A stretch of 64,000 bases of DNA from Companilactobacillus allii (GTDB taxonomy: Bacteria > Bacillota > Bacilli > Lactobacillales > Lactobacillaceae), in NCBI RefSeq assembly GCF_001971585.1, contig NZ_CP019323.1:796053-860052 (forward strand), in the 5' to 3' direction. Below the pieces are notes generated by a model. The model worked only from the letters and a program-made list of their open reading frames with translations. It was not told the DNA's origin and made no database searches. Made by a program: the position numbers and the translations under genes. Positions 1 to 64,000 of the stretch are shown here, piece by piece; positions within the stretch are counted from its first letter, which is position 1; each line of letters starts with the position of its first letter.

Positions 1-812
1 GATTCGGTGTATTTCAAGTGCCAGATTTACAACAATGTGAGGATGCAGTAGTCGACGCTTTAGATGCTGGTTATCGATTATTAGATACCGCCACAGCTTA
101 TCAAAATGAAACAGCTGTCGGCAAAGCCATCAAGAGAAGTGGCGTTAGTCGTGAAGATATATTTGTAACTTCTAAGCTTTGGGTGTCAGAATTCACTTAT
201 GAAAAAGCCAAAAAGGGTATCGATGATTCTTTACAGAGATTGGGCTTGGATTACATGGATCTATACTTACTACACCAACCATACGGTGATGTAATGGGTG
301 CTTGGCGTGCAATGGAAGAGGCGTATCATGCTGGGAAAATTCGTGCAATCGGTGTTTCTAACTTTTACGCAGATCAATTAAAGAATTTAGAATTAACTAT
401 GTCAGTTAAACCAGTGATCAATCAAATAGAGGTCAATCCATGGTATCAACAACCAACAGAGGTCAAGTTTAATCAAGATGAAGATATCAGAGTTGAAGCT
501 TGGGCACCATTTGCGGAAGGCAAGAACAATATTTTCACTAATGAAACTATCGCAAAAATAGCTAAGGACCACAATAAGTCAAACGGACAAGTTATCTTAC
601 GTTGGTTATTGCAACGTGGCATCACCGTGATTCCCAAGTCAGTTCACAAGAATAGAATGATTGAAAACTTCGATATTTTTGATTTTGAATTGAGTGATTC
701 TGAGATGCAAATAATGGCAACTTTAGATCAAAATGTTAGTCAGTTCTTTGATCATCGTGATCCAGTAGCAATTGAGCAAATATTTGGTTCTAGTTTGAAA
801 CAATTATATTAA
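1..812 (+). CDS. Aldo/keto reductase, 5' end cut by window edge
   Basis: NAD(P)H-dependent aldo/keto reductase, reducing aldehydes or ketones in the cytosol. The frame is open from the first base and reads FGVFQVPD, the usual start of the first beta strand, so the true start lies to the left of the window and a GTG at 18 is only an internal valine codon. The family tetrad is visible: D and Y in DTATAYQNE, K in TSKLW, H in LYLLHQPYGD. The C-terminal NADPH-binding segment ILRWLLQRGITVIPKS is present. The gene lies 13 bp before a close paralogue and is probably co-transcribed with it. The substrate cannot be told; similar lactobacillus proteins are called 2,5-diketo-D-gluconate reductase or glyoxal reductase. 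Confidence 0.93.
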   Translation, partial: FGVFQVPDLQQCEDAVVDALDAGYRLLDTATAYQNETAVGKAIKRSGVSREDIFVTSKLWVSEFTYEKAKKGIDDSLQRLGLDYMDLYLLHQPYGDVMGAWRAMEEAYHAGKIRAIGVSNFYADQLKNLELTMSVKPVINQIEVNPWYQQPTEVKFNQDEDIRVEAWAPFAEGKNNIFTNETIAKIAKDHNKSNGQVILRWLLQRGITVIPKSVHKNRMIENFDIFDFELSDSEMQIMATLDQNVSQFFDHRDPVAIEQIFGSSLKQLY

Positions 813-825
813 GAGGAGTGATTAA

Positions 826-1686
826 ATGAGTATTCCAACAATCAAATTAAATGATGGTGAAGAAATCCCTGCTATTGGATTTGGAACATTCCAAATACCT
901 AGTGATGGATCAACTTATACTGCAGTCAAGAAAGCATTGGAATTTGGATATCGTCATATCGATACAGCAGTTGCTTATTTCAATGAAGCAGAAGTTGGTA
1001 AAGCTATAAAAGATAGCGGGATTCCCAGAAATCAAATCTGGGTAACTAGCAAACTTTGGTTACAAGACCATGGATTCACCGCAGCCACTAAGGCTATTGA
1101 TGTTTCATTACAAAAATTGGGCCTAGATTACATTGACTTGTACTTGATCCATCAACCATATGGGGATGTACCTGGTGCTTGGCGCGCAATGGAAGAAGCG
1201 AAAAAGGCCGGTAAGATCAAGTCGATTGGTGTGTCGAATATGACTCCTAAGATTTGGAGCAAATTCGTACCCCAATTTTCAACTATGCCATCTGTTGATC
1301 AAGTTGAATTCAATCCTTACTTCCAACAAAGAGAATTAAGAGATATTTTGAAAAAAAACAACGTTAGATTGGAAGCTTGGTCGCCACTCGGTCAAGGTAA
1401 TAAGGGACTGTTGTCTAATCCAGTAATTACTAAATTAGCTGAAAAGTATGGTAAAGATGTTGGACAAATCATCTTACGTTTTGAAAATGAAGAAGGAATT
1501 ATTGTCCTTCCTAAATCAGTTCACGATAGCAGAATAAAAAATAATTTAGACATTTTTGATTTTGAATTAACGAATGATGAAATGTTACTTATTAAATCTC
1601 TTGATAAGAACAAAGGCCAGCACGATCCAGATGCAGTCGGAGTAGAAGATATGTTGTTATCAGCTTTTGATGTCCATGCGAAATAA
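826..1686 (+). CDS. Aldo/keto reductase
   Basis: Cytosolic NADPH-dependent aldo/keto reductase of 286 residues, normal for the AKR5-like subgroup. The start ATG follows AAGAGGAG by about 8 bases. Active-site residues are D46 and Y51 (DTAVAYFNE), K76 (TSKLW) and H109 (LYLIHQPYGD); the cofactor-binding stretch near residue 220 reads IILRFENEEGIIVLPKS. It is strongly similar to the truncated gene just upstream, including the HQPYGD and GAWRAMEEA segments, so the pair looks like a tandem duplication forming an operon. The exact substrate is unknown. No terminator with a clear U-tract follows; a degenerate copy of the local intergenic repeat lies just 3'. Confidence 0.95.
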   Translation: MSIPTIKLNDGEEIPAIGFGTFQIPSDGSTYTAVKKALEFGYRHIDTAVAYFNEAEVGKAIKDSGIPRNQIWVTSKLWLQDHGFTAATKAIDVSLQKLGLDYIDLYLIHQPYGDVPGAWRAMEEAKKAGKIKSIGVSNMTPKIWSKFVPQFSTMPSVDQVEFNPYFQQRELRDILKKNNVRLEAWSPLGQGNKGLLSNPVITKLAEKYGKDVGQIILRFENEEGIIVLPKSVHDSRIKNNLDIFDFELTNDEMLLIKSLDKNKGQHDPDAVGVEDMLLSAFDVHAK

Positions 1687-1705
1687 TAGAGAGTGACAGA
1701 TTATG

Positions 1706-1775
1706 TTTAGTTTTATATGGAGAAAATTGTATTCTGGCACGTAATTTCACTGCAAATTTGAGTATAAACAGAGTC
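1706..1775 (+). repeat. Degenerate half copy of the intergenic hairpin repeat
   Basis: This stretch contains GAGAAAATTGTATTCTGGCA followed by a TTTCACTGCAAATTTGAGTA-like segment. It matches the reverse complement of the repeat half at about 8075-8125 with a few changes. The partner arm and inner hairpin are missing, so it looks like a decayed copy. Orientation relative to the upstream gene follows the other copies. Confidence 0.6.
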
Positions 1776-1820
1776 ATGCCACAATTTCCCTTTTTATTTA
1801 CATTTTGTATTAAAAAGTGC

Positions 1821-1851
1821 TTGCTATGGAGTTTGGTCCAGGGATTATTGT
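1821..1851 (+). promoter_or_regulatory. MerR-type promoter upstream of glcU
   Basis: The -35 TTGCTA (1821-1826) and -10 TATTGT (1846-1851) are separated by 19 bp, the overlong spacing typical of MerR-activated promoters. The spacer holds the dyad TGGA-N6-TCCA. Almost the same sequence recurs before gdh at 2777-2807, so both genes probably answer to one MerR-family regulator. Which regulator is not shown; one MerR gene lies at about 27.1-27.9 kb. Confidence 0.65.
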
Positions 1852-1909
1852 ATAAATATAGAAAAGAGAGAGCAGCTCTATTAATAAAAACTTAGGGGGA
1901 AATTTATTT

Positions 1910-2767
1910 ATGAATATTGTATTAATGTTATTACCTGCAATAGCTTGGGGTATTTTACCACTTGCCATTGCAAAGATTGGTGGTCGACCAATCAACCAAA
2001 TCATGGGGACTGCGCTGGGAACTTTGATTGCTGGAATTATTATGCTTATAATCACAAGACCAAATATTGACTTAAGAAGTTCACTTCTTGCAGCACTAGC
2101 AGGGGCATTTTGGGTCATTGGTCAACTTGGTCAATATACAGGTTACGAAAAAATCGGAGTTTCAAAGACAATGCCGATTTCAACAGGACTTCAATTAGTT
2201 GGGACATCTTTAATAGGAGTTTTGATTTTTGGAGAATGGTCGGAAGCCACGGCTAGAATAGTTGGTGCCATAGGAATTGTATTGTTAGTGGTTGGTGTGT
2301 TATTAACATCAATTCGTGATAACAAAGGTTCTAACAAGGCTAATAGTAGTACTGGAACGATTGTAATGTTAGTTTGTACAACACTGGGATACTTGGTTTA
2401 TAACGCCATTCCACGTGCGTTGAGTAGCTCAGGCTTAGCTATTTTCTTACCAGAGTCAATTGGTATGGTCGTAGCCGTATTGATCTATATTATTGCAACA
2501 CGTCAGTATAATGTTTTGAAAGAATCAAGTAGTTTTATGAATATCATCGGTGGTTTAGTTTTCTCAATTGCGGCCATCACATATATCCTATCGGTCAATC
2601 GTAATGGTGTTAACAGCGCGTTTGTCGTTTCACAGTTATCAGTTGTCATCTCCACTGTTGGTGGGATGGTGTTTCTTCATGAAAGAAGAACCAAAAAAGA
2701 ATCGTATTTCACATTGAGTGGATTGGGCCTTATCTTGGTTGGAGCAATTGTAACAACATTAATTTAA
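1910..2767 (+). CDS. glcU: Glucose/ribose uptake permease, GRP family (GlcU/RbsU-like)
   Basis: Integral membrane sugar uptake protein of 285 residues, the usual length for the glucose/ribose porter family in the drug/metabolite transporter superfamily. About ten hydrophobic helices are visible, starting with MNIVLMLLPAIAWGILPLAI. The family's early GGRPxNQxxGTxxG stretch is present at about residues 23-36. It is thought to import non-phosphorylated glucose or ribose by proton symport. Its neighbour is glucose 1-dehydrogenase, the same pairing as glcU-gdh of Bacillus subtilis, which favours glucose as substrate. Translation starts at an ATG after AGGGGG. A MerR-type promoter precedes it. Confidence 0.88.
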   Translation: MNIVLMLLPAIAWGILPLAIAKIGGRPINQIMGTALGTLIAGIIMLIITRPNIDLRSSLLAALAGAFWVIGQLGQYTGYEKIGVSKTMPISTGLQLVGTSLIGVLIFGEWSEATARIVGAIGIVLLVVGVLLTSIRDNKGSNKANSSTGTIVMLVCTTLGYLVYNAIPRALSSSGLAIFLPESIGMVVAVLIYIIATRQYNVLKESSSFMNIIGGLVFSIAAITYILSVNRNGVNSAFVVSQLSVVISTVGGMVFLHERRTKKESYFTLSGLGLILVGAIVTTLI

Positions 2768-2776
2768 AAAAAGTAC

Positions 2777-2807
2777 TTGCTATGGAGTTCGGTCCAGAGT
2801 TTATAGT
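2777..2807 (+). promoter_or_regulatory. MerR-type promoter upstream of gdh
   Basis: TTGCTA (2777-2782) and TATAGT (2802-2807) are 19 bp apart, with the dyad TGGA-N6-TCCA in the spacer. It is nearly identical to the element before glcU, so gdh can be transcribed separately yet co-regulated. It starts only a few bases after the glcU stop codon and there is no terminator between. Confidence 0.68.
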
Positions 2808-2835
2808 TACAAATATAGAGAAACAGATTAATTAA

Positions 2836-3639
<804 letters not shown>

Positions 3640-4485
3640 TTAAGATTCGGTGTTGAGTAATTCAAATTCATTAGAGATAGATTGCAATACTGTATTCCAC
3701 GTAATTTGTGATGCAAAGTGATTCTTATTCTGAAAGGATACCCAACTGTTTTGCATAAATTTACTATGTGATATGGATTGTAGGGTTGATTTCCAATTTT
3801 CCCAGTCGTTAACAGAATTACGTTCTTTAATTATGTTGTCAAAAGCAATAATTAGTTTTCTATCGTCTATTAATTCATGAGAATTAAGAATATAGCAATC
3901 GTAAAAATCCTTCATTCTGGAATTAGCTAGTCCTCTAGATATTATAGTTTGGAGTTTCTCAGCTAGCATTCTTTCGGGTGGATATATCAACAAGCTTATT
4001 TTCTTTTTCAATAATGAAGATTGATATGTAAATGCAATTTCTTTTGGTAATATTATTTCACCAGTTGTTATATCTAAATGAAAATCATCACTCATATTAC
4101 CCAAAGTTGCTTTAATCGTTATACGTAAACCGGTGTAATTTTTATCTTCTTGAATTGGATGAATTGCTTTTATATCATATTTTGTACCTTCAAATTTGTC
4201 TCTGGTAATTTCGTTCATTACCACTGATAATTCTTTTTCTGATAATTTAACATCATGAATTAATGTATCGATATCTACCGTTGTACGCTTCTCTATGCCT
4301 GTTATGGCAGATAGTATGAAGCCACCCTTCCAAATGAAATTATCTTTGTATGGTGATTTTGATAATAGGAATAAGAATCCATCAATGAAATATTTTTTAA
4401 GTAAAACAGTTGTATTGATTCCAGTGATATTTCGTTGATTTTTAATTTTGTCCTTTAGACTATTAATTCTGTCAGCATCATTCAT
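3640..4485 (-). CDS. abiEii: AbiEii/AbiGii family nucleotidyltransferase toxin
   Basis: Toxin half of a type IV abortive infection system. The family is a DNA polymerase beta-like nucleotidyltransferase that slows growth when phage infection disturbs the pair. At 281 residues it is typical. Visible motifs are WKGGFIL (about 52-58), the metal-binding RTTVDIDTL (67-75), a third acidic segment in FHLDITTGE, the PPERMLAEKLQTI stretch and SRMKDFYD near residue 195. The start overlaps the antitoxin stop by one base (TAATG), so the two are translationally coupled. Its 3' end touches the gdh stop codon, consistent with insertion of an acquired module directly behind gdh. The cognate phage is unknown. 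Confidence 0.88.
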   Translation of the reverse strand: MNDADRINSLKDKIKNQRNITGINTTVLLKKYFIDGFLFLLSKSPYKDNFIWKGGFILSAITGIEKRTTVDIDTLIHDVKLSEKELSVVMNEITRDKFEGTKYDIKAIHPIQEDKNYTGLRITIKATLGNMSDDFHLDITTGEIILPKEIAFTYQSSLLKKKISLLIYPPERMLAEKLQTIISRGLANSRMKDFYDCYILNSHELIDDRKLIIAFDNIIKERNSVNDWENWKSTLQSISHSKFMQNSWVSFQNKNHFASQITWNTVLQSISNEFELLNTES

Positions 4486-5105
4486 TAAATTACAACTCCT
4501 AGTATATTGCGTACTTTTTCTTCCTTATTCATGCGTTGAGCTATAGTTAAAAGTTTGTTCATGTTTTTGTTTGTAGAATTCAAATATTTTTTATAGGCAT
4601 TACTTATTTCTTCATTGTCGATCAAGGATTTCTTGTTCAAAATATCTATTAGGGTTCTTTCACGATTATATAAAGTGATTTTCTTTTTTGTACCATCTAC
4701 TGAAATTTGTTCAATATCTTGGTTAAGAAGTGGGGTTCGGATTTGTTTTACTTTTAAATCGTTTGTCCATCTTTGAAACCTTGACTTAGGTAGAATATAT
4801 CCTTGTCTAAATGCCATAGTAATATCGAAGTTAAAGGAGTCTGTTAGATTCCATAGATAGAGGGCACTCTGATTGCAATAAATACCATTTTGAAGAACAA
4901 GCTGTCTAATAAGATAATCATTTGGTGTGTAGTCATTAGGTACAAATACTCGGTTATCAATATTTGTTATGACCCCTAAGTTAGCCATATTTTTCAATAG
5001 TTCGAATTCATTATTAGTTAACTCTGAGATAGTAACGATATTATCGTTTTTGAACCATTTGTTGAGATTCTTGAATTTATTAGTAATCATAAGTTTTACC
5101 TCCAT
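4485..5105 (-). CDS. abiEi: AbiEi family antitoxin
   Basis: Antitoxin and likely autorepressor of the AbiE type IV system, 206 residues. The N-terminal part (about 10-60) has the predicted winged-helix fold of AbiEi proteins (TISELTNNEFELLKNMANLG, VFVPNDYTPNDYLIRQ). The C-terminal part contains the typical YNRERTLIDILNKK segment near residue 150. AbiEi proteins known from other bacteria bind inverted repeats in their own promoter, and a perfect 16-bp inverted repeat lies just upstream (5122-5156). The chosen start is the ATG after a GAGGTAA-like site; a second ATG six codons in is also possible. It is followed at once by the toxin gene. Confidence 0.85.
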   Translation of the reverse strand: MEVKLMITNKFKNLNKWFKNDNIVTISELTNNEFELLKNMANLGVITNIDNRVFVPNDYTPNDYLIRQLVLQNGIYCNQSALYLWNLTDSFNFDITMAFRQGYILPKSRFQRWTNDLKVKQIRTPLLNQDIEQISVDGTKKKITLYNRERTLIDILNKKSLIDNEEISNAYKKYLNSTNKNMNKLLTIAQRMNKEEKVRNILGVVI

Positions 5106-5121
5106 AGCATCTTTATACAGT

Positions 5122-5175
5122 AAAACAATTACAAAATCAAATTTTGTAATTGTTTTTTTAAAAGGTAATTACAAA
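5122..5175 (-). promoter_or_regulatory. Inverted repeat, probable AbiEi operator
   Basis: A perfect 16-bp inverted repeat has arms at 5122-5137 and 5141-5156 with a 3-base loop; the core is ACAATTACAAAAT and its complement. A third half-site, GTAATTACAAAAA, follows at 5165-5175. It lies directly upstream of abiEi, where AbiEi proteins bind to repress the operon. The run of T after the second arm could also make it a terminator for + strand transcripts. Confidence 0.6.
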
Positions 5176-5387
5176 AATTATTAATAAGTTTAACTTATTA
5201 ATCACTGAACTAATCCCAATTGGTAAATGTAATCAGTGAATGTAGTATATAACTTGTGATTTAGCAGCATATTAAAACGTTGATATATAATAAAGTAGTT
5301 ATATTATTTGGGTTAGATTATAATTTGTCATTTATTAATACTAAGTTAGAAATTAGATACTTAAATAAGATTGAGGGAGACTTTCAT

Positions 5388-6431
5388 ATGAAAGCAACAG
5401 CATTTATAGAACCAGGAAAAGTAGAAGTAAAGAATGTAGAGAAACCAAAAATTGAAAAACCAACAGACGCTGTGATCCGTATTTTGCGTGCTTGTGTTTG
5501 TGGATCTGACTTATGGTGGTTCCGTGGTATTTCAAAACGTGATGCCAACACACTTGTAGGTCATGAAGCAATTGGTATTGTTGATGAAGTTGGTTCAGAT
5601 GTTACTGATGTCAAAAAAGGTGACTTTGTCATTGTTCCATTTACACATGGCTGTGGTCACTGTGCTGCATGTTTAGCAGGATTTGATGGTAACTGTATGA
5701 ATCAAGAAGCTGGTGGCAATAATGGTTATCAAGGTGAATACTTGAGATTTACTAATGCCAATTGGGCTTTGGTTAAGGTCCCTGGTTCACCTAGTGATTA
5801 TTCAGATGAAACACTCAACTCATTATTAACACTAGCTGATGTCCTAGCAACTGGTTATCATGCCGCTGCTAGTGCTGAAGTAAAACCTGGTGATACAGTA
5901 GTTGTCATGGGAGACGGCGCTGTTGGTCTATGTGGTGTCATTTCTGCAAAATTACGTGGAGCAAAACGTATTATTGCTATGAGTCGTCATGAAGATAGAC
6001 AAAAATTAGCTCTTGAATTTGGTGCCACTGATATCGTTGAAGAACGTGGTGATGAGGCTGTTAGCCATGTTATGGAATTGACAGATAATAATGGTGCTGA
6101 CGCAGTTCTTGAATGTGTCGGAACAGAACAATCTGTTGATACAGCAACTAAAGTTGCTCGTCCCGGTGCAATCGTTGGTCGTGTCGGGGTTCCTCAAAAA
6201 GCTGAAATGAATACTAATAACTTGTTCTGGAAGAATATTGGTCTACGTGGCGGAATTGCATCAGTTACTACTTATGACAAGAATATTTTGTTAGATGCCG
6301 TATTAAGTGGCAAAATCAATCCCGGCAAAGTATTCACAAAGCGCTTTGAACTTGATGATATTCAAAGTGCGTATGAAGCAATGGACAAACGTGAAGCTAT
6401 TAAGTCATTGGTTATCGTTAGTAAAAATTAA
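5388..6431 (+). CDS. Zinc-dependent alcohol dehydrogenase
   Basis: Medium-chain, zinc-dependent dehydrogenase of 347 residues, acting on an unidentified alcohol or polyol with NAD(P). The catalytic zinc ligand is in RACVCGSD (C38) with HEAIG near residue 59; the structural zinc cysteines are in GCGHCAACLAGFDGNC. The Rossmann segment is VVMGDGAVGLCGV. The start at 5388 is chosen because GAGGGAG stands eight bases before it and MKATAFIEPGKVEV is the typical N-terminus; an in-frame extension to 5280 lacks a ribosome site. A LysR regulator follows after a strong terminator. Similar lactobacillus genes are annotated as threonine dehydrogenase-like. Confidence 0.9.
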   Translation: MKATAFIEPGKVEVKNVEKPKIEKPTDAVIRILRACVCGSDLWWFRGISKRDANTLVGHEAIGIVDEVGSDVTDVKKGDFVIVPFTHGCGHCAACLAGFDGNCMNQEAGGNNGYQGEYLRFTNANWALVKVPGSPSDYSDETLNSLLTLADVLATGYHAAASAEVKPGDTVVVMGDGAVGLCGVISAKLRGAKRIIAMSRHEDRQKLALEFGATDIVEERGDEAVSHVMELTDNNGADAVLECVGTEQSVDTATKVARPGAIVGRVGVPQKAEMNTNNLFWKNIGLRGGIASVTTYDKNILLDAVLSGKINPGKVFTKRFELDDIQSAYEAMDKREAIKSLVIVSKN

Positions 6432-6450
6432 GCATCAAAAATGAAATTAA

Positions 6451-6489
6451 AAATCAGACTGCATAAAGTAAAATGCAGTCTGATTTTTT
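6451..6489 (+). terminator. Rho-independent terminator after the alcohol dehydrogenase
   Basis: A 14-bp perfect stem (AAATCAGACTGCAT with its complement), an 8-base loop and a T-run. Confidence 0.9.
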
Positions 6490-6528
6490 AGTACAATCGT
6501 AGTAGAACAAATAAAAGAGGTCACTACT

Positions 6529-7410
6529 ATGTTTCAGCAAATGAAGTACTTCATCTCAATAGTAAAGAATCATAGTTTCACAAAGGCTAGCGTTGAATGC
6601 AATATTTCGCAATCAGCCATCTCGCAACAAATGAAGGAACTAGAAGCTAAGTTGGGTGTGAAGTTATTGAACCGTAAAGGTCGTAGCTTTGAGGTTACCA
6701 AGGCGGGTCAATATTTCTACACACATAGTCAAGATATTCTAGAAGATGTGACTCAACTAGTTGATAATACTGTCAAGATTGTCAAAGATGACCAAGCTGA
6801 AATTAAAGTAGGCTATCTTAATAACTTTGGTACTAGTGAATTCTTACAGACAGTAGCACAATTTTCTAGAGAATTCCCGCAAGTTCAAATCAAAATCAAA
6901 AGTGGTAACCATGAACAACTTTATAACTATCTACGTAGTGGACAAATAGACTTGAACTTTGCGGATCAAAGACGTGCACTGTCGAATCAATATATTAATA
7001 CCTTTTTGACTGACAGTAAGTATATGTTGGCGCTAAGTAAAACTTTTTTTCCTGAAGATATTGATAGTATGGATATTTCTGAATTGGCTGATATTTCATG
7101 CATTATTATTTCAGATGACGATAAAGTAGAAAATGATAAAGAGTATTACCAAGAGATTCTTGGGGTAAGAAGTGACTTCACAGTAGCTAAAAATTATGAT
7201 GAAGCACAGATATTAGTGGCATCAAATCAAGGATATTTGATCATTAATGACAGAACTATGAAGCAATTGGACTCTTCGATAGTGAGAACGATCAACTTGA
7301 TTAATGGTAAACAACAGATGATACAAAAGTATTACGCTTATTGGAGAGCGGATAATTCGGGTTATTACATTGAGAGTTTTGCGAAGTTGCTTAAAGACAG
7401 ATTTGCGTAA
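6529..7410 (+). CDS. LysR family transcriptional regulator
   Basis: DNA-binding regulator of 293 residues. The N-terminal winged helix-turn-helix is clear (residues 1-60: FTKASVECNISQSAISQQMK, then LGVKLLNRKGRSFEVTKAG). The C-terminal effector-binding domain starts near residue 90 (IKVGYLNNFG). AAGAGG precedes the ATG. It lies between the alcohol dehydrogenase and a small SnoaL-like protein, all in the same direction, and is isolated by a terminator upstream and a long hairpin downstream, so its target cannot be assigned by divergent layout. The effector is unknown. Confidence 0.93.
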   Translation: MFQQMKYFISIVKNHSFTKASVECNISQSAISQQMKELEAKLGVKLLNRKGRSFEVTKAGQYFYTHSQDILEDVTQLVDNTVKIVKDDQAEIKVGYLNNFGTSEFLQTVAQFSREFPQVQIKIKSGNHEQLYNYLRSGQIDLNFADQRRALSNQYINTFLTDSKYMLALSKTFFPEDIDSMDISELADISCIIISDDDKVENDKEYYQEILGVRSDFTVAKNYDEAQILVASNQGYLIINDRTMKQLDSSIVRTINLINGKQQMIQKYYAYWRADNSGYYIESFAKLLKDRFA

Positions 7411-7424
7411 TATTAGAGCACTTA

Positions 7425-7472
7425 TCTGGTTTACACACACGGTTATATTTAAAATCGTGTGTGTAAACCAGA
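7425..7472. terminator. Long hairpin downstream of the LysR gene
   Basis: A perfect 17-bp inverted repeat, arms TCTGGTTTACACACACG and its complement with a 14-base AT-rich loop. There is no T-run after it, so it may be a weak terminator, an mRNA 3' stabiliser or a protein-binding palindrome. Confidence 0.55.
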
Positions 7473-7568
7473 AATATTCATAAGTAAGACTTATCAATCC
7501 CAACTCAATTTGAAATAGCTACATATCAGATTCTCTAGTATTATTTGAGTTAAATAAGGAGTAATACT

Positions 7569-7940
7569 ATGACTGATGAAGAACAAATCATTGAGCTATA
7601 TCGTATTGAGAATCAAGCGATGGTTGCTAAAGATATAAGTAAACTGGATGAAATATTGAAATCATCGATGCATTTGACACATATGACTGGCTATGTTCAG
7701 TCTAAGTTGGAGTGGATCGATCAAATACAAAATGAAGAGATGAAGTATTTTTCGTCGACTGAAAATAATATCAAAGATATAAAGATCAATGGGAATAAGG
7801 CTAGTTTGGTTGGACAAAATCAAGTTAGAGCCAGCATTTGGGGTGGAGGAGTTAATACTTGGCCACTTCAGATGAAAATGTATTTTACTAAGCAAAATGG
7901 TCAATGGATTATCTCTGATCAAGTCGCTAGTACTTACTAA
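7569..7940 (+). CDS. NTF2/SnoaL-like fold small protein
   Basis: A 123-residue protein of the nuclear transport factor 2-like superfamily (DUF4440 type). The family pattern is an N-terminal helical pair (EEQIIELYRIENQAMVAKD), then LxHMTG, and a final beta segment ending in KQNGQWIISDQVAS. Members are small cone-shaped domains that bind or act on varied small molecules; no catalytic residues can be assigned here. AAGGAG precedes the ATG. It stands alone between a hairpin and a repeat. Function unknown. Confidence 0.75.
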   Translation: MTDEEQIIELYRIENQAMVAKDISKLDEILKSSMHLTHMTGYVQSKLEWIDQIQNEEMKYFSSTENNIKDIKINGNKASLVGQNQVRASIWGGGVNTWPLQMKMYFTKQNGQWIISDQVASTY

Positions 7941-7964
7941 TGAAATTTTCATACAATTGCAAAA

Positions 7965-8214
7965 GAGCCAGAGTGTGGCTGAATTCTTTTTATACTCAAA
8001 CTTGCGGTGAAAACGTGTGAAAATGCACAATTTCTTCCGTTTAACAAAAATAGTGGGGTTGTGACATAACTCCTTTTCTACTCAAACTTGCAGTGAAAAC
8101 GCGTGCCAAAACACAATTTTCTCCCTATAAGTCCAAAAAACCGATATTTACTTACGTAAATACCGGCTCTTTGGACTTATAAACGAAAACTGAACGTGTT
8201 TTGTCACGCTCTCA
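7965..8214 (-). repeat. Intergenic hairpin repeat, with duplicated half
   Basis: One copy of the local repeat, read on the minus strand from the end of the gene at 8215. The outer arm GAGCGTGACAAAACACG (8214-8195) pairs with sequence near 8097-8115. The inner hairpin (8127-8180) has arms ATAAGTCCAAA and complement and encloses the palindrome TATTTACTTACGTAAATA. The left arm is present twice (about 7987-8040 and 8075-8125, both with ACTCAAACTTGC-GTGAAAACG). It probably terminates the minus-strand gene. Confidence 0.75.
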
Positions 8215-8511
8215 CTATTTATTTAAAGCTGTAATTTGATTGATTGAATCAGCGCTAGCAAGCATATGATATGTTGCCTCAAATACTGGGCAGACATCTG
8301 AAGGAATCGCATAATTGTCTGTTGTCTTACGTAATTTTGCAAAATTATTATCCAGATTGTCGCCGTTTCTAGCTGCTAAACACAATTGAACATATTCTTG
8401 CCTAACATCAAATACCTCGGGATGATTTTGTCCGTGAGCATTTGTGATAGCCTTTGTATAAAAATCTAATTTGTCGTGGCGTTCATCTAAGTAGTCTTTA
8501 ACTGTATTCAT
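8215..8511 (-). CDS. Short Ric-like protein (iron-sulfur cluster repair family)
   Basis: A 98-residue protein. It carries ITNAHGQNHPEVFDVRQ and LRKTTDNYAIPSDVCPVFEA, both reminiscent of the Ric/ScdA family of di-iron proteins that repair iron-sulfur clusters after oxidative or nitrosative stress. The usual C-terminal hemerythrin-like helix with several histidines is missing, so it would be a shortened or divergent member and may not bind two irons. The start at 8511 is preferred over an in-frame ATG at 8553 because AGAGG lies upstream of it. The stop codon is directly followed by the hairpin repeat. Confidence 0.5.
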   Translation of the reverse strand: MNTVKDYLDERHDKLDFYTKAITNAHGQNHPEVFDVRQEYVQLCLAARNGDNLDNNFAKLRKTTDNYAIPSDVCPVFEATYHMLASADSINQITALNK

Positions 8512-8593
8512 TATAGAGAGCCTCTTTTCATTTGATGACTCTACTATAATCAAAAATCCCAGATAACTACTTGATGTTTATCAAGTTTACTAA

Positions 8594-9442
8594 CTAAATT
8601 TTAAGACCAAGTTTATCTAATGTGTCGAAGTCGTCTTGGCTTAATTCGATATTTTGAGCATTGATATTTTGAACAACATGATCAGTTGAACTTGTACCAG
8701 GGATAGGCAAGATAACATCTGAACGTTTCAATAACCAAGCCAATGCGATTTGAGCTGGTTGTGCGTTGTATTTGTCAGCAATACCTTGAAGTTCACTACC
8801 TTTTGTTAGTGAACCAGTTGCTAATGGGAACCAAGGGATGAATGCCATATGTTTTTCTTCGGCATAATTTAGCACATCTTCATCTGTACGATCGATCAAG
8901 TTGTAACGATTTTGTACAGAAACGATTGGAGCAACTTTTTCAGCTTCTTTAATTTGAGCAACTGAAACTTGGCTCAATCCAATATGTTTGATTTTACCTT
9001 CTTGTTGCATCTTAGCGAGTTCACCGACTTGTTCTTCAATAGTGTAGTTGGGGTCAACACGGTGCAATTGTAATAGATCGATGTGATCTAGTCCTAAAGT
9101 CATCAAATTAAGCTCAACTTGTTGACGAAGGTAAGCGGGTGTACCAACTGGAGTCCAAATATCTGGACCTTGTCTAGTATTACCAACCTTTGTTGCTACC
9201 AAGATATTTGCATCTTTACGTTGTTTCAAAGCTTCTCTAACATATAAGTTTGAGTAAAAAGGACCATAGGCATCAGCAGTATCAATGAAATTGACACCAT
9301 TGTCGATTGCTGTAGTGATAACTTTCACAGCATTTTCTGGATCCTTTGCTGGACCCCAAACACCTTTACCAGGTAGTTGCATAGTACCGTATCCTAATCG
9401 GTTAATAGTTATATCGTTGTCAAAAGTAAATTGTTTATTCAT
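8594..9442 (-). CDS. Aldo/keto reductase
   Basis: Aldo/keto reductase of 282 residues, a subgroup different from the pair at the left end. D54 and Y59 (FIDTADAYG), K in LVATKVGN and H in LLQLHRVDP form the active site. The C-terminal part ILPIPGTSSTDHVVQN is the phosphate-binding segment. GAAAGGAAG precedes the ATG. It is monocistronic and divergent from the cytochrome b5-like gene. The substrate is unknown. Confidence 0.93.
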   Translation of the reverse strand: MNKQFTFDNDITINRLGYGTMQLPGKGVWGPAKDPENAVKVITTAIDNGVNFIDTADAYGPFYSNLYVREALKQRKDANILVATKVGNTRQGPDIWTPVGTPAYLRQQVELNLMTLGLDHIDLLQLHRVDPNYTIEEQVGELAKMQQEGKIKHIGLSQVSVAQIKEAEKVAPIVSVQNRYNLIDRTDEDVLNYAEEKHMAFIPWFPLATGSLTKGSELQGIADKYNAQPAQIALAWLLKRSDVILPIPGTSSTDHVVQNINAQNIELSQDDFDTLDKLGLKI

Positions 9443-9595
9443 TTATATTCTTCCTTTCAAATTTATAAGATTAACTTACACCATGAAGATAATCTTAATA
9501 CAATATTTGCTCGTAAAAATTGAAATCATTGTTTAAAGACATATTAAAATGTAATAATATGCTTAATAAATAATTTATATAAAGGAGATAAAACT

Positions 9596-9832
9596 ATGAC
9601 AGATAAGGAATTTACATTAGATGAATTGAAGCAGTACGATGGACAAAATGGAAACAAAGCATACGTTGCAATTGATGGTGTAGTGTACGATATGACCAAT
9701 GTTGGACCATGGGAAGGTGGTAATCACCATGGTAATACGGCTGGGAATGATTTGTCAGAGGTTATCCCCAATGCACCACACAAAAAGTCAGTTTTGCCAA
9801 AGTTGCCTGTGGTTGGTAAATTAATCAAATAA
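9596..9832 (+). CDS. Cytochrome b5-like heme/steroid-binding domain protein
   Basis: A single-domain soluble protein of 78 residues. FTLDELKQYDGQNG, KAYVAIDGVVYDMT and GPWEGGNHHGNTAG match small bacterial cytochrome b5-like proteins, with the HH pair in the position of the usual heme- or ligand-contacting motif. Whether it binds heme is not shown; a second well-placed histidine is not obvious (HKK near residue 63 is possible). A strong AAAGGAG site precedes the ATG. It has its own promoter region and precedes pepN without a clear terminator. Confidence 0.85.
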   Translation: MTDKEFTLDELKQYDGQNGNKAYVAIDGVVYDMTNVGPWEGGNHHGNTAGNDLSEVIPNAPHKKSVLPKLPVVGKLIK

Positions 9833-9910
9833 TTTCATCATATTATAATGTTTCTAATAAAAGTCGTATAATATAGTATGAATATACTTTTTAAATTTAC
9901 GGAGGAACTT

Positions 9911-12445
9911 ATGACTGGAATTATGCATTCTTATGATACATTTCAACCTACACATTACGATATCTTTATAGATATCAATCGTGGAACTAAACAGATTTCT
10001 GGAAAATCAGTTATCGACGGTGAAGCTACACAAAAGGATATCTTTATTCAACAAAAGAATATGGAGATCAAATCTGTGACTGCAGACGGAGTCAGTGTTG
10101 ATTTTCAAGTTGACAACGAAAAAGAAGCTATCAATATTACTTTGCCAAAGGCTGGTAAAACAACATTAGCGATAGAATACAAGGCTCCTCTAACAGACTC
10201 AATGATGGGTATTTATCCTTCATATTATGAAGTTGACGGAGTTAAGAAAGAAATCATTGGTACACAATTTGAGACTACTTTTGCTCGTCAAGCTTTCCCA
10301 AGTGTTGATGAACCTGAAGCTAAGGCTAAGTTTGACTTGGCTATCAAGTTTGATGAACAAGAGGGCGAAACAGTTCTAAGTAATATGCCTGAAGTTAAGA
10401 CTGAAAATGGTGTGCATTACTTTGATACTACCGTTCGTATGTCTACTTACTTGATTGCATTTGCTTTTGGTGATTTACAAAGTAAGATCACAACTACTAA
10501 GAGTGGTGTGAAAGTTGGAGTTTTCGCAACTAAAGCACACAAAGCAAATGAGTTAGACTTTGCCTTAGATATTGCTAAACGTGCGATTGAATTCTACGAG
10601 GACTTCTACCAAACACCTTATCCACTTCCACATTCATGGCAATTGGCACTACCTGATTTCTCAGCTGGTGCTATGGAGAATTGGGGATTGGTAACTTATC
10701 GTGAAGCTTATCTAACACTTGATCCAGATAATACATCTCTTGATACTAAGCAATTAGTTGCGACAGTTATAACCCATGAACTAGCTCACCAATGGTTCGG
10801 TGATTTGGTAACTATGAAGTGGTGGGATGATCTATGGTTGAACGAAAGTTTCGCCAATATGATGGAATATGTATCAGTTGATGCAATTGAACCTGATTGG
10901 AAGATTTGGGAAATGTTCCAGACCTCAGATGTTCCAGCTGCCTTGCAACGTGATGCTACAGATGGTGTACAATCAGTTCACGTCAACGTTGAGGATCCAG
11001 CTGAAATAGACGCATTATTTGATAGTGCCATCGTCTATGCCAAAGGTGCTAGAATGCTTGTAATGATGCGTGCCTTGGTGGGCGATAAGGCTCTTCGTAA
11101 GGGACTTAAGAATTACTTTAAGGCTCATCAATATAATAACGCCAAAGGAAATGACCTTTGGAATGCAGTTGGGGATGCAGCCGGCATGGATGTCGCCTCA
11201 ATTATGAATACATGGCTAGAACAACCAGGTTATCCAGTTGTTAACGCCAAGGTTGTTGACGGCAAATTAACTTTGACACAACAACAATTCTTTATCGGTG
11301 CCGGTAAAGATGTAGGCCGTCAATGGAAGATACCTCTAAATAGTAACTATGAAGTTGCACCTACTATCATGGGAGACAAAGAGCTTGTTCTAGGTGATTA
11401 TACTAAATTACGTAAAGAATCCGGCAAGCCATTTCGTGTAAATGTTGGTAACAATTCTCACTTCATCGTTAAATATGACGATACATTGCTACAAGATATC
11501 TTGGACAATCAAAGTGACCTAGATGCCATTTCACAACTACAATTATTACAAGATCTACGTTTGTTGGCAGAAGGTAAACAGATTTCATACGCTTCGATCG
11601 TTCCATTATTACCAAAATTTGCAGATAGTCATTCAAATGTTGTCAATGCTACTTTGTATCGTGTCGCTAATGACTTGAAGAAGTTCGTTACTCCTGATTC
11701 TGATGAAGAAAAACAACTACAAAAGTTGTTTGATCAATTGAGTTCTAAAGAAGTAGCAAGACTAGGCTGGACTAAGAAGTCTGATGAGTCAAATGATGAC
11801 CAATTGACTCGTCCATACGTTGTTAACGCTGCTTTATATGCAAAGAATCCTAAGGCCATTTTGGCAGCACACGAATTATTTGAAGGTAATTCAAGTGATT
11901 TGTCAGCTATATCTGCTGATGTTAGACCGTTGGTTCTTCGTAATGAAGTTAAGAACTTTGGTAATGAAGCATTATTTGATAACTTATTGGATGAGTATCG
12001 CAAGTCATCAGACGCAAGCTACAAACAAGACTTGTGTACTGCTCTAACAGCTACACCAGATCCTAAGCTGATAGCTAAATTGATCAGTAAATTTGAAGAT
12101 GCTCAAACAATCAAGCCACAAGATTTACGTGCTTGGTATCGTGGAGTATTGGCTAATGATGAAGGACAAAGTGCTGCTTGGGATTGGATCAGAAATGACT
12201 GGCAATGGCTTGATGATACTGTTGGTGGAGATATGGAATTCACAACCTATATCACCGTTACAGCAATGGTCTTCCATACACCAAACCGCTTGGCAGAGTT
12301 CAAGGAATTCTTCGAACCTAAGTTGAATACACCAGGTATGACTCGTGAAATCAGCATGGATATTAAGATTGTTGAAACACGTGTTGCACTTATTGAAGAT
12401 GAAAAAGATGCTGTTAATGCAGCTGTTTTACAGATAGTTAAATAG
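9911..12445 (+). CDS. pepN: Aminopeptidase N
   Basis: Broad-specificity zinc aminopeptidase of the M1 family that releases N-terminal residues from peptides in the cytosol, important for casein and peptide use in lactobacilli. It has 844 residues as expected for PepN. GAMEN is at 253-257 and the zinc site HELAH at 289-293, with the third ligand in WLNESFANMMEY. The C-terminal ERAP1-like helical domain fills the last third. The start at 9911 follows GGAGGAACTT; an in-frame ATG 11 codons upstream has no ribosome site. There is no signal peptide. A terminator shared with convergent padR follows. Confidence 0.97.
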   Translation: MTGIMHSYDTFQPTHYDIFIDINRGTKQISGKSVIDGEATQKDIFIQQKNMEIKSVTADGVSVDFQVDNEKEAINITLPKAGKTTLAIEYKAPLTDSMMGIYPSYYEVDGVKKEIIGTQFETTFARQAFPSVDEPEAKAKFDLAIKFDEQEGETVLSNMPEVKTENGVHYFDTTVRMSTYLIAFAFGDLQSKITTTKSGVKVGVFATKAHKANELDFALDIAKRAIEFYEDFYQTPYPLPHSWQLALPDFSAGAMENWGLVTYREAYLTLDPDNTSLDTKQLVATVITHELAHQWFGDLVTMKWWDDLWLNESFANMMEYVSVDAIEPDWKIWEMFQTSDVPAALQRDATDGVQSVHVNVEDPAEIDALFDSAIVYAKGARMLVMMRALVGDKALRKGLKNYFKAHQYNNAKGNDLWNAVGDAAGMDVASIMNTWLEQPGYPVVNAKVVDGKLTLTQQQFFIGAGKDVGRQWKIPLNSNYEVAPTIMGDKELVLGDYTKLRKESGKPFRVNVGNNSHFIVKYDDTLLQDILDNQSDLDAISQLQLLQDLRLLAEGKQISYASIVPLLPKFADSHSNVVNATLYRVANDLKKFVTPDSDEEKQLQKLFDQLSSKEVARLGWTKKSDESNDDQLTRPYVVNAALYAKNPKAILAAHELFEGNSSDLSAISADVRPLVLRNEVKNFGNEALFDNLLDEYRKSSDASYKQDLCTALTATPDPKLIAKLISKFEDAQTIKPQDLRAWYRGVLANDEGQSAAWDWIRNDWQWLDDTVGGDMEFTTYITVTAMVFHTPNRLAEFKEFFEPKLNTPGMTREISMDIKIVETRVALIEDEKDAVNAAVLQIVK

Positions 12446-12452
12446 ATTACAA

Positions 12453-12496
12453 AAATACAGCACTAGAAATCCTAACGGAATTCCTAGTGCTGTATT
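12453..12496. terminator. Bidirectional terminator between pepN and padR
   Basis: A long near-perfect stem with arms around AAATACAGCACTAG and its complement, with T-runs on both strands, between two convergent genes. Confidence 0.9.
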
Positions 12497-12514
12497 TGTT
12501 TTTATATCAGAAAG

Positions 12515-13036
12515 TCAATCTAATTTATCCTTTAACCACTTAATATGGTTTTGTTCACGTTCAATGGCACGGGTAAGTATCAAGAAATGACCGTAATTTT
12601 CCTCTTTGTTTGATTCATCTGTAAAAAGTAATGATTTACGTTTGAGTAAATGATCATAATGATCAGAAGTCATCTGTAATTGTTGCTCAAGCAGATTCTT
12701 TAATAAGGGATTGTTTCGATCCTTAATAAAATATAATTTCAGAGAAAAATAATCATCTTTGGCTGACAGTGGCTCAGTTAACCAGTTGTTAAGAGTACTT
12801 TTCCCGTCGGCTGTAATTATGTAAAAAATCGACTTTGAATCTGTTGTCTCATCATCTTGTTTGATCCAGTTATCATCGATCATTCTTTGTAGTTCAGGGT
12901 ATATCTGGCTATGTGACGCATGCCAAAATTCACCGATCTCATTATTGAATTCTTGACTGATTTGATATCCGGACATTTTTGTTTGATTGTTGATCAATCC
13001 TAATAATATATATGGTAAAACTCTTTTTTTAGGCAT
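12515..13036 (-). CDS. padR: PadR family regulator of phenolic acid decarboxylase
   Basis: Transcriptional repressor of 173 residues. The N-terminal winged helix contains the family hallmarks LGLINNQTKMSGYQI, FWHASHSQIYPELQRM and YIITADGKSTLNNWL; a C-terminal helical dimerisation domain follows. PadR proteins release DNA when hydroxycinnamic acids accumulate, inducing the decarboxylase. It lies immediately downstream of padA in the same direction, and the padA promoter contains two matching palindromes. AGGAG precedes the ATG. Confidence 0.9.
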   Translation of the reverse strand: MPKKRVLPYILLGLINNQTKMSGYQISQEFNNEIGEFWHASHSQIYPELQRMIDDNWIKQDDETTDSKSIFYIITADGKSTLNNWLTEPLSAKDDYFSLKLYFIKDRNNPLLKNLLEQQLQMTSDHYDHLLKRKSLLFTDESNKEENYGHFLILTRAIEREQNHIKWLKDKLD

Positions 13037-13100
13037 TTATTTCTCCTATTATTCGATTAGTACCATGAATATTATCGCATCTAACTAAACAATCTCAACT

Positions 13101-13637
13101 TTATTTATTGATTCTTTTATAATTCTTGTCAAAATATTTACCAGCACGAATATCATCTGGAAGTGTATCAAAAGGTGCTTCACTGATAACATCTTCATTG
13201 TTAATACCAGCATCACCGATATATGTGATATTTGCGAATTCTGGAACTACCAACTTAGGGTATGTTTCATATTTCTCACGTGATTCATGCATTAAGTCAA
13301 TGTGCTCATTTTGATAAGTAACAGTTATTTCGGGATGTTCTTCAACCCACTTAGGGAAGAATATTGTACCGTGGATTTTTTTCTCATTAGGCAAGAAATC
13401 CAAGGCAACGTCTGTTCCAGTGGGCTCTGTCCAAGAAATCTTGTAGATACCTTCTGTCAACATAACGATGTTGGCTTCTTGATCAGTTACCCAACGTCCA
13501 GCAACCATACCACCATGGATACGGTAATCTACTGTATGGTCATTTTTTGCATACCATTCATATTCCCAACCGTTATCGTATGTGTAAATAAAGTGTGTTC
13601 CTAAAAAGTCATCTAATGTTTTAAATTGTTTTGTCAT
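13101..13637 (-). CDS. padA: Phenolic acid decarboxylase
   Basis: Cofactor-free decarboxylase converting p-coumaric, caffeic and ferulic acids to vinyl phenols, a detoxification step in lactobacilli. The protein is 178 residues. Typical stretches are [46 protein letters not shown] and [11 protein letters not shown]. The start at 13637 is set by AGGAGA upstream and by the family N-terminus [13 protein letters not shown]; an in-frame extension to 13700 would run through the promoter. It is followed by padR. Confidence 0.97.
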
Positions 13638-13651
13638 AATCATCTCCTGTA

Positions 13652-13700
13652 TGTCGTTAACGACAATAACTAGTATATGTCTATAACGACACACAGTCAA
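13652..13700 (-). promoter_or_regulatory. padA promoter with two PadR-like palindromes
   Basis: On the minus strand TTGACT (13700-13695) and TATACT (13677-13672) are 17 bp apart. TGTCGTTAACGACA (13652-13665) is a perfect 14-bp palindrome just downstream of the -10, and TGTCTATAACGACA (13678-13691) is a near-copy inside the spacer, 26 bp away. Binding of PadR to both would block RNA polymerase. Confidence 0.8.
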
Positions 13701-13743
13701 TGCTTTTTGACGTTGTGATTTAAAATGGGGGGATGATCGTAAA

Positions 13744-13793
13744 AAATATAGTTCTAGAAATACCTTTATAAGGGGATTTCTAGAACTATATTT
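13744..13793. terminator. Symmetric hairpin upstream of padA
   Basis: An almost perfect stem with arms AAATATAGTTCTAGAAAT and its complement, T/A-rich on both sides. No gene clearly ends here, so it may insulate padA or belong to a lost gene. Confidence 0.6.
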
Positions 13794-13902
13794 AATTGGT
13801 TATATTTACAGTTATTGTTTTGATTTTAGATATTAATACCGCATACTTGTAAGTGCAACTTGTCGGAGTGGTGGCTATCTTCTGGAAAGAGAGGTGGAAG
13901 CT

Positions 13903-13965
13903 ATGATAGAGAATATTATGGTGGATATTTTGAACGAAAGGAATAGCGATGTATGTTTTTCTTGA
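13903..13965 (+). CDS. Possible 20-residue peptide gene ahead of a repeat copy
   Basis: A small reading frame encoding MIENIMVDILNERNSDVCFS starts at an ATG five to ten bases after AGAGAGGTGG. Its TGA stop codon falls at the first bases of the hairpin repeat, the same layout seen at larger genes in this window. No hydrophobic segment or known family is recognised. It may be a decayed toxin or leader peptide, or chance. Confidence 0.25.
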   Translation: MIENIMVDILNERNSDVCFS

Positions 13966-14105
13966 GAGTGTGATAGAACGCGTTCAACTTTTGAGTATAA
14001 TACGAAAAAATTTGGTATTTACGTAAGTAAATATCGGATTTTTTTTATTAGACGGAGAAAGTTGCGTTCTGGCGCACGTTTTCGCGTCGTATTGAGGTCA
14101 ATCGT
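13963..14105 (+). repeat. Intergenic hairpin repeat copy
   Basis: The outer arm GAGAGTGTGATAGAACGCG pairs with GTTGCGTTCTGGCGCACG near 14061-14080. The inner hairpin GGTATTTACGTAAGTAAATA is nearly the same palindrome as in the copy at 7965-8214. A run of T follows the inner hairpin. Confidence 0.7.
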
Positions 14106-14180
14106 TACTGCAGCAGAGAAGCTGTTGATTGAAATCATGCGGTTAGTATTGATTTACAGGTTATTAAAAAAGATGCTAAA

Positions 14181-14297
14181 AAAATAAGCCCTCTACGACT
14201 TGACCGGTCAGTAGGCCTATTTTTTAGTTGAACACCTGCCACCACTTTGGTGGAGTTGTAACGGCAACCCCCTTGTATGGGCTTGTCGTTTTTTATT
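14181..14297 (+). ncRNA. Candidate structured RNA ending in an intrinsic terminator
   Basis: No gene lies between 13,966 and 14,355. This part folds into three successive hairpins: AAATAAGCCC pairs with GGCCTATTT around the palindrome GACCGGTC; CCACCACTTTGGTGG is a small hairpin; and 14260-14296 is a strong terminator (AACGGCAACCCC with GGGCTTGTCGTT, then TTTTTT) for the + strand. From memory the layout resembles the antisense RNA region of Fst-type type I toxin-antitoxin loci in Gram-positives, but no convincing toxin frame is found beside it. It may instead be two terminators. Confidence 0.35.
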
Positions 14298-14355
14298 ACA
14301 AATATATTCTAGCAGGTATTAATTCAAACCTCAATTAATAACACAACATGATTCC

Positions 14356-15054
14356 TTAGTTACTATCACCGAAAATAGAAAGGATACTCAAGAAAATATT
14401 AATGAAATCCATAACCAAACTAATTGAAGCAACTAGTGCAATTGCACCAAGGTTTTGAGAACCTTGTGCACTGGTATAGATGCGTTTGATATTTTGTGAA
14501 TCAAAGGCGATGTAGAATAAGAAAACTAGGATAACAGCAATGTTAACTAATAATGCAGCAACAGTACTGTGGAAGATAACAATGTTAAGAAATGAAACAA
14601 CAATGATTGAAATTAGACCAATCAATAATGTTCGACTCCAACTTGTTAAGTCCTTTTTTGTAAAGAAACCAATTCCAGCAGCTACTACGAAGATCACAGA
14701 AGTTACTGCAAGAGATTGAACGATACTTTGAGCGGTGTACATGTAAAATACTGGAACACCGAATACAGCCATTGTTAATAGGAATGCCACATAACTTATA
14801 AAGGTCATTAAGTACGAAGTAGTCGCAAATCGATTAGCCATACTAATGAACCCAAACGCTACTGCAATTACTACTAATGAAAAGATAAGACTATGTGCAC
14901 CCATCATATTAATGATTGAGTATGAAAGTGAAGCGTTTCTGGCAATGGCATTAGCTGCGATTGTCCAAAAGGCTACACCTAATCCAGTGTACAAATACAC
15001 TAGTGAAGTGAATCGAGCCAAGCCAGTGGCTCTTGTTTTGTCTATTGATTGCAT
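14356..15054 (-). CDS. Bax inhibitor-1/YccA family membrane protein
   Basis: Integral membrane protein of 232 residues with seven predicted helices. Typical segments are FTSLVYLYTGLGVAFWTIAA, VFYMYTAQSIVQSLAVTS and FLFYIAFDSQNIKRIY, the last with the conserved aspartate region of this family. Members act as pH-sensitive ion leak channels or FtsH modulators; the role in lactobacilli is unknown. AGGAGG precedes the ATG. Monocistronic, with terminator-like hairpins downstream. Confidence 0.9.
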   Translation of the reverse strand: MQSIDKTRATGLARFTSLVYLYTGLGVAFWTIAANAIARNASLSYSIINMMGAHSLIFSLVVIAVAFGFISMANRFATTSYLMTFISYVAFLLTMAVFGVPVFYMYTAQSIVQSLAVTSVIFVVAAGIGFFTKKDLTSWSRTLLIGLISIIVVSFLNIVIFHSTVAALLVNIAVILVFLFYIAFDSQNIKRIYTSAQGSQNLGAIALVASISLVMDFINIFLSILSIFGDSN

Positions 15055-15505
15055 TTATTGCCCTCCTCTTAGTATATGTATTATAACATTCTACAATATA
15101 ATGATGTTATAAGTTAAGCTGTTAGTCTTAATAGTCTGATAACAGTTGGTTTAATAGTAATCAATCATTACTTGCAAATTTTGATAAACTGATAATAAAT
15201 AGTCTTAAATTTGAACCATAGATTCCGGCTATATAAAACTTGTCGAAAAAGGCTGATATATCAAGGGTGTTCAGTGGAGGTAAACACATGTACGTTTAGA
15301 ATGTAACAAAAACTCAATATACATATTATCTAGAAAATGATAATTGTGAAAATAAAACTTTTTTTGCAAAATAACGTCAACCCTCCCAACGAGTTGACTC
15401 ATATTGCAGATTGTGAAGCCAAAAAGGGCATTGCCAAGCTGTATTGTAAGCGGTACCATGAACTCGGATGCAAATAGTTACTTTATTCACAAAGGAGATT
15501 ATAAT
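15055..15505 (+). promoter_or_regulatory. Long upstream region of ald
   Basis: 450 bp without a recognised gene. A four-codon frame, MYV and stop, at about 15289-15300 is preceded by a good ribosome site (GTGGAGG), which could be a minimal leader or a relic. An AT-rich stretch with CTTTTTTTGC follows, then GC-richer sequence with the repeat CAACCCTCCCAACGAGTTGA. An open frame in phase with ald extends upstream to 15404 but lacks a ribosome site. I recognise no known riboswitch. Confidence 0.35.
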
Positions 15506-16615
15506 ATGCAAATCGCTATTATCAAGGAACAAAAAGAAGGAGAAAGTCGTGTTGCGGCTACTCCTGGGAATGTTCGTAAAATGGTAGAGGCTGGCAATGA
15601 AGTCCTTGTTGAAACGGATGCTGGTATTGGAGCAGGTTTTAGCAATGATGAATATGTTGATGCTGGTGGAAAATTAGTTAGCCATGAAGAAGGTTGGAAT
15701 GCTGAACTAATTGTCAAAGTTAAAGAGCCAGATCCAGAAGAATATAAGTACTTTACAAAAGGTAAAATTGTTTGGGGATTCCAGCACTTGGCATCTTCCA
15801 AACCAACTGTTGAAGCAATGATGAAAGCAGGAACTACCGCAATTGGTGGTGAAACCATTTCTAAAGATGGCAAACTCGAATTATTAGCTCCAATGAGTGC
15901 AATTGCAGGTAGAAGATCTGTAATTATGGGTGCTTATTATCTAGAAGCACAACATCAAGGACAAGGAATCCTATTACCAGGAATCCCAGGAATCCATGCC
16001 GGAAATGTTGTTATCTTCGGTGGTGGTAACGCTGCTATAAATGCTACAGAACTAGCATTAGGTATGGGTTGCTCAGTTGTTATTATTGAATTGAACGACG
16101 ACAGACTCAAATTCCTTGAAGATAAATTCGCAGGTAAGGCATTTAGAGCTGTTAAATCAAACGAAGAGAACTTGGCTAAAGAAATCAAAGATGCTGATGT
16201 ATTCATTTCAACAATTCTTATCCCAGGCTCAAAACCACCTAAGTTGGTTAAAGAATACATGGTTAAATCAATGAAACCAGGTAGTGTACTAGTTGATGTT
16301 GCCATTGATCAAGGTGGAACCGTTGAAACAATTGATCACCCAACAACAATCGATGATCCAGTCTTCGTTAAAGATGGAATCGTTCACTATGCTGTTCCAA
16401 ATCAACCAGGTGCTGTACCACGTACTGCAACAATGGCACTATCAAAAGGTAACATCAGTTATCTATTGGAAATTGCTGACAAAGGTATCAATGAAGCAAT
16501 CAAGACAGATGATGCATTAGCTTCAGGAGTTAACCTTTATGAAGGTAAAGTTACAAATAAAGGCTTGGCTGATTCACTAGATCTACCATATACAGAATTA
16601 TCAGTTACAGAATAA
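15506..16615 (+). CDS. ald: Alanine dehydrogenase
   Basis: NAD+-dependent oxidative deamination of L-alanine to pyruvate and ammonia, or the reverse. The protein has 369 residues, the family norm. Visible are MQIAIIKEQKEGESRVAATP at the N-terminus, the substrate lysine in ELIVKVKEP, the catalytic histidine in GFQHLASSKP, the Rossmann segment VVIFGGGNAAINATELALGM and the late catalytic aspartate in VDVAIDQGG. The start at 15506 follows AAAGGAG. It is followed after 40 bp by threonine dehydratase and then a permease, a catabolic operon like ald1 with threonine dehydratase in staphylococci. Confidence 0.96.
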   Translation: MQIAIIKEQKEGESRVAATPGNVRKMVEAGNEVLVETDAGIGAGFSNDEYVDAGGKLVSHEEGWNAELIVKVKEPDPEEYKYFTKGKIVWGFQHLASSKPTVEAMMKAGTTAIGGETISKDGKLELLAPMSAIAGRRSVIMGAYYLEAQHQGQGILLPGIPGIHAGNVVIFGGGNAAINATELALGMGCSVVIIELNDDRLKFLEDKFAGKAFRAVKSNEENLAKEIKDADVFISTILIPGSKPPKLVKEYMVKSMKPGSVLVDVAIDQGGTVETIDHPTTIDDPVFVKDGIVHYAVPNQPGAVPRTATMALSKGNISYLLEIADKGINEAIKTDDALASGVNLYEGKVTNKGLADSLDLPYTELSVTE

Positions 16616-16655
16616 TGAAGTTCTAGAACTAAAAAAATTGCTGGAGGTAGGAATA

Positions 16656-17684
16656 ATGATTAAAGGTGTAGGTGTTGATAACATTGTTAGTATTCAAGAT
16701 ATTGAGGAAGCAAAATCCATTGTTAGCAAATATGCTCGTAAAACTCCATTAGTGCAATCAATGTTCTTAAGTAGAAATATTGTTGGCGGAGATGTTTTCC
16801 TAAAACTTGAGAATATGCAATTGACCGGTTCATTCAAATTTAGAGGTGCTAACAACAAAATCAATCACTTGACTCAAGAAGAACGTGATCATGGTGTTAT
16901 TACAGCTTCTGCTGGTAACCATGCTCAAGGTGTAGCTTTGACAGGACACTTATTAGGAATCGACACAACAGTCGTAATGCCTGATGAAGCACCACAAATG
17001 AAACGTGATGCTACAAGAGGTTATGGTGCTGAAGTTGATATTCATGGTGCAACCTTTGATGACGCACATGATTGGATGCATGAACGTGCTGAAAAAGAAG
17101 GAAAGACAATCGTTGATCCTTTCAATGACAAGTATGTTATCGCAGGACAAGGAACAATCGGACTTGAGATTCTAGATGATATTTGGGACGTTGATACTGT
17201 TATTGTTCCCGTTGGTGGGGGTGGATTAATCTCCGGAATAGCCACTGCCTTGAAATCATTTAATCCTAATATCCATATTGTTGGTGTTCAATCAGAGAAT
17301 GTTCATGGTATGTATTCATCTGTTAAATCTGGAAAGATCACCAAACATCACGAAGACTTCACACTAGCTGATGGTACTGATGTTGCTACACCAGGTGACA
17401 TTACATTCCCTATTGTTAGTCAATTAGTTGATGAAATTGTTCTTGTTAACGAAGAAGAAATTGCACATGCAATGAAAGACCTATTGCAAAGAACTAAAGT
17501 TGTTGCTGAAGGAGCAGGTGCACTTCCAGTTGCAGCTCTTGAATCACACAAGATTGATGATAGATGGCTTAAGAATAAGAAGATTGTTGCCATGGTATCT
17601 GGTGGTAACGTTGATCTTAGCAGAGTAGCAAGTATCATTGATCAATTCCTCAAACCTGTTAAAGCAGATGGTGGAATTGGCTAG
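16656..17684 (+). CDS. tdcB: Threonine ammonia-lyase (catabolic type)
   Basis: PLP enzyme deaminating threonine (and serine) to 2-oxobutyrate (pyruvate) and ammonia. It has 342 residues and lacks the C-terminal ACT-like regulatory domain of biosynthetic IlvA, so the catabolic TdcB type is more likely. The PLP lysine is in TGSFKFRGANNK (about residue 60), the cofactor-binding loop in SAGNHAQG and the glycine-rich phosphate loop in VPVGGGGLISG. The start at 16656 follows CTGGAGG; an in-frame ATG six codons earlier overlaps that site. Together with ald and the permease it would feed pyruvate and 2-oxobutyrate. Confidence 0.93.
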   Translation: MIKGVGVDNIVSIQDIEEAKSIVSKYARKTPLVQSMFLSRNIVGGDVFLKLENMQLTGSFKFRGANNKINHLTQEERDHGVITASAGNHAQGVALTGHLLGIDTTVVMPDEAPQMKRDATRGYGAEVDIHGATFDDAHDWMHERAEKEGKTIVDPFNDKYVIAGQGTIGLEILDDIWDVDTVIVPVGGGGLISGIATALKSFNPNIHIVGVQSENVHGMYSSVKSGKITKHHEDFTLADGTDVATPGDITFPIVSQLVDEIVLVNEEEIAHAMKDLLQRTKVVAEGAGALPVAALESHKIDDRWLKNKKIVAMVSGGNVDLSRVASIIDQFLKPVKADGGIG

Positions 17685-17703
17685 AATAAGCTAAGCAAGA
17701 CAA

Positions 17704-17742
17704 TAAGAGATGCTGCATCAAGTGGTGCAACATCTTTTGTTT
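17704..17742 (+). terminator. Terminator after threonine ammonia-lyase
   Basis: A stem of AGATG-TGCA with its complement around AAGT, followed by TTTTGTTTTC. It may allow only partial readthrough into the permease. Confidence 0.8.
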
Positions 17743-17786
17743 TCTAAAATTACTAATACTTTGTCCTTGTATTGGAGGTTAATATT

Positions 17787-19124
17787 ATGAAAGATCAAGA
17801 TGTTGGCTTAAAGAAAACGATTGGTTTTTTCCCTGCCTTTGCTACAGTTACAGGTACTGTTATTGGTACTGGTGTGTTCTTTAAAGCCTCAGCTGTTACT
17901 AATTACACGGGATCAGTCAGTTTAACAATGGTAGTCTGGCTATTAGGTGGATTAATCACCATATGTGCTGGATTAACTGGAGCAGAACTAGCCGCTGCGT
18001 ATCCTGAAACAGGTGGACTAACGAGATATATCGAACACAGTTATGGCGGGTTTTGGGGTTTCATGGCTGGATGGGCGCAAGCTATTATTTATTTTCCAGC
18101 CAATGTTGCCGCTATCTCTATCGCTTTTGGAACGCAATTTGCGCACCTATTCACATTGTCTAATAAGTGGATAGTGCCAGTTGCCATAATTAGTGCACTG
18201 TCAGTTACATCATTGAACTGGATCAGTGCCAAGGTTGGTGGAAGAGTTACTTCGATTTCACTAGTTGCCAAGTTAATTCCGCTAGCCTTAATAGTTTTGT
18301 TTGGTTTCTTACACAAAGGTACAGTAGATTTCTCGTTATTCCCAGTCGTTGCAGGTCCACATCGAAGCCTTATCACAGGATTAGGAAATGGTCTTTTAGC
18401 TGCAATGTTTGCCTACGATGGATGGATACATGTTGGTAATATCGCAGGAGAAATGAAGAATCCAAGAAAAGATTTACCCAAAGCTATTTTCTCAGGAATC
18501 GCTGTTATCATGATTGTTTACTTATTGGTGAATGCAGTATTCATGTACGTTTTACCAATTAATCAAATTGCAGGCAATCTTAACGCTGCTTCAGATGCTT
18601 CAACAGTCATTTTTGGAAATATGGGTAGTAAGTTAGTTACAATTGGTATCTTGATTTCAGTCTATGGTGGATTGAATGGTTACACCATGACTAGTATGCG
18701 TGTTCCATATGTCATGGGTAAAGAACACAAGTTACCATTTGGTGATGTATTCGCTAAGTTGAACAAAGCCGGTATTCCTTGGGCATCAGGTGCTATTCAA
18801 TTAGTTATTGCCTGTTTGATGATGTTATCTGGTGAGTTTGATGCAATTACAAATATGCTTATCTTCGTAATTTGGGTATTTTATATCATGGCATTCTTTG
18901 CAGTAATCAAGTTGCGTCGTACCAAACCAGATCTTTATAGACCTTATACAGTCCCACTATATCCAGTAATTCCTATCATAGCCATATTAGGTGGATTGTT
19001 TATATTAATTGTCACATTGTTCACAGAACCAGTTACTACGGCTATTGGTGTTGTCGTTACTGCAATTGGTATTCCATTTTACTTCTACTTAAAGAAGAAG
19101 TGGAAATTTGACGAAATAAAATAG
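17787..19124 (+). CDS. APC family amino acid permease (SteT-like)
   Basis: Twelve-helix amino acid permease or exchanger of 445 residues. The family signature near the N-terminus is TVTGTVIGTGVFFKASAV, and the LAT-like stretch AYDGWIHVGNIAGEMKNPRK is present near residue 215. It resembles the serine/threonine exchanger SteT group. The position behind ald and threonine ammonia-lyase suggests it imports their substrates (alanine, serine, threonine), which is an inference. TTGGAGG precedes the ATG at 17787. A strong terminator follows. Confidence 0.9.
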   Translation: MKDQDVGLKKTIGFFPAFATVTGTVIGTGVFFKASAVTNYTGSVSLTMVVWLLGGLITICAGLTGAELAAAYPETGGLTRYIEHSYGGFWGFMAGWAQAIIYFPANVAAISIAFGTQFAHLFTLSNKWIVPVAIISALSVTSLNWISAKVGGRVTSISLVAKLIPLALIVLFGFLHKGTVDFSLFPVVAGPHRSLITGLGNGLLAAMFAYDGWIHVGNIAGEMKNPRKDLPKAIFSGIAVIMIVYLLVNAVFMYVLPINQIAGNLNAASDASTVIFGNMGSKLVTIGILISVYGGLNGYTMTSMRVPYVMGKEHKLPFGDVFAKLNKAGIPWASGAIQLVIACLMMLSGEFDAITNMLIFVIWVFYIMAFFAVIKLRRTKPDLYRPYTVPLYPVIPIIAILGGLFILIVTLFTEPVTTAIGVVVTAIGIPFYFYLKKKWKFDEIK

Positions 19125-19129
19125 AACGA

Positions 19130-19159
19130 AAAAAACACGGAAATTTTCCGTGTTTTTTA
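19130..19159. terminator. Bidirectional terminator
   Basis: A perfect stem AAAAAACACGGAAA with its complement, between the permease and the convergent sbcC. Confidence 0.95.
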
Positions 19160-19161
19160 TA

Positions 19162-22100
19162 TCACTTATTAACAATTTCAACACGACTTCTACCATCACC
19201 GATTTTCTTGATCAAGACTTGTTGACCAATGGTAGATTTCATAGTTTCGATATGACTGATAACACCAACCATACGATTCTCACCGATAGTCTCCAATGCC
19301 GTCATGGCTTTTTCCAAAGTTTCGTGATCCAGTGAACCGAATCCTTCATCAACGAATAAGGCGTCTATTTGAACACCATTGGTAGAAGATTGCACCACTT
19401 CACTTAGTGATAAGGCAATTGATAAAGCGGCGATAAATGTTTCACCACCAGATAATGTGTCTGATGAGCGAGTTGCTCCGGTCTCATTGTCGTAGACGTT
19501 GATATCTAGACCGTGGTCACTTCTTTTGTCCGAACCTTTTGCGGCAATCTCAAAAGTATATCGATTATTAGACAATAGGTTAATGAAGTGATCATTGGCA
19601 TAATTCAAAACTTTTAGAAGATATTGTCGTACAACATAAGTTTCTAATTTTAATTTATCATCATTACCATCTTTACCAGTTATTACATTGTATAAACTAG
19701 TTATTTCAGATGATTTCTTGGCAAAATCACCTTGTTTGCTCATTATTAGTTGTACTTTTGTATAACTTGATTGGGCATTTTCAAAGCGAAGTTTTGCTTC
19801 AGTACTTTTTTCGACTGCAAGTTTATTTTGAATTGTTAGATCTGACAGTGTTTGTTGTAAATGTTCAATGTCAGGCGATTTAATATCTTTCAATTCAGTA
19901 TTCAAATTGTTGATGTCAGCATTCAGAAGCTCTTTTTCTTTTTTATATTCAGAAATAATACCGTTGAGTTTAGATAGATCACCATTATCAACTTCACTGA
20001 TCCAAGCGTTAAGTACAGCTAGCTCACTCGTTTTGGCATCATCAGCATTCAATGAATCGGATAAAATCTGATTTGAAGCTTTAAGGGATGCATTCAATTT
20101 GTCGAGTTGTTCATCAATACCGTCTAACTTAGTATTACCGTTGGACAATTCGAGTTCGTTTTTGTGAGTTTGATTAATTGCATCATCTAATTGTTCTTGG
20201 TATGTCTTTATTTCCTGCTCCAAATTATTCTTGGCGATATTTAATTCATCGCTAGTTTGAAGATTATCCTTATTGATATTTTGAGTTATTTTGAGTAATT
20301 CATTTTGGTAAGTTTCTTGTTCAGATTTGATTCTTCCTAATTCAATGTTTTTAGTATTTAGTTCGTTTTCACTATCTTTTTGTTCTGTTTCTAAAGACTT
20401 GATTTCGTCGATCTGCTTATTAGCGGCACTAATATCTTTGTCGATATTTCTAATGGCCGTGTCGAATGTATCTTTGATATTTTGCATGTCAAAGTCGGTA
20501 GAGAAAGTTAATTTTGAATTAGAAGTTAAATCAGTATATGTGCTATCTAGTTTGTTGTTAGCTGATTTCAACTTGATATTTTCAGCTGTTATTTTATCAC
20601 CGACTTTAGTGATATTTTCGTTAACTGTATTTAGTTTGTTAGTTGCTGTTATATAGGCCTTTTGCGATTGGTCTACCTCATCCATTGACTTTTTCAACTC
20701 TGATTCATCAGCATCTACAGTATGAATGATATTGGGATGAACGGTGGATCCACAGACGACACAAGGTTCTCCGTCAGATAATTCTTGTTGGAGCTGGGCA
20801 ATCATTAATGATTGTCTGGTTCCTATTTTTTCATCATAGATTTTTTTGGCGATATCTAGGTCTGATTGTCTATCTTGTTGCGATTTTTTGTAATCTTTTA
20901 AATCATTTTCAAGCTGTTTGATAGTGATAATTAAATTGTCTCGTTCAGTTACCAAGGGTGATAGGGTATCAGTGAATATTTCTTTTTGTTTGGTTAATGT
21001 ATCCTTTTTATTTTGCAAATCATTGATAGGCACAAGATTATTCTGCTTATTTTCGATAGTTGAAATTAGTTTCTTAGCGGTAGTGTTTTGAGCGTTTATT
21101 TCAGCTTCTAGTTGTTTGACTTGTGGTCTTAGTTTGGATAAAGCTACTGTTAATTCTTCAAGTCGTTTAATCTGTGGAATCAAAGTGTTTAATTCTGTTA
21201 TTTTATCTTTCTTACTATTGAATTGGTCTATTTGGTTATTGAGATTATCCAAAGCTTTTTTAGCGGAATCAAAATTTGCTTTGTATGTTTTGAGTTGTTC
21301 TACTAACGTATTCTTATCTTTTAAATTCTGATTATAACTTTTTTCGTCTTTAGCCAAATCTCGAATCGTATCTTTAAGTTTGTTAGCCCAGTCTAGTTCT
21401 GTTACATGTTTTCTTTTATCTGCAATATCACTTTTTTTATCAACAATGTTCAATTGAAAGTCATTTTGTAACTTATCTAATCGAGCAAATTTAGTCTTGA
21501 TGTTCTTAGCATCTTGTAGCTTTTTGTCAGCAGTACTCAAGGACTTTGCGATGTCATTAGCGTGATTATTTGCCTTTGTTAAATTGTCATTTCTTTGATT
21601 GACAAATTTTTGGAGCAGGATTACCTTTCCTTCATCTGATTCATGAGTTAGACTGTCTCTTTCTTCGTCAGTCCAAGCAATTGATTCAAGCTGATTTTGT
21701 AACTCGTTACTGAATTGTTCGTTTTTCTTTTTCGAATCGTTATATCGATTCTTTAATTTGTCAGTGAAATCACTGAATATTTGAGTACCAAATATTTTTT
21801 TGAGAATTTCTTCTTTGTCTGCCGTATTGGATTTTAAAAACTCTGAGAAGTCATTTTGTGGTAACAGGATGATTTTTTTGAATTGATCGGCATTTAAGTT
21901 CAAAATATCTTTGATCTCAAGGCCGACGTCCATGGGTTTACTGGCGATACTTTGAGTTTCGATTCCGCCAACTTCTTCAACTACTGAAAGACTAGCGACT
22001 GACTTGTTAGAGGCGAGTCCAGTACCTCTTTTTTTGGACAAGAGTTGTTCAGGTTGTCTTTTTATTTTATATAGATTGTTGCCTTGTTCGAAGTAAAAGA

Positions 22101-22332
22101 TAACACTGGTAGCTTCATCTGGAGTAGCAAATTGACTACGCATTTCTTTAGCATCCCGGTCTCCAGTGGTACTGCCAAATAAGGCAAAGGTCATGGCATC
22201 AAAAATGGTCGATTTACCAGCACCAGTGTCGCCACCAATCAGGAATATAGGAGCTTCTTCTAATTTCCTAAAATCAATTATTGAATGTTCATGTGGTCCA
22301 AAATAATTCATCTCTAAATAAACAGGTTTCAA
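19162..22332 (-). CDS. sbcC: Exonuclease SbcCD subunit C
   Basis: Large ATPase subunit of the SbcCD (Mre11/Rad50-like) nuclease, which cleaves hairpins and protein-blocked DNA ends. It has 1056 residues: Walker A GGDTGAGKST (33-42), two long coiled coils (about 180-510 and 530-870), the zinc hook CVVC near 522-525 at the apex, the ABC signature DTLSGGETF near residue 960 and Walker B ALFVDEGFGSLD near 990. The start is TTG, two bases after the sbcD stop with AAGGAAG inside the end of sbcD, so the two are translationally coupled. Confidence 0.97.
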   Translation of the reverse strand: MKPVYLEMNYFGPHEHSIIDFRKLEEAPIFLIGGDTGAGKSTIFDAMTFALFGSTTGDRDAKEMRSQFATPDEATSVIFYFEQGNNLYKIKRQPEQLLSKKRGTGLASNKSVASLSVVEEVGGIETQSIASKPMDVGLEIKDILNLNADQFKKIILLPQNDFSEFLKSNTADKEEILKKIFGTQIFSDFTDKLKNRYNDSKKKNEQFSNELQNQLESIAWTDEERDSLTHESDEGKVILLQKFVNQRNDNLTKANNHANDIAKSLSTADKKLQDAKNIKTKFARLDKLQNDFQLNIVDKKSDIADKRKHVTELDWANKLKDTIRDLAKDEKSYNQNLKDKNTLVEQLKTYKANFDSAKKALDNLNNQIDQFNSKKDKITELNTLIPQIKRLEELTVALSKLRPQVKQLEAEINAQNTTAKKLISTIENKQNNLVPINDLQNKKDTLTKQKEIFTDTLSPLVTERDNLIITIKQLENDLKDYKKSQQDRQSDLDIAKKIYDEKIGTRQSLMIAQLQQELSDGEPCVVCGSTVHPNIIHTVDADESELKKSMDEVDQSQKAYITATNKLNTVNENITKVGDKITAENIKLKSANNKLDSTYTDLTSNSKLTFSTDFDMQNIKDTFDTAIRNIDKDISAANKQIDEIKSLETEQKDSENELNTKNIELGRIKSEQETYQNELLKITQNINKDNLQTSDELNIAKNNLEQEIKTYQEQLDDAINQTHKNELELSNGNTKLDGIDEQLDKLNASLKASNQILSDSLNADDAKTSELAVLNAWISEVDNGDLSKLNGIISEYKKEKELLNADINNLNTELKDIKSPDIEHLQQTLSDLTIQNKLAVEKSTEAKLRFENAQSSYTKVQLIMSKQGDFAKKSSEITSLYNVITGKDGNDDKLKLETYVVRQYLLKVLNYANDHFINLLSNNRYTFEIAAKGSDKRSDHGLDINVYDNETGATRSSDTLSGGETFIAALSIALSLSEVVQSSTNGVQIDALFVDEGFGSLDHETLEKAMTALETIGENRMVGVISHIETMKSTIGQQVLIKKIGDGRSRVEIVNK

Positions 22333-22334
22333 AG

Positions 22335-23510
22335 TTATTCTTCCTTTCCCAATTCCGTGAAGATTTCATTAACGATACCCTTTTGTGATTTTGAAAGAGT
22401 ATCGCCAGTTATTGATGTGTAGAATTGTTCAACGATACCTTCATGATTTGTGGAATCTATAGTTTGTTCTATTGATTGATTATTTGATACTTCAACATTC
22501 TTATAATCCAGTTCTACGACTGTTCCATAGATGTCTTGCAGCTGAGATCGTACGTTGGTTTGAGTATGCTCACTTCTTTTGAAGTCTTCAATGGTAATGG
22601 CAAACCAGTTTTTTCCAATTGGTTGTTTGGAGTAAAATTCTGGATCCAGCAAAGTCTCCCAAGTTTCTTTTAGAACAATTAAATCTGTGTGTGGGGTGAT
22701 TTTATGATGAACAAAAGAAATTGGATCATCATTAGTGTCCACAATATCAATACTTTTTTCAGTATTGGCTTCCTTCACATTGAATTTAACTAGACTACCG
22801 GAATATCTGATAGTTTCACTTGGTGAAGCAAACTTAGTGTGGATATGTCCCAGCATCACGTAATCAAAGTCTTTGAATTGGTTAGTCGTAAGTGTTGCTA
22901 AACCGCCAACTTTGGAGTTGGTTTCACTGGTCAAATCAATTTCAGTATCCTTATTGGGGGATACTGCAAAATGAGTTATTAGTAGGTGTTTCTTATTTTT
23001 ATCAAACAGTTTGGTCATGTCACTTATGACCAGTGACATAGCCTCACCAATTGTCTTTATATTCGTGATTTTTTGAGGGTCCATACCTTGTTTTTGATAG
23101 TAGACACGCGCGTCCATGGGATCGAAGAATGGTAATAAAAATATTTGTGTATCAGATGTTTCAATTGGTGTGAAGGCTTCTTCTAGGAGAGTATTCAGAT
23201 GAAAGTCTGTGTATTCCATCCACTCACGTCCATAATTCAAACGTTTTGCGCTGTCGTGATTTCCTGAGATAGCGTAGATGGGGATTTTATTTTCCAGATT
23301 TATTTTGCGAAGCATTTCATCTAGAGCAATCACAGCCTCAGAACTAGGAACGCCTCGATCATAAATATCCCCGGCAATAACAATGCCATCGACTTTTTCA
23401 TCTAGGGCAATCTGCAACATTTGTGAGAAGGCGTGTTTTTGTTCATCTAGTAGTGAGTAGCCATTCAGTGTTCGTCCGATATGCCAATCGGCGGTGTGTA
23501 AAAGTTTCAT
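22335..23510 (-). CDS. sbcD: Exonuclease SbcCD subunit D
   Basis: Metal-dependent phosphodiesterase subunit of SbcCD, 391 residues. The five phosphoesterase motifs are visible: DWHIG (8-12), GDIYDRG (about 47-53), GNHD near residue 83, LLITHFAV and GHIH. The C-terminal part caps the active site and contacts SbcC. GGAGG precedes the ATG. The DUF218 gene lies 18 bp upstream in the same direction, so all three may form one operon. Confidence 0.97.
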   Translation of the reverse strand: MKLLHTADWHIGRTLNGYSLLDEQKHAFSQMLQIALDEKVDGIVIAGDIYDRGVPSSEAVIALDEMLRKINLENKIPIYAISGNHDSAKRLNYGREWMEYTDFHLNTLLEEAFTPIETSDTQIFLLPFFDPMDARVYYQKQGMDPQKITNIKTIGEAMSLVISDMTKLFDKNKKHLLITHFAVSPNKDTEIDLTSETNSKVGGLATLTTNQFKDFDYVMLGHIHTKFASPSETIRYSGSLVKFNVKEANTEKSIDIVDTNDDPISFVHHKITPHTDLIVLKETWETLLDPEFYSKQPIGKNWFAITIEDFKRSEHTQTNVRSQLQDIYGTVVELDYKNVEVSNNQSIEQTIDSTNHEGIVEQFYTSITGDTLSKSQKGIVNEIFTELGKEE

Positions 23511-23528
23511 ATTAATCCTCCGTGTTAT

Positions 23529-24605
23529 CTAGTAATAGTATGAGAAAAAAGTTAGTAGGCAAGATCCTAAAATTATGGCAATTATAGCGGCCATATGCCA
23601 ATACTTGTTACGCATAAAAATGGCAATGTACTCACGTAAGATAGCATTAGGTAAGAAGAACTTGGCAGTATGTGCACCAATTCCATCGGCCTTTAAACCG
23701 GCTTGTTTAGCAACCATCCCTGCACGAAAAGTATGATAACCATTAGTAACAAAGATTGTTTTTGGCTTGTTTTTGTCATCAGCATCTATAATTTCTTTAG
23801 AAAAAAGCATATTTTGATAAGTGTTTTTTGATTTGGTTTCAGCTATTCCATTTTCTTTTGGCAAGCCTTGTTTTATTGAGTACGAAAGCATCGCAGATCC
23901 TTCAGCGATAGTCTCGTCACTACCTTGACCACCTGAAAAAATCATCGTAGCTAGTTTTCCTTTTTTTAGTTGTTTATTGTAAAAGGCTAATCCACGGTCG
24001 ATTCGCTGGGCTAGAAGTGGTGAAACAGTGTCACCGTTTAATAATCCAGCACCTAAGACGATAATGTAATCTTTGTTCAAACGTGGGTGATTGAATTGAT
24101 ATAGTACTAACATTGTCAGGTAGTTATAAAACCAAAATAGGACATAGAATATTATTAGATTGGGAATCATAACGACCAAAGTGGCCCATTTTGCAGGTAG
24201 ATGATTGTTAATGGCACTGGCAAAAAATGGTAATGCGATGATTGCTAAACCTAATATCAATGTCAGCATATTAGCTAGCGTGTGACTTTCTCTTTTCCAC
24301 ACGATCCAAGCATTCCATAATAGTAATAGTGCCTGTAGTGAAAATGTCACTGCTACTATTAATAGGAAGATTACAAATATTGCGATGCTTATTATAATTA
24401 ATAATTTATTTTCGGTACCTATTATTACCATTGCAAGTGTTGGTAATAGTGTGTATAAAAATAATGAAAACCAAATCCCGTTACTTAATCGACGTTTTTC
24501 TCGGCTGTAACTTATTGCAAAGCATATGCCAAAGAAAAGTGGAATTAGACACAGCCAATAAGCAATTAGTGGAATTTGTATCCAGTTTTGTTGACTCGTA
24601 CTCAT
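23529..24605 (-). CDS. YdcF/SanA-like DUF218 membrane protein
   Basis: Membrane protein of 358 residues. About six hydrophobic helices fill residues 1-180, then a DUF218 domain begins with YIIVLGAGLLNGDTVSPLLAQRIDRGLAFY and continues with ATMIFSGGQGSDE, SKNTYQNMLFSKEI and FVTNGYHTFRAG, the conserved family pattern. A last helix sits at the C-terminus. Members (ElyC, SanA, YdcF) are linked to envelope biogenesis; no reaction is firmly known. A GGGGGG-type ribosome site precedes the ATG. Confidence 0.9.
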   Translation of the reverse strand: MSTSQQNWIQIPLIAYWLCLIPLFFGICFAISYSREKRRLSNGIWFSLFLYTLLPTLAMVIIGTENKLLIIISIAIFVIFLLIVAVTFSLQALLLLWNAWIVWKRESHTLANMLTLILGLAIIALPFFASAINNHLPAKWATLVVMIPNLIIFYVLFWFYNYLTMLVLYQFNHPRLNKDYIIVLGAGLLNGDTVSPLLAQRIDRGLAFYNKQLKKGKLATMIFSGGQGSDETIAEGSAMLSYSIKQGLPKENGIAETKSKNTYQNMLFSKEIIDADDKNKPKTIFVTNGYHTFRAGMVAKQAGLKADGIGAHTAKFFLPNAILREYIAIFMRNKYWHMAAIIAIILGSCLLTFFSYYY

Positions 24606-24692
24606 AGTGGTTCCCCCCGTAACTAATCTTTTTAGAGCATATCATAATTGGGTGGGTTTGGAATTTGAAACTTAAAAAAATACTGGTTCTAG

Positions 24693-25176
24693 CAGGATTT
24701 ATAGCCGAAACGCTATATCAAATGCAGTCTCTTCCGTTTAACTCAAAAAGAATGTCATTTGTTTTTTGTTAAAGTTAAAGTTCTACTTTTTTGCTGGTTG
24801 TTTGCTTCGCAAACGCGTAACAACACACAATTTCTTCCGCTTAACATTAAAAGAGATGTCATCCACTGTCGTGAATGGCACCTCTTTTAGTGTTAATGCT
24901 CGGAAATTATTCGCGTGTTGTTACGCTCTTTATTTGAAACGCGAAAAAATACACAATTCCTTCCGTATAACGCCACAAAAAAATCTTCACTTTCGTGAAG
25001 ACCTTTTTGTAGAGTTATTACTCGGGAATTAATCGTGTATTGTTACGGCTCTGTCTGAAACGCGATACCAAGCGCAGTCTCTTCCGTTTAACTCAAATAA
25101 TCAATATTCACATGCGTGAATACCGATTATTTAATTTAATACTCGGAGACTACCCGCGTTTGTTACCGCTCTTTTT
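24693..25176 (-). repeat. Array of about four hairpin repeat units
   Basis: No gene lies in 24,606-25,149. The stretch holds consecutive related units, each with a CTTCCG-type left arm, a private inner hairpin and a CTCGG-type right arm. Inner hairpins are AAAAGAGATGTCAT-like at about 24,848, AAATCTTCACTTTCGTGAAG at about 24,980, and AATATTCACATGCGTGAATA at about 25,102. Outer arms include GCGTAACAACAC with GTGTTGTTACGC. The unit nearest 25,150 overlaps the end of the flavoprotein gene and encodes its last residues. Confidence 0.8.
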
Positions 25177-26994
25177 TAGGGCATTGCCAACGGCTTCTTT
25201 AATCGCTTTACTAGAAGCTGAAGCTCCGGATATTGCATCTACTTCAATGGAATTTTTAGCTACAATATCTTTGGGCAATTGTTCAATGGCTTTCAAGCCA
25301 TAATCGTCTGATTCACTTTGTTTCAAAATTTCGACGTTTTTAATATCGTTATTGTCGTCAACTGTTACACGGACTACTATTTCATTGCCCATGCCGGCAC
25401 TGGATTTTCCGATATATTGATTGGGTCCTGTTTTGAAATTGTCTTTTGAAATATCAGATCCTAACGTACCGATGTTTTTATTTTTGTCATGTTGGCTGGC
25501 AGATGTTTCGGCATCATATCCGGTTAGGTCATTAGTGACACCGGCAGCGGCGTTTTCTCCGGCAATTTTACCAATGATTAAATCTTCGGCAAGATTACTA
25601 CCACCGTTGTATTTACGTCCCATCATACTGCCCAATTCACCGGCAGAATATAGCTTGGGGATGACCTCTCCATCTGTGTCGATCACTTGTGCTTTGGCGT
25701 TATGAACTGGTCCACCTACTGTGTTCAATAGTCCTTGAGATAAGGCGATGATATAAAATGGTCCGTCGTTAAAGGCAGTCAATGTCTTAGGGTCACGATT
25801 GAAGGCATAATCACGTTTTGCTTTGGCGAAGTAGTTGAAGTCTGTAATTGTATTTTGTATCTTATCAATATCAACGTTCAACTTCTGTGCTAATTCATTT
25901 ACGTCATTGGCCTTAATAGTGTTCTCTAAGAATTCAGGATAGGGGACATTTGTTTCATTTGATAATTCATCGTATTTCTTTTGGTCGAAGACTAAGAATG
26001 GATGTAATTGTGCATTTGGAATTCTCCATTGTCCATGATCTTGTATGTGACCATGTCTGTGAATCTCGTTTTCATCAAAGTAACGAGTTCCATCATCTCC
26101 AACTACAAAGACACTACCTTGATGGAATTCTGGCCAATCAAATGGCATAAATAAAGCACGTTGACCAGATTTTGGCTTTGGTGTTAGGCCATGGAAGATT
26201 CCGTAGGATTCATAGTTAGCCATATTGTACATCTTGGCGCCAACATCTTGAGCCATATTCACACCGTCACCTTTGTTATAAAGGGAACCAATTGGGTGTA
26301 GGCTAGTTTCGCCAAGGTATGTTTGGACCATTTCTGGATTATTCTCAAATCCACCAGTAGTCATAACGACACCATGTCTAACTTTGATATCTAATAATTC
26401 ATTATTATGCTTTATCTGTACACCGATGATCTCTTTGCTATCGGAATCTTGAATCAGATGAATGGCAGGAGTTTCATATAGTACGTCAATCTTGTCTGAT
26501 CGGTCTAAGACTTGTTGTCTTAAGTTCTTCCATAGTGCAGCATCAGCGACACCTTCGTGAACGGCAACCAATTCGTGAGTCTTTGATCCGGGTAGTTCAG
26601 GGTATTCATGTGCCATGAAGTATAATCCCTTATATAATGGAGAGTCTTTGTGTTCACCCATAACAAAAGGCTTAACACCAAGGTACTTCTCTAAAAATTC
26701 GGGAATCTTATACAATCCTTCTACGTATGTATCCATTAGATCTTTGTCAAAATCAAGTGGATAGGCAAGTTGTTTATAGTATTCTTTCAAGTCATCAAGG
26801 TTGTCTCCAGATGAAATAACTTGTCCGGCATAACGAGTATTTCCACCTTCATGTCCCTCTGGAGCGGCATCAACCAACAATACTTTAGCACCATTATCTG
26901 CCGCAAAACGTGCAGCAGTAGCACCAGCACCACCGAAGCCTAATACTGCGACGTCATAAGTTGCATCCCAGCTAGTATATTTGTCTTTAAACAT
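25150..26994 (-). CDS. FAD-dependent reductase with C-terminal FMN_bind domain
   Basis: Flavoprotein of 614 residues of the fumarate/urocanate/hydroxycinnamate reductase family. The FAD-binding part opens with VAVLGFGGAGATAARFAADN and NTRYAGQ and closes with LYSAGELGS...GGSNLAEDLIIGKIAG near residue 475. An FMN_bind domain fills about 530-610; DAISGAS (586-592) matches the ApbE flavinylation motif, so S592 likely carries covalent FMN. There is no signal peptide, so it would be cytosolic. The start at 26994 is set by AAGGAG; a GTG three codons earlier overlaps that site. The last residues KSGNKRG are encoded by the hairpin repeat. The electron acceptor cannot be told; two-domain hydroxycinnamate reductases have a similar plan. 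Confidence 0.88.
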   Translation of the reverse strand: MFKDKYTSWDATYDVAVLGFGGAGATAARFAADNGAKVLLVDAAPEGHEGGNTRYAGQVISSGDNLDDLKEYYKQLAYPLDFDKDLMDTYVEGLYKIPEFLEKYLGVKPFVMGEHKDSPLYKGLYFMAHEYPELPGSKTHELVAVHEGVADAALWKNLRQQVLDRSDKIDVLYETPAIHLIQDSDSKEIIGVQIKHNNELLDIKVRHGVVMTTGGFENNPEMVQTYLGETSLHPIGSLYNKGDGVNMAQDVGAKMYNMANYESYGIFHGLTPKPKSGQRALFMPFDWPEFHQGSVFVVGDDGTRYFDENEIHRHGHIQDHGQWRIPNAQLHPFLVFDQKKYDELSNETNVPYPEFLENTIKANDVNELAQKLNVDIDKIQNTITDFNYFAKAKRDYAFNRDPKTLTAFNDGPFYIIALSQGLLNTVGGPVHNAKAQVIDTDGEVIPKLYSAGELGSMMGRKYNGGSNLAEDLIIGKIAGENAAAGVTNDLTGYDAETSASQHDKNKNIGTLGSDISKDNFKTGPNQYIGKSSAGMGNEIVVRVTVDDNNDIKNVEILKQSESDDYGLKAIEQLPKDIVAKNSIEVDAISGASASSKAIKEAVGNALKKSGNKRG

Positions 26995-27052
26995 TTTCTT
27001 CACTCCTTAACTATCAATGTATTCATGATTATTATAATTCAATTTTTAGTTT

Positions 27053-27066
27053 TGTGAGCGTTTACT
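27053..27066 (-). promoter_or_regulatory. cre-like site upstream of the FMN_bind reductase
   Basis: TGTGAGCGTTTACT matches the CcpA operator consensus TGWNANCGNTNWCA at all but the last base and lies about 60 bp before the start codon, so carbon catabolite control is likely. Confidence 0.5.
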
Positions 27067-27089
27067 TTTGTTGTACAGTAACGTTGTGG

Positions 27090-27896
27090 TCAATTGATTA
27101 GTTTATATTCCAGACGAACATACTTGGATGATCCCTTATTAATGAACTTTTCATCTAGATTCATTTGCCAAAGAGTGGAACTTATTTTTAGATTATTTTT
27201 ATCAATATATTCTTTTAATTCTTTCAATCCCAGACAAATATCCGAACCAGTATTTTCCGTAATCACTGATATATACTCTCCAGATTCTTTAGTACAGATG
27301 GGGAAAATATTATCTTTGGTATCGACGATACTTTTAATGATACAAAATGATGCATCAGGATAAAGAGCGGCATTGCTATCTGCAAGTTGAGTCATAAATC
27401 CTGCATCTTGTTTATTAGTCAGTGATAAGGAGTCTAGTTTCTTATAGAAATCAGAATAAATTTCTGCGATTTCCTTTTCTGTACACGTGACTGACTGCTT
27501 GGATCTCCAAAAGTTTTGCTTTGTATTTGTAATGATTGCAGGGGTATGTAGTTGTTGGCTGAAAGTGTCGGGTATTGTACTGAATCTTGTGGTCAATATT
27601 TTTTTAACATTTTCAAGATGATCAATGTTGTTTTGAATGTTAATTAAGATAGAATTCAACTTTGAATTAAGGTCATCATCAGTATGTTCATTAATTATAA
27701 AGTCAATATCCTTGATGGATAGGCCCAATTTGCGCAAGCTGAGAATGTATGTTATTTCATATAATTGATCGTAATTGTAGAGCCGGTATCCATTTTTATC
27801 AATTTCTATGGGATGAAAAATACCTTTGTTATCGTAATAAATCAAGGTTCTCCTAGTGGTATTTGCGAGTTGTGCAAATTTAGTAATTGTTAGCAA
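27090..27896 (-). CDS. MerR family transcriptional regulator
   Basis: Regulator of 268 residues. The N-terminal MerR helix-turn-helix reads LTITKFAQLANTTRRTLIYY then YRLYNYDQLYEITYI and LRKLGLSIKDI; a coiled coil follows (about 80-115) and then a GyrI-like effector-binding half. The start is a TTG at 27896, nine bases after GGAGG. An in-frame extension to 28058 would run back through the asnA terminator into asnA and is rejected. It lies behind asnA and before nothing obvious on its strand; MerR-type promoters with 19-bp spacers occur near glcU, gdh and the reductase at 61380. Confidence 0.85.
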   Translation of the reverse strand: MLTITKFAQLANTTRRTLIYYDNKGIFHPIEIDKNGYRLYNYDQLYEITYILSLRKLGLSIKDIDFIINEHTDDDLNSKLNSILINIQNNIDHLENVKKILTTRFSTIPDTFSQQLHTPAIITNTKQNFWRSKQSVTCTEKEIAEIYSDFYKKLDSLSLTNKQDAGFMTQLADSNAALYPDASFCIIKSIVDTKDNIFPICTKESGEYISVITENTGSDICLGLKELKEYIDKNNLKISSTLWQMNLDEKFINKGSSKYVRLEYKLIN

Positions 27897-27948
27897 GTTA
27901 TTTTCCTCCACTGTTGTGTTGTTATTTCTAGTATAACAATAGATACAA

Positions 27949-27992
27949 AAATAGCAGGAAGCATTGTGTCCAGAACAATGCTTTCTGCTATT
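27949..27992 (-). terminator. Terminator of asnA
   Basis: A 19-bp almost perfect stem with arms around AAATAGCAGGAAGCATTGT directly after the asnA stop. Confidence 0.9.
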
Positions 27993-28003
27993 TAATTTCA
28001 GTA

Positions 28004-29011
28004 TTAAAGAATTTGAATATGGTTTTCGTAACATTTGTCGATCATATCTTGTGGCCAAACACTGGCTTGTACTTCACCAACATGAGCTTTGCCAAGTAGT
28101 AACATACATAGACGTGATTGTCCGATACCACCACCGATTGTATATGGTAGTTCACCACGGAGTAACATCTTGTGATATGGAAGCTTGAGTCTATCTTCTG
28201 CATCAGCATCTTTTAGTTGCGCTTTCATGGATTCTTCACTAACACGAATTCCCATGCTTGAAATTTCAAGAGCCATTTGTAGAGGTTCATACCAGAATAA
28301 AATGTCACCGTTTAATTTCCAGTCGTCATAGTCAGGGGCACGTCCGTCATGTCTTTTGCCTGATTTCATTTTGCCACCGATTTGCATTAAGAATACACAG
28401 CCCAATTCTTTGGTAATAGCGTTCTCACGTTCTTTAGGTGTCATATCTGGGAATCTGTCTTCTAGTTCTTGTGTTGTTACAAAGTGGATTTCATCTGGTA
28501 AATGGTAGACAGCTTCTGGGAACTTGTACCAAACTTCGTGTTCCATATGTTTGATGACTTTGAAAATATCTTTAACAGTACTCTTCAATGTTTCAATAGT
28601 ACGTTCGTCTTTTGAAATAACTTTTTCCCAATCCCATTGGTCAACATAGATTGAGTGGATGTTGTCTAAGTCTTCATCTTTACGAATGGCGTTCATATTT
28701 GTATAGAGACCTTCATGCAGTCCGAAACCATAACGCTTTAGTGCGACACGTTTCCATTTGGCTAGTGAGTGAACGATTTCAATTGTTTGGTCAGGTAAGT
28801 CTTTCATATCGAATGAAACAGGAGTTTCAACACCGTTAAGGTTATCGTTTAGACCTGTAGATTTTTCGACGAACATAGGTGCTGACAAACGTGATAGGTT
28901 GAGTTCCTTACCGAATTCGTCTTGAAATGTCTCACGAATATAGCGGATAGCTTTTTGTGTATCGATTACTGATAGTTTAGGGTCGTATGATTCTGGAATT
29001 GTTAAATGCAT
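28004..29011 (-). CDS. asnA: Aspartate-ammonia ligase
   Basis: ATP-dependent asparagine synthetase A, making asparagine from aspartate and ammonia. The protein has 335 residues, typical of AsnA, with the class II aminoacyl-tRNA synthetase-like fold. Characteristic stretches are [46 protein letters not shown] and the end [33 protein letters not shown] precedes the ATG. A T-box leader upstream indicates induction when uncharged tRNA accumulates, most likely tRNA-Asn. Confidence 0.98.
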
Positions 29012-29044
29012 AGGTAGGTCTCCTTCATTTTTTTCAAATTTAAT

Positions 29045-29350
29045 CGATGAAAGACAGGCAACAAAAAAAGTCTTTCATCCCTAATAAAAGGGACGAAAGA
29101 CTTTCGCGGTACCACCCAAGTTGCTTATTTAAAATAAGCCTACTCAATAAGAGTACAAAAATTCTATACTCTGCCGATGGTAACGTACCGGTTACGTCTA
29201 AAACCTACTTTGGCCAAGCCATTTCAGCTAGAAACATAAGAAAGGGTTATTCGGATAAATCAAGCGCTGGTAGGGTTCTCACTATTCCCAATTCACTGTC
29301 AGGCTGATAAGTCTTACTCTTCTTTCTTGTCGTCTTTATCTTGTGACACT
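29045..29350 (-). promoter_or_regulatory. T-box leader of asnA
   Basis: On the minus strand the conserved T-box sequence TGGGTGGTACCGCG is at 29118-29105, part of the antiterminator. It is followed by a terminator (arms AAAGTCTTTCGTCCC and GGGATGAAAGACTTT, then T-run; 29103-29063). Stem I lies at about 29,340-29,240, with GAATAACCC near its 3' side; the AAC triplet there (29248-29246) is a plausible asparagine specifier, in keeping with asnA. The rest of the intergenic region (29,351-29,504) is AT-rich with nothing recognised. Confidence 0.9.
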
Positions 29351-29504
29351 TATAATAAGCATTTATTCTTAAAAAGTAAAGTGTAAAATTAAAAAAATAC
29401 TAATTATTTTCAAATTTTTTCATTTATTCTATGAAAATAAATGATACCGATCACTGGTACTACGCTGTTTTAAAACATATTCATGAAGTTAAAGAAAATT
29501 GAGA

Positions 29505-30239
29505 TTATTTATCGTAAATAGCTTTTAAACCTGCAATATCGGCATCAGATAAGGAGGTAACTCCTTGATTAGTTGGATACATGATTGAAGTGGCATCATT
29601 ACTATGATTTAGACCCAATGCGTGTCCAAGTTCATGCATTGTTACAGAATCACTGACTGACTCGGGATATGTCATATTGATCTTGGCAGTGGCGTGATTG
29701 ATTGCTTGTTTAGTTGAATCATTAGTTCTATAAGTCAATTGAGGTCCACCAGTACCCAGCTCTAGAGTCTTGGCATTGTCGCCTTCGTCTTTATAATAGA
29801 TTGAGAAGGTAATGCTGTTTGCACTAGCTTGCTTGTTACCTTCAACCAAATTAACTACACCAGTTTGATTATAGGCATATATGGCATCGTTAAAGGCTTG
29901 TCTAGCGACCTTTGGTGTTTTATCGGTGAAGTGATAGTAGTAAGTTTTACCAATGACAAATTTGTTGACCATTGAAAACGCTGGTGTTTGGTCAGCTGAG
30001 TTGGTCTGTTGGTCAGTAGACGTTGTAGCTTCTTTTTGTGTGGTGCTTGTGGCATTGGAATTATTGATGAAACTATCAGGATTGAATTTACTTATCACTG
30101 ATTCTAAGTAGCCCTTTGATTTTGACAAGTTAGTTACGATTGGAGCTTGAATGGTAGTTGGTAATACGTCAGTATATTCTGCTAAAAATATACTTCCTAG
30201 AACAACAAGTAGTAATAGAGATGTAATATGTCTTCTCAT
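29505..30239 (-). CDS. Matrixin-like zinc metalloprotease, membrane-anchored or secreted
   Basis: Protein of 244 residues with an N-terminal hydrophobic segment (HITSLLLLVVLGSIFLAEY, about 4-22) serving as a signal or anchor. A Ser/Thr/Gln-rich linker covers about 60-90. The catalytic domain of the M10A (matrixin) type ends with HELGHALGLNH, the HExxHxxGxxH zinc site, followed by SIMYPT, the Met-turn. The zinc site is complete. It should act outside the cell; the substrate is unknown. The ribosome site is weak (GAAAGAAG). Confidence 0.88.
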   Translation of the reverse strand: MRRHITSLLLLVVLGSIFLAEYTDVLPTTIQAPIVTNLSKSKGYLESVISKFNPDSFINNSNATSTTQKEATTSTDQQTNSADQTPAFSMVNKFVIGKTYYYHFTDKTPKVARQAFNDAIYAYNQTGVVNLVEGNKQASANSITFSIYYKDEGDNAKTLELGTGGPQLTYRTNDSTKQAINHATAKINMTYPESVSDSVTMHELGHALGLNHSNDATSIMYPTNQGVTSLSDADIAGLKAIYDK

Positions 30240-30400
30240 TTAAATCTTCTTTCTTTTGGTCTTGTTCACCTATATTACAATCAAAATCACACATTTTCAA
30301 CATAACAAATTTGTAAGGCAAATGTAAGCGATTTAGATGTACTTAAAGTCGCTTCTATATTATTATTTTATTTAAAGATAAATAAGAGAGGGGATTCATT

Positions 30401-30589
30401 ATGCATATTCCAATTAAACGTTCGAGTAATAATAAGGTTTTGGCGGGGGTAGTTGGTGGTCTAGCTGAACATTTTGGCTGGAATACTGCCATTGCTAGAG
30501 TTTTATGGGTGATTATAAGTTTCACGCCAATTTCTGGGATCATTGCTTATTTAGTATTGTGGTTGTTGATGGAAAAACCTGATTATTGA
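30401..30589 (+). CDS. PspC domain membrane protein
   Basis: Small protein of 62 residues made up of one PspC domain: KRSSNNKVLAGVVGGLAEHFGW and ARVLWVIISFTPISGIIAYLVLWLLM, one helix with a re-entrant part. Such proteins sense or stabilise membrane stress; some lactobacilli have several. GAGAGGGG precedes the ATG. Stands alone, followed by short GTTTAAGTTCAGG-type repeats. Confidence 0.92.
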   Translation: MHIPIKRSSNNKVLAGVVGGLAEHFGWNTAIARVLWVIISFTPISGIIAYLVLWLLMEKPDY

Positions 30590-30640
30590 TTTTTAGTTCA
30601 GGATACAGTTTAAGTTCAGGTTCAGGTTTAAGATCAAGTG

Positions 30641-30790
30641 CTTGTTGTCTTTTCCTTGTTTGCTTCGCAAACGCGCACAACAGCACAATTTCTTCCGCTT
30701 AACAAAAATAGTCTCAGTATTCACGTTCGTGAATGCTGAGACTATTTGCGTTAATGCTCGGAAATTTTCGTGCTGTTGTGCGCTCTAATC
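30641..30790 (-). repeat. Intergenic hairpin repeat copy
   Basis: A complete copy. Outer arms GCGCACAACAGCAC and its perfect complement (14 bp), CTTCCG/CGGAA middle arms, and the inner hairpin AATAGTCTCAGTATTCACG with complement. The small hairpin GTTTGCTTCGCAAAC flanks it at 30,659-30,673. It starts inside the stop codon of the dipeptidase gene at 30785. Confidence 0.82.
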
Positions 30791-32191
30791 ATTTAAATTA
30801 TATCTAAGTTTCATATGTTCTGACCCAGCGATAACCATGTCACCTAACAACTTAGTTTGACGTTTCAAGGCGTCATTTGCTAATTTATCATTGGCTTCTT
30901 CTAGGAATTTACTAATATCTTTTTGTCCAGAAGCTTTTTCGTCGGTATCATTTTGTAGTTTTCTAAATGAACTCATTGTGTCTAGTTCATAATCGTTTCT
31001 CATATCAACGTAGAAGTCGTAATCTGTGTCACCGAGAAGTGCTGTTGTACAACTTAACCAGTACATATTATTCAGGTCAAATGTTCCAGTGGCATCTTTG
31101 TAACAAGCTGGTGTGTCAGTGATATTTGTGTAGAATGGAACAACTGTATTGAAGGTATTTGCACCATAAGCTAACCATTGGATACCGGCAATTTCACTTG
31201 GAACGTTATTTCTGATTTGGAGAATATGAACGTTATGGTTACGGTTGATACCGATGGGACGGAACATTGTTTTCTCATCTTCAGTACCGCTACCGTATGG
31301 GTCATATTTTGTATTCTCAAAGTGAGAGCTTAAGACAAACTTGACGTCTTCAATTGAGATCTTTCTATTAGCGTGGCAGATAAATGGTAGATCAGCATCC
31401 ATTGGGTCGTTTTCGATCTCTGGATTGAAGAATCTTTGACCATACCAAGTACGAGGGTTGTTGTAAACAGTATCTTTAATAGATGCACTACCAAAGATAT
31501 GACGCAAGTTGTATTTGTCAAAGTCAGGATTCAAGTTGTATTTCTTGATCAAGTCCAACAAGTCATCTGAGCACAATGTGTCGCTTGAATCGAAGTCGAA
31601 TTCATCAATATTCATACGATTAGGTGCTACAACATAGGCATCATCTGGGATACGGACTGCAGCGAAGTGGTGTCCACCGATTGTTTCAAGCCACCAAACT
31701 TCTTTGTTGTCATTAAAGGCAATTCCGTTTGGTTCATAAGTACCATATTCTTTTAATAAGGCACCTAGACGTTGTACACCTTCTTTAGCACTGTGAATAT
31801 ATGGCAAAACTAGTGTGACGATATCTTCTTCACCAATACCATCTTCAACGAATGGATCCATACCTAGAACACGTGGATTAGTAGTGATTGTTTCGGTAGC
31901 TGACATACCGACATTTTCACTATTGATCCCTGCGGCTGGCCAAATTCCATTAGTCAAAATTGAGTTAGGAATTGAACTGTATCGTAGTGGGTTATCAGGA
32001 AGGTCAATTTGAACTTTGCTGATAACGGATTCGTAGTGTCTAGGTTGTTCATCAGGTGAAACGACGACAAAACGTTGTGGGTCTAGTGCTTCATGACCAT
32101 CATCATTTCTAGAGATTATTGTAGAACCATCTATAGAGGCGTCTTTACCAACTAAAATTGTCGTACATGAACCTTTGATCCTTTTTTCCAT
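30785..32191 (-). CDS. pepD: C69 family dipeptidase
   Basis: N-terminal nucleophile dipeptidase of peptidase family C69, 468 residues, cleaving a wide range of dipeptides in the cytosol. After a short propeptide MEKRIKGS the nucleophile is Cys9 ([13 protein letters not shown]), followed by the family stretches TIISRNDDG and [14 protein letters not shown]. The start at 32191 follows AGGGAG; a longer in-frame start at 32263 has no ribosome site. A paralogue lies at 47789. A cre-like palindrome is found upstream. Confidence 0.93.
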
Positions 32192-32226
32192 TATTAAGTA
32201 CACTCCCTTTTTATTTACTAATATCA

Positions 32227-32240
32227 TTATAACGCTTTCA
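32227..32240. promoter_or_regulatory. cre-like site upstream of pepD
   Basis: TTATAACGCTTTCA is close to the CcpA operator consensus (complement TGAAAGCGTTATAA) and lies about 35 bp before the start. Confidence 0.5.
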
Positions 32241-32337
32241 TCGATTTTTCTAAATGGTGCCAATATATATAGGAACTTATATATTAATTATTTGAATACT
32301 AGTACAATTGATTAATATTACTTAGAGAGGGGACTAC

Positions 32338-33411
32338 ATGAACGATTTATTACATAATTATCGAATGTCTAGGACCATGGGGATAGTAGTGTTATTGGGG
32401 CTATTCATGTTCGGGACTTTACCGATCATGATCATTGCCTATTGTTATTTGGCTTTGGTGTTAATAATCCATACTTGGGTAAAGATAGGCTTTAGCAAAA
32501 AAGTGAAGTCTAGTTTGACTGTTATCTATGGTTTTATGTTGGCTTTTCAAATAACCTTTGTGACGTTGACGGTATTTCCAATGCACAATATCAACTTACT
32601 ATATTATCCTGCCAAGATATTCGCAGTGGTTCTATTCAGTATTCCTTTTCTTGTGGAACGTTTCATAACGGTCAGCAACGGGGCTGAATTCTACATGCCA
32701 ACAGTCGAGAGCGTTACGGCTATAAGCTTTGAGGAGTTACGTGACAATACCAAACGGATAAGATCGATGATGCAAAGTGTTTCAAATATGAATCAAAAGA
32801 TCTCAATAGATCATGTGAAGACTGTCCTAGAAGATATTCCAAGACACAGCTCAGTTCGCTATATCAATCAAGGAACACTGACACAATACTATTTTGATGC
32901 CGCAAAAAAGAGTTTGGATGATGAGCATATGTATCTAGTTGTTTCAAATACGGGGAGTCCAGCTAGTGAAATAATCTCAGCTTTTACACAAAAACAGTTC
33001 AATCACGTATCTTTGTCGTTTGATAGAGCTTTGGATACTATTATTAGTTATAACGGTGGGGATAATATCTACCCTCCTGGGATGAACGCTGAAACACTTG
33101 AGTTCTTCCATCAAAAGTCTGATGCATCGGTGTTGATATATAGTTTGCCGGCAACTGTGGAACAGAAACAATTCTTGATAGATAAAATTGCTGAAATAAA
33201 TCACAATGGTAGTGCTTATAATCTGCTTGGATTGGTTGCGAAACATTCTTATAAGCCTAATATCATGTTTTGTTCCCAATTTGTGTACAAAATGTTGAAA
33301 TTAGCCGGCTTAGAATTCTTCGATAAAAAAGACGGTGAAGTTAGACCAACTGACTTTATCGAGTTAGATTATTATAAGAAATTGGACTTTGAATATGAAA
33401 TTACATTTTAA
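32338..33411 (+). CDS. Membrane protein with permuted papain-like (YiiX/NlpC-type) domain
   Basis: Protein of 357 residues. Residues 15-115 hold three or four hydrophobic helices (IVVLLGLFMFGTLPIMIIAY and others). The C-terminal domain (about 195-350) has the permuted NlpC/P60-like order, histidine first: H223 in FNHVSLSFD and C312 in MFCSQFVYKML. Such proteins are thought to be amidases or thiol peptidases; the substrate is unknown. GAGAGGGG precedes the ATG. It is 20 bp ahead of apbE and presumably co-transcribed with it. Confidence 0.72.
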   Translation: MNDLLHNYRMSRTMGIVVLLGLFMFGTLPIMIIAYCYLALVLIIHTWVKIGFSKKVKSSLTVIYGFMLAFQITFVTLTVFPMHNINLLYYPAKIFAVVLFSIPFLVERFITVSNGAEFYMPTVESVTAISFEELRDNTKRIRSMMQSVSNMNQKISIDHVKTVLEDIPRHSSVRYINQGTLTQYYFDAAKKSLDDEHMYLVVSNTGSPASEIISAFTQKQFNHVSLSFDRALDTIISYNGGDNIYPPGMNAETLEFFHQKSDASVLIYSLPATVEQKQFLIDKIAEINHNGSAYNLLGLVAKHSYKPNIMFCSQFVYKMLKLAGLEFFDKKDGEVRPTDFIELDYYKKLDFEYEITF

Positions 33412-33431
33412 AAATATAGTGGAGAGGTTAA

Positions 33432-34367
33432 ATGGAAACAGCTGAAAAGAAACTACACTTGATGGGAACGATAATTATAGTGTGGGTAAAAGCCAAGAAC
33501 CCGCAAGATTTATTGGATATGGCCGAGAAAAAATTAATAGATTATGAGAGCCGCTTCAGTGCTAATGCTAAGTCACATCTTACTAATATTAATGACAATG
33601 CTGGAATTAGACCAGTAAAAATCGAGTCAGACTTATTTGAATTAATTAAGATTGGTAAAGAACAAAGTTTGATTAGAAATAGTGCTTTGAACATTGCGAT
33701 TGGGCCACTGATTCAGGCGTGGAGAATCGGCTTTAATGATGCGAGATATCCGGGCCAAGCAAGGATCAATGAATTACTCAAATTGATCGATCCTGCAGAT
33801 ATTATCTTGGATGAAACTAATCAGACAATTTTTTTAAAGCACAAACAAATGTCACTGGATCTAGGAGCTATAGCTAAGGGATATTTTGCTGATAAAATCA
33901 TTAATTACTTCAAATCACAACAGGCCAGTGCTGGATTCATTAGTCTGGGTGGCAACGTTTTGACCTTTGGCGATGAGCCAGATCATTTGGATGGAATGTG
34001 GAGGATTGGGGTTCAGAATCCATTTTTACCACGTGGTAACTTTGTGGCTACTTTAAAAGTCTTAGATAAGTCAGTCGTCACATCAGGTATTTATGAACGC
34101 AAGTTTGTCTTTAAGGGTCATACTTATCATCATATCTTCGATACATCTACTGGATATCCAATCAAAACTAATCTTGAAAGTATTACTATAGTCGCTGATA
34201 AATCGATCGACTGTGAAATTTGGACCACTAGATTGTTTGGTCAAAATGCGCTAAAGGCGGTTGAGATATTGAATAAACTCGACGGAATCGACGGGGTGGT
34301 TGTTACAACGGATGGACAAATGGCCTATTCAGATGGATTAAAGAAAAAAATAACGCTAGTTCAGTGA
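33432..34367 (+). CDS. apbE: FAD:protein FMN transferase (ApbE), cytosolic type
   Basis: Transfers FMN from FAD to a serine or threonine in target proteins through a phosphoester bond. It has 311 residues with no signal peptide or lipobox, so it acts in the cytosol. Family motifs are IGPLIQAWRIGF, LDLGAIAKGYFADKI, FISLGGNVLTFG, VTSGIYERKF and HHIFDTSTGYP. Nearby cytosolic FMN_bind proteins at 36143 and 25150 are likely clients. Its stop codon is four bases from that of a convergent LysR gene, within a shared hairpin. Confidence 0.93.
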   Translation: METAEKKLHLMGTIIIVWVKAKNPQDLLDMAEKKLIDYESRFSANAKSHLTNINDNAGIRPVKIESDLFELIKIGKEQSLIRNSALNIAIGPLIQAWRIGFNDARYPGQARINELLKLIDPADIILDETNQTIFLKHKQMSLDLGAIAKGYFADKIINYFKSQQASAGFISLGGNVLTFGDEPDHLDGMWRIGVQNPFLPRGNFVATLKVLDKSVVTSGIYERKFVFKGHTYHHIFDTSTGYPIKTNLESITIVADKSIDCEIWTTRLFGQNALKAVEILNKLDGIDGVVVTTDGQMAYSDGLKKKITLVQ

Positions 34368-34397
34368 TAATCAACTTATCATTGGGCTAGCGTTTTT
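34352..34397. terminator. Bidirectional terminator overlapping apbE and lysR ends
   Basis: The stem AACGCTAG-CA-TGATAA with complement spans both stop codons, with AAAAAAATAACG on one side and CGTTTTTTAC on the other. Confidence 0.88.
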
Positions 34398-35327
34398 TAC
34401 TTCAATATCAAATTTTAAATAATGTAAAAATGAATCAACAAGTTCTGTTTCAGCCGCAATCAATGTCTTATCTGCAGGGTGGGCAATGAAATAATTCAGT
34501 GAAATCAGGTCCATTGGTAACTTGTAAATATTGATGTTGTCGTTAGCTTTAGGGATGGGAACACTCTCAGGTAAAAATGTAACACCTAGATTATTAGTTG
34601 CTAGAGCAACAATTGTGAAGATGTTGTTACTCTCCAGAACAATATTTGGCTGGATCTTGAACTTATGAATCAAGTAGTCAACTTGTCGTCTGATGGCAGA
34701 TCCGTGAGTGGTGAGGATCAAGTTTTCCTGTAAAAGAGACTTAATAGAGATACTGCCAGGTTTTAAGAATTTTTCTTTGGGTTGATATAGTTTGGAAGAT
34801 TCAGGGATTATGGCGTAATATCCATGTTTTCCTTGATCATAGACAGTCAGTCTTGGGGAAATAGTCTCAGGATTTTGGCCGATGAAGAAGTCCAAGTCAC
34901 CGTTGAGAGTTTTCTTTTCATTGATATCAGGTATAGCCTCATATAATTCTATTTTTACATTTGGATGAGACTTTAAGTAAGTTGGCAAAAATAATGGTAA
35001 TAAATATGTTCCTAGACTAGATAGGACACCAATACGAATAATGGTGTGCTCAGTTGAGGCATATTTTGAGATCTGTTTACGGAAGTTGTCTTGTTTCACT
35101 TCCATTGAATTCAAATACTGATAATAAATTCGACCAGCTTCGGTCAACTGCAGTGGAGTATCGTGTCGATTGATAATTTCAATGTCGAGTTCTTTCTCGA
35201 CTTTTTTTATTGTCTGAGTTAGATAGGGCTGTGAAATATAAAGACTTTTTGCAGCTTTGGTATAGTTCCCATATTTGAGTAAAGTATCTAGATATTGCAA
35301 CATATTCGGTGAATCGATCATTGGCAT
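34371..35327 (-). CDS. hcrR: LysR family regulator, HcrR-like
   Basis: Regulator of 318 residues with an N-terminal helix-turn-helix (KYGNYTKAAKSLYISQPYLT, then DIEIINRHDTPLQLTEAG) and an effector-binding domain from about residue 90. The start at 35327 follows AGGAGTG; the longer in-frame start has none. It is divergent from the FMN reductase/reductase operon, the classic LysR layout, and in L. plantarum a LysR regulator accompanies the hydroxycinnamate reductase genes hcrA-hcrB. The name is therefore by context. Confidence 0.8.
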   Translation of the reverse strand: MPMIDSPNMLQYLDTLLKYGNYTKAAKSLYISQPYLTQTIKKVEKELDIEIINRHDTPLQLTEAGRIYYQYLNSMEVKQDNFRKQISKYASTEHTIIRIGVLSSLGTYLLPLFLPTYLKSHPNVKIELYEAIPDINEKKTLNGDLDFFIGQNPETISPRLTVYDQGKHGYYAIIPESSKLYQPKEKFLKPGSISIKSLLQENLILTTHGSAIRRQVDYLIHKFKIQPNIVLESNNIFTIVALATNNLGVTFLPESVPIPKANDNINIYKLPMDLISLNYFIAHPADKTLIAAETELVDSFLHYLKFDIEVKNASPMIS

Positions 35328-35358
35328 TATCAACACTCCTATCCTAATTACCTTAATT

Positions 35359-35490
35359 ATAACAAATTTGTTATGGGTCAATAATTAAATAAATATTTCA
35401 CAATAACTAGATTGTACACTAGACTTTGAATTAAGGGATTTTCTAGATGTACAATAGTAAATCCATTTTTTTTAAATATATTTGTGAAAT
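35359..35490. promoter_or_regulatory. Divergent lysR/hcrA control region with three palindromes
   Basis: ATAACAAATTTGTTAT (35359-35374) is a perfect 16-bp palindrome near the lysR start. ATTGTACA (35411-35418) and TGTACAAT (35448-35455) form an inverted pair 29 bp apart; the second overlaps the probable -10 TACAAT (35450-35455), whose -35 is TTGAAT (35426-35431). ATTTCACAA (35395-35403) and TTGTGAAAT (35482-35490) are a wider inverted pair. LysR activators commonly bind such sites. Confidence 0.55.
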
Positions 35491-35519
35491 AAAGAACAAA
35501 AATCAAAAGAGGTATTAAT

Positions 35520-36143
35520 ATGAAATTTATCGGGATAGTCGGTACTAATGCGACCAAGTCAACCAATCGTCAATTGTTACAATTCATGCAAAAACACTTC
35601 TCTAAAAAAGCTGATTTAGAGGTTTGTGAGATAAAAGGTCTACCAGCATTCAATCAGCCCCAAGATCGTGTATTACCAACAGGACTCAAGGATTTATCGG
35701 ACAAAATAGAAGAGTCTGATGGAGTAATAATTGCAACACCAGAATATGATCACACTGTTCCAGCTCCATTGAAGAGTGTTTTGGAGTGGCTATCGTATAC
35801 AACAAGACCCTTTATTGATAAGCCAGTTATGATTGTCGGTGCTTCTTATGGGGCATTGGGCTCATCACGTGCTCAAAATCACTTAAGACAGATACTTGAT
35901 GCACCAGAATTAAAAGCACGAGTAATGCCAAGTGAAGAATTCTTATTGGGACATTCACTTCAAGCCTTTGATGAGTCTGGTGATTTGATCTATAAGGACA
36001 AAGCCACGGAGTTAGAAGAATGTTTTGATCAATTCTTATTGTTTGTAGATATTACTAATCAATTAGTAAAGAATCATGGCTTCCAAGCTGAACAAAACAA
36101 AGAATTCACTTGGGAAAAGGCAACTGAAGGGGGCAACAACTAA
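35520..36143 (+). CDS. hcrA: NADPH-dependent FMN reductase, HcrA-like
   Basis: Flavodoxin-like NAD(P)H-dependent FMN reductase of 207 residues. Visible are the flavin phosphate loop [18 protein letters not shown] (6-23), [20 protein letters not shown] (about 68-87) and [18 protein letters not shown] (about 102-119). It probably supplies electrons to the reductase encoded next. Its stop overlaps the next start (TAATG). AGAGG precedes the ATG. In L. plantarum, hcrA has this role and place beside hcrB. Confidence 0.82.
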
Positions 36144-38566
36144 TGAAGTTTATTGGAATAGTTGGAACAAATGCAGAAAAATCATATAACCGTATGTTGT
36201 TACAATTTATGAAGCAACATTTCAGTGATAAGGCTGAGATTGAGATTCTTGAATTGTTCGATGTACCAATGTTTGATGAATCAGATGACCAATCTAATAG
36301 TGAGATCATCCAAGAATTCAATACTAAGATAAGTGATGCCGACGGTGTCATTATTGCGACTCCTGAACACAACCACTCAGTGCCATCAGCTCTAAATAGT
36401 ATTATCGAATGGCTATCATTTAATCTACATCCTTTTGATGGTAAGCCAGTCATGATCGTTGGCGCTTCATTACATCCCCAAGGATCATCACGTGCCCAAC
36501 TGCACTTGAGACAGATACTTGATGCACCAGGTGTTAATGCAGCTGTTATGCCAGGTTCTGAGTTCTTGTTGGGCCAAGCAAAAGATGCTTTTGATGACAA
36601 TGGGAATTTGAAATCAGAAGGAACGATTGACTTCTTAGATAGCTGTTTCACAAAGTTCAAACGCTTCACAGAAATTGCCAATCTATTAAATGTTCCAGAA
36701 GATCTTAATTTTAAACCAGGAACTTTTGAAGTAACGGCTAAAGGACACAATGGAGATCTTCCAATGTCAGTTACTTTATCAGATGATCGAATCGAAGATA
36801 TTGATATTGATACTTCAAAGGAAACAAAGGGAATCGCTGACGTGGTATTCACGAAGATCCCTCAAGAAATTGTCGATGGTCAGACCTTGAACGTTGATGT
36901 GATTTCTGGAGCTTCAATAACAAGTCATGGAGTTATCGATGGTGTTGCTAAAGCTGTGAAAATGGCCGGTGGTAACCCTGAGATATTGAAGAAACGTCCT
37001 AAGGCTTCAAATATTGTTCGAAATGATGAAGAATACACAACTGATGTAGTTGTCGTTGGTGCTGGTGGTGCAGGATTAACTGCAGCTGCCAAGATCCTTG
37101 ATGAAGGTAAGTCGGTTATTATCGCTGAAAAGTTCCCATCACCAGGTGGTAACACAGTACGTGCCGGTGGACCAATGAATGCCGCTGATCCAACATGGCA
37201 AAATAAGTTTGATGCCAATGCCGGTGAAGCACACCGATTAAAGGAAATCAAAGATATGAAGCTGGATGATATCGATCCAGAATATCGTGATGACTTCAAA
37301 GAGTTACAGAAACAAATTGGTCAATATCTTGATAGTAAAGGTAATTACCTATTTGATTCTAAGCTCTTGTTCAGAATCCAAACTTACTTAGGTGGTAAGC
37401 GTACTGACTTGCAAGGTAACGAGATTCACGGCCAATATGATTTAGTTAAGATTTTGACTGACCATGCCTTGGAATCAGTTAAGTGGCTCGAAAAAGTCGG
37501 AGTTGAGTTTGATAAGAACGAAGTAACTATGCCCGTTGGAGCTCTTTGGCGTCGTGGACACAAACCTATGGGGCCAGAAGGATTCGCTTATATTAAAGCT
37601 TTGAAGAAGTATGTCGAAGATAACGGCGGCAAATTGATGACAGAGACACCAGTCAAAGAGCTCATTATTGAGAATGGTGAAGTAAAAGGAGTCATTGCTC
37701 GTGGTAACAGCGGTCAAAAGATCACTATTCATGCAAACTCAGTCATTCTAGCTTCAGGAGGATACGGAGCTAATACTAAGATGTTGAAGAAATACAACAC
37801 TTACTGGACAGAGATCGACGACGATATCAAGACTTCTAATTCACCAGCTATTACCGGAGATGGTATCAAGCTTGGCTTGAGTGCTGGAGCTGATTTAGTA
37901 GGGATGGGATTCACACAAATGATGCCCGTTTCCGATCCAGATACAGGAGAAATATTTACTGGACTACAAGTTCCACCAGCCAATTTCATCATGGTCAACC
38001 AATCTGGTAAACGTTTCGTTAACGAATATGGAAGCCGTGATCAACTAACTCAAGCAGCCATTGATAACGGAAACTTGTTCTATTTAATAGCAGATGATGA
38101 GATCAAAAAGACTGCATATAATACATCACAAGAAAAAATCGATAATCAAGTTAAAGCAGGAACACTTTACAGAGACGACACACTGACTGGATTGGCCAAA
38201 CAATTGAAGATAGATCCAGAAGTATTCGTTGATACTATTACCAAATATAATTCCTACGTTGACGCAGGAAATGATCCAGAATTTGGTAAAGACGCCTTCG
38301 ACTTGAAAGTTGTCAAAGCACCATTTTATGCCACACCAAGAAAACCAGCTATACATCATACAATGGGTGGTTTAAAGATTGACCCAGAGACACACGTTTT
38401 GAACAAAGATGGCCAAATAATCAACGGATTATATGCCGCAGGAGAAGTAGCCGGAGGATTACACGCAGGTAACAGATTGGGTGGTAATTCACTTGCTGAT
38501 ATCTTTACGTTTGGAAGAATAGCGGGCAAAGAGTCAATAAATCAGAGAGTGGAACAAAGCGAATAA
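36143..38566 (+). CDS. hcrB: Three-domain flavoprotein reductase, HcrB-like
   Basis: Protein of 807 residues joining three domains: NADPH-dependent FMN reductase (1-190), FMN_bind (about 195-275) and FAD_binding_2 reductase (about 298-805). DVISGAS (252-258) is an ApbE flavinylation motif, so S258 probably bears FMN. The FAD part begins [18 protein letters not shown] and ends [20 protein letters not shown]. The plan and length match HcrB of L. plantarum (about 812 residues), which reduces hydroxycinnamic acids to phenylpropionic acids; fumarate or urocanate cannot be excluded. No signal peptide. The last residues and stop lie in a repeat-like hairpin arm (GAGTGGAACAAAGCGAATAA). Confidence 0.85.
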
Positions 38567-38705
38567 CTTCTGAGCATTTCCAAAAATCAGAGAGTGGAAG
38601 ATCCCTGGTAGATTCTGAGCACTGCCTAGGGAAACTAAGGTGCCACAAAGTGACGCATTAGTTTCCCGTAGCAGGCGCAGGAATCTGGGATCTGCAACTC
38701 ATTTC
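38548..38705 (+). repeat. Divergent relative of the hairpin repeat
   Basis: Starts with AGAGTGGAACAAAGCGAATA, similar to the outer arm of other copies, and repeats AATCAGAGAGTGGAA. A nested hairpin follows: AGATCCC...GGGATCT outside, GTAGATTC...GGAATCT next, and GGGAAACTAA with TTAGTTTCCC inside. It probably terminates hcrB; the transporter start is 80 bp on. Confidence 0.6.
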
Positions 38706-38787
38706 AGTCACAAAAACCACAACACAAATCATTCATTGGAAAAAAATTAAGAGAGGTTCAACCAAACTCTCTAAGGGGTGAAGCACA

Positions 38788-40014
38788 ATGACTAAAGAAA
38801 TTAATCGTTGGCAAGTTTTGATCGCATCAACTGCAATACTACTTTGTACTGGAGCCGTCTATGCTTTTAGTGTTTTTGCAGGACCATTGAGTGCTGATAA
38901 AGGATGGAGTATGGCAGAGATCATGTTAGCCTTTACCATCAATTCAGCAATCAGTCCTATCCCTATGATCTTAGGAGGATTCTTAACCGACAAGCATTTG
39001 GCCAAATGGACTATCATTGTTGGTGGACTTATGTTTGGATTAGGATTCTTTTTAACAGGATTAGTTACTAGTCCAAGTATGTTGTATCTGACTTATGGAC
39101 TCATCGGAGGACTTGGACAAGGTTTAGCATATTCTGGTTGTCTAAGTAATACTATCAAGTTATTCCCAGACAAAAAGGGACTTGCTTCAGGTATTATCAC
39201 TGCTGGAATGGGTGGAGCAGCTATCATTGCTGCACCGATTGCCAATAGCTTTATCCAAAGTCACGATGCATTATATGCATTCCGTATGTTAGGAATTTTT
39301 TATATGATCGTCGTTGCCATTGCAAGTTTCTTTATTAAAGAAGCACCAGTGGGATTCAAACCAGCAGGTTTTAATCCTCCAGAGAGACATGGCAAAGGAC
39401 TACCTAATAAGAACTGGATTGCGATGCTTAAGACACCATATTTCTATTTAATTTTCTTGATGTTGTTTACAGGTGCCTTTTCTGGTTTGATGATTGCATC
39501 TAATGCCGCAGTTATTGGACAACAAATGTTCAAGTTGACTGCTGGTACAGCAGCACTTTATGTAAGTCTTTATTCATTAAGTAACTGTGCAGGACGTGTT
39601 GTTTGGGGCAGTGTTTCTGATAAAGTAGGCCGTAATAATGCGTTGAATATTATTCTAGGTGTTATCGTATTGGCATTTATTGTCTTAGTTACAGTGTCAT
39701 CACAAGCCGGATTTGCAATTGGAATCATTGTTTTGGGATTATGCTTTGGTGGAGTAATGGGAGTATTCCCACCACTTGTAATTGAGAACTATGGACCACT
39801 TAACCAAGGTGTTAACTATGGAATAATCTTCTGTGGATATTCAGGAGCAGCATTCTTTGGACCAAAAGTTGCCGCTAATATGGCCGCAGCCAATGGTGGA
39901 GATTTCTCAAAGGCATTCTATGTTGCTATTGCCGTTGCACTAGTTGGTTTAGTTCTTAATATAATTTATATTCAATTGAAGAAAAGAGAATCCGCCGAAG
40001 CAGTTACTGCATAA
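38788..40014 (+). CDS. OFA-type MFS transporter
   Basis: Twelve-helix major facilitator protein of 408 residues of the oxalate/formate antiporter group. Typical are INRWQVLIASTAILLCTGAV, YAFSVFAGPLSADKGW, YGLIGGLGQGLAYSG and GRVVWGSVSDKVGRNNA. Substrates of this group are small organic acids. Located directly behind the hcrAB-like genes, it could carry their aromatic acid substrate or product, which is inference from position. GGGGTG precedes the ATG. A strong terminator follows. Confidence 0.88.
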   Translation: MTKEINRWQVLIASTAILLCTGAVYAFSVFAGPLSADKGWSMAEIMLAFTINSAISPIPMILGGFLTDKHLAKWTIIVGGLMFGLGFFLTGLVTSPSMLYLTYGLIGGLGQGLAYSGCLSNTIKLFPDKKGLASGIITAGMGGAAIIAAPIANSFIQSHDALYAFRMLGIFYMIVVAIASFFIKEAPVGFKPAGFNPPERHGKGLPNKNWIAMLKTPYFYLIFLMLFTGAFSGLMIASNAAVIGQQMFKLTAGTAALYVSLYSLSNCAGRVVWGSVSDKVGRNNALNIILGVIVLAFIVLVTVSSQAGFAIGIIVLGLCFGGVMGVFPPLVIENYGPLNQGVNYGIIFCGYSGAAFFGPKVAANMAAANGGDFSKAFYVAIAVALVGLVLNIIYIQLKKRESAEAVTA

Positions 40015-40025
40015 AAGTGGATATT

Positions 40026-40083
40026 AAAAGTGCTAGATAGTTTATCGGGAGTTGTTCTCGATTAATTATCTAGCACTTTTTTA
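40026..40083 (+). terminator. Terminator of the MFS gene
   Basis: Outer stem AAAAGTGCTAGATA with complement, an inner ATCGGGAG/TTCTCGAT stem, then a T-run. Confidence 0.9.
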
Positions 40084-40176
40084 GATTTTATTTATTGGTT
40101 TAACCAACAGGTATACTATAACGATATAGTGTCCTGATAAAAAATTAATTAAAGCTCAATTACAAGAGGGTAGAAA

Positions 40177-40908
40177 ATGAATAATATATATGATAATGAC
40201 AAGTTCTTTGAGAAGTACAGCAAGATGAATCGCAGTATAAATGGATTATCTGGAGCTGGTGAGTGGAGTACATTGAAGCCTATGTTACCCGATTTCACTA
40301 ATAAGGATGTGCTTGATTTGGGATGTGGATATGGATGGATAGACAGATATGCTGTTGAGAATAATGCCAGAAGCGTTCTTGGCGTTGATTTGTCTGAAAA
40401 GATGCTGGCCGTGGCCAAGGAAAAGACGGAAACAGACAAAATTGACTATATCAAAGGTGATATTTCTCAAATTGACTTTGAAGATAATCGCTTTGACATA
40501 GTTATAAGTTCCTTGGCACTTCATTATGTGGAGTCTTTTAGTTATTTAATCAAAAAGATTAGTAAGTATCTGAAGCCAAATGGAATATTAATATTTTCAG
40601 TCGAGCATCCAATTTTTACAGCACAGGGTAGTGAAGAATGGAACTATGATGAAAATGGTAATATAAAAGACTTCCCGGTTGATAATTATTTTAAAGAGGG
40701 CAAACGAGAGACGGATTTCTTGGGTGAAACGGTAGTGAAGTATCACAAAACTCTGACGACTTATCTTGATGGATTATTAACTAGTGGCTTTAGGCTCAAT
40801 CGAGTTGTCGAACCAATGCCACCAAAAAATATGATGGATATACCAGGGATGAAAGATGAATTACGCCGTCCAATGATGTTAATAATCTCGGCAACAAATA
40901 TTAAGTAG
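40177..40908 (+). CDS. Class I SAM-dependent methyltransferase
   Basis: Methyltransferase of 243 residues. Motif I is DVLDLGCGYGWIDRY (about 45-59), motif II VLGVDLSEKMLAVA, motif IV DIVISSLALHYVE near residue 110, and KPNGILIFSVEHP near 135. The substrate is unknown; close relatives are annotated only as UbiE/type 11 methyltransferases. GAGGG precedes the ATG. It is followed 73 bp on by a DUF2316 gene with its own ribosome site. Confidence 0.92.
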   Translation: MNNIYDNDKFFEKYSKMNRSINGLSGAGEWSTLKPMLPDFTNKDVLDLGCGYGWIDRYAVENNARSVLGVDLSEKMLAVAKEKTETDKIDYIKGDISQIDFEDNRFDIVISSLALHYVESFSYLIKKISKYLKPNGILIFSVEHPIFTAQGSEEWNYDENGNIKDFPVDNYFKEGKRETDFLGETVVKYHKTLTTYLDGLLTSGFRLNRVVEPMPPKNMMDIPGMKDELRRPMMLIISATNIK

Positions 40909-40981
40909 CTTTTTCTTGAAAAATCATTCTCTTAAGCCTAATATGTTCCCTTAATAATTAAAAGTTACTGGAGGAACTAAT

Positions 40982-41281
40982 ATGTCCTTAACTAATGAAC
41001 AACGAGTTTCAACTGTTAGAGAGTTTCATGAGAATTTAGAAATTTCAGGATTGACCTTTACTCAGATGGCAGACGACTTGGGTACTACTGCAAAAGTAAT
41101 AGAAGATATCTTGAATTTGAATGTTGAAAAAATTGAAGATCCTTGGATTCTGAGGAATTATTTGATTAAAAAAATTATTTCTTTGAACAAGGAACCAGTA
41201 CCATTCACGGCTTTAGCCGGAGATTATCATGACTATTGGTTCCTAAATTCCAAGCTGATCGATAAGGAAAAAGTAGTTTAA
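40982..41281 (+). CDS. DUF2316 family protein
   Basis: A 99-residue protein. SLTNEQRVSTVREFHENLEI, FTQMADDLGTTAKVIEDIL and PWILRNYLIKKI match the DUF2316 family, whose middle part looks like a helix-turn-helix (residues 24-44). KEPVPFTALAGDYHDYWFLN is a conserved end. No function is known. GGAGG precedes the ATG and a terminator follows. Confidence 0.85.
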   Translation: MSLTNEQRVSTVREFHENLEISGLTFTQMADDLGTTAKVIEDILNLNVEKIEDPWILRNYLIKKIISLNKEPVPFTALAGDYHDYWFLNSKLIDKEKVV

Positions 41282-41285
41282 CTTA

Positions 41286-41330
41286 AAAACAACCAATATT
41301 TACGTGAGTAAATATTGGTTGTTTTGCTTT
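41286..41330. terminator. Bidirectional terminator
   Basis: A perfect 18-bp stem AAAACAACCAATATTTAC with complement and loop GTGA, between convergent genes. The loop region resembles the TTTACGTGAGTAAA core of some repeat copies. Confidence 0.92.
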
Positions 41331-41338
41331 TGCATATA

Positions 41339-42181
41339 TTATTTAGGTAAATTTATGCCGGCTGAATTCAAAGCCGTTAGGTATTTTTTCATCAGCACAT
41401 TTTTAACATTGAATTGTTCACCATGCTTAGTGAAAGCTACGATTTGGATAACCAGAGTACCGTCGTTTAGATTCGAGAAACCTAAAATTGATGGTTTTTG
41501 TGTTATTTTCAATGATTTCAAATCAAGACCCTTGTCCACATGTTCGATAACTTGCTTGATGTTGTCAAATGGTGAATCACTGGAAACTGGTATCTCGATC
41601 AATGCTCGCATATCGTTTCTTGAGAGGTTGCTTACTACGGTGATGTTGCGGTTGGGAATAAAGTTAAGCGTTCCATCGACACTTTTAAGTTGTGTAGTTC
41701 GAATCCCAACGTATGTGACTGTGCCTTCAATTCCATTGATATTGATGTAGTCACCAACACTGATCTGTTGTTCCAATAAAATAAAGAAGCCATTGACCAT
41801 GTCGGAAACAAAGCCCTGAGCACCAAGTCCAATTGCCAAACTGAATATTCCGGCACCAGCGATCAAGGTCCCAACGGGTATGCCGATTGCTGAAAGAATC
41901 GCATAGATCCAAAAGAATAACAGAATATATTTGAAAATATTGAGTACGATCGTGTAAATCGTATTCATTTTATTTTGTGAAATTGGACTTTTACTCAAGT
42001 TCAAATTGCTCTTGAACAGGTGTCTAATTATCTTTTTGCCAATCCAATTTATCAAAAGTAAGACTAGCGTTAGTAGAATCAATTGTGTTATTACTGAGAT
42101 GACATGTTGTGCTAAACTTTCCCAGTCGAATTTAAATAGTAAGTTCTTAATGAATTTGTTGAGATTTACGGTAAGTTGCAA
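41339..42181 (-). CDS. MscS family mechanosensitive channel
   Basis: Small-conductance mechanosensitive channel of 280 residues that releases solutes on hypo-osmotic shock. Two or three helices are at about 25-140, the pore helix being IAGAGIFSLAIGLGAQGFVSDMVNG, then the beta domain EQQISVGDYININGIEGTVTYVGIR. The start is a TTG after AAAGGA. It is divergent from the flavin operon at 42379. Confidence 0.92.
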   Translation of the reverse strand: MQLTVNLNKFIKNLLFKFDWESLAQHVISVITQLILLTLVLLLINWIGKKIIRHLFKSNLNLSKSPISQNKMNTIYTIVLNIFKYILLFFWIYAILSAIGIPVGTLIAGAGIFSLAIGLGAQGFVSDMVNGFFILLEQQISVGDYININGIEGTVTYVGIRTTQLKSVDGTLNFIPNRNITVVSNLSRNDMRALIEIPVSSDSPFDNIKQVIEHVDKGLDLKSLKITQKPSILGFSNLNDGTLVIQIVAFTKHGEQFNVKNVLMKKYLTALNSAGINLPK

Positions 42182-42281
42182 GGTAAGGGTCCTTTCTTTA
42201 TTTCTAGTATATTTAATTCATTATTTTTGAGAAGAATTCCAATAGTTAAAATCTATTATATAAATTACTATATATAAATCC

Positions 42282-42307
42282 TGAAAGCGATTGCATATGT
42301 GTATAAT
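42282..42307 (+). promoter_or_regulatory. cre-like site and promoter of the flavinylation operon
   Basis: TGAAAGCGATTGCA (42282-42295) fits the CcpA operator consensus with one weak position. TATAAT (42302-42307) just downstream is a consensus -10, and the cre overlaps the -35 region, so repression in glucose is expected. Confidence 0.55.
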
Positions 42308-42378
42308 TAATATTAAAATTAAGATTGTGAAGAAAATTGCAATTCTTATTTGTGACATTGATCAATGGGAGGTTATTT

Positions 42379-42942
42379 ATGAAAATTGAAGCCATCGTGG
42401 GCTCAAACAAAAAGTTATCATATAATCGTAAACTATTACAGTTTATCAGTAAACACTTTACTGACGATGAAATTCATATTAATGAAATAAAAGATATTCC
42501 GATGTTCAATGAAAATTACCCAACTGGTAATGATGATAATTATGATCCAGAGTTAATCACAGAATTAGCTAAGAGACTTACTGAGGCAGACGCCATAATC
42601 ATTGGTTGTCCAGAATATAATCATTCTGTACCATCAGCACTTAAGAGCGTTATCGAATGGTTATCGTATAGGATTCACCCGCTTAGTGGTAAGCCAGTTA
42701 TGATCGTGGGTGCTTCTATTCATCCCCAAGGTTCATCAAGATCGCAGACTCATTTGCGTGAAATACTAGATTCACCTGGAGTTAATGCTGAAGTGTTCCC
42801 AGGAAATGAGTTCTTTTTAGGAACTGCTAAAAAGTCCTTTGATGAAAATGGTGACTTGATCAATCCAGGAACTGTAGCGTTTCTAGAGAAATGTTTCTCA
42901 GGATTCAGACTATATTCAGAAGAAATCCATAAGTTCAAATAA
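42379..42942 (+). CDS. NADPH-dependent FMN reductase
   Basis: Flavodoxin-like FMN reductase of 187 residues, paralogous to the one at 35520 and to the N-terminal domains at 36143 and 42964. Loops are [38 protein letters not shown] and [18 protein letters not shown]. The start at 42379 follows GGGAGG; an in-frame upstream start at 42337 lacks a site. First gene of a three-gene operon with the PAS/flavinylation-motif protein and ApbE. Confidence 0.88.
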
Positions 42943-42963
42943 TACAGAAAGGAAGTTAATTTT

Positions 42964-44094
42964 ATGAAACTTGTTGCTATTGTTGGTACTAACGCAGACT
43001 TTTCATATAATCGTATTTTATTACAATATATGAAATGGCATTTTAGAATGTCTGCTGATATCGAAATATTAGAAGTTAAGAAATTACCACCATTCAACGA
43101 AGATTTACCAGATAAAGAACAAACTGAAGTTTGGCGGTTCAATACTAAGATAAATAACGCCGATGGAGTAATTATTGCGACACCAGAATACGATCACTCC
43201 ATTCCTGCAGCTTTGAAGAGTGGACTAGAATGGTTGTCATTCAATCGCGACATTATGAAAAAAAAGCCTGTTATGATCGTGGGTGTTTCATATGGAACAC
43301 AGGGTACATCCCGTGCCCAGCAACAATTACGACAGATGTTACTTTCACCTGATTTGAATTCTAATGTTCTACCAGGTAATGAGGTGTTGATTGGTAATGC
43401 GGCCAAAGTTTTTGATAAGAATGGCTTTGTGACTGATATCAATATTGTTCACAACCTTGAAAACAGTTTTACGGCATTTAATAAATTTGTAAAATCAAAT
43501 ATGCGTTATTTAGAAGAGGGAGACGATAACATGACTGAACCACATATTAGCAGTGATGCGTTGATCAAGTTCCGCACCGGTAGTTTGAGTATTAAAGAGA
43601 TCCAACAGATTTTCAATACTTTACCATTTGAGATTGATTTCATTGATGCAAATGATAATTTTGCATATTTCTCAGATAAACCCAATCGTGAGCATGTTCG
43701 TCATACAGCAGAGATCGGAGAACCCGTTCAACAATGTCATCCGCCAAAGGTATGGCCAATCGTTAAGGGAATACTAGATAGTTTCAAATTGGGAACAAGT
43801 GATCATGTTGAGCGTTGCTTACCATTGAATGGCCACAAGGTGTGGATCAATTACTTTGCAGTTCGAGATGAATTCGGCAAGTATCTTGGTACTATGGAAT
43901 TCACTGGTAACGTAGGCCACTTAGTGAGCTTGGTTCAAGAAGGCAAGTTTGATGGTTTTCCTGATGCAACAACAGGTGCTTCAAAGCATGACGACTCTGA
44001 TGACTCAGAAGAACAAAGTGGCCCAACGCCTCAAGTTGATGCAACAACAGGTGCTTCAGAACATGATGATGAAAGTGCTGATAAAACTGAGTAA
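42964..44094 (+). CDS. FMN reductase-PAS fusion with two C-terminal flavinylation motifs
   Basis: Protein of 376 residues. Residues 1-185 are an FMN reductase domain ([37 protein letters not shown]). Residues about 190-325 are a PAS-like domain of the DUF438-associated type (LIKFRTGSLSIKEIQQIF, FEIDFIDANDNFAYFSD). The acidic tail holds DATTGAS twice (334-340 and 359-365), both fitting the ApbE target motif D-x-x-(S/T)-G-A-(S/T). An ApbE gene follows two bases on. An ATG at codon 190, with GAGGGAG before it, could also start a separate PAS-tail protein. No signal peptide. Proposed role: an electron-carrier protein with covalent FMN on a flexible tail; inference. Confidence 0.8.
   Translation: MKLVAIVGTNADFSYNRILLQYMKWHFRMSADIEILEVKKLPPFNEDLPDKEQTEVWRFNTKINNADGVIIATPEYDHSIPAALKSGLEWLSFNRDIMKKKPVMIVGVSYGTQGTSRAQQQLRQMLLSPDLNSNVLPGNEVLIGNAAKVFDKNGFVTDINIVHNLENSFTAFNKFVKSNMRYLEEGDDNMTEPHISSDALIKFRTGSLSIKEIQQIFNTLPFEIDFIDANDNFAYFSDKPNREHVRHTAEIGEPVQQCHPPKVWPIVKGILDSFKLGTSDHVERCLPLNGHKVWINYFAVRDEFGKYLGTMEFTGNVGHLVSLVQEGKFDGFPDATTGASKHDDSDDSEEQSGPTPQVDATTGASEHDDESADKTE
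43511..43533 (+). promoter_or_regulatory. Possible internal ribosome binding site inside the fusion gene
   Basis: GAAGAGGGAGACGATAAC stands directly before an in-frame ATG at 43531 (codon 190), exactly at the border between the FMN reductase and PAS domains. It looks like the ribosome site of a formerly separate gene, and may still give a shorter product of 187 residues. Confidence 0.5.
43963..44091 (+). repeat. 75-bp tandem duplication coding the two flavinylation motifs
   Basis: The 21 bases coding DATTGAS are identical at 43963 and 44038, followed in both by a CATGA-GA acidic stretch. The unit length is 75 bp (25 codons), so the second motif probably arose by recent in-frame duplication. 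Confidence 0.75.
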
Positions 44095-44096
44095 TT

Positions 44097-45038
44097 ATGA
44101 TTGATAATCTTATTCAACACAGAATACATAAGACTGGCTATGCACTAGGGACTAATATTTCGTTAACGACATTTGGAACTTTGAACAGCTTTGGAGTCGA
44201 TGAAGCTTTTAAATTAATTCAAAGATACGAAGATCTATTAACAGTTAATCGTGGTCACTCAGAGATGATGTCGGTCAATAAGTCCGCAGGATTAGATCCA
44301 GTGCAAGTTTCAAATGCTACGTATTCATTAGTTAAAACAGCAATGAAATATAGTCGTCAAAACTTTGGATTCAATGCAGCAATTGGACCACTAGTCAAAC
44401 TTTGGAAGATAGGATTCGTTGGAGCCAATATTCCTAGTGATGATGATATAAAGAAAAGAATGCGACTAATCGATCCGAGTGATGTTGAATTAGACGACGT
44501 CAAACAGTCAGTATTTCTACATAAGTCAGGGATGGAGCTAGATCTTGGTGGTATTGCCAAAGGGTATATTGCCGATAGAATCAGAGACCTGTGGCATTCA
44601 TTAGGCATTGATAGAGGAATTATTGACCTAGGCGGTAATGTCTTATTCGTTGGAGATAGTCCCAATCAAGCAAACCATAAGTGGATCGTTGGCGTACAAG
44701 ATCCCACGAGTAAACGCGGTGAGACCATTGAAAATATCCAAATAGGCGAGTGTTCAGCCGTAACAAGTGGTATTTATGAACGATTCTTAGAGATAGATGG
44801 CAAAAAATATCATCACGTCATTGACCCAAGAACCGGATATCCACTAAAAACTGATCTAGCAGCCGTCACAGTCTTTGTTAAGAATTCCATTGAAGGTGAA
44901 TTAGAAGCCAAACGATTGTTTTTCAACAACGGACCAATTCCCAATTGGGGAGCTGATAATGACGATTTGTATGGCGCTGTTTTAGTTTATCAAGATGGAC
45001 ACTTTACAACATTGAAGAGCGTAACAGAACGCGAATAA
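44097..45038 (+). CDS. apbE: FAD:protein FMN transferase (ApbE), cytosolic type
   Basis: Second flavin transferase of the window, 313 residues, without signal peptide. Motifs are IGPLVKLWKIGFVG, LDLGGIAKGYIADRI, GIIDLGGNVLFVG, AVTSGIYERFL and HHVIDPRTGYPLKTD. It starts two bases after the fusion gene that carries two DATTGAS motifs, so that protein is the likely client. The last residues SVTERE are encoded by the outer arm of the hairpin repeat that forms its terminator; the same tail is found on the unrelated cyclophilin at 46747. Confidence 0.93.
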   Translation: MIDNLIQHRIHKTGYALGTNISLTTFGTLNSFGVDEAFKLIQRYEDLLTVNRGHSEMMSVNKSAGLDPVQVSNATYSLVKTAMKYSRQNFGFNAAIGPLVKLWKIGFVGANIPSDDDIKKRMRLIDPSDVELDDVKQSVFLHKSGMELDLGGIAKGYIADRIRDLWHSLGIDRGIIDLGGNVLFVGDSPNQANHKWIVGVQDPTSKRGETIENIQIGECSAVTSGIYERFLEIDGKKYHHVIDPRTGYPLKTDLAAVTVFVKNSIEGELEAKRLFFNNGPIPNWGADNDDLYGAVLVYQDGHFTTLKSVTERE

Positions 45039-45145
45039 TTTCCGAGTATTAGCACAAAAAATGGGGCCTTCACGAAAGTGAAGACCCTATTTTTTATGCT
45101 AAACGGAAGAAATTGCGTTCTGTTACGCGTTTGCGAAGCAAACAG
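45016..45145 (+). repeat. Intergenic hairpin repeat copy overlapping apbE
   Basis: Outer arm GAGCGTAACAGAACGC (45017-45032) pairs perfectly over 14 bp with GCGTTCTGTTACGC near 45113-45126. Middle arms TTTCCG and CGGAAG; inner hairpin AAAATGGGGCCTTCACG with GTGAAGACCCTATTTT. The small hairpin GTTTGCGAAGCAAAC follows at about 45,127-45,141. Confidence 0.85.
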
Positions 45146-45209
45146 AAGCAAAGATATTATTTGAACCCGAGTTTGAATTTGAACTCAAAATCATTATAGA
45201 AACAAGTAC

Positions 45210-46193
45210 TTAATAAGTACGAGCCCCCATCAACTTATGTGGAAGGTAAGGCGACTCTAATAATTCAATATCCTCATCGGTTAAAGTGACGTCTAATGCC
45301 TTTACTGCACCGTCTAAGTGATTTGATTTGGTAGCGCCAACAATTGGTGCTACGACTTGTTTCTTCTGTAACAACCAAGCTAGTGCGATTTGAACCCTAT
45401 CAACATTATGCTTTTGAGCAATTTCGCCAACTCTATCAACAATAATTTTGTCTTGAGCTTCAGTGTTATCGTATTTGGCTTTAGCGATATTATCTGTTTC
45501 AGCACGTTTGGTGCTGGCGGTCCAGTCTCTTGCTAAACGACCGGATGCTAAGGGACTATAAGGTGTTACGGCAATATTTTCTTCTTCACAAAGTGGTAAC
45601 ATCTCACGTTCCTCTTCACGATACAAAAGATTCAAGTGGTCTTGCATTGAAACAAACTGAGCAAAGCCATTTGCTTTGGCGATTGCATTTGCCTTTTCAA
45701 ATTGCCAAGAATACATAGCAGAAGCACCGATATAACGTGCTTTACCAGATTTAACAACATCATTTAGAGCACACATTGTTTCTTCAATGGGAGTGTTAAA
45801 ATCCCATCTATGAATTATATATAAGTCAACATAGTCCATTTGAAGACGTGCCAAACTACGATCGATTTGTGACAGAATAGCCTTTCTTGAAAGTCCAGAC
45901 ATATTAGGCTTATCACTGCTATCAAAGAATACTTTAGTTGCGACTACTAGTTCATCACGATTCTTGTCCTTTAACGCATTACCCAAATGGTGCTCACTCA
46001 TACCATTGGAATAAGTATTAGCAGTGTCAAAAAAGTTGATGCCTAGATCTAGTGCGTGTTCAACGATTTTTTTGCTGTCCTCTTGTCCAATTGACCATGG
46101 AAATTGACCCTTTCCCGGTGTTCCAAATCCCATAGTTCCTAAGCAGATTCTCGAGACATCTAATCCGGTATTGCCAAGTTTTGTATATTCCAT
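45210..46193 (-). CDS. Aldo/keto reductase
   Basis: Aldo/keto reductase of 327 residues of the YccK/YdhF-like larger subgroup. The tetrad lies in FFDTANTYSNG (D, Y), VVATKVFF (K) and LYIIHRWD (H); the cofactor-binding segment near residue 275 is LLQKKQVVAPIVGATKSNHL. Substrate unknown. AAAGGGGG precedes the ATG and a cre-like site lies just upstream. Confidence 0.93.
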   Translation of the reverse strand: MEYTKLGNTGLDVSRICLGTMGFGTPGKGQFPWSIGQEDSKKIVEHALDLGINFFDTANTYSNGMSEHHLGNALKDKNRDELVVATKVFFDSSDKPNMSGLSRKAILSQIDRSLARLQMDYVDLYIIHRWDFNTPIEETMCALNDVVKSGKARYIGASAMYSWQFEKANAIAKANGFAQFVSMQDHLNLLYREEEREMLPLCEEENIAVTPYSPLASGRLARDWTASTKRAETDNIAKAKYDNTEAQDKIIVDRVGEIAQKHNVDRVQIALAWLLQKKQVVAPIVGATKSNHLDGAVKALDVTLTDEDIELLESPYLPHKLMGARTY

Positions 46194-46212
46194 TTAAAAT
46201 CCCCCTTTAAAG

Positions 46213-46226
46213 TTAAAACGCTTTCA
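46213..46226. promoter_or_regulatory. cre-like site upstream of the aldo/keto reductase
   Basis: TTAAAACGCTTTCA (complement TGAAAGCGTTTTAA) is close to the CcpA operator consensus and lies 20 to 33 bp before the start codon. Confidence 0.5.
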
Positions 46227-46358
46227 TAATATATTTTACTCATTTTACCATTTTTAGCACCATTATAATGATAGAATTATGGTCACAATCAAATATGTTT
46301 CATTTGGAGAATTTGGTGCTATATTTGCATTAGAACCTGAAAGTTGAAGGAACACGAT

Positions 46359-46667
46359 ATGAAAACAAGAGATGAAAAAGTACAAACGATGATGGATCAA
46401 ATCAGTACTGCATACTCTGATAGTCAAGTTAAAAAGAGTCCAGAAGCTATGGAACTATTATTCAACTCAGCCAAAGAATTGGATAAGACGAATGATTATA
46501 GTTTGGTTGCGACAAAATTATGTAAAAAAATCACCTATTATTCATTTGAACATCCAAAGGATGGGTTAAATGCCTTGATAGTGTTGTATCACCAGATCAA
46601 AGGCTACGCTACTAAATACGATGGAATAGCTCTTGCAGCAATGATGCTTCCAGTTTGGTTTGGTTAA
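46359..46667 (+). CDS. Probable orphan bacteriocin immunity protein
   Basis: A 102-residue, helix-rich, soluble protein. The pattern AYSDSQVKKSPEAMELLFNS, AKELDKTNDYSLVATKLCKK and a C-terminal end IALAAMMLPVWFG resembles four-helix class IIa-type immunity proteins found without a bacteriocin in many lactobacilli. Those bind the mannose-PTS receptor when a bacteriocin attacks. No bacteriocin precursor with a double-glycine leader is seen nearby. The start at 46359 follows GAAGGA. The family call is by general resemblance and uncertain. Confidence 0.5.
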   Translation: MKTRDEKVQTMMDQISTAYSDSQVKKSPEAMELLFNSAKELDKTNDYSLVATKLCKKITYYSFEHPKDGLNALIVLYHQIKGYATKYDGIALAAMMLPVWFG

Positions 46668-46746
46668 AAGTCGTTAAATAGGCCATATTGATGTATTTTG
46701 TTATAATTAATTATGAAAAAAATAGAAGTTTGAGAGGAATAAATAA

Positions 46747-47328
46747 ATGTATCCACAATTAGACTTAGAGAATGCCAAAGGAACTAAGATTACAATTAAG
46801 ACAAACCATGGCGATATCGATATTCAATTATTCGATGAACTTGTACCAAAGACTGTTAAGAACTTCGTTGAATTAGCCAAAAAAGATTATTACAACGGTG
46901 TAGTATTCCATCGTGTGATTCCTGATTTCATGATTCAAGGAGGAGACCCAACAGGAACTGGTATGGGTGGCGAAAGTATCTATGGAGATGCCTTTGAAGA
47001 TGAGTTCTCAGACCAATTATTCAATCTAGATGGTGCATTATCAATGGCCAACGCTGGTCCCAATACTAACGGAAGCCAATTCTTCATTGTTACAAACCAA
47101 AATATGCCCAAAAGAATGATCAAACAAATGGCACCTGCCGGTTATCCAGAAGAGATTATCGCTGAATATAAAAATGGTGGAACACCTTGGTTAGATCATA
47201 GACATACCGTTTTCGGTCAAGTTACTGACGGAATGGATGTTGTTAGAGAAATTGCTAAAGTAAAACGTGACCGTAATGATAAGCCTGATGAAGATGTCAT
47301 CATTGAGAGCGTAACAGAACGCGAATAA
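46747..47328 (+). CDS. Peptidyl-prolyl cis-trans isomerase, cyclophilin type
   Basis: Cytosolic cyclophilin of 193 residues, speeding proline isomerisation during protein folding. Active-site stretches are [40 protein letters not shown] and [13 protein letters not shown]. An insertion ([24 protein letters not shown], described here in two parts: [10 protein letters not shown] and [10 protein letters not shown]) is common in lactobacillus members. GAGAGG precedes the ATG. The last residues SVTERE come from the hairpin repeat arm that also supplies the stop codon. Confidence 0.94.
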
Positions 47329-47650
47329 TTTCCGAGCATTAGCTGAAAATAGTGGGCCTTCACGAAAGTGAAGGCCCACTATTTTTAACTAAGCGGAAGA
47401 AATTGCGTTCTGTTACGCGTTTGCGAAGCAAACAGAAACAAGATATATATTATTTGAGCCTGAGCTTGAATTTGAACTTAAGATCAATAAAAAAGTGAAG
47501 ACCCACTATTTTTAACTAAGCGGAAGAAATTGCGTTCTGTTACGCGTTTGCGAAGCAAACAGAAACAAGATATATATTATTTGAGTCTGAGCTTGAATTT
47601 GAACTTAAAACCAATAAAAAAGTGAAGGCTCAATTTTTAGGGCTAAGCAA
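47306..47650 (+). repeat. Hairpin repeat copy followed by a 127-bp tandem duplication
   Basis: A complete copy (47306-47435): outer arms GCGTAACAGAACGC and complement, inner hairpin AAAATAGTGGGCCTTCACG with complement, then GTTTGCGAAGCAAAC. The right half plus its AT-rich tail is then repeated with a period of 127 bp: AAGTGAAG occurs at 47366, 47493 and 47620. The third unit breaks off at about 47650. The region 47,651-47,788 is AT-rich and holds only the promoter area of the next gene. Confidence 0.85.
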
Positions 47651-47788
47651 AAAAACTACATCCAGTCAAAAGAACCAGAAAAACAAAAAAATTATATCAA
47701 AAAACAAACATATTAAATTTTCCAATAAACAAACTAGCTTAAATGTAATTCTGAAACTATACTGTTTATCAAAAGGGGAGTGAACGAA

Positions 47789-49216
47789 ATGAAAAATACA
47801 AGTTCTGATTGTACTGAGATTCTAGTTGGTAAAGGTGCCAGCATGGATGGTTCCACTATTGTCGCCCGTAATGAAGACGGTTATGGTCCAATCAACCCAA
47901 TAAAGTTTGTTGTTCATGAAGCAAAGGACCAAAAGGATGCCTTCTATAATTCTGTAACAACAGGTGTAAAGGTACCATTGCCTGATCATGCCTATAGATA
48001 TACTGCTACACCACAAGCTGATCAAAGTGATGGACAATATGAAGAAGCCGGTATCAATGAATACAATGTCGGTATGAGTTCCACAGAAACTACTGAGACC
48101 AATGCCCGCGTGTTAGGGTACGATCCACTAGTGACTGACGGCGTAGATGAAGAAGCAATGTTGACATTGGTATTGCCATATATCAAGACTGCTAAAGAAG
48201 GTGCAATCCGATTAGGTGCATTATTAGAGAAATATGGTACTGGTGAATGTAATAGTATTGCGTTCAATGATAAAGATGAAATCTGGCTTTTGGAAACTGC
48301 TGGTGGACACCACTGGGCAGCTATGCGTTTACCTGAAGATACTTATGCCATCGTACCTAATCAAACCGTAGTACAAGATATCGATGTTTCTGATACTGAT
48401 AATTTCCTAGTTGCTACAGACTTGGTTGATTTCGTTGCAAAACACCACTTGAATCCCCAACCAGATAAATTTAACTTCCGTGAAATTTTTGGTACTCATA
48501 GTGAAGAGGATGCCTACTACAACACACCTCGTACTTGGTATGGTCAAAAATTATTCAATCCAGAGATTGAACAAGAACCAACAGATCAAAATATGACTTT
48601 GGCCAAAAAGCCTAGCAAGAAGATTGCGATTGAAGATGTTCAATACTTCTTGTCATCACACTATAATGGAACAAAGTATGATCCATTTGGTACATTTGCT
48701 TCTGGTACAAAAGAAGAACAACGTCAATTCCGCTCAATTGCAATGGACCGTAATCAGGCCTCATCTATTCTCCAGATCAGAAGCGATGTTGATAAGAATC
48801 ATGCAGCCGTGCAATGGTTGTCACTAGGTTTCTTTGCTTATAGTCCTTATGTGCCATTTTATACAAACATTACTGATACTCCAGAGGATTATAAGAATAC
48901 GACTAATAATGTTGATGTAAATAACGTCTATTGGTTAGAAAAGACTTTGTCGGTGATGATTGAACCACATTATCATGAATATTCTGACATGATTCATGCC
49001 TATTTAAAGGGATGTCAATCTTTTGCTAGACAACGCCTAGAGGCTACAGATGTATCATTGGATAATGTCAATGACAACGTTACTGATGTATTAACCAAGA
49101 GCAATATCAAGACAGCAGCTGAAATTTCTAGTCGCACACATAAGTTGTTTGATGGAATAGTCAAAAAAGGTTTAACACTCTCCAAGACTACTTGGGAAAA
49201 GGGTCAGAATCTATAG
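47789..49216 (+). CDS. pepD: C69 family dipeptidase
   Basis: Second C69 dipeptidase of the window, 475 residues. After a short leader the nucleophile is the cysteine in SSDCTEILVGKGASMDG; then TIVARNEDG and GINEYNVGMSSTET. It shares its plan throughout with the paralogue at 30785-32191 (for example NNxDVNNVYWL and NxPRTWYGQ-like parts). The start ATG at 47789 follows AAGGGGAG; a GTG three codons earlier overlaps that site. Acts on dipeptides in the cytosol. Confidence 0.93.
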   Translation: MKNTSSDCTEILVGKGASMDGSTIVARNEDGYGPINPIKFVVHEAKDQKDAFYNSVTTGVKVPLPDHAYRYTATPQADQSDGQYEEAGINEYNVGMSSTETTETNARVLGYDPLVTDGVDEEAMLTLVLPYIKTAKEGAIRLGALLEKYGTGECNSIAFNDKDEIWLLETAGGHHWAAMRLPEDTYAIVPNQTVVQDIDVSDTDNFLVATDLVDFVAKHHLNPQPDKFNFREIFGTHSEEDAYYNTPRTWYGQKLFNPEIEQEPTDQNMTLAKKPSKKIAIEDVQYFLSSHYNGTKYDPFGTFASGTKEEQRQFRSIAMDRNQASSILQIRSDVDKNHAAVQWLSLGFFAYSPYVPFYTNITDTPEDYKNTTNNVDVNNVYWLEKTLSVMIEPHYHEYSDMIHAYLKGCQSFARQRLEATDVSLDNVNDNVTDVLTKSNIKTAAEISSRTHKLFDGIVKKGLTLSKTTWEKGQNL

Positions 49217-49250
49217 AAATAAGCTAACTAATTGGAGATTTTTTTAAAGT

Positions 49251-49264
49251 AGAAAACGTTTTCG
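49251..49264. promoter_or_regulatory. cre-like palindrome upstream of the nitroreductase
   Basis: AGAAAACGTTTTCG contains a perfect 12-bp palindrome (GAAAACGTTTTC), matching the core of CcpA operators, about 60 bp before the start codon. Confidence 0.5.
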
Positions 49265-49324
49265 TGATATTATTAACTTGTTGAATAAAATGAATTTAAT
49301 AATATTTAATGGGGGTATTTTTCT

Positions 49325-49972
49325 ATGGATGCTACAAAAAAATTAGTTAATAATGACTTCTCGGATATTATGCTGAATCGTCATTCATATAGAAAGTTCA
49401 AGAGCGGTGTGTCGATTCCTCGTGAAGAGATTTCTGAAATGCTCAAAGAAGCTACATCTGCTCCTTCAGCATGTAATCTTCAATCATGGCATTTTGTTGT
49501 TTGTGATAACAAAGAGGGCAAGGATAAGGCACATTCAGTTATGATGCCGTTCAATTATGAACAGACAGATACAAGTTCAGCCGTTATCTTTGTGTTAGGC
49601 GATACACAGTCACATTACAAGTACCGTGATGTTTGGAACAAAGCCTGTGACAATGGTCAAATCACACCTGAAATGCGTGATAAAGTCTTCAAGACATTTT
49701 TGCCATTGTATGAAAATGCTGATAGATCATTCTTGGAAAAAGACGCTACTATTGATGGTAGTATGATTGCCATGCAACTATTGTTGATTGCACGTGCCCA
49801 TGGATATGAAGCTAACCCTATGTCAGGATATGCCTTTGATAAAGTTGCTGAAACATTTGATTTGGATAAAGAAAGATTCATTCCTGTAACAGCGATTGCC
49901 ATCGGTAAACCAGATGGTGAATTTACTAAGTCAGTTCGTTATGCAGTTGATGAAGTTACTGATTTTATTTAA
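49325..49972 (+). CDS. Nitroreductase family protein
   Basis: FMN-dependent NAD(P)H oxidoreductase of 215 residues, a homodimer in this family. Typical are the N-terminal RHSYRKFKSG (phosphate contacts), TSAPSACNLQSWHFVV and the late IGKPDGE. Likely to reduce nitroaromatics, quinones or flavins; natural substrate unknown. GGGGG precedes the ATG. A shared terminator follows. Confidence 0.93.
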   Translation: MDATKKLVNNDFSDIMLNRHSYRKFKSGVSIPREEISEMLKEATSAPSACNLQSWHFVVCDNKEGKDKAHSVMMPFNYEQTDTSSAVIFVLGDTQSHYKYRDVWNKACDNGQITPEMRDKVFKTFLPLYENADRSFLEKDATIDGSMIAMQLLLIARAHGYEANPMSGYAFDKVAETFDLDKERFIPVTAIAIGKPDGEFTKSVRYAVDEVTDFI

Positions 49973-50000
49973 AACAGAGCAATAAAAGAATAATAGTAAC

Positions 50001-50047
50001 TAAAAAACAGCCTTCCAATTCGGTAAATGAATTGAAAAGCTGTTTTT
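50001..50047. terminator. Bidirectional terminator
   Basis: AAAAACAGC and CAATTC arms with their complements, T-runs at both sides, overlapping the end of the convergent DUF389 gene. Confidence 0.88.
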
Positions 50048-51278
50048 AATTATAAATAACGGTAACATCAGAATCTGAAATGGTCTTTTTGACAAGTTTT
50101 TGAATACCTTTATCTAAGGTATCCTTATCATTTTTACCAGTGTCAGTTAATTTTACAACTACGACTTTGTGTTTCTCATCTTTACTATCTTGCATATTAC
50201 CAACATATACGTCCTTAATATCATCGCTATATTTTGATGACATTAACTTATCTTGTAATTTATCCAAGCTAGTCTCACTACTAGATGATGACTTGACACT
50301 ACTTTGCTCTTTTACATATTTGTTGAAAGCATCTGTCGTTATGTAGTCGCCGTTGGTCAATTGATTGATCTTTAGTGAATATCCACCAAGATGATATTCA
50401 TCTAGGTCGTTTTTCAAAGACTTTAGTCGAGTTTTACTTATGGAGTTTCCGATAATAGACAAGGTGATCTTGTTATTACTGACGTCTTTTTTCGTAACGT
50501 AGACACTACTTAATTCTCCAGTAACAAATTGGTCCAACTGTGCTTCCACGTATGATTGTTTAACAATCGTACTAGCAGATATCATGCTGGGGATAATAAT
50601 TATTACAGCTAAGACAATAGTGAAAACACGATTCTTCAACGGAATATCTAGTTTTTGACCACTTTGAAGTCGGAAGATAATGGTCCCAAGTAACGCTGAT
50701 AGCGCGATGAAAAAAGCGTTGATCAAGAATAAATAAGCTGCACCACCAATAATCTGCCAATTTGTTTGGCTGATTCCATATCCAACGGTACAAAGTGGTG
50801 GCATTAATGCAGTGGCAATAGCGACACCGGGCAGAATATTACCTGGTGTCTTTTTTGATGCAGCAATAATTCCAGCAATTCCACCAAAGAATGCAATCAA
50901 AACGTCCCAAAGTGTTGGGGATGTCCGATTCATCAATTGTTCACTGGCCTCTTTCATTGGGGAGAGTGTGAAATAAATAGACGATGCGACTATACCGATG
51001 AGTAATTCAATAGCGAATAGTCGTGCTGACTTTTTCAAAAGCCCAGTATAACCACTACCAATGCTGTATCCAATACCAGTTATCGGAGCCATGATAGGTG
51101 ATATTAACATGGCTCCAATTATTACTGGACTAGAATCCATGTTCAATCCGACACTAGCGATAATGATTGAACAAAAAAGTATGGCAAAATTAGACCAATC
51201 CAGTTTGAGATCTTCTCTAACACTAGAATCAATGGTATCAATTCTAAGTTCTGATTCTTCTTCTGATTGTTGATTCAT
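50046..51278 (-). CDS. DUF389 / TIGR00341 family membrane protein
   Basis: Membrane protein of 410 residues. Six or so helices in the first 240 residues contain the family stretches SPVIIGAMLISPIMAPITGIGY and ATALMPPLCTVGYGI. The C-terminal soluble part is about 170 residues, Ser/Asp-rich in its middle. Function is unknown; some relatives neighbour ion transport genes. Here it follows a cation/proton antiporter by 20 bp, suggesting a joint role in ion handling. Confidence 0.88.
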   Translation of the reverse strand: MNQQSEEESELRIDTIDSSVREDLKLDWSNFAILFCSIIIASVGLNMDSSPVIIGAMLISPIMAPITGIGYSIGSGYTGLLKKSARLFAIELLIGIVASSIYFTLSPMKEASEQLMNRTSPTLWDVLIAFFGGIAGIIAASKKTPGNILPGVAIATALMPPLCTVGYGISQTNWQIIGGAAYLFLINAFFIALSALLGTIIFRLQSGQKLDIPLKNRVFTIVLAVIIIIPSMISASTIVKQSYVEAQLDQFVTGELSSVYVTKKDVSNNKITLSIIGNSISKTRLKSLKNDLDEYHLGGYSLKINQLTNGDYITTDAFNKYVKEQSSVKSSSSSETSLDKLQDKLMSSKYSDDIKDVYVGNMQDSKDEKHKVVVVKLTDTGKNDKDTLDKGIQKLVKKTISDSDVTVIYN

Positions 51279-51298
51279 GATTACTCCAAAAAGTTAAT

Positions 51299-52477
51299 TT
51301 ACCGGTTAAGGTCTTTTGGAATTTGTGGTGATAACTTGGCAGCGTGTTTCAATAAGAACGGAGCGAGTAATGTTGTAAGGATGATTGCTGAAATGATTGC
51401 TGAATAATAATCTGATGAAATCAACTTGGATTGATATCCAATCTGAGCAATAATCAAAGCCATTTCCCCACGAGATACCATACCTGCACCAACCATATAT
51501 GATTCCGCAAAAGTGAAATGTGACAAATGTGCACCTAACCCGGCACCAAATAGTTTAGACAAGATTGCGACAATCGTCAAAGCAATAATGAACCAAAGGT
51601 CATTTTCGATACCACTAAGTGACATATTTAGACCGATACTCACAAAGAATACAGGGATGAAAATCGCATATCCAATCGGCTCGATACTGTGATCCACTTC
51701 TTCAAGCACTCTAGTCTGAGAAATAGCGATGCCTGCAAAGAAAGCCCCAACTACTGAGCTCAAGCCGATCAAGTCAGCTAAATAAGCCATACCAAAGCAG
51801 AGAATCATGGCCATAATCGTTGGGCCAACGGGAATAAATAGTTTTTCACCGATTCTTGCCATATAAGGTGCTAAGAATTTAACAACAAAGTAGATGGCAA
51901 TAAAGAATAGTATCTGTTCTGTAAAAGTAAGTATCAAGTTTGTACCACTAGATGAACCCTTTACGCCTTCACCCATCAGACTGACCATTACACTCAGAAT
52001 AATTACAGCTAGGATATCATCGACCACTGCCGCACCCAAAATAGTTGCACCAGCTTTACCGTTTAAAACATCCAGTTCCTTGAGAACAGCGACTGAGATA
52101 GAAACTGAGGTCGCAGCAAAAATAACACTAATAAATAAACTTTCTTTAACTCCAAGATTAAATAGTAAACTAACGCCGTATGTCAAGGCGACGGGAACAA
52201 TAACGCCAAGGATCGCAACTAAGAAACTTGGCTTAAGGTATTTCTTGAGTAACTGTAAGTCACTTTCAATACCGGCAATAAACATCAGAATAATTACACC
52301 CATTTCTGAAAAGATGTGAATGAATTCAGTAGGCTTGACCCAATTCAAAATAGCCGGACCAAGAATAATACCTACTAATAGCTGTCCGATAACAGCTGGT
52401 ATACCCATGCGTGAAGAATAATGACCAACAATGGTCGTGGTGATTAAAATCAAAACTAAAATACCTAAAAATCCCAT
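51299..52477 (-). CDS. Cation:proton antiporter, CPA2 family
   Basis: Na+(K+)/H+ antiporter of 392 residues and about 12 helices, similar to NapA of enterococci. The ion-binding region is ILGAAVVDDILAVIILSVMV, with the paired aspartates, and IPAVIGQLLVGIILGPAIL is the family start. Lacks a C-terminal RCK/TrkA domain. AAAGGAG precedes the ATG. A strong terminator stands in its leader, so expression may be controlled by attenuation. Confidence 0.93.
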   Translation of the reverse strand: MGFLGILVLILITTTIVGHYSSRMGIPAVIGQLLVGIILGPAILNWVKPTEFIHIFSEMGVIILMFIAGIESDLQLLKKYLKPSFLVAILGVIVPVALTYGVSLLFNLGVKESLFISVIFAATSVSISVAVLKELDVLNGKAGATILGAAVVDDILAVIILSVMVSLMGEGVKGSSSGTNLILTFTEQILFFIAIYFVVKFLAPYMARIGEKLFIPVGPTIMAMILCFGMAYLADLIGLSSVVGAFFAGIAISQTRVLEEVDHSIEPIGYAIFIPVFFVSIGLNMSLSGIENDLWFIIALTIVAILSKLFGAGLGAHLSHFTFAESYMVGAGMVSRGEMALIIAQIGYQSKLISSDYYSAIISAIILTTLLAPFLLKHAAKLSPQIPKDLNR

Positions 52478-52503
52478 ATATGTGCTCCTTTTAATTTATT
52501 TCG

Positions 52504-52563
52504 GAAAAAAAAGCCCCAAAATAATCCCTCTCACACCCCTGAGAAGGAATTACCTTGAAGCTT
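52504..52563 (-). terminator. Leader terminator before the antiporter
   Basis: On the minus strand AAGCTTCAAGGTAATTCC pairs with GGATTATTTTGGGGCTT over about 20 bp with G-U pairs, followed by eight T. It stands 27 bp before the antiporter start codon, so it is an attenuator or riboswitch expression platform rather than the end of another gene. The sequence upstream (GATAAATCGGTTGGCGAAAG) could hold a short sensor. I do not recognise the aptamer. Confidence 0.7.
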
Positions 52564-52751
52564 TCGCCAACCGATTTATCATATTTATTTTTTAATATAG
52601 TACCATATCGAGTTTGTTGATGTATAGGAAACTGTCTCATTACTTAGTATGGTAATTATTAACTTTTTAAAACTTTACATAAATAATACATTAAATATAT
52701 AAGAAATATACATTTGTTTCCTAATATTAAACGAATACAGGAGGGAACAAA

Positions 52752-54032
52752 TTGAAAACAAAATATTTTAAGAACTTTTTGGCTTTAGTTGGCTTAGCTT
52801 TGATGATGGTTATTTTTGCAGGCTGTTCATCAACTTCTAAAACCTCAGCAAAATCAGTTACACATATTACATACTGGCACGTTAATGCTCAAACACAGGG
52901 TGGTAGTACAGTTGATAAATTGGTCGAAGAATTTAATAAGACCCATAAGAATATCAAAGTTACTGCTAAATACAACCCCAATATGTATCAGGGATTGATG
53001 CAAAATCTTCAATCTGCCCAAGCTTCAGGAAAGGTCCCAGATGTTGTTCAAGTAGGTTGGGCCTATGATAATTACTTTTCTAGCAATTTCAAATACATGA
53101 CACCAACTGATGCTGCTAAGAAATTCGATGGAAACGATAAGTTTATTAATAATCATTTCACAACTAAAACTTTATCATTTGCTAAAGATGCTAATAAAAA
53201 ATTAGTAGGATTGCCATATTCATTAAGTACACCAGTGTTATTTGTTAATAATGATCTATTGAAGCAATACAACATTGATGTTAAATCTTTAGATACATGG
53301 GAAGGAGTACAATCTGCTGCCAAAGTTATTAAAGATCAAGGTGGTAAGTACGGATTGTACATTCAAGAACCCGGTGATACATGGGCACAACAAGCACTTA
53401 TGTTAAGTAATGGAGCTAAAATTCAAAAGAATGGTAAAGCTGCGTTCGCTAGTTCAAATGGAACAGGTGCCTACAAACTTTATCAAGAAATGGTGACAGA
53501 CAAAACTGCACTTCATACACCATGGGCTCAAGGTATGGATTCATTTGTTAAGGGTGATGTAGCAATGGCCTTTACAACAATTGCTCAAGCATCTCATATC
53601 AAAAAAGGAGCTAGCTTCAATGCTAGTGCTATCATTGCTCCACACTTTAAGAATCACAAGACTGTTGTTCCTGCTGGAGGATCAATGTTGGCTATTACGG
53701 CTCAAGATTCCGCTCAACAAAAAGCTGCATGGGAATTTGAGAAGTTTATGTTCAAAGCAAGTTCATCAGTAACTTGGAGTAAAGGTACAGGATACTTACC
53801 ACCAACTAAAGATGCACTAGATTCAAAAGAATTCAAAGATTATGTTAGTGAAAATCCAATGCTAGTACCAGCTGTTAAGACACTAGATAAGGCAATTCCA
53901 TGGACTTCATTCCCAAAAAATGGTTTGCAAGCAGAACAGGCAATGGTTGATGCCCGCGACAAGATTTTATCTGGTAGTGATGTTTCATCTACATTGAAAG
54001 CAGCACAGGATAAGATCAATGCACAACAATAA
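52752..54032 (+). CDS. Sugar/glycerol-phosphate ABC transporter substrate-binding lipoprotein
   Basis: Extracellular solute-binding protein of 426 residues, family 1 (MalE/UgpB type). The signal peptide ends in a lipobox with Cys25 (IFAGC), so the mature protein is a lipoprotein. ITYWHVNAQTQGGSTVDKL, FNKTHKNIKVTAKYNPNMYQ and PDVVQVGWAYDNYF are the usual family parts. The start is a TTG after GGAGGG. First gene of an import operon with two permeases and an ATPase. The presence of a UgpC-like ATPase and a phosphodiesterase-like gene suggests sn-glycerol-3-phosphate or its diesters; a sugar is also possible. Confidence 0.9.
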   Translation: MKTKYFKNFLALVGLALMMVIFAGCSSTSKTSAKSVTHITYWHVNAQTQGGSTVDKLVEEFNKTHKNIKVTAKYNPNMYQGLMQNLQSAQASGKVPDVVQVGWAYDNYFSSNFKYMTPTDAAKKFDGNDKFINNHFTTKTLSFAKDANKKLVGLPYSLSTPVLFVNNDLLKQYNIDVKSLDTWEGVQSAAKVIKDQGGKYGLYIQEPGDTWAQQALMLSNGAKIQKNGKAAFASSNGTGAYKLYQEMVTDKTALHTPWAQGMDSFVKGDVAMAFTTIAQASHIKKGASFNASAIIAPHFKNHKTVVPAGGSMLAITAQDSAQQKAAWEFEKFMFKASSSVTWSKGTGYLPPTKDALDSKEFKDYVSENPMLVPAVKTLDKAIPWTSFPKNGLQAEQAMVDARDKILSGSDVSSTLKAAQDKINAQQ

Positions 54033-54897
54033 GAAATTTTTACCATTTATTTACTTGTTACCAACGGGAATTTTGTTAACAATTTTTATGATTATTCCTA
54101 TCATCTATACTTTTTATTTAAGTTTTTTCGATTGGAATTTGATTGCACCAACTAAGGATTTTGTAGGGATGAAGAATTATATTGAAGTCTTTACTGATCC
54201 GGTCAATCAGAAAGTATTACTCAATACTTTCTTCTATATTGTTTTGTTACTGGTTTTAAATTTTATCATTCCATATGTGATTTCTCTAATAGTTAAGTTC
54301 TTTATCAAACGAATGCAAGGTGTATACAAGATAATTTTCTTTATTCCAAGTTTGTTCTCACTAGTAGTCGGAGCAATGATATTTTCTTGGTTATTGAATC
54401 CAGTTTCTGGACCAGTTGCATTTTTGTTTAGGCAAAGTGGATTTGTTCTGCCAAATTGGACTAATTCTGGAGGTCTAGCAATCGTTGTTATCTGTTTAAT
54501 TACTAATTGGAAAGTCTTTGGATATAACTTTATTTTGTTATTGACGGGATTGGGTTCTATTCCTAAGAATATCATCGATGCTTCAACGGTTGATCGTATC
54601 CCTAAGTGGAGAATGATCTGGAATGTTATTTTACCTATGAACAGAAGTATTGCTATTTATGTTTTGATACTAACGATTGTACAAGGATTGCAATATGCCT
54701 TTACACCAATCAATGTCATTACGACTGGAGGTCCTTACTACGGATCTTCCAATGTTTTATACCACACGTATTTAAACGCGTTCGTTTTATATAGGACAGG
54801 TAGTGCTTCGGCACTAGCAATTACAACATTCATTATTTTCTTAGTACTACTCTACTTGGAGATTAGGTTTGTAGAGGGTAGGTCTAGATATGAATAA
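54019..54897 (+). CDS. ABC transporter permease (UgpA/MalF type)
   Basis: Six-helix permease of 292 residues. The EAA-like ATPase-contact segment is IPKNIIDASTVDRIPKWRMI. The gene overlaps the binding protein gene by 14 bp and the next permease gene by 8 bp, showing translational coupling. Confidence 0.92.
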   Translation: MHNNKKFLPFIYLLPTGILLTIFMIIPIIYTFYLSFFDWNLIAPTKDFVGMKNYIEVFTDPVNQKVLLNTFFYIVLLLVLNFIIPYVISLIVKFFIKRMQGVYKIIFFIPSLFSLVVGAMIFSWLLNPVSGPVAFLFRQSGFVLPNWTNSGGLAIVVICLITNWKVFGYNFILLLTGLGSIPKNIIDASTVDRIPKWRMIWNVILPMNRSIAIYVLILTIVQGLQYAFTPINVITTGGPYYGSSNVLYHTYLNAFVLYRTGSASALAITTFIIFLVLLYLEIRFVEGRSRYE

Positions 54898-55708
54898 TAA
54901 AAAATATGCCTTGTGGCACATACCATTGATATTGATTGGAATCATTGCACTGTTACCAGTAGTGTTTATGATTTCCAATTCCTTTAAGACATTACAAGAA
55001 TCGTATCAATCGATTCTGAGTTTGATCCCTAATAAACCAACGACGATCAATTATACAACTTTGAATCATCAAGTTAATTTAGTTCATTTGATTTGGAATA
55101 CATTTTTTATGGCAACGATAGTAACACTAGGTAAGCTATTCACTGGTTTGTTGGCTGCGTATGCGTTTCGATACTATCAGTTCAAGCATAAGAATCTTAT
55201 TTATTTGTTATTTGTTGCCACGATCTTTGTGCCGTTCACTATAGTTATGATTCCCAATTATTTAGTGATAGCTAAGCTGAATCTTTTGAATAGTGTGATT
55301 GGGGTGGCGTTACCACAGTTATGCGATGCCACGGGAATTATGATTTTTTTGAAAACTATGGAGAAAATCCCTGGTAGTTTGTTTGATTCATTAAAAATAG
55401 ATGATATTCCGAACCGTAGGATCTTTTTTAATATTGTTCTACCAATTATAAAACCTAGCATTATCAGTGTTGGAGCTATGTTTTTTATTAATTCGTGGAA
55501 TGAATATGTTTGGCCAACGTTGATTTTGAAGGATAAGAGTAGTTTTACTTTACCATTGGCGCTTCAAAACTATATTTCGAGTGAAGGCGGAACTAACTTT
55601 CCATTAGCCATGGCACTTTCATCCATTATGATTATTTTGCCGTTGATTATCTATTTGATTTTCCAACGATACATTTTGAATAGTATTAGCAATAGTGGAC
55701 TTAAGTAA
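54890..55708 (+). CDS. ABC transporter permease (UgpE/MalG type)
   Basis: Six-helix permease of 272 residues, partner of the preceding one. The ATPase-contact loop is IPGSLFDSLKIDDIPNRRIF and the C-terminal half has NSWNEYVWPTLILKD. Overlaps the previous gene. Confidence 0.92.
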   Translation: MNNKKYALWHIPLILIGIIALLPVVFMISNSFKTLQESYQSILSLIPNKPTTINYTTLNHQVNLVHLIWNTFFMATIVTLGKLFTGLLAAYAFRYYQFKHKNLIYLLFVATIFVPFTIVMIPNYLVIAKLNLLNSVIGVALPQLCDATGIMIFLKTMEKIPGSLFDSLKIDDIPNRRIFFNIVLPIIKPSIISVGAMFFINSWNEYVWPTLILKDKSSFTLPLALQNYISSEGGTNFPLAMALSSIMIILPLIIYLIFQRYILNSISNSGLK

Positions 55709-55722
55709 GGAGCAAAGAAAGA

Positions 55723-56817
55723 ATGAATGATAATAATGCGACCATTGAATTGAAGAAAGTAACAAAGAACTTTAAGAATACCAAAGTCATCGATCAATTG
55801 GATCTAAAAGTGGTAGCTGGTGAATTCCTAGTATTGCTTGGACCTTCAGGGTGCGGTAAGTCTACAACGTTAAGAATGATTGCTGGTCTTGAAGTTGCCA
55901 GTGATGGTGAAGTATTGATTGACGGGGATGATATTAAAAAAAGCCTCAGTGACGGTCATACTATAGCAATGGTCTTTCAAGACTATGCGCTATATCCAAA
56001 CATGACTGTTTATCAAAACTTAGAATATGCGCTGAAAGTCCATAAAGTTGAAAAAAATGAAAGAAAAAGAAGATTGACTTCTATTTTGGAAACTTTGAAT
56101 TTGTCTGATTATAAAGACCGTTTACCGTCAGAATTATCTGGTGGTCAAAAGCAGCGTGTTGCACTAGGTCGAGGGATGGCCAAAAAAAGCAAAGTGTTCT
56201 TACTTGATGAACCACTTTCCAATATTGATGTTCAATTAAGAGAAAAGGCACGTGATGAAATTCAAAGTCTACATGATAAAAATAATCAAACGATTGTTTA
56301 TGTAACACATGATCAACTGGAAGCTATGGCATTGGGTGATCGTATTGCAGTTATGAATGAAGGGATCATTCAAATGATAGATACTCCAGAGAATATCTAT
56401 AAAAATCCTACTAACTTGTTTGTGGCAAAGTTTATTGGTACACCGCAAATAAATGTTTTACCGATAAAATATCAAGATAGTTGTTTGTTTTTGAATGAAT
56501 GTAAACTGTTTCAGATTACTGAAACTAAGAATATAGCAAAAAAGACAGATTATTTATTAGGGATTCGTCCGGAACATGTCAGAATTCTTACTGAACATAA
56601 AAATGAGTTCTCTATCCAAGCTGAAGTTATTAAGACAGTTGATTATGGAAGATTTATGCAATTGACACTTAATATTGACGAAGAAACTACTATTAAAGCG
56701 ATAACTGAATGTCTTGATCACAAAGTTGGTGATAAGGTATTTATTCAAATCGAAAAAGAGACAAGTATTATTTTTGATGTTGATTCTAAAAAAAATATTT
56801 ATTGGGATAGGGTTTAA
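55723..56817 (+). CDS. ugpC: ABC transporter ATP-binding protein (UgpC/MsmK type)
   Basis: ATPase of 364 residues for the import system upstream. Walker A GPSGCGKST (about 39-47), signature ELSGGQKQRVALGR (about 135), Walker B VFLLDEPLSN and switch histidine in YVTHDQ, then a C-terminal TOBE/MOI regulatory domain (residues about 235-364). GGAGC precedes the ATG. Because it sits in a complete operon, it is probably dedicated rather than shared. The symbol rests on family and context. Confidence 0.9.
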   Translation: MNDNNATIELKKVTKNFKNTKVIDQLDLKVVAGEFLVLLGPSGCGKSTTLRMIAGLEVASDGEVLIDGDDIKKSLSDGHTIAMVFQDYALYPNMTVYQNLEYALKVHKVEKNERKRRLTSILETLNLSDYKDRLPSELSGGQKQRVALGRGMAKKSKVFLLDEPLSNIDVQLREKARDEIQSLHDKNNQTIVYVTHDQLEAMALGDRIAVMNEGIIQMIDTPENIYKNPTNLFVAKFIGTPQINVLPIKYQDSCLFLNECKLFQITETKNIAKKTDYLLGIRPEHVRILTEHKNEFSIQAEVIKTVDYGRFMQLTLNIDEETTIKAITECLDHKVGDKVFIQIEKETSIIFDVDSKKNIYWDRV

Positions 56818-56819
56818 TT

Positions 56820-57650
56820 TTGAATAATAACGAATTAAAAATAATTCATATAACTGATACGCATTTAACTCCAAGAGGAGCTAGGCCAGCTAATCATCAA
56901 CAAGTTGACCCATATATCAAATTACAAAATATTTTTCAGGATATCGAATCAATGCCAAAACGACCAGATATGGTTGTTATTAGTGGAGATCTGATACATG
57001 AGGGTGTTGAATTTGATTACAAGAAGTTAAGGGATATAGTTAATTATCAGATTGAAAAACTTCAGCTACCAATTTACGTGATATTGGGCAACCACGATCG
57101 AACAAATGCCTTCTATCAAGGATATCTGGGTGATAAGCCACAAGAGAAGTATTACTACAATATAGCAACTAGTTTATGTGATATCTATTTTGTTGATAGC
57201 ACTCACGGCGATATTGAACAAGGGTATGTTAATCAGGAACAACTGGAGTGGTTGGAAAAGTCGCTCAACAAGTCTGATAAAAAAATGTCACTGATCTTTA
57301 TGCATCATCCAGTTGATGGCCCAGCAGTAACTCATATGCGTTATAGTATTCTCCAAAATAGTCAAGAATTGTTAGATTTGGTCAATGGAAGCAATGTAAA
57401 GGCGATTTTTTCAGGCCACATTCATTTTTCAACTGAATTTAATCGTGACGACATTCTATGTATTACAGCAGATTCAAGTGCCTATCACATTAATTGTGAC
57501 AATCATCATAACCATCTGATAATGGATGCAACCAGCTACAATATTATTACGGTTGAAGATGATAATGTTGGTGTAGAAACCAGAACATTATTGATTCACG
57601 ATGAGATCATCAATACTGTTTCAGTTGACGATACGGATTGGTGCAAATAA
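56820..57650 (+). CDS. Class III metallophosphoesterase (CpdA/GpdQ-like)
   Basis: Binuclear-metal phosphoesterase of 276 residues. All motifs are present: HITDTHL, VISGDLIHEG, LGNHDR, FMHHP and SGHIHF. Relatives are cAMP phosphodiesterase CpdA and glycerophosphodiesterase GpdQ. Being the last gene of a Ugp-like import operon, two bases after the ATPase gene, a glycerophosphodiesterase role is attractive but is inference. The start appears to be a TTG at 56820 with a weak site (GATAGGG). A terminator follows. Confidence 0.85.
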   Translation: MNNNELKIIHITDTHLTPRGARPANHQQVDPYIKLQNIFQDIESMPKRPDMVVISGDLIHEGVEFDYKKLRDIVNYQIEKLQLPIYVILGNHDRTNAFYQGYLGDKPQEKYYYNIATSLCDIYFVDSTHGDIEQGYVNQEQLEWLEKSLNKSDKKMSLIFMHHPVDGPAVTHMRYSILQNSQELLDLVNGSNVKAIFSGHIHFSTEFNRDDILCITADSSAYHINCDNHHNHLIMDATSYNIITVEDDNVGVETRTLLIHDEIINTVSVDDTDWCK

Positions 57651-57716
57651 GATTGTTGCGCAATAGGACTTCTTGGCCTAAAATAAAATTAATTGTTATT
57701 TAATATTAATAAATAA

Positions 57717-57767
57717 GCATCACGGAATCCTAGTCTGAACTGACTATGAATACGTGGTGCTTTTTTT
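57717..57767 (+). terminator. Terminator of the import operon
   Basis: Stem AGCATCACG with CGTGGTGCT, inner TAGTC/GACTA stem, then seven T. Confidence 0.9.
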
Positions 57768-57784
57768 GATTAGGAGGGCCTAAG

Positions 57785-59512
57785 TTGTTCAAAATAATTA
57801 TGGAACATATCCACGGCAAAGCTCGGGTATTTTTTTTCATGGCACCAGTGATAATGTTGGGGGAAGTATTTTGTGATCTTCAACAACCAACCTTAATGTC
57901 ACAGATTATTGATTCCGGACTAGCCAAAAATGATATGAGATATGTTTTACAACACGCCGCCTTAATGGCTATGTTTGCTGTTTTGGGACTTATTTTTGGT
58001 GGAGCTAGTGGTGTACTAGGAAGTTATGCCTCACTGAATATGGGAAAAAAGCTAAGAAGTCATATGCTTAGTATTGCCCTAGAAGATCGTGATCCCAGTG
58101 GCTTAGAACCAGCAACTTTGATCACTAGAATCACTAATGACGTCACACAAATGCAGACTTTAGTAATGATGTTAACAAGAGGGATGGTTAGATCCCCGAT
58201 GCTATTATTCGGTGGGATAGTTATGTCAGTTATAATCTGTCCTGACCTGGCACCAATTCTATTTGTCATCATGCCGATATTAGTTGTTTTCTTGCTAGTA
58301 GTAGTTCGTCGTAGTATTCCGATGTATACCAAGATGCAACAGTCAGTCGATACGGTTAATCGAATTATGCGTGAGAATTTACAAGGTGCTAAGACGATCA
58401 AAGCGTATGTACTAGAGAATCATCAACTCGATCAATTCAATTCAGATAATAATCAATTATTAAAAACAAGCCAAAATGCTTCCATGGCAACTGTCATTCT
58501 TTCACCAGTTATCCAATTGATGTTGAATCTGGGTGTGGTAGTAGCATTAGGTTATGGTGGCAGTTTATCTATTAGTAATACTATAAGTAACGGTCAAATA
58601 ATTGCTTTTGTTAACTACATGATTCAAATCACGAGTGCCATGATTCAGACAGTCAATATCATTACTTCATTTTCACGGGCTGTCACTAGTTCAACTCGTG
58701 TTCAAGCAGTTTTGAGTGAGGAAAAAGACGAAGAATTACCAGTTACTACTATGAAAAAGCCAGTAGGTAGTAGTATTTCATTTGATGATGTAACGTTTGG
58801 CTATAAAGAAAGTGAGCCGATAATAAATCACTTGAGTTTCGAGGTTAAAGATGGTGAGTGGATGGGAATTATTGGTGCGACTGGTTCTGGTAAGAGTTCC
58901 ATTATCAATCTGTTAACTAGATCTTTTGATCAATACAGTGGAACTATCAAAATAGACGGAGTAGATATTAAAAAACTCAGTTTAGAAGAATTACACCAAA
59001 AAGTGGTCGTTGCTCTGCAAGACTCATTATTACTTTCAGGCAATATTCGTAGTAATTTGGCTTATGGGAAAATGGGAGCAACAGATACAGAACTCGATAC
59101 TTCCGCCAATATTTCTGATTCTGCAGAATTCATTGATAAATTACATAAACGATACGATGCACAAGTCGAACAAAAGGGTAAGAATTTCTCCGGTGGACAA
59201 AGACAACGTCTGAATATTGCACGTTCGCTCACACCCAATGCCGATATTTTGGTTATGGATGATGCAACAAGTGCTGTGGATCAAGAGACCAATGCCCGTA
59301 TCAAGAGTAGGTTGAAAAAGAGTCGAAATAAAAAAACGACCCTGATTATTTCACAGCGAGTTACTAATGTAATGGATTGTGATCAAATCATGGTGATTGC
59401 CGATGGTAAGTTGGAGTCGATAGGTACGCATGATGAGTTGTTGACCAAGTCGAATTTTTATCGTCAATTAGTTAAGACTCAGTTAGGAGGTGGCATAAAT
59501 GGACATGCATAG
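57785..59512 (+). CDS. Heterodimeric ABC exporter, first half-transporter
   Basis: Fused membrane/ATPase half-transporter of 575 residues. Six helices fill residues 15-300; the ATPase has Walker A GATGSGKSS, signature NFSGGQRQRLNIARS and Walker B ILVMDDATSAVD, in which aspartate replaces the catalytic glutamate. The degenerate site is as in the first subunits of BmrCD/LmrCD-type multidrug exporters. The start is TTG after AGGAGGG. It overlaps the partner gene by 14 bp. Confidence 0.92.
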   Translation: MFKIIMEHIHGKARVFFFMAPVIMLGEVFCDLQQPTLMSQIIDSGLAKNDMRYVLQHAALMAMFAVLGLIFGGASGVLGSYASLNMGKKLRSHMLSIALEDRDPSGLEPATLITRITNDVTQMQTLVMMLTRGMVRSPMLLFGGIVMSVIICPDLAPILFVIMPILVVFLLVVVRRSIPMYTKMQQSVDTVNRIMRENLQGAKTIKAYVLENHQLDQFNSDNNQLLKTSQNASMATVILSPVIQLMLNLGVVVALGYGGSLSISNTISNGQIIAFVNYMIQITSAMIQTVNIITSFSRAVTSSTRVQAVLSEEKDEELPVTTMKKPVGSSISFDDVTFGYKESEPIINHLSFEVKDGEWMGIIGATGSGKSSIINLLTRSFDQYSGTIKIDGVDIKKLSLEELHQKVVVALQDSLLLSGNIRSNLAYGKMGATDTELDTSANISDSAEFIDKLHKRYDAQVEQKGKNFSGGQRQRLNIARSLTPNADILVMDDATSAVDQETNARIKSRLKKSRNKKTTLIISQRVTNVMDCDQIMVIADGKLESIGTHDELLTKSNFYRQLVKTQLGGGINGHA

Positions 59513-61289
59513 AAGAGGTCCACGTAATATTCACCCGGAACACGTCGAACTGCAGGATTGGAAAGGCACCGTCATTAGGGTATGGCACTATTTGGATGCA
59601 CGTAAGATCAAATTGATCATTGTATTCTTGCTGACGATAGTCACTACCGCGGTAACGATCATTGGTAATCGTATCAATGGATTGGTAATTGACGACTATA
59701 TTTCAAAGAATAAGTTACACGCTTTATTAGTTATTTGTGCCATTATGGCTGTGATGTATTTTGTGTCCAGCTTCTTCACGTATTTTCAGAATTCAATTAT
59801 TATCAAAGTGGCACAAGATACTAGTGCTAGGATACGCCATGATGTTTTCGCTAATTTACAACGTTTGCCGATGAAGTACTTTGATACGCATGACAATGGG
59901 GATGTAATGAGCCGATTGACTAATGATGTCGATAATATCAATACTGCTTTGATGCAGACATTTGTCCAGCTATTCACCGGGATAATCAGTGTTATCGGTA
60001 TGGGTATTGCAATGCTGATACTATCACCACTTTTGACGGGGATAACCCTTCTAAGTTCAGTCGCAACTTATTTCTTTTCCAAAGCAATTTCTAAAGTAAC
60101 TCAAAAGGCCTTTATGACTCAGCAACGTGATCTTGGTAGTTTGAATACCCAAATCGAAGAGTCAGTTTCTGGAAAGCAACTTGTACAATTGTTTGATCAC
60201 ACAAAAGAGACTATGAAAGACTTTGATAAAACGAACGAAGAATATACTAACGCTGCCTTCAAAGCCCAGTCACTATCGTCAGTTATTGGTCCATTCAATA
60301 ATATGACCAATAATATTGCCTATTTATTGATCACAATGGCCGGGGCTATTTCAATATTGACCGGTAGTAAAGTGATTACAGTTGGGGTGATATTCACCTT
60401 CTTAATATATTTGCGTAACTTTACTGGACCAATAAATAATGTGTTGAATTTGATCAATACTTTACAGTTATCATTGGCCAGTGCGCAGCGTGTATTTGAG
60501 TTGATCGATGAGTCACCCGAAAAAGACCTTCCGAATGCTGAAAGTGTCAAGAATACAAAGGGCAATGTGGTTTTTGATAATGTGTCATTTGCATATGACA
60601 AACGTCCTATTTTAAAAAATGTGAATCTAGTAGCTGATCAAGGAGAGATGATAGCGTTGGTTGGTCCAACTGGTGCTGGTAAAACGACAATTATGAATCT
60701 ATTGACCAATCTGTATCCACTACAAAAAGGACGAGTTTTGCTTGATGGTAGGGATGTTACTACAATAAAGAGGCGTGATTTAAGACATCTAGTAACAGTT
60801 GTTCAGCAGGAGTCCTTTCTATTTACAATGAGTATCCGAGAAAATATTAGACTTGGTAGGACTAGTGCATCCGATAAAGAGGTTGAGTTGGCGGCTAAAC
60901 GTGCCAATGCGGATACTTTCATCAATCAATTGCCTAACGGTTACGATACTATTTTGAGTGAGAACGCACATAGCTTGTCCCAAGGCCAGCGACAATTATT
61001 AAGTATTGCCAGAGCTTTTGTTACCAACGCACCAGTTTTGGTGTTGGATGAAGCTACTGCGTCGATCGATAGTAATACAGAAGCTGATGTTCAAAAGGCA
61101 ATGACAGCCCTGATGAAAGATAAGACAAGTTTTGTAATAGCGCACAGATTATCAACGATTCAAAGTGCGGATCAAATCTTGGTAATAAATAACGGTGAAG
61201 TGATCGAAAAGGGAACACATAAGGATCTTTTGGCCAATAAGGGATTTTATGCGGATCTTTATAATAGTCAGTTTGATACTGTGAAGTAA
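59499..61289 (+). CDS. Heterodimeric ABC exporter, second half-transporter
   Basis: Partner half-transporter of 596 residues. Walker A GPTGAGKTT, signature SLSQGQRQLLSIARAF and Walker B VLVLDEATASID with the catalytic glutamate, so this subunit carries the competent site while the partner is degenerate. YDTHDNGDVMSRLTND-like segment (FDTHDNGDVMSRLTND) is the usual coupling region. Likely exports drugs, lipids or peptides; the substrate is not known. Start overlaps the first subunit gene. Confidence 0.92.
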   Translation: MDMHRRGPRNIHPEHVELQDWKGTVIRVWHYLDARKIKLIIVFLLTIVTTAVTIIGNRINGLVIDDYISKNKLHALLVICAIMAVMYFVSSFFTYFQNSIIIKVAQDTSARIRHDVFANLQRLPMKYFDTHDNGDVMSRLTNDVDNINTALMQTFVQLFTGIISVIGMGIAMLILSPLLTGITLLSSVATYFFSKAISKVTQKAFMTQQRDLGSLNTQIEESVSGKQLVQLFDHTKETMKDFDKTNEEYTNAAFKAQSLSSVIGPFNNMTNNIAYLLITMAGAISILTGSKVITVGVIFTFLIYLRNFTGPINNVLNLINTLQLSLASAQRVFELIDESPEKDLPNAESVKNTKGNVVFDNVSFAYDKRPILKNVNLVADQGEMIALVGPTGAGKTTIMNLLTNLYPLQKGRVLLDGRDVTTIKRRDLRHLVTVVQQESFLFTMSIRENIRLGRTSASDKEVELAAKRANADTFINQLPNGYDTILSENAHSLSQGQRQLLSIARAFVTNAPVLVLDEATASIDSNTEADVQKAMTALMKDKTSFVIAHRLSTIQSADQILVINNGEVIEKGTHKDLLANKGFYADLYNSQFDTVK

Positions 61290-61296
61290 AAAGTTC

Positions 61297-61327
61297 TTGC
61301 CTTAAAGTTAACTTGAAGGTATATGAT
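61297..61327 (+). promoter_or_regulatory. MerR-type promoter upstream of the aldo/keto reductase
   Basis: TTGCCT (61297-61302) and TATGAT (61322-61327) are 19 bp apart. Between them CCTTAAAGTTAACTTGAAGG (61300-61319) is a near-perfect 20-bp palindrome, a classical MerR operator of aldehyde- or stress-responsive type. Different from the glcU/gdh elements, so another regulator is possible. Confidence 0.75.
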
Positions 61328-61379
61328 GCAGTTACTGGTTGAAATAAATCAGACATAAATGAATTGAAGAGGTAGATTG

Positions 61380-62225
61380 ATGACACAATTAACTGAAACA
61401 TTTAAATTATCTAATGGTGTAGAAATACCCAAAGTTGCATTTGGTACATGGCAAATACCAGCTTCAGAAGCACATAAGGCAGTTTCTGATGCTTTGAAAA
61501 CTGGATATCGTCATATTGATACAGCTTTAGCATATGCTAATGAAAAAGAAGTCGGTCAAGCAGTTAGAGATTCTGGAATTGATCGTAGTGATATTTTTGT
61601 TACTTCAAAATTACCTGGTGAGACTAAGTCATATGAAGGAGCAATGAGAGATTTCAATACAACAATGGATAATCTTGATATTGATTATTTGGATTTGTAT
61701 CTAGTTCATGCTCCATGGCCATGGGGTGAAATGGGTTCTAATTATGACAAAGAGAATCTTGACGTATGGCGTGCAATGGAAGAAATCTATAAATCAGGCC
61801 GTGTAAAGGCAATCGGAGTTTCAAACTTTGGTGTTCATGAACTACAAAATATTTTGAGCGCTGCTAAAGTAAAGCCTATGGTTGATCAAATTCAATATTA
61901 CGTTGGATATACAGAACCTAAGAACACTAAGTTTGCTAAGGATAATGGAATATTAGTTGAAGCATATTCTCCATTAGCTACTGGTGGATTGATCAATAAC
62001 AAAGATGTTTTGAAGATTGCTGATAAATATGGAGTTAGTGTTCCACAATTAGCAATTAAGTTTGTTATTCAAAATGATGTCTTGCCATTACCAAAGGCAA
62101 CGCACATTGCACATATTGAAGCAAACGCTAAGTTAGATTTCCAGATTAGTGCAGAAGACATGGATGTTTTAAACAATATGCCAGATACTGCACCAAAATC
62201 TTTCCATAATCCATCACAACAATAA
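61380..62225 (+). CDS. Aldo/keto reductase
   Basis: Aldo/keto reductase of 281 residues, similar to the pair at the left end. D47 and Y52 (HIDTALAYAN), K77 (VTSKLP) and H110 (LYLVHAPWPWG) are the catalytic residues; FVIQNDVLPLPKAT binds cofactor. The start at 61380 follows GAAGAGG. The MerR-type promoter suggests induction by a reactive aldehyde or similar stress. Monocistronic, followed by a strong terminator. Confidence 0.95.
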   Translation: MTQLTETFKLSNGVEIPKVAFGTWQIPASEAHKAVSDALKTGYRHIDTALAYANEKEVGQAVRDSGIDRSDIFVTSKLPGETKSYEGAMRDFNTTMDNLDIDYLDLYLVHAPWPWGEMGSNYDKENLDVWRAMEEIYKSGRVKAIGVSNFGVHELQNILSAAKVKPMVDQIQYYVGYTEPKNTKFAKDNGILVEAYSPLATGGLINNKDVLKIADKYGVSVPQLAIKFVIQNDVLPLPKATHIAHIEANAKLDFQISAEDMDVLNNMPDTAPKSFHNPSQQ

Positions 62226-62242
62226 GGTTTATTTTTAAAGAA

Positions 62243-62281
62243 AAAGACTGACGTTTACGAAAACAAACGTCAGTCTTTTTT
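62243..62281 (+). terminator. Terminator of the aldo/keto reductase
   Basis: Perfect stem AAAGACTGACGTTT with complement, then TTTTTT. Confidence 0.95.
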
Positions 62282-62299
62282 GCATTGATGGGGTTAACT

Positions 62300-62464
62300 A
62301 TGCTTATTTAAGGATTTGTTCAGTCAGGTTTTGCTGTGTCAAAAGTGCAATTCATTGAAATGATCCACACTACGGAGTACTATCAACAACAATAACCAAA
62401 AAAAGTTATTGATGAACTTGGCACGGAAATTGAACCAAGGGATGTTACTAGAATCATTGACATA
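62300..62464 (+). pseudogene. Unrecognised gene remnant
   Basis: One phase of the + strand reads MLI, stop, GFVQSGFAVSKVQFIEMIHT (62312 on), stop TAA at 62393-62395, then PKKVIDELGTEIEPRDVTRI and a last stop. The segments look protein-like but are broken by two in-frame stops. No ribosome site or family is recognised. Might be the decayed end of a gene lost when the rRNA operon region was rearranged, or chance. Confidence 0.3.
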
Positions 62465-62563
62465 TAATAGAAGGTTTCTGTACAATAATACTTGAATATT
62501 GATTTGTAAGTGTCAGTTTTTAAATCCGTTTTTAGGAAAAATGAAAAAAGTTTTTAAAAACAC

Positions 62564-62592
62564 TTGCAATGATTATACTCAACTAGTAATAT
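62564..62592 (+). promoter_or_regulatory. rRNA promoter P1
   Basis: TTGCAA (62564-62569), 17-bp spacer, TAATAT (62587-62592), preceded by an A/T-rich UP-element-like stretch (AAAAAAGTTTTTAAAAAC). Confidence 0.75.
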
Positions 62593-62679
62593 ATATCTTG
62601 TTGTTGCGACAGTGCAACGGCGACAACGTCTTGAGAGCTTCCAACTCGATAGACATTGAAAAATTATTTTAAAAAGTTC

Positions 62680-62708
62680 TTGACTTATAGTTGACTACTT
62701 GATAAGAT
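62680..62708 (+). promoter_or_regulatory. rRNA promoter P2
   Basis: TTGACT (62680-62685), 17-bp spacer, TAAGAT (62703-62708). Tandem P1-P2 promoters are usual for Firmicutes rRNA operons. A boxA-like antitermination sequence, CCTTTGAAAACTGAACAAAG, follows at about 62752-62771. Confidence 0.75.
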
Positions 62709-62884
62709 AATTGAGTCGCTTGTTAAGAAGTTCACTTCTTGACAGACAGTAGACCTTTGAAAACTGAACAAAGTTTTAACAATCAATTGTGTAGGCCTTT
62801 TAATTAAGGTTAATTTGTAACAAAGTAACAAGAAACATTGACGAAGTCAATGTTCGCTAGTTTTTAATTTTTGAGTCACAAACT

Positions 62885-64000
<1,116 letters not shown>

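Follow-up and report, generated by a model that had tools for sequence, protein, structure and literature searches.

A three-gene operon of Companilactobacillus allii encoding an FMN reductase-PAS protein with two bare flavin tags: a possible cytosolic flavin relay

The operon at positions 42379 to 45038 of the window, the 64,000-nucleotide stretch of Companilactobacillus allii contig NZ_CP019323.1 analyzed here, is best explained as a cytosolic NADH-driven flavin relay, to which we assign a probability of roughly 0.47. Its first product (P0001) and the FMN_red domain of the second (P0002) would together form an NADH:FMN reductase dimer resembling FRedA/FRedB of Lactobacillus johnsonii, and the ApbE encoded by the third gene (P0003) would attach FMN to S340 and S365 in the P0002 tail. 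The dimer would pass electrons to these tethered FMNs, standing in for the free FMN used by FRedA/FRedB in vitro. The flexible arm would deliver the electrons to soluble reductases of the FAD_binding_2 type (for fumarate or enoates), as HcrB does within a single chain, and also, under air, to O2, which would yield H2O2. PAS would serve to dock the arm on the dimer and may also gate the arm in response to redox state or oxygen.

All three genes lie on the + strand. P0001 (42379 to 42942) is an FMN_red protein of 187 aa (Pfam, 119.2 bits), P0002 (42964 to 44094) is a 376-aa protein with FMN_red, PAS_10, and two flavin tags, and P0003 (44097 to 45038) is an ApbE (FAD:protein FMN transferase) of 313 aa. 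The gaps between them are 21 nt and 2 nt. A terminator-like hairpin was found 3' of the operon by hairpin scan (45068 to 45083, + strand); three such hairpins were observed in the region versus 1.8 in shuffles, so it is weak evidence alone. A promoter scan of the region returned nothing usable (18 observed versus 11.1 expected). No export signal was seen by eye in the operon proteins.

In P0002, the FMN_red domain spans residues 1-147 (42964 to 43404, 116.5 bits), and the PAS_10 domain, with a CHPP motif, spans residues 214-314 (43603 to 43905, 64.8 bits). The acidic tail (residues 332-376, 43957 to 44091) is disordered in the AlphaFold model (pLDDT <50) and carries DATTGAS at residues 334-340 (43963 to 43983) and, 25 residues further on, at residues 359-365 (44038 to 44058), with S340 and S365 as the predicted FMN sites. 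Pfam gave no FMN_bind (PF04205) match around the motifs, which together with the disorder of the tail rules out an overlooked FMN_bind domain and indicates that the tags are bare. Foldseek matches for the FMN_red domain include the reductases ChrR, FerB, and YhdA. The closest solved structures to the PAS_10 domain in the structure search, 2qkp and 3cax, are both labelled uncharacterised and therefore give no clue to a ligand, such as the flavin or haem that PAS may sense. P0001 is a paralog of HcrA and presumably comparable to one subunit of the FRedA/FRedB heterodimer; its pocket residues are S9 and S14, counted by hand against the positions given in PMC4500961. Two FMN_red genes thus stand in succession, as the L. 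johnsonii system with its PAS_10 protein, LjPAS, requires, and the PAS_10 partner is fused to the second. P0002 also has the FMN_red domain and C-terminal D-x-x-[ST]-G-A-[ST] motif beside apbE that mark the bare-tag FMN_red class of Huang et al. (2024), and the FAD_binding_2 catalytic domain of the HcrAB large chain is absent from it by Pfam. The first-pass annotation had described gene order, spacing, and the doubled bare tag correctly, together with an ApbE gene two bases downstream and an adjacent FMN reductase that could feed the flavins.

P0003 scores 231.4 bits against the PF02424 cut-off of 25.6 bits, and neither a signal peptide nor a lipobox was seen in it by eye. Its closest solved relative is 7esa, an FAD:protein FMN transferase that we take to be FmnB, and R229 and H240 of P0003 align with Arg242 and His253 of 7esa (positions counted by hand). 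The catalytic residues of FmnB are His273 and Arg262 (PMC12052999). We read the offset from 7esa to FmnB numbering as +20, so that H240 and R229 would match His273 and Arg262.

We examined the co-occurrence of tagged tails and ApbE, taking an E value of 1e-38 or better as a strong PAS-tail match. A strong ApbE was present in 178 of the 179 Lactobacillaceae genomes with such a match (part of these 179 tails were read) versus 48 of 218 others (Fisher p 3e-66, kinship of genomes ignored). The sole exception, G284, is 76% complete, and its PAS protein is tagged. It was among the five genomes, all re-read, that matched PAS but not ApbE; the other four, all weak matches, have tagless PAS proteins. 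At the order level, ApbE occurs in 222 of 246 genomes and is so nearly universal that co-occurrence says little there; none of the strong PAS-tail genomes from other families (n = 82) was among the 20 listed of the 24 ApbE-less genomes. P0002 is very likely flavinylated.

PAS_10 proteins with tag tails were found in approximately half of the Lactobacillaceae genomes searched and also in other Lactobacillales families; 19 of 20 order-level loci have tags. Most of these proteins carry two to four motifs. The tails of 76 distinct relatives (window excluded) contain 161 canonical D-x-x-[ST]-G-A-[ST] motifs in 3720 residues, versus a mean of 0.32 and a maximum of 2 in 200 shuffles. The other ORFs at the same 76 loci have 21 in 351251 residues, true FMN_bind sites included. 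Homologues that keep the tail and lose the motif had been named beforehand as evidence against the first-pass reading. By script, 10 of the 76 tails had no canonical motif; in one of these (L112), the motifs lie outside the 200 residues scanned, which leaves 9 of 76. A relaxed motif, D-x-x-[STA]-[GS]-A-[ST], occurs one or more times in every one of the 76 tails, so that the loss was seen for the canonical form and not for the relaxed one. The last motif residue is nearly always Ser.

Among 19 aligned members of the genus, D334, G338, A339, and S340 are invariant in tag 1, and D359, A364, and S365 in tag 2. Across 140 codon pairs from the motifs of five orthologues, 47 differences are synonymous and 6 nonsynonymous. 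The two DATTGAS copies of the window are identical in DNA, which may mean that one arose recently from the other by duplication; between species, the nucleotides vary and the motif is kept. Chance and one-species duplication as origins of the tags are ruled out by the shuffles, the spread among genomes, and the synonymous bias of the motif codons. Many PAS-tag proteins have no FMN_red domain, which counts against the relay, as what always accompanies the tags is PAS and not the reductase. One protein (L284) has three PAS domains, and one strong PAS-tail match (G155) breaks off at model position 142, leaving most of the tail uncovered. Separately, a C-terminally tagged pyruvate oxidase turned up as a single gene in one of the 12 genomes searched in its genus (20 loci read).

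We then counted the genes within 6 kb of the 76 tailed proteins, some of whose loci end at contig edges. A separate FMN_red was near 58 of them and ApbE near 45. The tethered flavins are probably fed by the adjacent reductase. FAD_binding_2 reductases were near 18 of the 76: 15 with FMN_bind, all from Companilactobacillus, and 3 of the soluble fumarate-reductase type, accompanied by fumarase and a DASS transporter. In the other 58 loci, some cut by contig ends, no FAD_binding_2 neighbour was found within 6 kb. At a Limosilactobacillus fermentum locus, genes for flavocytochrome c, fumarase, and a DASS transporter are divergent from those for FMN_red and the tagged protein. A natural fusion of 1020/1022 aa, FMN_red-PAS-tags-FMN_bind-FAD_binding_2, occurs in two genomes of one genus, in which all 12 FMN_bind-FAD_binding_2 proteins read (~633 aa, from 11 genomes) have a bare tag at their end. 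A strong flavocytochrome-c-type reductase is missing in 27 of the 179 genomes with a tagged protein, so this acceptor is not obligatory. That a FAD_binding_2 reductase is the main acceptor seems to us somewhat short of an even bet, an estimate that we lowered slightly given that 15 of these 18 neighbours come from a single genus.

No FAD_binding_2 reductase gene lies beside the operon in the window. A possible partner outside it is a 617-aa FAD_binding_2 + FMN_bind reductase with DAISGAS (25150 to 27003, - strand), homologues of which are divergent from apbE-FMN_red-tagged protein genes in other members of the genus. Also outside the operon, on the + strand, are a second ApbE (33432 to 34367) near an HcrAB-like pair, comprising an HcrA-like FMN_red (35520 to 36143) and an HcrB-like protein with FMN_red, FMN_bind (DVISGAS), and FAD_binding_2 (36143 to 38566). 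The HcrB-like protein is the cis-fused analogue.

Each tag might only hold FMN in the FMN_red pockets of its own dimer, as proposed for the Lactococcus FMN_red. Published modelling and SDS-PAGE on FMN_red relatives are in line with this (PMC11334425), as is the binding of FMN by FRedA/FRedB, with a KD of ~2 µM and 0.58 FMN per purified dimer (PMC4500961). However, a dimer has two sites, and 29 of the 76 proteins carry more tags than that by the canonical count (at least three) and 52 by the relaxed count; tags also occur on PAS proteins without FMN_red and on FMN_bind-FAD_binding_2 reductases. Flavin loss, moreover, would hardly be a problem for a cytosolic protein. We consider this explanation unlikely, and as a sole account we rejected it on the number of tags and the stand-alone PAS-tag proteins. 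It is very improbable that the tail is not flavinylated at all and that its motifs do something else, such as protein binding. The terminal Ser, used less well than Thr by ApbE, and the tails without a canonical motif would fit such a role, but the co-occurrence and operon linkage with ApbE, the tagless PAS proteins of the four ApbE-less genomes read, and the experimental flavinylation of related FMN_red tails (PMC11334425) all argue for modification.

A redox or O2 sensor, in which tethered FMN docks in or near PAS, reports the redox state, and sets dimer assembly and H2O2 output, is rather doubtful. Such a role would suit the constancy of PAS beside the tags, stand-alone proteins included, and the behavior of LjPAS, which slowed FRedA/FRedB activation in vitro, did not drain FRedA/FRedB, and was expressed less without oxygen (PMC4500961). 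The slowing of FRedA/FRedB also counts against the relay. The LjPAS of that assay, however, was made in E. coli without supplied ApbE (PMC4500961) and was probably unflavinylated. Moreover, a docked cofactor would not usually call for arrays that reach seven relaxed tags joined by low-complexity linkers, scans of tagged proteins gave neither a DNA-binding nor a kinase domain, and fusion with a catalytic reductase favours turnover.

The flavin relay would have several consequences. Surveys of ApbE flavinylation have treated it mainly as extracytosolic (PMC8238504, PMC11334425); in this family, it would be cytosolic, on tags alone, and widespread in one bacterial order. The tags are linked to an enzyme required for L. 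johnsonii H2O2 production (PMC4500961) and, in two or more genera, to gene clusters for fumarate reductase. The cytosolic tags suggest a candidate electron donor for soluble fumarate reductases in lactic acid bacteria, and also that earlier LjPAS work used unmodified protein. The natural tag arrays may also be usable for protein labelling. More generally, and tentatively, the disordered repeated-tag tails of Lactobacillales may be intracellular multi-flavin carriers, loaded by ApbE, charged by a PAS-held NADH:FMN reductase, and discharging into soluble fumarate or enoate reductases (some with matching tags) or O2. They would then play in the cytosol the part of multihaem or multi-FMN_bind wires, the tagged protein would be the electron donor of soluble lactobacillar fumarate reductases, and LjPAS would be the private electron acceptor of an H2O2-forming reductase, so far studied empty.

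The first-pass annotation knew of no description of this architecture, a statement that does not hold. LjPAS and the FRedA/FRedB heterodimer were described in 2015, when the FMN_red-PAS_10 fusions Lp2732 and EF1227 were also noted (PMC4500961). FRedA/FRedB is an NADH-dependent FMN reductase that makes H2O2, with NADH and free FMN as substrates (published Km, 20 µM). Like the present family, that system has two FMN_red partners and a PAS_10 protein, often fused; the stand-alone PAS-tag proteins L122, L132, and L133 (244-246 aa, three genomes, one genus) fit the 28 kDa of LjPAS and, from size and domain, would be its counterparts. The tags were not noted in PMC4500961, whose text lacks the words apbe, covalent, and motif. 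Excerpts of PMC7074142 name EF1225, by number two loci from EF1227, as apbE, and those of PMC11925238 and PMC9864754 hold nothing on an FMN_red-PAS-tag system. The second precedent dates from 2024, when Huang et al. found by SDS-PAGE that C-terminal motifs of Lactococcus lactis WP_021723379.1 and an L. taiwanensis FMN_red are flavinylated, with Ser/Thr required (PMC11334425). That class shares the C-terminal extension, one to two motifs, and the adjoining apbE; PAS is unmentioned in PMC11334425 (0 whole-word matches), and the PAS family has more tags. Tag flavinylation, electron flow from NADH through FMN to O2, and the effect of a PAS partner on the dimer are thus established for relatives, and the two precedents reduce the novelty of the system.

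HcrA/HcrB, the NADH- and FMN-dependent hydroxycinnamate reductase of Lactiplantibacillus plantarum (PMC10295242), likewise joins an FMN_red partner to a larger chain with a reductase domain; in the window, the HcrB-like protein carries its FMN_bind and FAD_binding_2 domains in cis, whereas P0002 has PAS and bare tags. An artificial flavin-tag of seven residues suffices for ApbE without an FMN_bind domain and works best at a terminus (PMC12052999); it resembles the P0002-type tags in motif and terminal position, but these are natural and conserved. Multi-flavinylated FMN_bind proteins carry several covalent FMNs per chain, with longer-distance electron transfer proposed (PMC8238504), but on extracytosolic folded repeats rather than bare tags without an export signal (by eye). 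New here are the joining of the two precedents, the tag arrays, the natural fusion to an FMN_bind/FAD_binding_2 reductase, and the bare tags on such reductases.

The three-gene operon located by the first-pass annotation was borne out: an FMN_red gene (P0001, 42379-42942), a gene for an FMN_red-PAS_10 protein carrying ApbE target motifs, or tags (P0002, 42964-44094), and apbE (P0003, 44097-45038). In P0002, FMN_red spans residues 1-147 and PAS_10 residues 214-314, followed by an acidic tail in which DATTGAS starts at residues 334 and 359; the domain search for FMN_bind found none in this protein. AlphaFold, run on a 34-row alignment, gave a model with a mean pLDDT of 77.6 and a pTM of 0.50, in which tail residues 332-376 fell below a pLDDT of 50. 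P0003 scored 231.4 bits as ApbE, and the Arg and His aligned to its nearest solved structure, 7esa (FAD:protein FMN transferase), are kept. Judged by eye, no signal peptide or lipobox was seen at the start of the three proteins. A second apbE with a LysR regulator and an HcrAB-like pair (HcrAB, hydroxycinnamate reductase) occupies 33432-38566, 4 kb upstream of the operon; a 12-kb span contains two copies of apbE together with two likely targets of flavinylation.

Named relatives put the window within or close to Companilactobacillus, and the best match to P0002 among them was in C. hulinensis (92% identity over the full protein length). We surveyed 36 Companilactobacillus genomes, assigning forms from the open reading frame together with either a PAS match or the tail. 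The full orthologue was present in 5, including the source genome, an FMN_red-PAS form of 410-444 aa in 24, and a stand-alone PAS protein of 170 aa with two tags, its gene overlapping apbE, in 4; the gene was interrupted in one (G009), and the PAS-tag protein was absent from two. In an alignment of P0002 with 18 genus relatives, D334, G338, A339, and S340 of the first tag and D359, A364, and S365 of the second were invariant, and L323 was the sole further invariant position beyond residue 314.

Tails were analyzed in proteins scoring 150 bits or more, drawn from 20 genus loci, 40 loci selected to span genera, and 80 named loci. Removal of duplicates left 76 distinct proteins, absence of the motif being no ground for exclusion; the 150-bit score includes the tail, and the set is therefore biased to tailed proteins. 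With the tail defined as running onwards from the first relaxed motif (D-x-x-[STA]-[GS]-A-[ST]) within the last 200 residues, the 3,720 tail residues contained 230 relaxed and 161 canonical motifs (D-x-x-[ST]-G-A-[ST]), versus 0.32 canonical motifs in shuffled tails. Each protein had 1-7 relaxed and 0-6 canonical motifs; 10 of the 76 tails had no canonical motif, and one of these proteins (L112) has canonical motifs further upstream. Position 7 was S in 224 and position 5 was G in 178 of the 230 relaxed motifs, successive motifs lay 12-28 residues apart in 143 of the 154 intervals, and E, A, P, and K were abundant in the linkers. The 31 copies of DATSGAS were encoded by 31 distinct DNA words, and the motif codons of five orthologues showed 47 synonymous versus 6 nonsynonymous differences. 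As judged from sequence, the tags are under selection. All motifs were non-canonical (D-x-x-A-S-A-S and similar) at five loci (L097, 5161-6519; L293, 6001-7353; L195; L103; L120); the tags may be degenerating, or these genomes may have a less specific ApbE.

Matches to the PAS-tail profile came from 206 of the 397 Lactobacillaceae genomes, spread over 25 of the 40 genera, and at order level from 127 of the 246 Lactobacillales genomes, in 39 of the 64 genera. The architecture noticed in the first pass is real and conserved, with a far wider range than was then seen. Strong matches, counted by profile E-value (≤1e-38) with tails read in part of them, came from 179 Lactobacillaceae genomes and 82 genomes of other families of the order; the strong Lactobacillaceae matches listed reached model positions 161-180, and one strong match (G155) ended at 142. 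Counted without regard to phylogeny, strong ApbE was detected in 178 of the 179 strong-match Lactobacillaceae genomes versus 48 of the 218 others. The single exception (G284) is a 76% complete genome whose protein is tagged. This genome and eleven with weak PAS-tail matches were searched again, and no motif was detected in the PAS proteins read from the weak-match genomes, one of which (G122, very weak) contributed no ORF.

Among 20 hand-picked order-level loci, mostly strong matches, 19 encoded a tagged protein with two to four relaxed motifs, or nine in L284 (5497-8145), where an 882-aa protein has one FMN_red and three PAS_10 domains with tags between and after these domains. An HcrA-like FMN_red gene adjoined the tagged protein in all 19, and apbE was present in 16; the twentieth locus (L276) encoded a PAS protein without tags. 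In two loci of one genus outside Lactobacillaceae, possibly Streptococcus (L272, L274), the tag tails have Gly/His-rich, perhaps metal-binding linkers (e.g., GGHGDGGHGD) beside the flavin sites. On Enterococcus faecium plasmid NZ_CP011282.1 (L292, 4113-8221), IS1216 copies flank a gene set made up of a regulator, apbE, FMN_red, and the tagged protein; of the 95 Enterococcus plasmid records matching at least part of the query, this one region was read. A named scan of Clostridia, Bacteroidota, and others detected no motif in PAS proteins outside Lactobacillales.

Within 6 kb of the tagged protein, ApbE was encoded in 45 and a separate FMN_red in 58 of the 76 tailed loci. A divergent FAD_binding_2-FMN_bind gene was found in 15, which are not independent because all are from Companilactobacillus; the window has a homologue at 25150-27003, 15 kb from the operon. 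Three loci from two genera, with Limosilactobacillus fermentum DR9 as a named example, carried a gene of the soluble fumarate-reductase type accompanied by fumarase and DASS transporter genes. Furthermore, two genomes of one genus (G304, G328) encode a natural FMN_red-PAS-tags-FMN_bind-FAD_binding_2 fusion of 1,020/1,022 aa with an extra C-terminal tag (L232, 1501-4563; L233, 1498-4566; 96% mutual identity). All 12 FMN_bind-FAD_binding_2 proteins of ~633 aa read from 11 genomes of this genus (L234-L244, L247) have a bare C-terminal tag besides the FMN_bind site, 10 relaxed and 2 canonical (forms DTVTSAS, DATTSAS, DVVTGAS, and DTASGAS); an 826-aa HcrB-like protein of the genus has none. Strong TIGR01813 matches occurred in 152 of the 179 genomes with the tagged protein, 27 lacking one, versus 84 of the 218 others. 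A TPP enzyme resembling pyruvate oxidase, with DVVSGASQHV as its C terminus (L095, 1552-3447; the same gene at L206, Pediococcus stilesii), is encoded immediately upstream of apbE, FMN_red, and the tagged protein; it was seen in one of 12 genomes of its genus.

Most economically, the dimer, which is known to transfer electrons from NADH to FMN, would get its own FMN on a leash. The overall explanation, to which we give a probability of about 0.47, is that electrons would pass from the reductase dimer to tail-tethered FMN and on to FAD_binding_2 reductases or O2. The tags could instead hold FMN in the dimer's own pocket; this is less favored than a mobile relay because a protein can carry more than two tags, because tags are also found on acceptor reductases and on PAS proteins that stand alone, and because of the natural fusion. 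The 15 of 18 reductase neighbours that come from one genus lowered our estimates for the relay as a whole, for its acceptor, and for tails as carriers, and raised that for a redox or O2 sensor acting through the PAS domain, which nevertheless seems unlikely; a regulatory PAS role may accompany the relay. That a FAD_binding_2 reductase is the main acceptor is plausible at somewhat under even odds, and candidates in the source genome are the 617-aa window protein, the HcrB-like protein, and, outside the window, a FAD_binding_2 protein of 469 aa. Slightly more tentatively, disordered multi-tag tails could be intracellular multi-flavin carriers across Lactobacillales, feeding fumarate/enoate reductases or O2.

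The first pass knew of no description of this architecture, which two separate papers partly anticipate. No literature on FMN reductase, PAS domain, and ApbE together was found, and among the papers listed, with most subscription journals and preprints outside coverage, no title or abstract linked LjPAS-type proteins to flavinylation. According to the available parts of Valladares et al. 2015 (PMC4500961), FRedA/FRedB of L. johnsonii is an NADH-dependent, H2O2-producing heterodimer that works with free FMN (Km 20 µM) or FAD but with neither riboflavin nor quinones. Preincubation of the PAS partner LjPAS with FRedB lowered the initial rate from 6.8 to 2.6, with no such effect once the dimer had formed with FMN, and in other species LjPAS homologues occur as fusions with FMN reductase. 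The paper contains none of the words apbe, covalent, or motif. LjPAS probably carried no FMN in that study, since it and FRedA/FRedB were produced in E. coli BL21 with no ApbE partner named. In the available parts of Huang et al. 2024 (PMC11334425), which make no mention of PAS, FMN_red proteins with C-terminal motifs next to apbE were flavinylated in a Ser/Thr-requiring manner; the results refer to the cognate apbE, and a methods passage to added Listeria ApbE. A seven-residue motif is enough for flavinylation, best at a terminus, and cytosolic ApbEs exist (Fan and Fraaije 2025, PMC12052999); HcrAB is treated in PMC10295242 and multi-flavinylated FMN_bind proteins in Meheust et al. 2021 (PMC8238504). 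The present finding joins two literatures that were found unlinked, and it can be tested at once.
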